From the NCBI GenBank assembly GCA_030836345.1, contig JAURQA010000259.1, positions 1 to 14,721 on the forward strand: a DNA stretch of 14,721 bases, written 5' to 3'. The translations under genes were made by a program, and so were the position numbers. Positions 1-14,721 of this stretch are shown in pieces (position 1 is the first letter of the stretch; each line of letters starts with the position of its first letter). The DNA comes from Bacteroidota bacterium (lineage in GTDB: Bacteria; Bacteroidota; Bacteroidia; NS11-12g; UBA955). A model generated the notes under the pieces. It worked only from the letters and a program-made list of their open reading frames with translations. It did not search any database and was not told the origin of the DNA.

Positions 1-325
1 AGTCAGCATAAAATTCATCCACACTCGCTTTTTCTAAAACCGGCACCCGCTCTTGCAAAATTTCTGTGACCATTTTAGAAAATTTGGTATATGTACCCGC
101 ATTTCCTTTAATCACAATAGCTTCTGGACAAAGCTGTCTTGCCATTTTCATAGGCATACCTGAGTGCACACCAAACAGCCTTGTTTCATAACTAGCAGCA
201 GAAACAACACCTCTATTTCCAGTGCCGCCCACCAGGATAGGCTGGCCAATTAAACGGCTATCCAGTAAACGTTCACAGGAGACAAAAAAGGTGTCTAAGT
301 CCATATGTAAAATTTTCCTTTCCAA
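1..325 (-). CDS. dinB: DNA polymerase IV (Y-family translesion polymerase), N-terminal part
   Basis: This is the first 108 residues of a Y-family DNA polymerase, running off the left edge. The family copies past damaged template bases with low fidelity. The visible part has the N-terminal DxD motif (MDLDTFF, Asp9 and Asp11), the GGTGNRGVVSAASYETRLFGV nucleotide-binding stretch, SGMP, the LCPEA motif, and the second catalytic motif SVDEFYAD with Asp103 and Glu104, the same numbers as in E. coli DinB. I chose a TTG start at 325-323. It gives MERKILHMDLD, which lines up with the E. coli beginning MRKIIHVDMD, and an in-frame stop lies two codons further upstream. The first ATG (304-302) would cut the protein seven residues short, inside the first beta strand. 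The gene is divergent from an S24-type repressor, and its promoter abuts the shared operator, so damage induction is inferred. The remaining two thirds (thumb and little finger) are outside the window. Confidence 0.93.
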   Translation of the reverse strand, partial: MERKILHMDLDTFFVSCERLLDSRLIGQPILVGGTGNRGVVSAASYETRLFGVHSGMPMKMARQLCPEAIVIKGNAGTYTKFSKMVTEILQERVPVLEKASVDEFYAD

Positions 326-362
326 GGCTTATTATTTATTGATATGTGTTGTAGTTAAAGGG

Positions 363-370
363 CAAATATA
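363..370 (-). promoter_or_regulatory. Predicted dinB promoter, -7 box
   Basis: The minus strand reads TATATTTG here, a full match to the Bacteroidota -7 consensus TAnnTTTG. It lies about 37 bases before the predicted TTG start of dinB. The left operator palindrome (371-383) fills the spacer immediately upstream. No good TTG -33 element is seen at 19-21 bp, so the promoter may be weak. Confidence 0.6.
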
Positions 371-405
371 TGGAATAATTCCACATTTTTGGAATTATTC
401 CATAT
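368..405. promoter_or_regulatory. Double palindromic operator between dinB and the S24 repressor
   Basis: Two 16-bp arms (368-383 and 390-405) are perfect inverted repeats around a 6-base spacer. Each arm also contains its own 13-bp palindrome: TGGAATAATTCCA at 371-383 and TGGAATTATTCCA at 390-402, each broken only at the central base. The two centres are 19 bp apart, close to two helical turns, as expected for two repressor dimers on one face of the DNA. The left site fills the dinB promoter spacer and the right site overlaps the -33 region of the repressor promoter. The likely ligand is the adjacent Cro/CI-like repressor, making this an autoregulated SOS-type operator. The symmetry is seen directly; the binding partner is inferred from position. 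Confidence 0.85.
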
Positions 406-419
406 TAAACGTATATTTG
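388..419 (+). promoter_or_regulatory. Predicted promoter of the S24 repressor gene
   Basis: A TTTG at 388-391 and TATATTTG at 412-419 are separated by exactly 20 bp, matching the Bacteroidota promoter pattern (TTG, 19-21 bp, TAnnTTTG). Only four bases (atcc) separate the -7 box from the ATG at 424, so the predicted transcription start falls at or next to the start codon. The -33 element lies at the edge of the right-hand operator palindrome, consistent with autorepression. Confidence 0.7.
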
Positions 420-423
420 ATCC

Positions 424-1161
424 ATGGAACCCTTACCCATAGAGGCCAAAAGATTAAAATCTCTTAGAGATGACTTGGGCTTAAGTCAAATAGAATTTGC
501 CGAAAAAGTAGGTTTAAAAACTACAGCAGATATCGAAAGAGGTAAAACTAGAATTACTGGATACATTGTAAAAGAATTGCTTAAACAATTCCAAATTAAC
601 CCGCTCTGGCTATATGGTGAGAGCAAGAAAAAATATTTACAGACAGACGTATTGCCTAAAATGATTTCTGTCAATGAAACAGGATCTGAGAACATTGTAC
701 TGGTTAATGAAAAAGCTGCTGCTGGCTATGGTCAGAACATAGGAGACCCTGAATATTATGGCCAATTACCTGCATTTAGTTTTCCTTTATTTGAATACAG
801 AAATGCCACATTTAGAGGGTTTCAAATTTCAGGAGATAGCATGCTTCCTTTAGTGCACCCCGGCGATTGGGTTTTGGCCAAGGCCGTATCATCCATCCAT
901 GATATTAAGGACCATCAGATATATATTATTATAGAAGCAGAAAGCATCCGATTAAAAAAGGTAGAACGCAGTAAAGACGGCAATAATCTGGCTCTTATTT
1001 CAACGAATTCCGAATACCCCCCGGTGAGCGTAAATACGAAAGATGTTTTAGAGATTTGGGAATACCACAGCAAGGTAAGTATGGGCGTAAAAGATACGGG
1101 CCACTTAACCTTAGCAAATATCTACAATGAGATTCAAGACATTAAAAAAGGAATGGGATAA
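424..1161 (+). CDS. LexA/UmuD-like self-cleaving repressor (XRE helix-turn-helix plus S24 peptidase)
   Basis: A 245-residue repressor. Residues about 9-64 form a Cro/CI-type helix-turn-helix (SQIEFAEKVGL...TTADIERGKTRIT), not the winged helix of classical LexA. Residues about 90-215 are an S24/LexA-type autoprotease. It has a likely Ala100-Gly101 cleavage bond in KAAAGYG, a nucleophile Ser139 in SGDSMLPLVHPGDWV, and a general-base lysine at 178 or 179 in RLKKVER. A 30-residue tail follows (residues 216-245). By analogy with LexA, CI and UmuD, it should bind the palindromes at 368-405, repress itself and dinB, and cleave itself when RecA filaments form on damaged DNA. That role is inferred. 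The start at 424 is forced: an in-frame TGA lies at 418-420 and no Met follows until residue 80, past the HTH. There is no room for a ribosome-binding site between the promoter and ATG. Confidence 0.88.
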   Translation: MEPLPIEAKRLKSLRDDLGLSQIEFAEKVGLKTTADIERGKTRITGYIVKELLKQFQINPLWLYGESKKKYLQTDVLPKMISVNETGSENIVLVNEKAAAGYGQNIGDPEYYGQLPAFSFPLFEYRNATFRGFQISGDSMLPLVHPGDWVLAKAVSSIHDIKDHQIYIIIEAESIRLKKVERSKDGNNLALISTNSEYPPVSVNTKDVLEIWEYHSKVSMGVKDTGHLTLANIYNEIQDIKKGMG

Positions 1162-1197
1162 ATGAGATGTAGGAATTTTTTCTTCGCCCAGGTTCTT

Positions 1198-2007
1198 CTA
1201 TTTATTTGATTGAATCCAAGCATCTACAGCGGCTCTTACACTTTTTGTTTTTAGCAACAAATCATTGGCTGCAGCATAGTTCAAATCCGTTTCTTCCATC
1301 ACCATTCGAGTACCTCGATCCACTAATTTATCATTGCTCAATTGCATATCAATCATTTTATTGCCTTTTACATGGCCCAATTTAATCATAAGGCTAGTGG
1401 TAATCATATTCAAAGCCAGCTTGGTGCCCGTACCTGCTTTCATTCGCGTACTTCCCCTTACAAACTCAGGGCCCGTAAGTACTTCCATAGGAAAATCAGA
1501 GGCCGCAGCAATTGCCGAATCTGAATTACACACAATACATCCTGTGCTTATTCCATTTGCTTTACACGCATTCATTGCGCCCAGCACATAAGGTGTTTTA
1601 CCTGAAGCAGAGATTCCTACAACTGTATCATTGGAATGAATCCCATGCTCTAACAATTGCTTATAACAAGCTGCTGTGTCGTCCTCTGCAAATTCCACAG
1701 CTTTACGAATAGCAGTGTCTCCTCCAGCTATAATGCCAATCACCACACCATGGTCTACGCCATAAGTAGGAGGGCATTCACTCGCGTCTACAATACCCAA
1801 ACGTCCGCTAGTACCTGAACCCACATAGAATAAGCGACCTCCCTTTTTCATTTTTAATAAAGTATCACTACAAAAACGTTCTATTTGAGGAATAGCCCGG
1901 TGCACCGCATGGGCTACAGACTGATCTAGATCATTTATTGCATTTAATAAGGCGCCCATTTTATAAGTTTCTAAATCGGTATATTTTGATTGATCTTCTG
2001 TACTCAT
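1198..2007 (-). CDS. murQ: N-acetylmuramic acid 6-phosphate etherase
   Basis: MurQ cleaves the D-lactyl ether of MurNAc-6-phosphate to give GlcNAc-6-phosphate and D-lactate, a cytoplasmic step in recycling cell-wall sugars. The 269-residue protein is a SIS-fold enzyme. It has the phosphosugar signature GSGTSGRLGIVDASECPPTYG (residues 63-83) with the catalytic Glu77, the second acidic residue Glu108 in AVEFAEDD at the spacing found in E. coli (Glu83/Glu114), GISASGKTPY at 131-140, and RGSTRMKAGTGTKLALNM at 184-201. It is somewhat shorter than the 298-residue E. coli enzyme at both ends, which I believe is usual in Bacteroidota. Its ATG overlaps the stop codon of the upstream GH3 gene (ATGA), so translation is probably coupled and both share one promoter. 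It converges on the S24 repressor gene with a 36-base gap that holds no clear terminator. Confidence 0.95.
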   Translation of the reverse strand: MSTEDQSKYTDLETYKMGALLNAINDLDQSVAHAVHRAIPQIERFCSDTLLKMKKGGRLFYVGSGTSGRLGIVDASECPPTYGVDHGVVIGIIAGGDTAIRKAVEFAEDDTAACYKQLLEHGIHSNDTVVGISASGKTPYVLGAMNACKANGISTGCIVCNSDSAIAAASDFPMEVLTGPEFVRGSTRMKAGTGTKLALNMITTSLMIKLGHVKGNKMIDMQLSNDKLVDRGTRMVMEETDLNYAAANDLLLKTKSVRAAVDAWIQSNK

Positions 2008-3548
2008 TTTCTATACTCTTTTACAAATTGGTTCCAGTCTTCATACAAAGCATCAGACAATACCCTGGGGAATTTATTTTGTGCCCCTATTTTTTCATGT
2101 TTTTCCATCCAATTAATAAAAACCTCTTCAGGCAAAATATTTACTTTTAAGTGCTTTAATGCATGTTGCCGCTCCACAGAATAGTCATCGTTTAGCTCAG
2201 AAAGCTTGGCATTCAATTGATTCTCAATTTCTATCACATCCTCCACTTTTTTATTGCATGCAATAAACCACTCATGCCCTAGCTCACCATCTTCAAATTG
2301 CCTTCCTCTAACGGTAAATTCTGTAAATGCTAGGTTCAAGTTATGAGCACACAACTGCAAAGCTTGAGTCATATTTTCGACACTCAAATGTTCCCCACAA
2401 ATGCTTAGAAAATGCTTGGTTCTCCCCGTAATTTTAATCTCACAGTTTTCCTTATGAACAAATTTGATGGTATCTCCTATAACATAACGCCAAGCTCCTC
2501 CACCCGTAGAAATAAGTATGGCATAATCCACCCCTTCCTCCACATCTGCAAGATCTATAACTTCTGCACTTTTATTTATTTCTCCATCACTGTTAAAATT
2601 AGCGGCGTTAAAAGGCACAAACTCATAATACATATTATTCCGAAAAACGAGCCGCATTCCCTGGCTGTCTATTTTGGTTTGAAAAGCAATAAACCCTTCG
2701 CTAGCCAAGTATGTCTCATAAAACCTGACCTCTTTACCCAACATGGACTCTATGCCTTTTTTATAAGGAGATAAGGCAACACCACCCCATAAATAAACAC
2801 TAAAGTTTGGCCACAGCTCATGGATATTATTCAATTGGTGTTTTTCTAAAAGTTTTTCAATTAAAATTTTAATCCAGGCAGGCACTCCAGCAATCATTAC
2901 AACATCCCATGTATGAGCCACCTCAAGCATCGCTTCCATTTTTTCATGCCAATTACTAATGGCCCGGATCTCTGGTGAAGGCTGAGAATATCTATCAAAC
3001 CATTGAGGAACATTTTGAGTAGTAATTCCACTGAGGTCCCCGCTGTATGCAGTACCATCAAACTGCAATGTAGTACTGCCTCCAACCATTAGGTAATCCT
3101 TGGTTAAAAAATCTTTGGGTATATCTGAGTTTATAATGGAAAGCATTTGCCTTCGACTTCCACGAATAATTGACTTTAACTGAACCGAACTAATTGGGAT
3201 ATACTTGCTTGACCCCTCACTAGTGCCACTGCTTAATGCAAAGTGCTTTATGCTTCCAGGCCAGGTAACATCTTTTTCACCCTTATAGGCACGCAACCAA
3301 TATGGATGCATATCTGAGTATCCCGAAATAGGAACATTGTTTCTAAACCCTTGGGCAATATTTGGTGCAATTAGGATATCATCAAAGCCATATCTACTTC
3401 CAAACTCTGTATCCTTAGCCCTAAAGACTAGCTTTTTTAATGTAGTCTCCTGCCATTTCACAGCGCGTGAAATATTAAAAGTTAAAACATCTTTAATTTT
3501 TAACCCTCGTTTAAGTTGAATCTTTCGCCCTTGCCAAGAGAGAGGCAT
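2004..3548 (-). CDS. GH3-family acyl-adenylating enzyme (acyl acid-amido synthetase-like)
   Basis: A 514-residue member of the GH3 branch of adenylate-forming enzymes. Plant members activate a carboxylic acid with ATP and join it to an amino acid. The three ATP/AMP motifs are visible: FALSSGTSEG (residues 103-112), YLASEG (280-285), and WRYVIGD (353-359); a LSICGEHLSVENM segment (381-393) precedes the C-terminal lid domain. Length and full motif set indicate an intact enzyme. The substrate in bacteria is not known to me and cannot be read from the sequence. The gene leads a two-gene operon with murQ, overlapping it by four bases. Its predicted -7 box ends four bases before the ATG, suggesting a leaderless or nearly leaderless transcript. 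The start is supported by the usual N-terminal helix seen just after it. Family assignment is firm; function is open. Confidence 0.9.
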   Translation of the reverse strand: MPLSWQGRKIQLKRGLKIKDVLTFNISRAVKWQETTLKKLVFRAKDTEFGSRYGFDDILIAPNIAQGFRNNVPISGYSDMHPYWLRAYKGEKDVTWPGSIKHFALSSGTSEGSSKYIPISSVQLKSIIRGSRRQMLSIINSDIPKDFLTKDYLMVGGSTTLQFDGTAYSGDLSGITTQNVPQWFDRYSQPSPEIRAISNWHEKMEAMLEVAHTWDVVMIAGVPAWIKILIEKLLEKHQLNNIHELWPNFSVYLWGGVALSPYKKGIESMLGKEVRFYETYLASEGFIAFQTKIDSQGMRLVFRNNMYYEFVPFNAANFNSDGEINKSAEVIDLADVEEGVDYAILISTGGGAWRYVIGDTIKFVHKENCEIKITGRTKHFLSICGEHLSVENMTQALQLCAHNLNLAFTEFTVRGRQFEDGELGHEWFIACNKKVEDVIEIENQLNAKLSELNDDYSVERQHALKHLKVNILPEEVFINWMEKHEKIGAQNKFPRVLSDALYEDWNQFVKEYRK

Positions 3549-3552
3549 TAGA

Positions 3553-3560
3553 CAAAAGTA
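3553..3560 (-). promoter_or_regulatory. Predicted -7 box of the GH3-murQ operon
   Basis: The minus strand reads TACTTTTG, a match to TAnnTTTG, with only four bases (tcta) before the GH3 start codon. No TTG element is visible at the expected 19-21 bp upstream, so the call rests on the -7 box and its position. Confidence 0.5.
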
Positions 3561-3607
3561 AACAAATTTTATCCGTTACGTGCGTTTGAAATAATCATTT
3601 TAGTGGG

Positions 3608-3622
3608 ATTAGTGTCACTAAT
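3608..3622. promoter_or_regulatory. 15-bp perfect palindrome in a divergent promoter region, candidate operator
   Basis: ATTAGTG and CACTAAT are perfect inverted repeats around a single T. The site sits five bases upstream of the plus-strand TACTTTTG box, where the promoter spacer lies, and between two divergent transcription units. A regulator-binding role is inferred only from symmetry and position; no regulator gene is adjacent. Confidence 0.45.
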
Positions 3623-3627
3623 TGGCC

Positions 3628-3635
3628 TACTTTTG
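3628..3635 (+). promoter_or_regulatory. Predicted -7 box of the hypothetical gene / isomerase pair
   Basis: TACTTTTG matches TAnnTTTG and lies 11 bases before the ATG at 3647, predicting a leader of only a few bases. No TTG is seen 19-21 bp upstream; that region is occupied by the palindrome at 3608-3622. Confidence 0.5.
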
Positions 3636-3646
3636 CATACCTAAAA

Positions 3647-4018
3647 ATGTCTGAATCTCCAATAAGTTTAACCAAAGAATTAACTGTCAAGTGGTTCGCT
3701 TTACTCCAGTTTATTGAAGAAAACTTCCAGAAAAAACCGGATGTAAATGCAATTTTATTTTTGGTAGGAATAAGAGAAGCAGGCATCATTCCTGAAAAAA
3801 AGCTGTCCAAAGAGCAAAAAATTTATTTAATGCACATCGCTAACTGTAAAATTCTTTCTTACTCTGGCTACTACAAGCAGGTTGGATTTAATGAAGATGG
3901 TTGGCCCATATGGGAGAATGACAAAAAACTACCCAACATGGACCTATTTGAACAGGAGGTTCTCCTTAAACAACACATAATTGAATACTTTGAAAATGAA
4001 GAAATTACCGTTTTATAA
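3647..4018 (+). CDS. Conserved hypothetical protein of Bacteroidota type
   Basis: A 123-residue soluble protein without signal peptide or membrane segment. It looks like a small all-alpha or mixed protein: an N-terminal helix (about 8-28), a hydrophobic stretch NAILFLVGIREAG (34-46), a helix rich in charged residues followed by LMHIANCKILSYSGYYKQVGFNEDGWPIWE (61-90), and a C-terminal acidic helix. The HxxxC arrangement (His63, Cys67) and the aromatic GYY and DGWP motifs resemble a widespread Bacteroidota family of unknown function that I recall from memory, so I regard it as a real gene. It has its own TACTTTTG box upstream and its end overlaps the downstream lipoprotein isomerase gene, implying one transcript. 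I do not recognise a function. Confidence 0.8.
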   Translation: MSESPISLTKELTVKWFALLQFIEENFQKKPDVNAILFLVGIREAGIIPEKKLSKEQKIYLMHIANCKILSYSGYYKQVGFNEDGWPIWENDKKLPNMDLFEQEVLLKQHIIEYFENEEITVL

Positions 4019-4895
4019 TTGCCTTTTTATTGCGCTTTTTCTATGCTCCTGTGGAGGAGAAAGTGAGAATACAGCCAAAGAAGAACAAAGTCTACCAGTC
4101 ATAGAAACAGGTGAAAAGTCCTATGCTGCAATGACCGATAGCTTGCGCCTAGACTCCTTAACAAAGGTTAAAATAGAAACCTCTGTTGGAGAATTAGTTG
4201 TGGCACTTTTCGATGAAACCCCCTTACACAAGGAGAATTTTCTAAAATTAACCCGAAGTAACTTTTATAATAATACGCTGTTTCACCGCGTAATTAAACA
4301 ATTTATGGCTCAAGGTGGAGATCCTAATTCAAAAAACGCTAATCCAGGTCAGGCCCTAGGCGATGGAGGCCCAGGATACACCATTCCAAAAGAATTCAAT
4401 AATAAGCTATATCATATAAAAGGAGCCTTAGCTGCAGCCCGTAGGTCCGATCAAATCAACCCATTAAAAGAAAGCTCAGGAAGTCAATTCTATATAGTGA
4501 CCGGAAGTAAAGTTCAAAACGACTTTTGGGAAAACATGGCTATGCAGAATTCTTACGAGATTTTCTTTACGAACCCTAAGAATAATGAATACAATTTAAG
4601 AGCCGAAGCCTATCGTCAAAATCAAGACCAAGCGGGGTTGCAAGTGCTAGCAGACGAGGTTGAATCCTTAACTGCATCCCTTAGGGATAGTTTAATGAAC
4701 TCCCTGACTCCAGAATACAAAAAGATGTACGCTACTCATGGTGGGACTCCTGCTTTGGATGGGAAATACACCGTTTTTGGCTACCTCGTTTCCGGTTACC
4801 AGACTTTAGCCACTATAGAAAACAATCCTACGGCACCTGGCGACAGACCCATAGAAGATATCAAAATCATAAAATGCAGTGTTCTAAACGATTGA
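3996..4895 (+). CDS. Cyclophilin-type peptidyl-prolyl isomerase, lipoprotein
   Basis: This enzyme should speed cis-trans isomerisation of proline bonds in exported proteins, anchored by lipid on the periplasmic side. The preferred start at 3996 gives MKKLPFYNCLFIALFLCSCGG, a lipoprotein signal with lipidated Cys19; an upstream in-frame ATG at 3981 would add five residues. Cyclophilin residues are clear: FHRVIKQFMAQGGD (96-109) carries the catalytic Arg and Phe/Gln pair, followed by GALAAARR (143-150) and SGSQFYIVTG (161-170). About 75 residues with charged, helical character are inserted before the last part of the fold, GGTPALDGKYTVFGYLVSG (249-267). The position of human CypA Trp121 is Ala here, as in bacterial cyclophilins of low cyclosporin sensitivity. 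The gene overlaps the upstream hypothetical gene by 23 bases. Confidence 0.92.
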   Translation: MKKLPFYNCLFIALFLCSCGGESENTAKEEQSLPVIETGEKSYAAMTDSLRLDSLTKVKIETSVGELVVALFDETPLHKENFLKLTRSNFYNNTLFHRVIKQFMAQGGDPNSKNANPGQALGDGGPGYTIPKEFNNKLYHIKGALAAARRSDQINPLKESSGSQFYIVTGSKVQNDFWENMAMQNSYEIFFTNPKNNEYNLRAEAYRQNQDQAGLQVLADEVESLTASLRDSLMNSLTPEYKKMYATHGGTPALDGKYTVFGYLVSGYQTLATIENNPTAPGDRPIEDIKIIKCSVLND

Positions 4896-4929
4896 GAGAA
4901 GCATATTTTTCAATTTCATTAAAATGTAA

Positions 4930-4937
4930 TACCTTTG
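4930..4937 (+). promoter_or_regulatory. Predicted -7 box of the rimP-nusA transcript
   Basis: TACCTTTG matches TAnnTTTG and lies 65 bases before the rimP ATG, leaving a leader of about 60 bases that contains the hairpin at 4962-4988. No TTG is seen at the -33 position; only a T-run at 4906-4910. Confidence 0.5.
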
Positions 4938-4961
4938 CAAAACTTATAAGAACATTTATAT

Positions 4962-4988
4962 AAGGGACGCTTACCGCGGCCCTTTTTT
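4962..4988 (+). terminator. Intrinsic-terminator-like hairpin in the rimP leader, candidate attenuator
   Basis: AAGGG (4962-4966) pairs with CCCTT (4980-4984), then an A/G mismatch, then CGC (4968-4970) pairs with GCG (4976-4978) around a TTACC loop. The arm runs into six consecutive T residues (4983-4988). The hairpin lies after the predicted promoter and 14 bases before the rimP start, so it would end transcription before the operon unless read through. It might also serve as the terminator of the upstream isomerase gene. The hairpin is seen; attenuation is inferred. Confidence 0.65.
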
Positions 4989-5002
4989 ATTGACTAAAAA
5001 AT

Positions 5003-5470
5003 ATGTCAAAAATAGGCGAGAAGATAAAAGCTATCATTTTAGAAGAATCCAAGGATTTTGGGATTTTTCTTGTAGGAGAGAAATTTGCTCCAGGTGGTAT
5101 TTTATTGCAATATTTTATGGATAGTGAGGGGCCACTAGACATGAAAGAAATGACCCGTTTTGCTCGCCACATTAATCGTTTAACCGAAGAGATGGATTTG
5201 GGTGAACGAAAATTTACCTTAGAAATTAGTAGCCCGGGTGCAAGTAGAACCTTGTCCGATATTAGGCAATTACCCAAGCACATTGGAAAAACATTATTGA
5301 TTCATACAGAAGAGGGCAAAATAGAAGGTGAATTTAAATCTTTAAAAGCTGAAATATTGGAATTAGAAAAAAAAATCTTTAGATCCGTAAACAGCAAAAA
5401 GTTCACCACCGAAACAATTCATATAAACTGGTCAGAAGCCAAGGAAATTAAAGTAAAACTAAAGTATTAA
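5003..5470 (+). CDS. rimP: Ribosome maturation factor RimP
   Basis: RimP is a cytoplasmic assembly factor needed for maturation of the small ribosomal subunit. The 155-residue protein has the expected two-domain build: an alpha/beta N-terminal domain (about 1-85) and an Sm-like beta-barrel C-terminal domain (about 88-155). The family hallmark FTLEISSPGASRTL is at residues 71-84, followed by RQLPKHIGK. The order rimP-nusA-infB is conserved in most bacteria and supports the call. The stop is 11 bases before nusA, so the two are co-transcribed. The leader contains a terminator-like hairpin that may control the transcript. Confidence 0.95.
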   Translation: MSKIGEKIKAIILEESKDFGIFLVGEKFAPGGILLQYFMDSEGPLDMKEMTRFARHINRLTEEMDLGERKFTLEISSPGASRTLSDIRQLPKHIGKTLLIHTEEGKIEGEFKSLKAEILELEKKIFRSVNSKKFTTETIHINWSEAKEIKVKLKY

Positions 5471-5481
5471 AGAATAATAAA

Positions 5482-6753
5482 ATGACGACATCAAGTAAAA
5501 CAATGGTCTTAAATCTAGTAGAGAGTTTCTCAGAGTTTAAGGAATTTAAGAACATTGACAAAACCAATATGATGAGAGTTCTGGAAGATGTATTTCGCAC
5601 CATGTTGCAACGTAAATACAGTTCAGAGTCACGATTTGATATCATTATAAACACGGAAACTGGAGATATAGAGATGTATCATCTTAGACTCATTGTTGAA
5701 GACGGTGAGGTGGAAGACGCGAATCTTCAAATAAGTCTTTCAGATGCTGTTAAATTAGAAGAAGATTACCAAGTAGGTGAAGATTGTATTGAAGAAGTTA
5801 CCCTAGAAGATTTTGGTAGAAGAGCTGTTCTAAACGCTCGTCAAGCTTTAATGAGCAGAATTCAGGAACTAGAAAAAGAAGACTTGGTTCGCCAATACGA
5901 ATCTAAAATGGGCGATATTGTTAACGGAGAAGTTTACAATATTTGGAAGCGAGAAATCATGCTTTTGGATGACGATGGAAATGAATTAATTCTTCCAAAA
6001 GATCAAATGATTCCTAGCGATATGTTCAAAAAAGGCGAGACCATTCGTGCAGTTGTATTCAAAATAGATACCGAGCGAGGAGCTCCAAGAATTTTGCTTT
6101 CAAGAACCTCCCCTGATTTCTTACAACGTTTGTTTGAATTGGAAGTTCCAGAAATTTTAGAAGGAACAATTCAAATAAAAAATATTGTACGTGAACCTGG
6201 AGAAAGAGCCAAGGTAGCCGTTGAAAGTTATGATGACCGTATTGATCCAGTAGGCGCCTGTGTGGGTGTTAAAGGTTCTCGGATTCATGGCATTGTAAGA
6301 GAATTAAGAAATGAAAATATTGATGTAATTAATTACACAAACAATATTAATTTATACATCTCCAGAGCTTTACAACCTGCAGAAATATCTAGAATTGATT
6401 TGGATGAAGAAAACACAAAAGCAAATGTATTTTTAGAAGCCGATCAAGTGTCACTGGCCATTGGTAGAGGTGGAAATAATATAAAATTAGCTTCACGCTT
6501 AGCAGCTTACCAAATTGAAGTATACAGAATGCAAGCCAAAAGCGAAGCAGCTGAAGACGATGTTGATTTAGATGAATTTTTAGATGAAATTGATGCGTGG
6601 GTGGTAAAAGAGCTTAAAAAAGTAGGCTTGGATTCTGCGAGAGACGTACTGAGGTCTTCCACTGAATTTTTGATGAACAGTACCGATTTAGAAGAAGAAA
6701 CGATTAACGAAGTCAAAAAAGTATTAAGCGCGGAGTTTGAAGAAGGTAAATAA
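5482..6753 (+). CDS. nusA: Transcription elongation/termination factor NusA
   Basis: NusA binds RNA polymerase and nascent RNA, and affects pausing, intrinsic termination and antitermination. The 423-residue protein has the RNA-polymerase-binding N-terminal domain (about 1-130), an S1 domain (about 143-210), KH1 with GVKG at 262-265, and KH2 with IGRGGNN at 327-333. A short acidic C-terminal region (about 355-423) lacks the two full acidic repeats of E. coli NusA (495 residues), as in many non-proteobacterial homologues. It follows rimP closely. A strong hairpin terminator 25 bases after its stop separates it from infB. As NusA acts on hairpin terminators, it could regulate its own operon through the rimP leader; that is inference. 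Confidence 0.97.
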   Translation: MTTSSKTMVLNLVESFSEFKEFKNIDKTNMMRVLEDVFRTMLQRKYSSESRFDIIINTETGDIEMYHLRLIVEDGEVEDANLQISLSDAVKLEEDYQVGEDCIEEVTLEDFGRRAVLNARQALMSRIQELEKEDLVRQYESKMGDIVNGEVYNIWKREIMLLDDDGNELILPKDQMIPSDMFKKGETIRAVVFKIDTERGAPRILLSRTSPDFLQRLFELEVPEILEGTIQIKNIVREPGERAKVAVESYDDRIDPVGACVGVKGSRIHGIVRELRNENIDVINYTNNINLYISRALQPAEISRIDLDEENTKANVFLEADQVSLAIGRGGNNIKLASRLAAYQIEVYRMQAKSEAAEDDVDLDEFLDEIDAWVVKELKKVGLDSARDVLRSSTEFLMNSTDLEEETINEVKKVLSAEFEEGK

Positions 6754-6777
6754 GCCTGGATAAATCGACGTTTTTCT

Positions 6778-6814
6778 AAAAATGGAATGCTATATCTGTA
6801 GTGTTCCATTTTTT
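6778..6814 (+). terminator. Strong intrinsic terminator between nusA and infB
   Basis: A 15-bp stem (AAAAATGGAATGCTA at 6778-6792 with TAGTGTTCCATTTTT at 6799-6813, two G-U pairs) encloses a six-base loop and ends in a run of six T residues. This is a well-formed rho-independent terminator, partly bidirectional because of the A-run on the left. It indicates that infB is transcribed mainly from its own promoter. Confidence 0.85.
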
Positions 6815-6899
6815 ATGCTCATCATATCCTTAAAAGAGCAAATAACTCACCTAAAAAAGAGCTCAACTCTTTAATAAAAGGACAAATGCCCTCGTATTG

Positions 6900-6930
6900 T
6901 TGTATGTACCACAAATAAGAAGTAATTTTG
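6900..6930 (+). promoter_or_regulatory. Predicted infB promoter
   Basis: TTG at 6900-6902 and TAATTTTG at 6923-6930 are separated by exactly 20 bp, a full match to the Bacteroidota promoter consensus. The ATG of infB is at 6941, so the leader would be only about six bases. Confidence 0.7.
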
Positions 6931-6940
6931 ACACGCAAAA

Positions 6941-9661
6941 ATGGCAGGTATACGTCTAGCAAAAGCGGCTTCCGAGTTTAACCAAGGCTCCCAAAATATT
7001 GTTGATTTTCTCAACGAGAAAGGGTTCAGTTTGGAAAATAAACCCACAACAAAAATTACAGATGAGATGCATCAGCTTCTTGTTCAAAATTTTAGTGCTT
7101 CTAAGGCTGCTAAGGACAAAGTTAACACACTTCTAGCCAAGCGTGAAGCCACGCCTCCCAAGGCTCCAGCAGCTACTCCTCCGAAAAAAGAGGAGCTTAA
7201 GGTTGAAAAAACAGTGGTCAAAGAAGTCCCTGTTGAGGTTGAAAAACCAAAGGTATTAGATCCTCCAAAGGTTACAGAAAAACCAAAGATGATAGATCCT
7301 ACTCCCGAAGAGACCCCAGTTAAAGAGGAACCAAAAATCGAAGAGAAAGGCAAAGAAAAAAAAGTGGGCCCTAAGGTAGTTGGTGCAATTCCTGTCGATC
7401 AAAAAAAGGCCAAAACAATAAAACCTGTTAAGGTTGAAAAAAAGATTGTTGAAAAGCCTAAGGTTGAAATAAAGAATAACGAAAAACCAAAAGAGGAAGA
7501 AGAAACAGAGGAAGAAAAGAAAATCACAACTCAGTTTACGAAACTAACTGGTACCAAGGTAGTATCAAAAATCAGCCTGCCAAACGACAAACCAAAAGGC
7601 GTGAGAAGTCTCGCCAATGACGCGCGTGAGGAATTAAAGGAAAAAAGAAAAAGAAAGCGTAAGAAAGTCTCTGCCGAAAAAGTATCGGTTAATGATAAAA
7701 TCAAAGAAGACAGTCGCAAAAAAGATGACAAAACAGGAAATAAAAAACCTGTCTCTAAAAGAGATGTAAACTCAAATCTCAAGCGTACCCGAGGACATAT
7801 GGGTGGCGCTGGTCGAGGGAGAGGAAATCGCCAAAAACATAAAAATCAAAAAAGAGAACGGTCTGAAATTGAAAGAAAAGAAGAAATGGCTCGATTACAG
7901 GCCGAAAGTTCTATTCTTAAAGTAACAGAGTTCTTAACAGCCAATGATCTAGCTATTATGATGGAAATAGGTGTTAATGATGTCATTAGCACATGCTTTA
8001 AGCTAGGCTTAATGGTCTCTATAAATCAGAGGCTTGATGCAGAAACCATTCAAGTAGTGGCTGATGAATATGGATATGAAATTGAATTTGTTGATGCTGA
8101 ATCACAGGATGAAGGCATTGATGAAATCGAAGACTCTCCAGAAGATTTATCTACTAGAGCCCCTATTGTAACTGTAATGGGTCACGTAGATCACGGTAAA
8201 ACATCACTCCTTGATTACATACGTAAATCAAGTGTTATTGATGGAGAAGCTGGTGGTATTACTCAGCACATTGGTTCATACTCGGTAAATTTAGGAGATA
8301 ATAAGCAAATTACATTCCTTGATACTCCTGGTCATGAGGCCTTTACAGCCATGCGTGCGCGTGGAGCTAAGGTTACTGATTTAGCCATTATTGTTATTGC
8401 TGCGGATGATAGCATTATGCCCCAAACACGAGAGGCTATTGCTCACGCACAGGCCGCTGGAGTTCCCATGATATTTGCCTTTAACAAAATGGATAAAGAT
8501 GGAGCAAATGCCGATAGAATTAGAGAAGCCTTATCTGCCATGAATATTTTAGTAGAAGATTGGGGTGGTAAATTTCAATCCCAAGAAATATCTGCTAAAA
8601 AAGGAACCAATATTGATGAGTTATTAGAGAAAGTTCTCTTAGAATCAGAAATAATGGAGCTTAAAGCCAACCCAGACCGACCTGCTAAAGGTGCCGTAAT
8701 TGAAGCACGTATGGAAAAAGGAAGAGGAGTGGTTTGTGATATGTTGGTTCAAACTGGAACACTCCGGGTTGGAGACCATGTAGTTGCCGGACCAAATTAT
8801 GCTAAAGTAAGAGCATTGATGGATGCACAGGGAAATAAAATATCTGAAGCTGGACCAAGTACACCTGTTAAAATATTGGGATATTCAGATGCTCCTACCG
8901 CAGGAGATACCTTTGCTGTTATGGACGAAAGTTCTGCTAAAGAGTTAGCAAACAAACGAAGCCAATTAATTAGAGAGCAAGGAATTAGAACCACCAAACA
9001 TATTACCTTAGACGAAATTAGTCGACGACTACAAGTAGGAGATTTCCAAGAATTAAAAATAATTGTTAAAGGAGATGTAGACGGATCTGTGGAAGCCCTG
9101 AAGGATTCATTATTGAAATTAAGTACAGAAGAAATTAGTGTTAATGTAATATTCTCTGGAGTAGGTGCTATTTCAGAATCTGATGTATTGCTCGCTTCTG
9201 CTTCTGATGCTATTATCGTTGGTTTCCAAATTCGCCCATCTGCTAAAGCCAAAGCATTGGCCGAAGAGGAAAACATTGAAATTAAGACATACTCCATTAT
9301 CTATAAAGCTATTGAAGAAATTAAATCTGCAATGGAAGGAATGCTTAGTCCAGACTTAGTAGAAAAAGTAACGGGACAAGTAGAGATTCGTGAGACATTT
9401 AAGATTTCTAAGGTTGGAACCATTGCAGGGTGTATGGTTACTGATGGAATTGTGGAACGTAAAAGTAAAATACGTGTAATTAGGGATGGTGTCGTTATTC
9501 ATGATGGACTCCTAGAAAACTTAAAACGGTTTAAAGATGATGCCAAAGAAGTTAGAAAAGGCTTTGAATGTGGTTTACAAATTAAATCGTTCAACAACAT
9601 TGAGGTTGGAGATTACCTAGAAGTATATAAAGAAGAGGAAGTGAAGCGAAAGCTTAAATAA
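6941..9661 (+). CDS. infB: Translation initiation factor IF-2
   Basis: IF-2 is the GTPase that places initiator tRNA on the 30S subunit and promotes subunit joining. The 906-residue protein begins with a small IF2_N domain (MAGIRLAKAASEFNQGSQNIVDFL). A long disordered Lys/Glu/Pro-rich region (about 70-280) and a GRGRGNRQKHKNQKRE basic patch follow, then a second IF2_N-type segment. The GTPase domain has G1 GHVDHGKT (414-421), switch I GGITQHIG, G3 DTPGH (461-465), G4 NKMD (515-518) and G5 SAKKG (551-555). Domains II, III and the fMet-tRNA-binding C2 domain follow, closely matching E. coli through FKSPKFGAIAGCMVT-like and RRFKDD-like segments. The gene is complete. It has its own promoter and is bounded by terminators on both sides, unlike the single transcript seen in E. 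coli. Confidence 0.98.
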   Translation: MAGIRLAKAASEFNQGSQNIVDFLNEKGFSLENKPTTKITDEMHQLLVQNFSASKAAKDKVNTLLAKREATPPKAPAATPPKKEELKVEKTVVKEVPVEVEKPKVLDPPKVTEKPKMIDPTPEETPVKEEPKIEEKGKEKKVGPKVVGAIPVDQKKAKTIKPVKVEKKIVEKPKVEIKNNEKPKEEEETEEEKKITTQFTKLTGTKVVSKISLPNDKPKGVRSLANDAREELKEKRKRKRKKVSAEKVSVNDKIKEDSRKKDDKTGNKKPVSKRDVNSNLKRTRGHMGGAGRGRGNRQKHKNQKRERSEIERKEEMARLQAESSILKVTEFLTANDLAIMMEIGVNDVISTCFKLGLMVSINQRLDAETIQVVADEYGYEIEFVDAESQDEGIDEIEDSPEDLSTRAPIVTVMGHVDHGKTSLLDYIRKSSVIDGEAGGITQHIGSYSVNLGDNKQITFLDTPGHEAFTAMRARGAKVTDLAIIVIAADDSIMPQTREAIAHAQAAGVPMIFAFNKMDKDGANADRIREALSAMNILVEDWGGKFQSQEISAKKGTNIDELLEKVLLESEIMELKANPDRPAKGAVIEARMEKGRGVVCDMLVQTGTLRVGDHVVAGPNYAKVRALMDAQGNKISEAGPSTPVKILGYSDAPTAGDTFAVMDESSAKELANKRSQLIREQGIRTTKHITLDEISRRLQVGDFQELKIIVKGDVDGSVEALKDSLLKLSTEEISVNVIFSGVGAISESDVLLASASDAIIVGFQIRPSAKAKALAEEENIEIKTYSIIYKAIEEIKSAMEGMLSPDLVEKVTGQVEIRETFKISKVGTIAGCMVTDGIVERKSKIRVIRDGVVIHDGLLENLKRFKDDAKEVRKGFECGLQIKSFNNIEVGDYLEVYKEEEVKRKLK
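7241..7300 (+). repeat. Imperfect direct repeat in the disordered region of infB
   Basis: Two 24-base units (7241-7264 and 7277-7300) start 36 bases apart, are identical at 20 of 24 positions, and encode EKPKVLDP and EKPKMIDP. They form part of a Lys/Glu/Pro-rich linker and probably arose by local duplication. Confidence 0.6.
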
Positions 9662-9687
9662 GCATTCAAACACAGCCCAAATAAATA

Positions 9688-9720
9688 AAGAAGAGCTCCT
9701 GTAATACAGGGGCTCTTCTT
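9688..9720 (+). terminator. Hairpin terminator after infB
   Basis: A 14-bp stem (AAGAAGAGCTCCTG at 9688-9701 with CAGGGGCTCTTCTT at 9707-9720, one G-U pair) encloses a TAATA loop. It lies 27 bases after the infB stop. There is no T-run after the stem; only the TTCTT at the end of the stem serves as a weak U-tract, so termination efficiency is uncertain. Confidence 0.75.
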
Positions 9721-9757
9721 AGTTAGCGTAAATGTGGCTTAATCTCCATCTAAAACG

Positions 9758-9765
9758 TATTTTTG
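9758..9765 (+). promoter_or_regulatory. Predicted -7 box of the SDR-menA-menC operon
   Basis: TATTTTTG matches TAnnTTTG and ends four bases (tgac) before the ATG at 9770, the same spacing as at the S24 repressor and GH3 genes. No TTG is visible at the expected -33 position. Confidence 0.5.
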
Positions 9766-9769
9766 TGAC

Positions 9770-10543
9770 ATGAATATTTCCCTCAATGGAAAAACAGCAG
9801 TGGTTTGCGGAAGCACCGCCGGTATTGGAAAAGCCATTGCCACACAATTTGCACAATCAGGAGCATCCCTAATTTTAGTGGCTCGCAATCAAGAAAAACT
9901 AGATACCCTGGCCAACGGCTTACCTGGCCAACATAAAACATACGTGGCAGACTTTACAAATATCAAAATTGTAAAAGAAGTGGCTGAAAAAATAGCCGCT
10001 GAAAATCAGGTAGATATATTGATAAATAATACAGGTGGACCACCAGCAGGGCCAGCACATAAAGCACCTGCAGAGGAATATACCTCCGCCTTTAACCTAC
10101 ATTTAATCAATAATCACAACATGGCTCAAGCGTGCATTCCCAATATGCAAAAAAAGGGTTTTGGCCGAATTATTAATATCATTTCCACCAGTGTTAAAAT
10201 ACCCTTAAATGGGTTAGGGGTAAGCAATACCATCCGTGGAGCTGTTGGAAACTGGAGTAAGACCTTAGCCAATGAACTGGGGAGTTTTGGAATTACAGTA
10301 AACAACATACTTCCGGGAGCTACCGCCACCGAAAGACTTAGCAGCATTATTTCTGGAAAAAGTGTAAAAACAGGCCAAGCCATTGAAGACGTAGAAAAAG
10401 CAATGCTTGCCGAAATACCCGCCGCTCGTTTTGGACAGCCTGAAGAGCCAGGATATGCAGCCTGTTTTTTAGCTAGCGATTTTGCCTCTTATATTAACGG
10501 AACCAATGTAGTGGTAGATGGCGGTAGAACAGGTAATTTATAA
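9770..10543 (+). CDS. Short-chain dehydrogenase/reductase family protein with substituted active site
   Basis: A 257-residue Rossmann-fold protein resembling FabG (3-oxoacyl-ACP reductase). The dinucleotide-binding motif GSTAGIG is at 14-20, the NNTGGPP variant of the NNAG motif at 86-92, the usual catalytic serine region IISTS at 137-141, and LPGATATER at 181-189. The classical YxxxK catalytic pair is not present: the aligned segment reads SNTIR (152-156), with Ser where Tyr is expected and Arg in place of Lys. I recall a branch of SDR proteins with NNxGGP and SNxxR, so this is probably a family trait, not a mutation; whether it is an active oxidoreductase is uncertain. It begins the operon with menA two bases downstream. 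A role in menaquinone synthesis is possible but not shown. The start fits the usual SDR beginning. Confidence 0.88.
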   Translation: MNISLNGKTAVVCGSTAGIGKAIATQFAQSGASLILVARNQEKLDTLANGLPGQHKTYVADFTNIKIVKEVAEKIAAENQVDILINNTGGPPAGPAHKAPAEEYTSAFNLHLINNHNMAQACIPNMQKKGFGRIINIISTSVKIPLNGLGVSNTIRGAVGNWSKTLANELGSFGITVNNILPGATATERLSSIISGKSVKTGQAIEDVEKAMLAEIPAARFGQPEEPGYAACFLASDFASYINGTNVVVDGGRTGNL

Positions 10544-10545
10544 GG

Positions 10546-11481
10546 ATGTTTAAAGCCCTTTTCATTGCTTCACGCCCAAAAACATTAGCTCTGGCATTAG
10601 CTGGACCCATTGTGGCTGCGGCAATGGCTTCTATTCTCTTTCAATGGGATAGAAGTATTTTCCTATGGCATGCACTCACCACTATTTTTCTTCAAATACT
10701 CAGTAATTATGCTAATGATTACGGCGATTTTGAAAAGGGTACAGATCAACGAGCCAAAAGAAATGATCGTGCCTTAACGGCAGGACTTATTAGCCAAACG
10801 GCCATGAAAAAAGCCGTTTTTACTACTGCAACTCTTGCATTCCTCTCGGGAATAGCCCTCTTAAACCAAAGTTTCTCATCCAATGGCATCTATTTTGCCT
10901 TTTTCCTTATAATTGGTATAGCAGCCATTGCCGCCGCCATTAAATATACCATGGGCGCTTCTGCCTATGGCTATAAATCTTTAGGCGATGTCGTTGTTTT
11001 TCTGTTTTTTGGACCAGTAGCAATCCTTGGGGGATTCTATCTACACACACACCATCTTGGTCTTGATATCCTCCTTATATCCGTTGCTTTTGGCTTATTT
11101 AGCGTTGCAGTATTAAATATTAATAACATTCGCGATATACAATCAGATCGCATCAGTAATAAAAAAACCTTAGCCAATCAGTGGGGAAAAGAAAAAGCCA
11201 TCTCCTATCAGAGAGCGTTATTGCTTACCGCTTGGTTACTAAATGTATATGTTCTTGTGCTTAGGCAATTAGATGTCTGGGGAGAAAGCAAGCCACTTTT
11301 TAAAGACATAGCCCTCTTACCTATTGTTTTTATGCCCTTTCTAATGGCCTTTCTTTTTCACTGCAGTAGGCTCAAAACAATAGAAGAACGCAGCGATTAC
11401 AATAAACAACTCCGAAATATTGCATTGCTCACCCTAGCTTTTGCGCTAGCCTGGGTTTTGATAGGACTGCTCTTATTTTAA
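10546..11481 (+). CDS. menA: 1,4-dihydroxy-2-naphthoate polyprenyltransferase
   Basis: MenA attaches the polyprenyl tail to 1,4-dihydroxy-2-naphthoate in the membrane to make demethylmenaquinone. The 311-residue protein is hydrophobic with about eight or nine membrane segments. It carries the UbiA-family prenyl-diphosphate motifs: NYANDYGDFEKGTD (Asn54, Asn57, Asp58, Asp61) in the first half, and NNIRDIQSDRISNKKTLA (Asp197, Asp201) in the second. The SRPKTL sequence near the N-terminus is typical for MenA. It starts two bases after the SDR gene and ends one base before menC, so the three are one operon, pointing to menaquinone as the respiratory quinone. Confidence 0.95.
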   Translation: MFKALFIASRPKTLALALAGPIVAAAMASILFQWDRSIFLWHALTTIFLQILSNYANDYGDFEKGTDQRAKRNDRALTAGLISQTAMKKAVFTTATLAFLSGIALLNQSFSSNGIYFAFFLIIGIAAIAAAIKYTMGASAYGYKSLGDVVVFLFFGPVAILGGFYLHTHHLGLDILLISVAFGLFSVAVLNINNIRDIQSDRISNKKTLANQWGKEKAISYQRALLLTAWLLNVYVLVLRQLDVWGESKPLFKDIALLPIVFMPFLMAFLFHCSRLKTIEERSDYNKQLRNIALLTLAFALAWVLIGLLLF

Positions 11482-11482
11482 T

Positions 11483-12460
11483 ATGAAATTTCAAGAAAAA
11501 ATATTTGAATTTATAAAACCAGCTAAAACTAGCCGAGGAGTATACACTAAAAAAAGTCATTTTAAAATAAGCATCACACAAGATAGTAAAACAGGATGCG
11601 GAGAAATTGCGCCCTTGCCTGATTTAAGTGTGGATGGTAAAGTAAACTACACCCGGGTTTTAGAAGAATGCCACAACTTATCCAATAGCGATCTAAGAGA
11701 CTTTTCCGAAGCGCATATAGCAATGTATCCTGCTCTAAACTTTGCCGTAGAGTCCGCCTTTGCACAGTTATCAGAAACGCCTTCTCCATTTAAAAAGGGA
11801 AAAGAAATCATAATAAATGGCTTGGTTTGGATGGATACAGTAGATGAAATGCTCGAAGTAGCCATGAAAAAAGCAGGCGAAGGGCTCCGCTGTTTAAAAT
11901 TTAAAGTAGGCGCACTGGATCATGACTCAGAATGCAGGCTTATAGAAAAGGTGAGGACCGCCTTTCCAAATATTACCCTACGCCTAGACGCCAATGGAGG
12001 GTTTAACTTCGATGATGCACAGCATAAATTGAACGATTTTAATGCATTTCAGATTCACTCATTGGAACAACCCATAAAAGCAGGAAACTGGGAAGCCATG
12101 AATGAAATATGTGCTAAATCGCCCATTGATATCGCATTGGATGAAGAACTCATTGGAGTATATAATCAAAAATACCCCCTTCTAAAATCCATAAAGCCTA
12201 AATATATCATCCTAAAACCCAGTTTGCTCGGAGGGTTTAGCCCCTGTGACGAATGGATTTCTGAAGCTCAAAAGTTGGATATTGACTGGTGGGCCACCTC
12301 TGCATTGGAAGGAAATATAGGATTATTGGCCATTGCCGAATGGGCCAGTTCATATGATTTGTCTTTGCCGCAGGGCTTGGGAACGGGAGCCTTATACAAG
12401 GAGAATTATCCCAGTAGCCTCGTATTGGAGAAGGATATATTAAGATATAAAGTCAACTAA
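11483..12460 (+). CDS. menC: o-Succinylbenzoate synthase
   Basis: MenC dehydrates SHCHC to o-succinylbenzoate in menaquinone biosynthesis. The 325-residue protein belongs to the enolase superfamily. The barrel has all expected residues: LKFK with Lys139 and Lys141, metal ligands Asp169 (RLDANGG), Glu195 (SLEQP) and Asp220 (ALDEE), and Lys245 (ILKPSLLGG), closely matching the E. coli set (Lys131, Lys133, Asp161, Glu190, Asp213, Lys235). Related members can be dipeptide epimerases or N-acylamino acid racemases, but the menA neighbour one base upstream settles the role. It converges with the E1 dehydrogenase gene 50 bases downstream. Confidence 0.93.
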   Translation: MKFQEKIFEFIKPAKTSRGVYTKKSHFKISITQDSKTGCGEIAPLPDLSVDGKVNYTRVLEECHNLSNSDLRDFSEAHIAMYPALNFAVESAFAQLSETPSPFKKGKEIIINGLVWMDTVDEMLEVAMKKAGEGLRCLKFKVGALDHDSECRLIEKVRTAFPNITLRLDANGGFNFDDAQHKLNDFNAFQIHSLEQPIKAGNWEAMNEICAKSPIDIALDEELIGVYNQKYPLLKSIKPKYIILKPSLLGGFSPCDEWISEAQKLDIDWWATSALEGNIGLLAIAEWASSYDLSLPQGLGTGALYKENYPSSLVLEKDILRYKVN

Positions 12461-12510
12461 AGAAATAATACGGGAGTAAGTCTTCTTAAATATTCTGGGA
12501 ATAAAAAACC

Positions 12511-14721
12511 CTAATCAATGGCAGGCCAAGTAGCTGGGCTCACCTCATTCATAATCGCATAGATGCGTGAAAACACATCATCTGCACTTGGTTTCGAAAA
12601 ATAATCCCCATCGGTTCCATAAGCTGCACGATGTGCTTTTGCACTAATGGTTTCTGGCTTTCCATCCAAGAACCGGAAGATATCTTGCTGCTCCATTACT
12701 TGCTGATACATATACGCACTGGCTCCACCCGGCACATCTTCATCTAAGAAGATCACACGGCTGGTATTCTGAATGCTCTTTGCTATGTTTTGGTTTAAAT
12801 CAAAAGGAACAAGTGTTTGTATATCAATAATTTCTACATCTATATTATACTTAGCTAATTCTGCTGCGGCCTGCATGGCAATGCGGCAACAAGAACCATA
12901 AGTCACGAGGGTAATATCAGACCCTTGTCGGATGGTTTCAACTTCGCCTAAAGGAACCGTGAATTCGCCAATATTTCTTGGCATCTTTTCTTTGATTCTA
13001 TACCCGTTCAAGCATTCTATAACCAGCGCCGGTTCGTCTGCTTTAAGTAAAGTATTATACATTCCAGCAGCTCGTGTCATATCTCTTGGAACACAAATGT
13101 GCATTCCTCTCAAGGCATTAATAATCATCCCCATAGGGCTCCCACTATGCCAAATACCTTCCAAGCGATGCCCTCTGGTGCGCACAATTAAAGGAGCTTT
13201 TTGGCCGCCTTTTGTTCGATATTGAAGCGTCGCCAAATCATCACTTAAAATCTGAATGGCGTAAAGTAAATAATCCAAGTATTGAATTTCCGCGATAGGG
13301 CGCAAACCTCTCATAGATGTTCCTATCCCTTCTCCAATAATACTTAATTCGCGTATTCCTTTATCTGTAACCCTAAGCTCACCATACTTTTCCTGCAAGC
13401 CGGAGAACCCTTGGTTTACATCGCCAATCTTTCCTAAGTCTTCACCAAAGGCAAATATCCGAGGATCTCTAGCCAAGGCCGCATCAAAACAGGCTCGGAC
13501 AATTTGGTACCCATCTGCCATCTCATCGCTGGTCTCTAAAGCAACCTGTTCTACATTCAATACACTCGTTGCACTTGTGGAGTGCAATTGAGAATTATAT
13601 CTGTCTTCGTTTAGGCTTTTAAATTGATTTGCGTAATTGACTAAAGTCTGTTTGGAAGATCCATCTATATTTCGGCAGGAAACCAAGGCTTTTTGAATGG
13701 CATTTCCTAAATCCTTACGAAGAGGATCCAAACTATTCTTTAAGCCTGTAGCAATCTCACTTAGTTCTGGATGAACGGTACTTAAATCCTCGCAAATTTG
13801 AACAAATGCACCTATTTCATTTTGTATTTCTGAATTAAACTCTTCCCAAGAGTCTTTCTGTGCCTGCTTTACAAAGGCCTTTGACTCTTTTTCTAACGCT
13901 TCTATTGCAGATTCTTCAACTAACTTATTTGCCAAAATCCATTCGCGCATTTTCTTGAGGCAATCAAAATCAATTTCCCATTGCAAGCGCTCCTTCGATT
14001 TATATCGCTCGTGGCTGCCACTCGTGCTATGCCCCTGAGGTTGCGTTATTTCTATCACATGAATAAGTACAGGGGCATGATGCTTCCTGCAATAATCTGC
14101 TGCATGCTTATAAACCCTGCACAACTCCGCATAATCATGTCCTTTTACTCTATATATTTTTAAACCTTCTTGGTTCTTCGTCACCTGAAACCCTGCCAAC
14201 ACGTCGGATATACTCTCTTTGGTGGTTTGGTATTTAGCCGGAACTGAAATACCATAGCCATCATCCCATACACTCATAAGCATGGGAACCTGCAGTACGC
14301 AAGCTGCATTTATAGTTTCCCAGAAGCCTCCTTCACTCGTACTCGCATTTCCTATAGTACCAAAAGCCACTTCGTTTCCATTTAAACTAAAATCGGTAAA
14401 TGAGTGTAAATCCTTGTTTTGCCGGTATAATTTACTGGCTAATGCCAATCCTAAGAGGCGTGGCATTTGACCAGCTGTTGGACTAATATCTGCGGAGGAA
14501 TTTTTATGGTTGGTTTGAGACATCCAGTCGCCATTTTCATCCAAGTATCGAGTGGCAAAATGCCCATTCATGCTTCGTCCTGCACTAGCCGGCTCATGCG
14601 CTACTGAAGGATTCGCATACAACTGTGCAAAAAAGGCTTTTACGTGGCTAATGCCCGCAGCGAACATAAAGGTTTGATCTCTATAATATCCACTTCGCCA
14701 GTCTCCGTTCTCAAATACGCG
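12511..14721 (-). CDS. 2-Oxoacid dehydrogenase E1, fused alpha and beta subunits (N-terminus off the edge)
   Basis: A thiamine-diphosphate-dependent decarboxylase that passes the acyl group to a lipoyl E2 subunit; the closest type is the branched-chain (2-oxoisovalerate) enzyme of Bacteroidota. The visible 736 residues are open to the right edge. The reading frame begins RVFENGDWRSGYYRDQTFMF, typical of the alpha subunit, so the ATG at 14667 is internal. The alpha part runs to about residue 265, with the thiamine-binding region IGNASTSEGGFWETIN...WDDGYGIS at about 123-159. A charged helical linker follows, then the beta part (about 395-736) with FGEDLGKIGDVNQGF, DKGIRELSIIGEGIGTSMRGLRPIAEIQY, and the C-terminal transketolase domain (VTYGSC...VEIIDIQTLVPFD). 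In the alpha part, GN stands where GD is usual in the GDG motif. Substrate choice among 2-oxoacids is not determined by sequence alone. Confidence 0.92.
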   Translation of the reverse strand, partial: RVFENGDWRSGYYRDQTFMFAAGISHVKAFFAQLYANPSVAHEPASAGRSMNGHFATRYLDENGDWMSQTNHKNSSADISPTAGQMPRLLGLALASKLYRQNKDLHSFTDFSLNGNEVAFGTIGNASTSEGGFWETINAACVLQVPMLMSVWDDGYGISVPAKYQTTKESISDVLAGFQVTKNQEGLKIYRVKGHDYAELCRVYKHAADYCRKHHAPVLIHVIEITQPQGHSTSGSHERYKSKERLQWEIDFDCLKKMREWILANKLVEESAIEALEKESKAFVKQAQKDSWEEFNSEIQNEIGAFVQICEDLSTVHPELSEIATGLKNSLDPLRKDLGNAIQKALVSCRNIDGSSKQTLVNYANQFKSLNEDRYNSQLHSTSATSVLNVEQVALETSDEMADGYQIVRACFDAALARDPRIFAFGEDLGKIGDVNQGFSGLQEKYGELRVTDKGIRELSIIGEGIGTSMRGLRPIAEIQYLDYLLYAIQILSDDLATLQYRTKGGQKAPLIVRTRGHRLEGIWHSGSPMGMIINALRGMHICVPRDMTRAAGMYNTLLKADEPALVIECLNGYRIKEKMPRNIGEFTVPLGEVETIRQGSDITLVTYGSCCRIAMQAAAELAKYNIDVEIIDIQTLVPFDLNQNIAKSIQNTSRVIFLDEDVPGGASAYMYQQVMEQQDIFRFLDGKPETISAKAHRAAYGTDGDYFSKPSADDVFSRIYAIMNEVSPATWPAID

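Follow-up and report, generated by a model that had tools for sequence, protein, structure and literature searches.

A divergent dinB unit with a phage-type S24 repressor and tandem GGA-N5-TCC operators, very probably of the Bacteroidota non-canonical LexA family

Introduction

What holds a translesion polymerase in check when the regulator that faces it has the DNA-binding domain of a phage repressor? The question is raised by a 14,721-bp stretch of Bacteroidota DNA (GCA_030836345.1, contig JAURQA010000259.1), called the window here, at one end of which a gene for a Y-family polymerase and a gene for a repressor diverge. The original prediction saw in this pair a self-contained switch, possibly a stand-in for LexA, by which the repressor would control both itself and the polymerase.

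Such repressors have been described before. A 2021 paper (PMC8565304) reports, in Bacteroidetes, S24 repressors with a phage-type HTH whose operators read GGA-N5-TCC or CTAA-N5-TTAG, and which regulate themselves and dinB, often along with a gene for the alpha subunit of DNA polymerase III. For relatives treated there, gel shifts showed binding and RT-qPCR showed induction after mitomycin C treatment, and the GGA-N5-TCC group is placed primarily in Flavobacteriaceae. We assign the locus, with little doubt, to the GGA-N5-TCC group of this non-canonical LexA family, as a divergent unit with dinB. Its repressor is a new example of a phage-type repressor replacing LexA in Bacteroidota, in a family and with an operator already on record; the main additions made here are a split form of the unit in the closest relative and an apparently minimal regulon.

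Results

The window is an entire contig (G000:C224) of a draft genome, G000, that comprises 1.77 Mb in 300 contigs and is 66.9% complete. The 5' part of dinB, encoding Y-family DNA polymerase IV, occupies positions 2 to 325 on the minus strand (Pfam IMS, 4.9e-29; TTG start at 325); the gene runs off the start of the contig, and the window keeps this 5' portion alone, 100 of whose 107 residues are identical in the dinB product of G012, the closest relative (94% complete, three contigs). Across a divergent gap of 98 bp follows the repressor gene (424 to 1161, plus strand), encoding a protein of 245 aa. Both the polymerase start and the CI-like HTH joined to an S24 domain with its Ser/Lys motifs had been read correctly in the original prediction.

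The repressor combines an HTH_3 domain (PF01381; residues 11-63, 1.5e-7, above the cut-off) with a Peptidase_S24 domain (residues 126-211, 1.8e-11) and a conserved C-terminal tail, common to the repressors in an alignment of 37 rows, namely the window protein, its G012 counterpart and 35 proteins chosen from 80 named loci; an extra C-terminal helix is noted for the family in PMC8565304. Ala98-Ala99-Ala100-Gly101, Ser139 and Lys178 are invariant in 37 of 37 rows. The domains and these residues are established, and from position and conservation Ala100-Gly101, numbered as first proposed, is the presumed cleavage site and Ser139/Lys178 the presumed catalytic dyad. The DNA-binding domain is indeed unlike that of canonical LexA, as had been claimed: the winged-helix LexA_DNA_bind domain (PF01726) is absent from the Pfam matches of the window protein, which scores 18.0 bits with the NCBIfam lexA model (cut-off 110.95) and 22.6 bits with the UmuD model (cut-off 110). 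A PDB profile search with the family alignment returned neither LexA nor another S24 structure at E <= 0.01, yielding a spurious lectin-repeat match and two HTH proteins; a search with the single repressor sequence gave weak LexA and UmuD matches (0.13-0.69), the Pfam S24 match being clear nonetheless.

Between the two genes lie two perfect palindromes, operator 1 (TGGAATAATTCCA, 371-383) and operator 2 (TGGAATTATTCCA, 390-402), 19 bp apart and both of the GGA-N5-TCC form named in PMC8565304. Judged by its letters, TGGAATnATTCCA is a GGA-N5-TCC site, and TGGAATNATTCCA is matched exactly at both positions, which are its sole occurrences in the whole 1.77-Mb assembly, where the backwards pattern has none. 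When the window was simulated with an order-1 Markov model, exact palindrome matches arose in 0 of 300 runs; with up to two mismatches the result is less striking, at four matches against 1.25 expected and with 6 of 200 shuffles reaching four.

The outward-facing boxes that the original prediction placed around the double palindrome are likewise present. Two TATATTTG boxes, outside both palindromes and each pointing outwards, fit TAnnTTTG, the -7 consensus of Bacteroidetes: one at 363-370 on the minus strand, the presumed dinB promoter, adjoins operator 1, and the other at 412-419 on the plus strand, the presumed repressor promoter, lies at -12, as does TACTTTTG in G012. By eye, and going by the -33 consensus, TTTG at 388-391 (plus strand), 20 nt ahead of the second box and overlapping the start of operator 2, could serve the repressor promoter as its -33 element; no comparable upstream box was seen for dinB.

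Is this arrangement peculiar to the window? When named genomes were scanned with the aligned window and G012 proteins, 383 stretches of bacterial contigs proved to encode a relative of the repressor, and the 80 best were retained. In the 250 bp ahead of the repressor gene, 78 of these 80 have GGA-N5-TCC, whose background frequency elsewhere in the same loci is 0.06 per 250 bp, and none has CTAA-N5-TTAG; in the other two, L069 and L136, GGA-N5-TCC stands farther upstream, at about 650-740 bp, and in L069 it is found next to dinB, with an intervening ORF. The operators of the window are thus established in position and conservation, but they number two, whereas at least three lie in this interval in 75 of the 80 loci (three in 65, four in nine, five in one), the remainder having two (one locus), one (two loci, among them L068, whose frame was miscalled at 57 aa) or none (two loci). 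By raw count, TAnnTTTG follows the last operator within 0-25 nt in 75 of 80, at 8 nt in 62 and at 10 nt, the distance in the window, in seven.

The placement of the protein is equally established. A tree of 35 proteins, in which some long branches were flagged, joins the window protein with 17 GGA-labelled rows, from G012 and 16 of the 80 named loci, in a clade supported at 100/100; the published reference proteins are not among the rows, and 17 further S24 proteins chosen from its order lie outside the clade. Its neighbours are G012, then a Saprospiraceae MAG, then another MAG, and it groups outside the Flavobacteriaceae rows; the GGA-N5-TCC group extends to Dyadobacter and the Saprospiraceae MAG, besides Flavobacteriaceae. 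Within the order its presence is patchy, with a close homologue in two of 57 genomes, G000 and G012; in G001, of the same genus and 70% complete, we found the other S24 type only and no IMS match. The double operator, at one mismatch or fewer, matches five of 108 genomes of the order, clearly in G000 and G012 and by a single one-mismatch match each in G034, G051 and G066, and a control pattern matches once, in G045.

The phage-type N-terminal domain might be taken to mean that the repressor is the CI protein of a prophage or defective phage that sits beside dinB by chance and controls phage genes rather than an SOS gene. Phage proteins do resemble it, with 41 matching records, all below 60% identity and the best among the 20 matches listed at 29.4%. 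Yet the neighbours with Pfam matches in the window (GKRP/MurQ-type SIS, GH3, cyclophilin, RimP, NusA, IF-2, a short-chain dehydrogenase, UbiA, an MR_MLE enzyme and an E1 dehydrogenase) are of housekeeping or metabolic kinds, the relatives come from 383 bacterial contig stretches, and adjacency to dinB recurs among them. We therefore rejected a prophage repressor on the strength of neighbours and homologues, and give this reading next to no credence. The ORF at 3647-4018 of the window has no Pfam match.

How firmly is dinB tied to the repressor? A divergent dinB at 126-139 bp is found in 13 of the 80 named loci (12 from Dyadobacter, and L084, another MAG), and in L069, which reaches a contig end, dinB is divergent at 776 bp. 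For 66 of the 80, dinB was not found in the locus DNA, which, like the lack of a clear -33 box on the dinB side of the window, would suit a repressor that regulates only itself, next to a constitutive dinB that is divergent by chance. What makes this very unlikely is that dinB carries operators of its own where it stands apart, in G012, some 3 kb off and with the pair next to TAGCTTTG, and that the dinB of Maribacter thermophilus has an operator pair as well. Control of dinB by the window repressor is most likely.

The G012 arrangement deserves a closer look. About 3.1 kb of DNA, holding the gene of a Crp-like regulator and rhodanese-type genes, separates its dinB from its repressor. Before dinB lie TGGAATAATTCCT and TGGAATTATTCCA, 19 bp apart, the adjacent TAGCTTTG occupying the same place as the dinB box of the window; before the repressor lie TGGATTAATTCCA and TGGATATATTCCA, again 19 bp apart, with TACTTTTG at the promoter position given above. 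The 19-bp operator spacing of the window recurs twice in this genome. The divergent form also occurs in Dyadobacter and L084, and for this reason the separation in G012 is probably derived. The G012 dinB (L065, 520-1735) reads as two overlapping frames, an IMS part and an IMS_C part, which may reflect a frameshift or an assembly error.

The dinB-repressor pair stands as first proposed, but that the switch has just two genes is less certain, since dinB is cut by the contig end and is followed by a dnaE-type gene in G012 as well as in L084 and three Dyadobacter loci. In G012 the piece after dinB has a PHP domain and a start similar to dnaE-type genes; in Dyadobacter L071, L123 and L144 and in L084, the four loci for which ORFs were listed, the dnaE-type gene follows dinB on the same strand, in L084 with an SRAP gene in between. 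The dnaE-type genes of these four loci encode PHP and DNA_pol3_alpha domains. DnaE-like matches in G000 lie on two contigs, C242 (32% identity) and C270 (35% over 63 residues); the former (L197, 219-3323) is a DnaE-type protein of 1034 aa that shares 32% identity with the beginning of the dinB-linked DnaE of G012, and the first 218 bp of that contig, ahead of this ORF, showed no dinB tail by eye.

If the repressor stands in for LexA, how far does its control reach? The exact operator TGGAATNATTCCA, for which a genome search had been proposed, has no further copy in G000, and a strict pattern, TGGAWWWWWTCCW, occurs at 19 distinct places in G000 and 18 in G012. Beyond the operators already described, all of these lie inside ORFs (17 of 17 in G000 and 14 of 14 in G012; ORFs called mechanically at 70 aa or more, the shortest that holds a site being 89 aa), for which reason the regulon looks limited to the repressor and dinB. 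Of the 240 sites ahead of the named homologues, the strict pattern catches 205, and weaker ones may therefore escape it.

In Flavobacteriaceae, repressors of this kind head a wider SOS regulon (recA, SRAP, splB and others), and the window repressor could likewise be a full replacement of LexA rather than a local switch. The published regulon (PMC8565304) is matched by Maribacter thermophilus, reached through L092, where three further tandem pairs, at 19 bp, stand before dinB, a radical-SAM gene and SRAP. The strict pattern also outnumbers its reversed control, with 16 forward and 10 reverse matches in G000 against 5 and 4 for the control, and 16 and 12 in G012 against 4 and 6, an excess for which codon use is one possible cause. 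Set against this are the confinement of all other strict sites to ORFs, in G000 (67% complete) as in G012, and the recA-radC gap of G000, in which no GGA-N5-TCC was found; one such site lies inside the ORF on the other side of recA. We consider the wider regulon unlikely here, if far from negligible. In Maribacter the strict pattern overall is not enriched over the reversed one (forward 14 against 24, reverse 18 against 19), and the tandem pairs alone stand out; the Dyadobacter control genome, reached through L123, has two further tandem pairs. Gene context in these control genomes was taken from tandem pairs only.

A canonical LexA elsewhere in the genome, which the original prediction had suggested looking for, was not found: LexA_DNA_bind has no match in G000 or in G012, its absence from G000 being weak because that genome is only 67% complete. 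Weak matches occur in five of 57 relatives, all of one genus of the second family and one of them just above the cut-off, and the model also matches 10 of 14 control genomes, archaea included. A RecA gene is present in G000.

Discussion

These results favour the reading of the repressor as a CI-type stand-in for LexA, a reading supported by the split of the unit in G012 and by the absence of other intergenic strict sites. As a self-contained regulator of itself and of dinB, the unit proposed originally is still what the sequence best suggests; its novelty has not survived, and a new operator or a new SOS system was rejected, GGA-N5-TCC and the family being already described in PMC8565304.

How might the unit work? 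Repressor dimers would sit on both operators. Operator 1 abuts the -7 box of dinB, operator 2 would cover the region upstream of the -7 box of the repressor, and from these positions binding is expected to hold both promoters down. Upon DNA damage, RecA filaments would stimulate the S24 domain to cut itself between Ala100 and Gly101 by way of Ser139 and Lys178; cleavage would then open both promoters, allowing the translesion polymerase to be made, and newly made repressor would restore repression. For the window repressor we infer these steps, from binding and repression to cleavage provoked by RecA and induction upon damage, from studied relatives and from what is established about S24 regulators.

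The closest described counterparts include WP_075324850.1 of S. agarivorans, which by its description in PMC8565304 shares the CI-type HTH_3 and S24 domains, the Ala-Gly and Ser-Lys residues and the GGA-N5-TCC operator, and whose system is also alike in its inferred autoregulation and in having dinB as main target, often with dnaE. The window differs in that its two operators are common to a divergent dinB and in an apparently smaller regulon, and so adds a divergent repressor-dinB unit to the described family. The non-canonical LexA of Elizabethkingia anophelis likewise faces away from an error-prone polymerase, both genes being induced there by mitomycin C, but its operator is TTAC-AAATT-GTAA and it belongs to another group of the family (PMC8565304). 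HdiR of Lactococcus and UmuDAb of Acinetobacter are S24 regulators with a minimal SOS regulon around error-prone polymerases; their origins, however, are independent, UmuDAb deriving from UmuD (PMC8565304). In Francisella a phage S24 repressor, FddR, has likewise been co-opted, and some of the self-contained divergent units to which it belongs include dinB, but in the tree of PMC13148647 it lies in a separate S24 clade with lambdoid phage repressors, and its host is another.

The same work proposed in 2026, for Francisella, that divergent units complete in themselves are the starting points from which SOS networks grow (PMC13148647), and the G012 split, with an operator pair on each half, bears on this proposal. 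We tentatively suggest, as one joint reading that we hold at somewhat less than even chances, that the non-canonical LexA network of this lineage is a single module of repressor, dinB and perhaps its dnaE on one tandem operator pair, and that G012 shows the module broken in two. If this is true, G012, with a full 19-bp tandem pair on each half, would be a snapshot of the passage from a divergent unit to a dispersed regulon. The patchy presence in the order (two of 57 genomes) would also allow the module to move as a unit.

Other S24 regulators of the order show further variety. G000 itself encodes a second HTH-S24 regulator (L066, contig C110, about 1873-4052; 272 aa, 34% identical over the S24 part) directly behind an exonuclease with a GIY-YIG domain, both gene kinds being named as regulated in PMC8565304. 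This protein could share work with the window repressor; neither a GGA nor a CTAA dyad was seen before its frame. Among 30 dinB loci from relatives (L035-L064), none had CTAA-N5-TTAG within 200 bp or a TGGA-N5-TCCA dyad. At L045, L046, L047 and L052 (G047, G044, G050 and G042), S24 repressors of the same order have dinB on the opposite strand upstream and two tandem TGTTAT-N5-ATAACA palindromes, 23 bp apart and unlike both published motifs, possibly a diverged operator; all palindromes given here before other S24 and dinB genes come from a simple dyad search without a significance test. At L026 (G032:C41), in the window's own family, an S24 repressor divergent from dinB has a CTAA-N5-TTAG site, CTAAATATTTTAG, at -14 of its start, so that in that family dinB may be accompanied by operators of more than one type.
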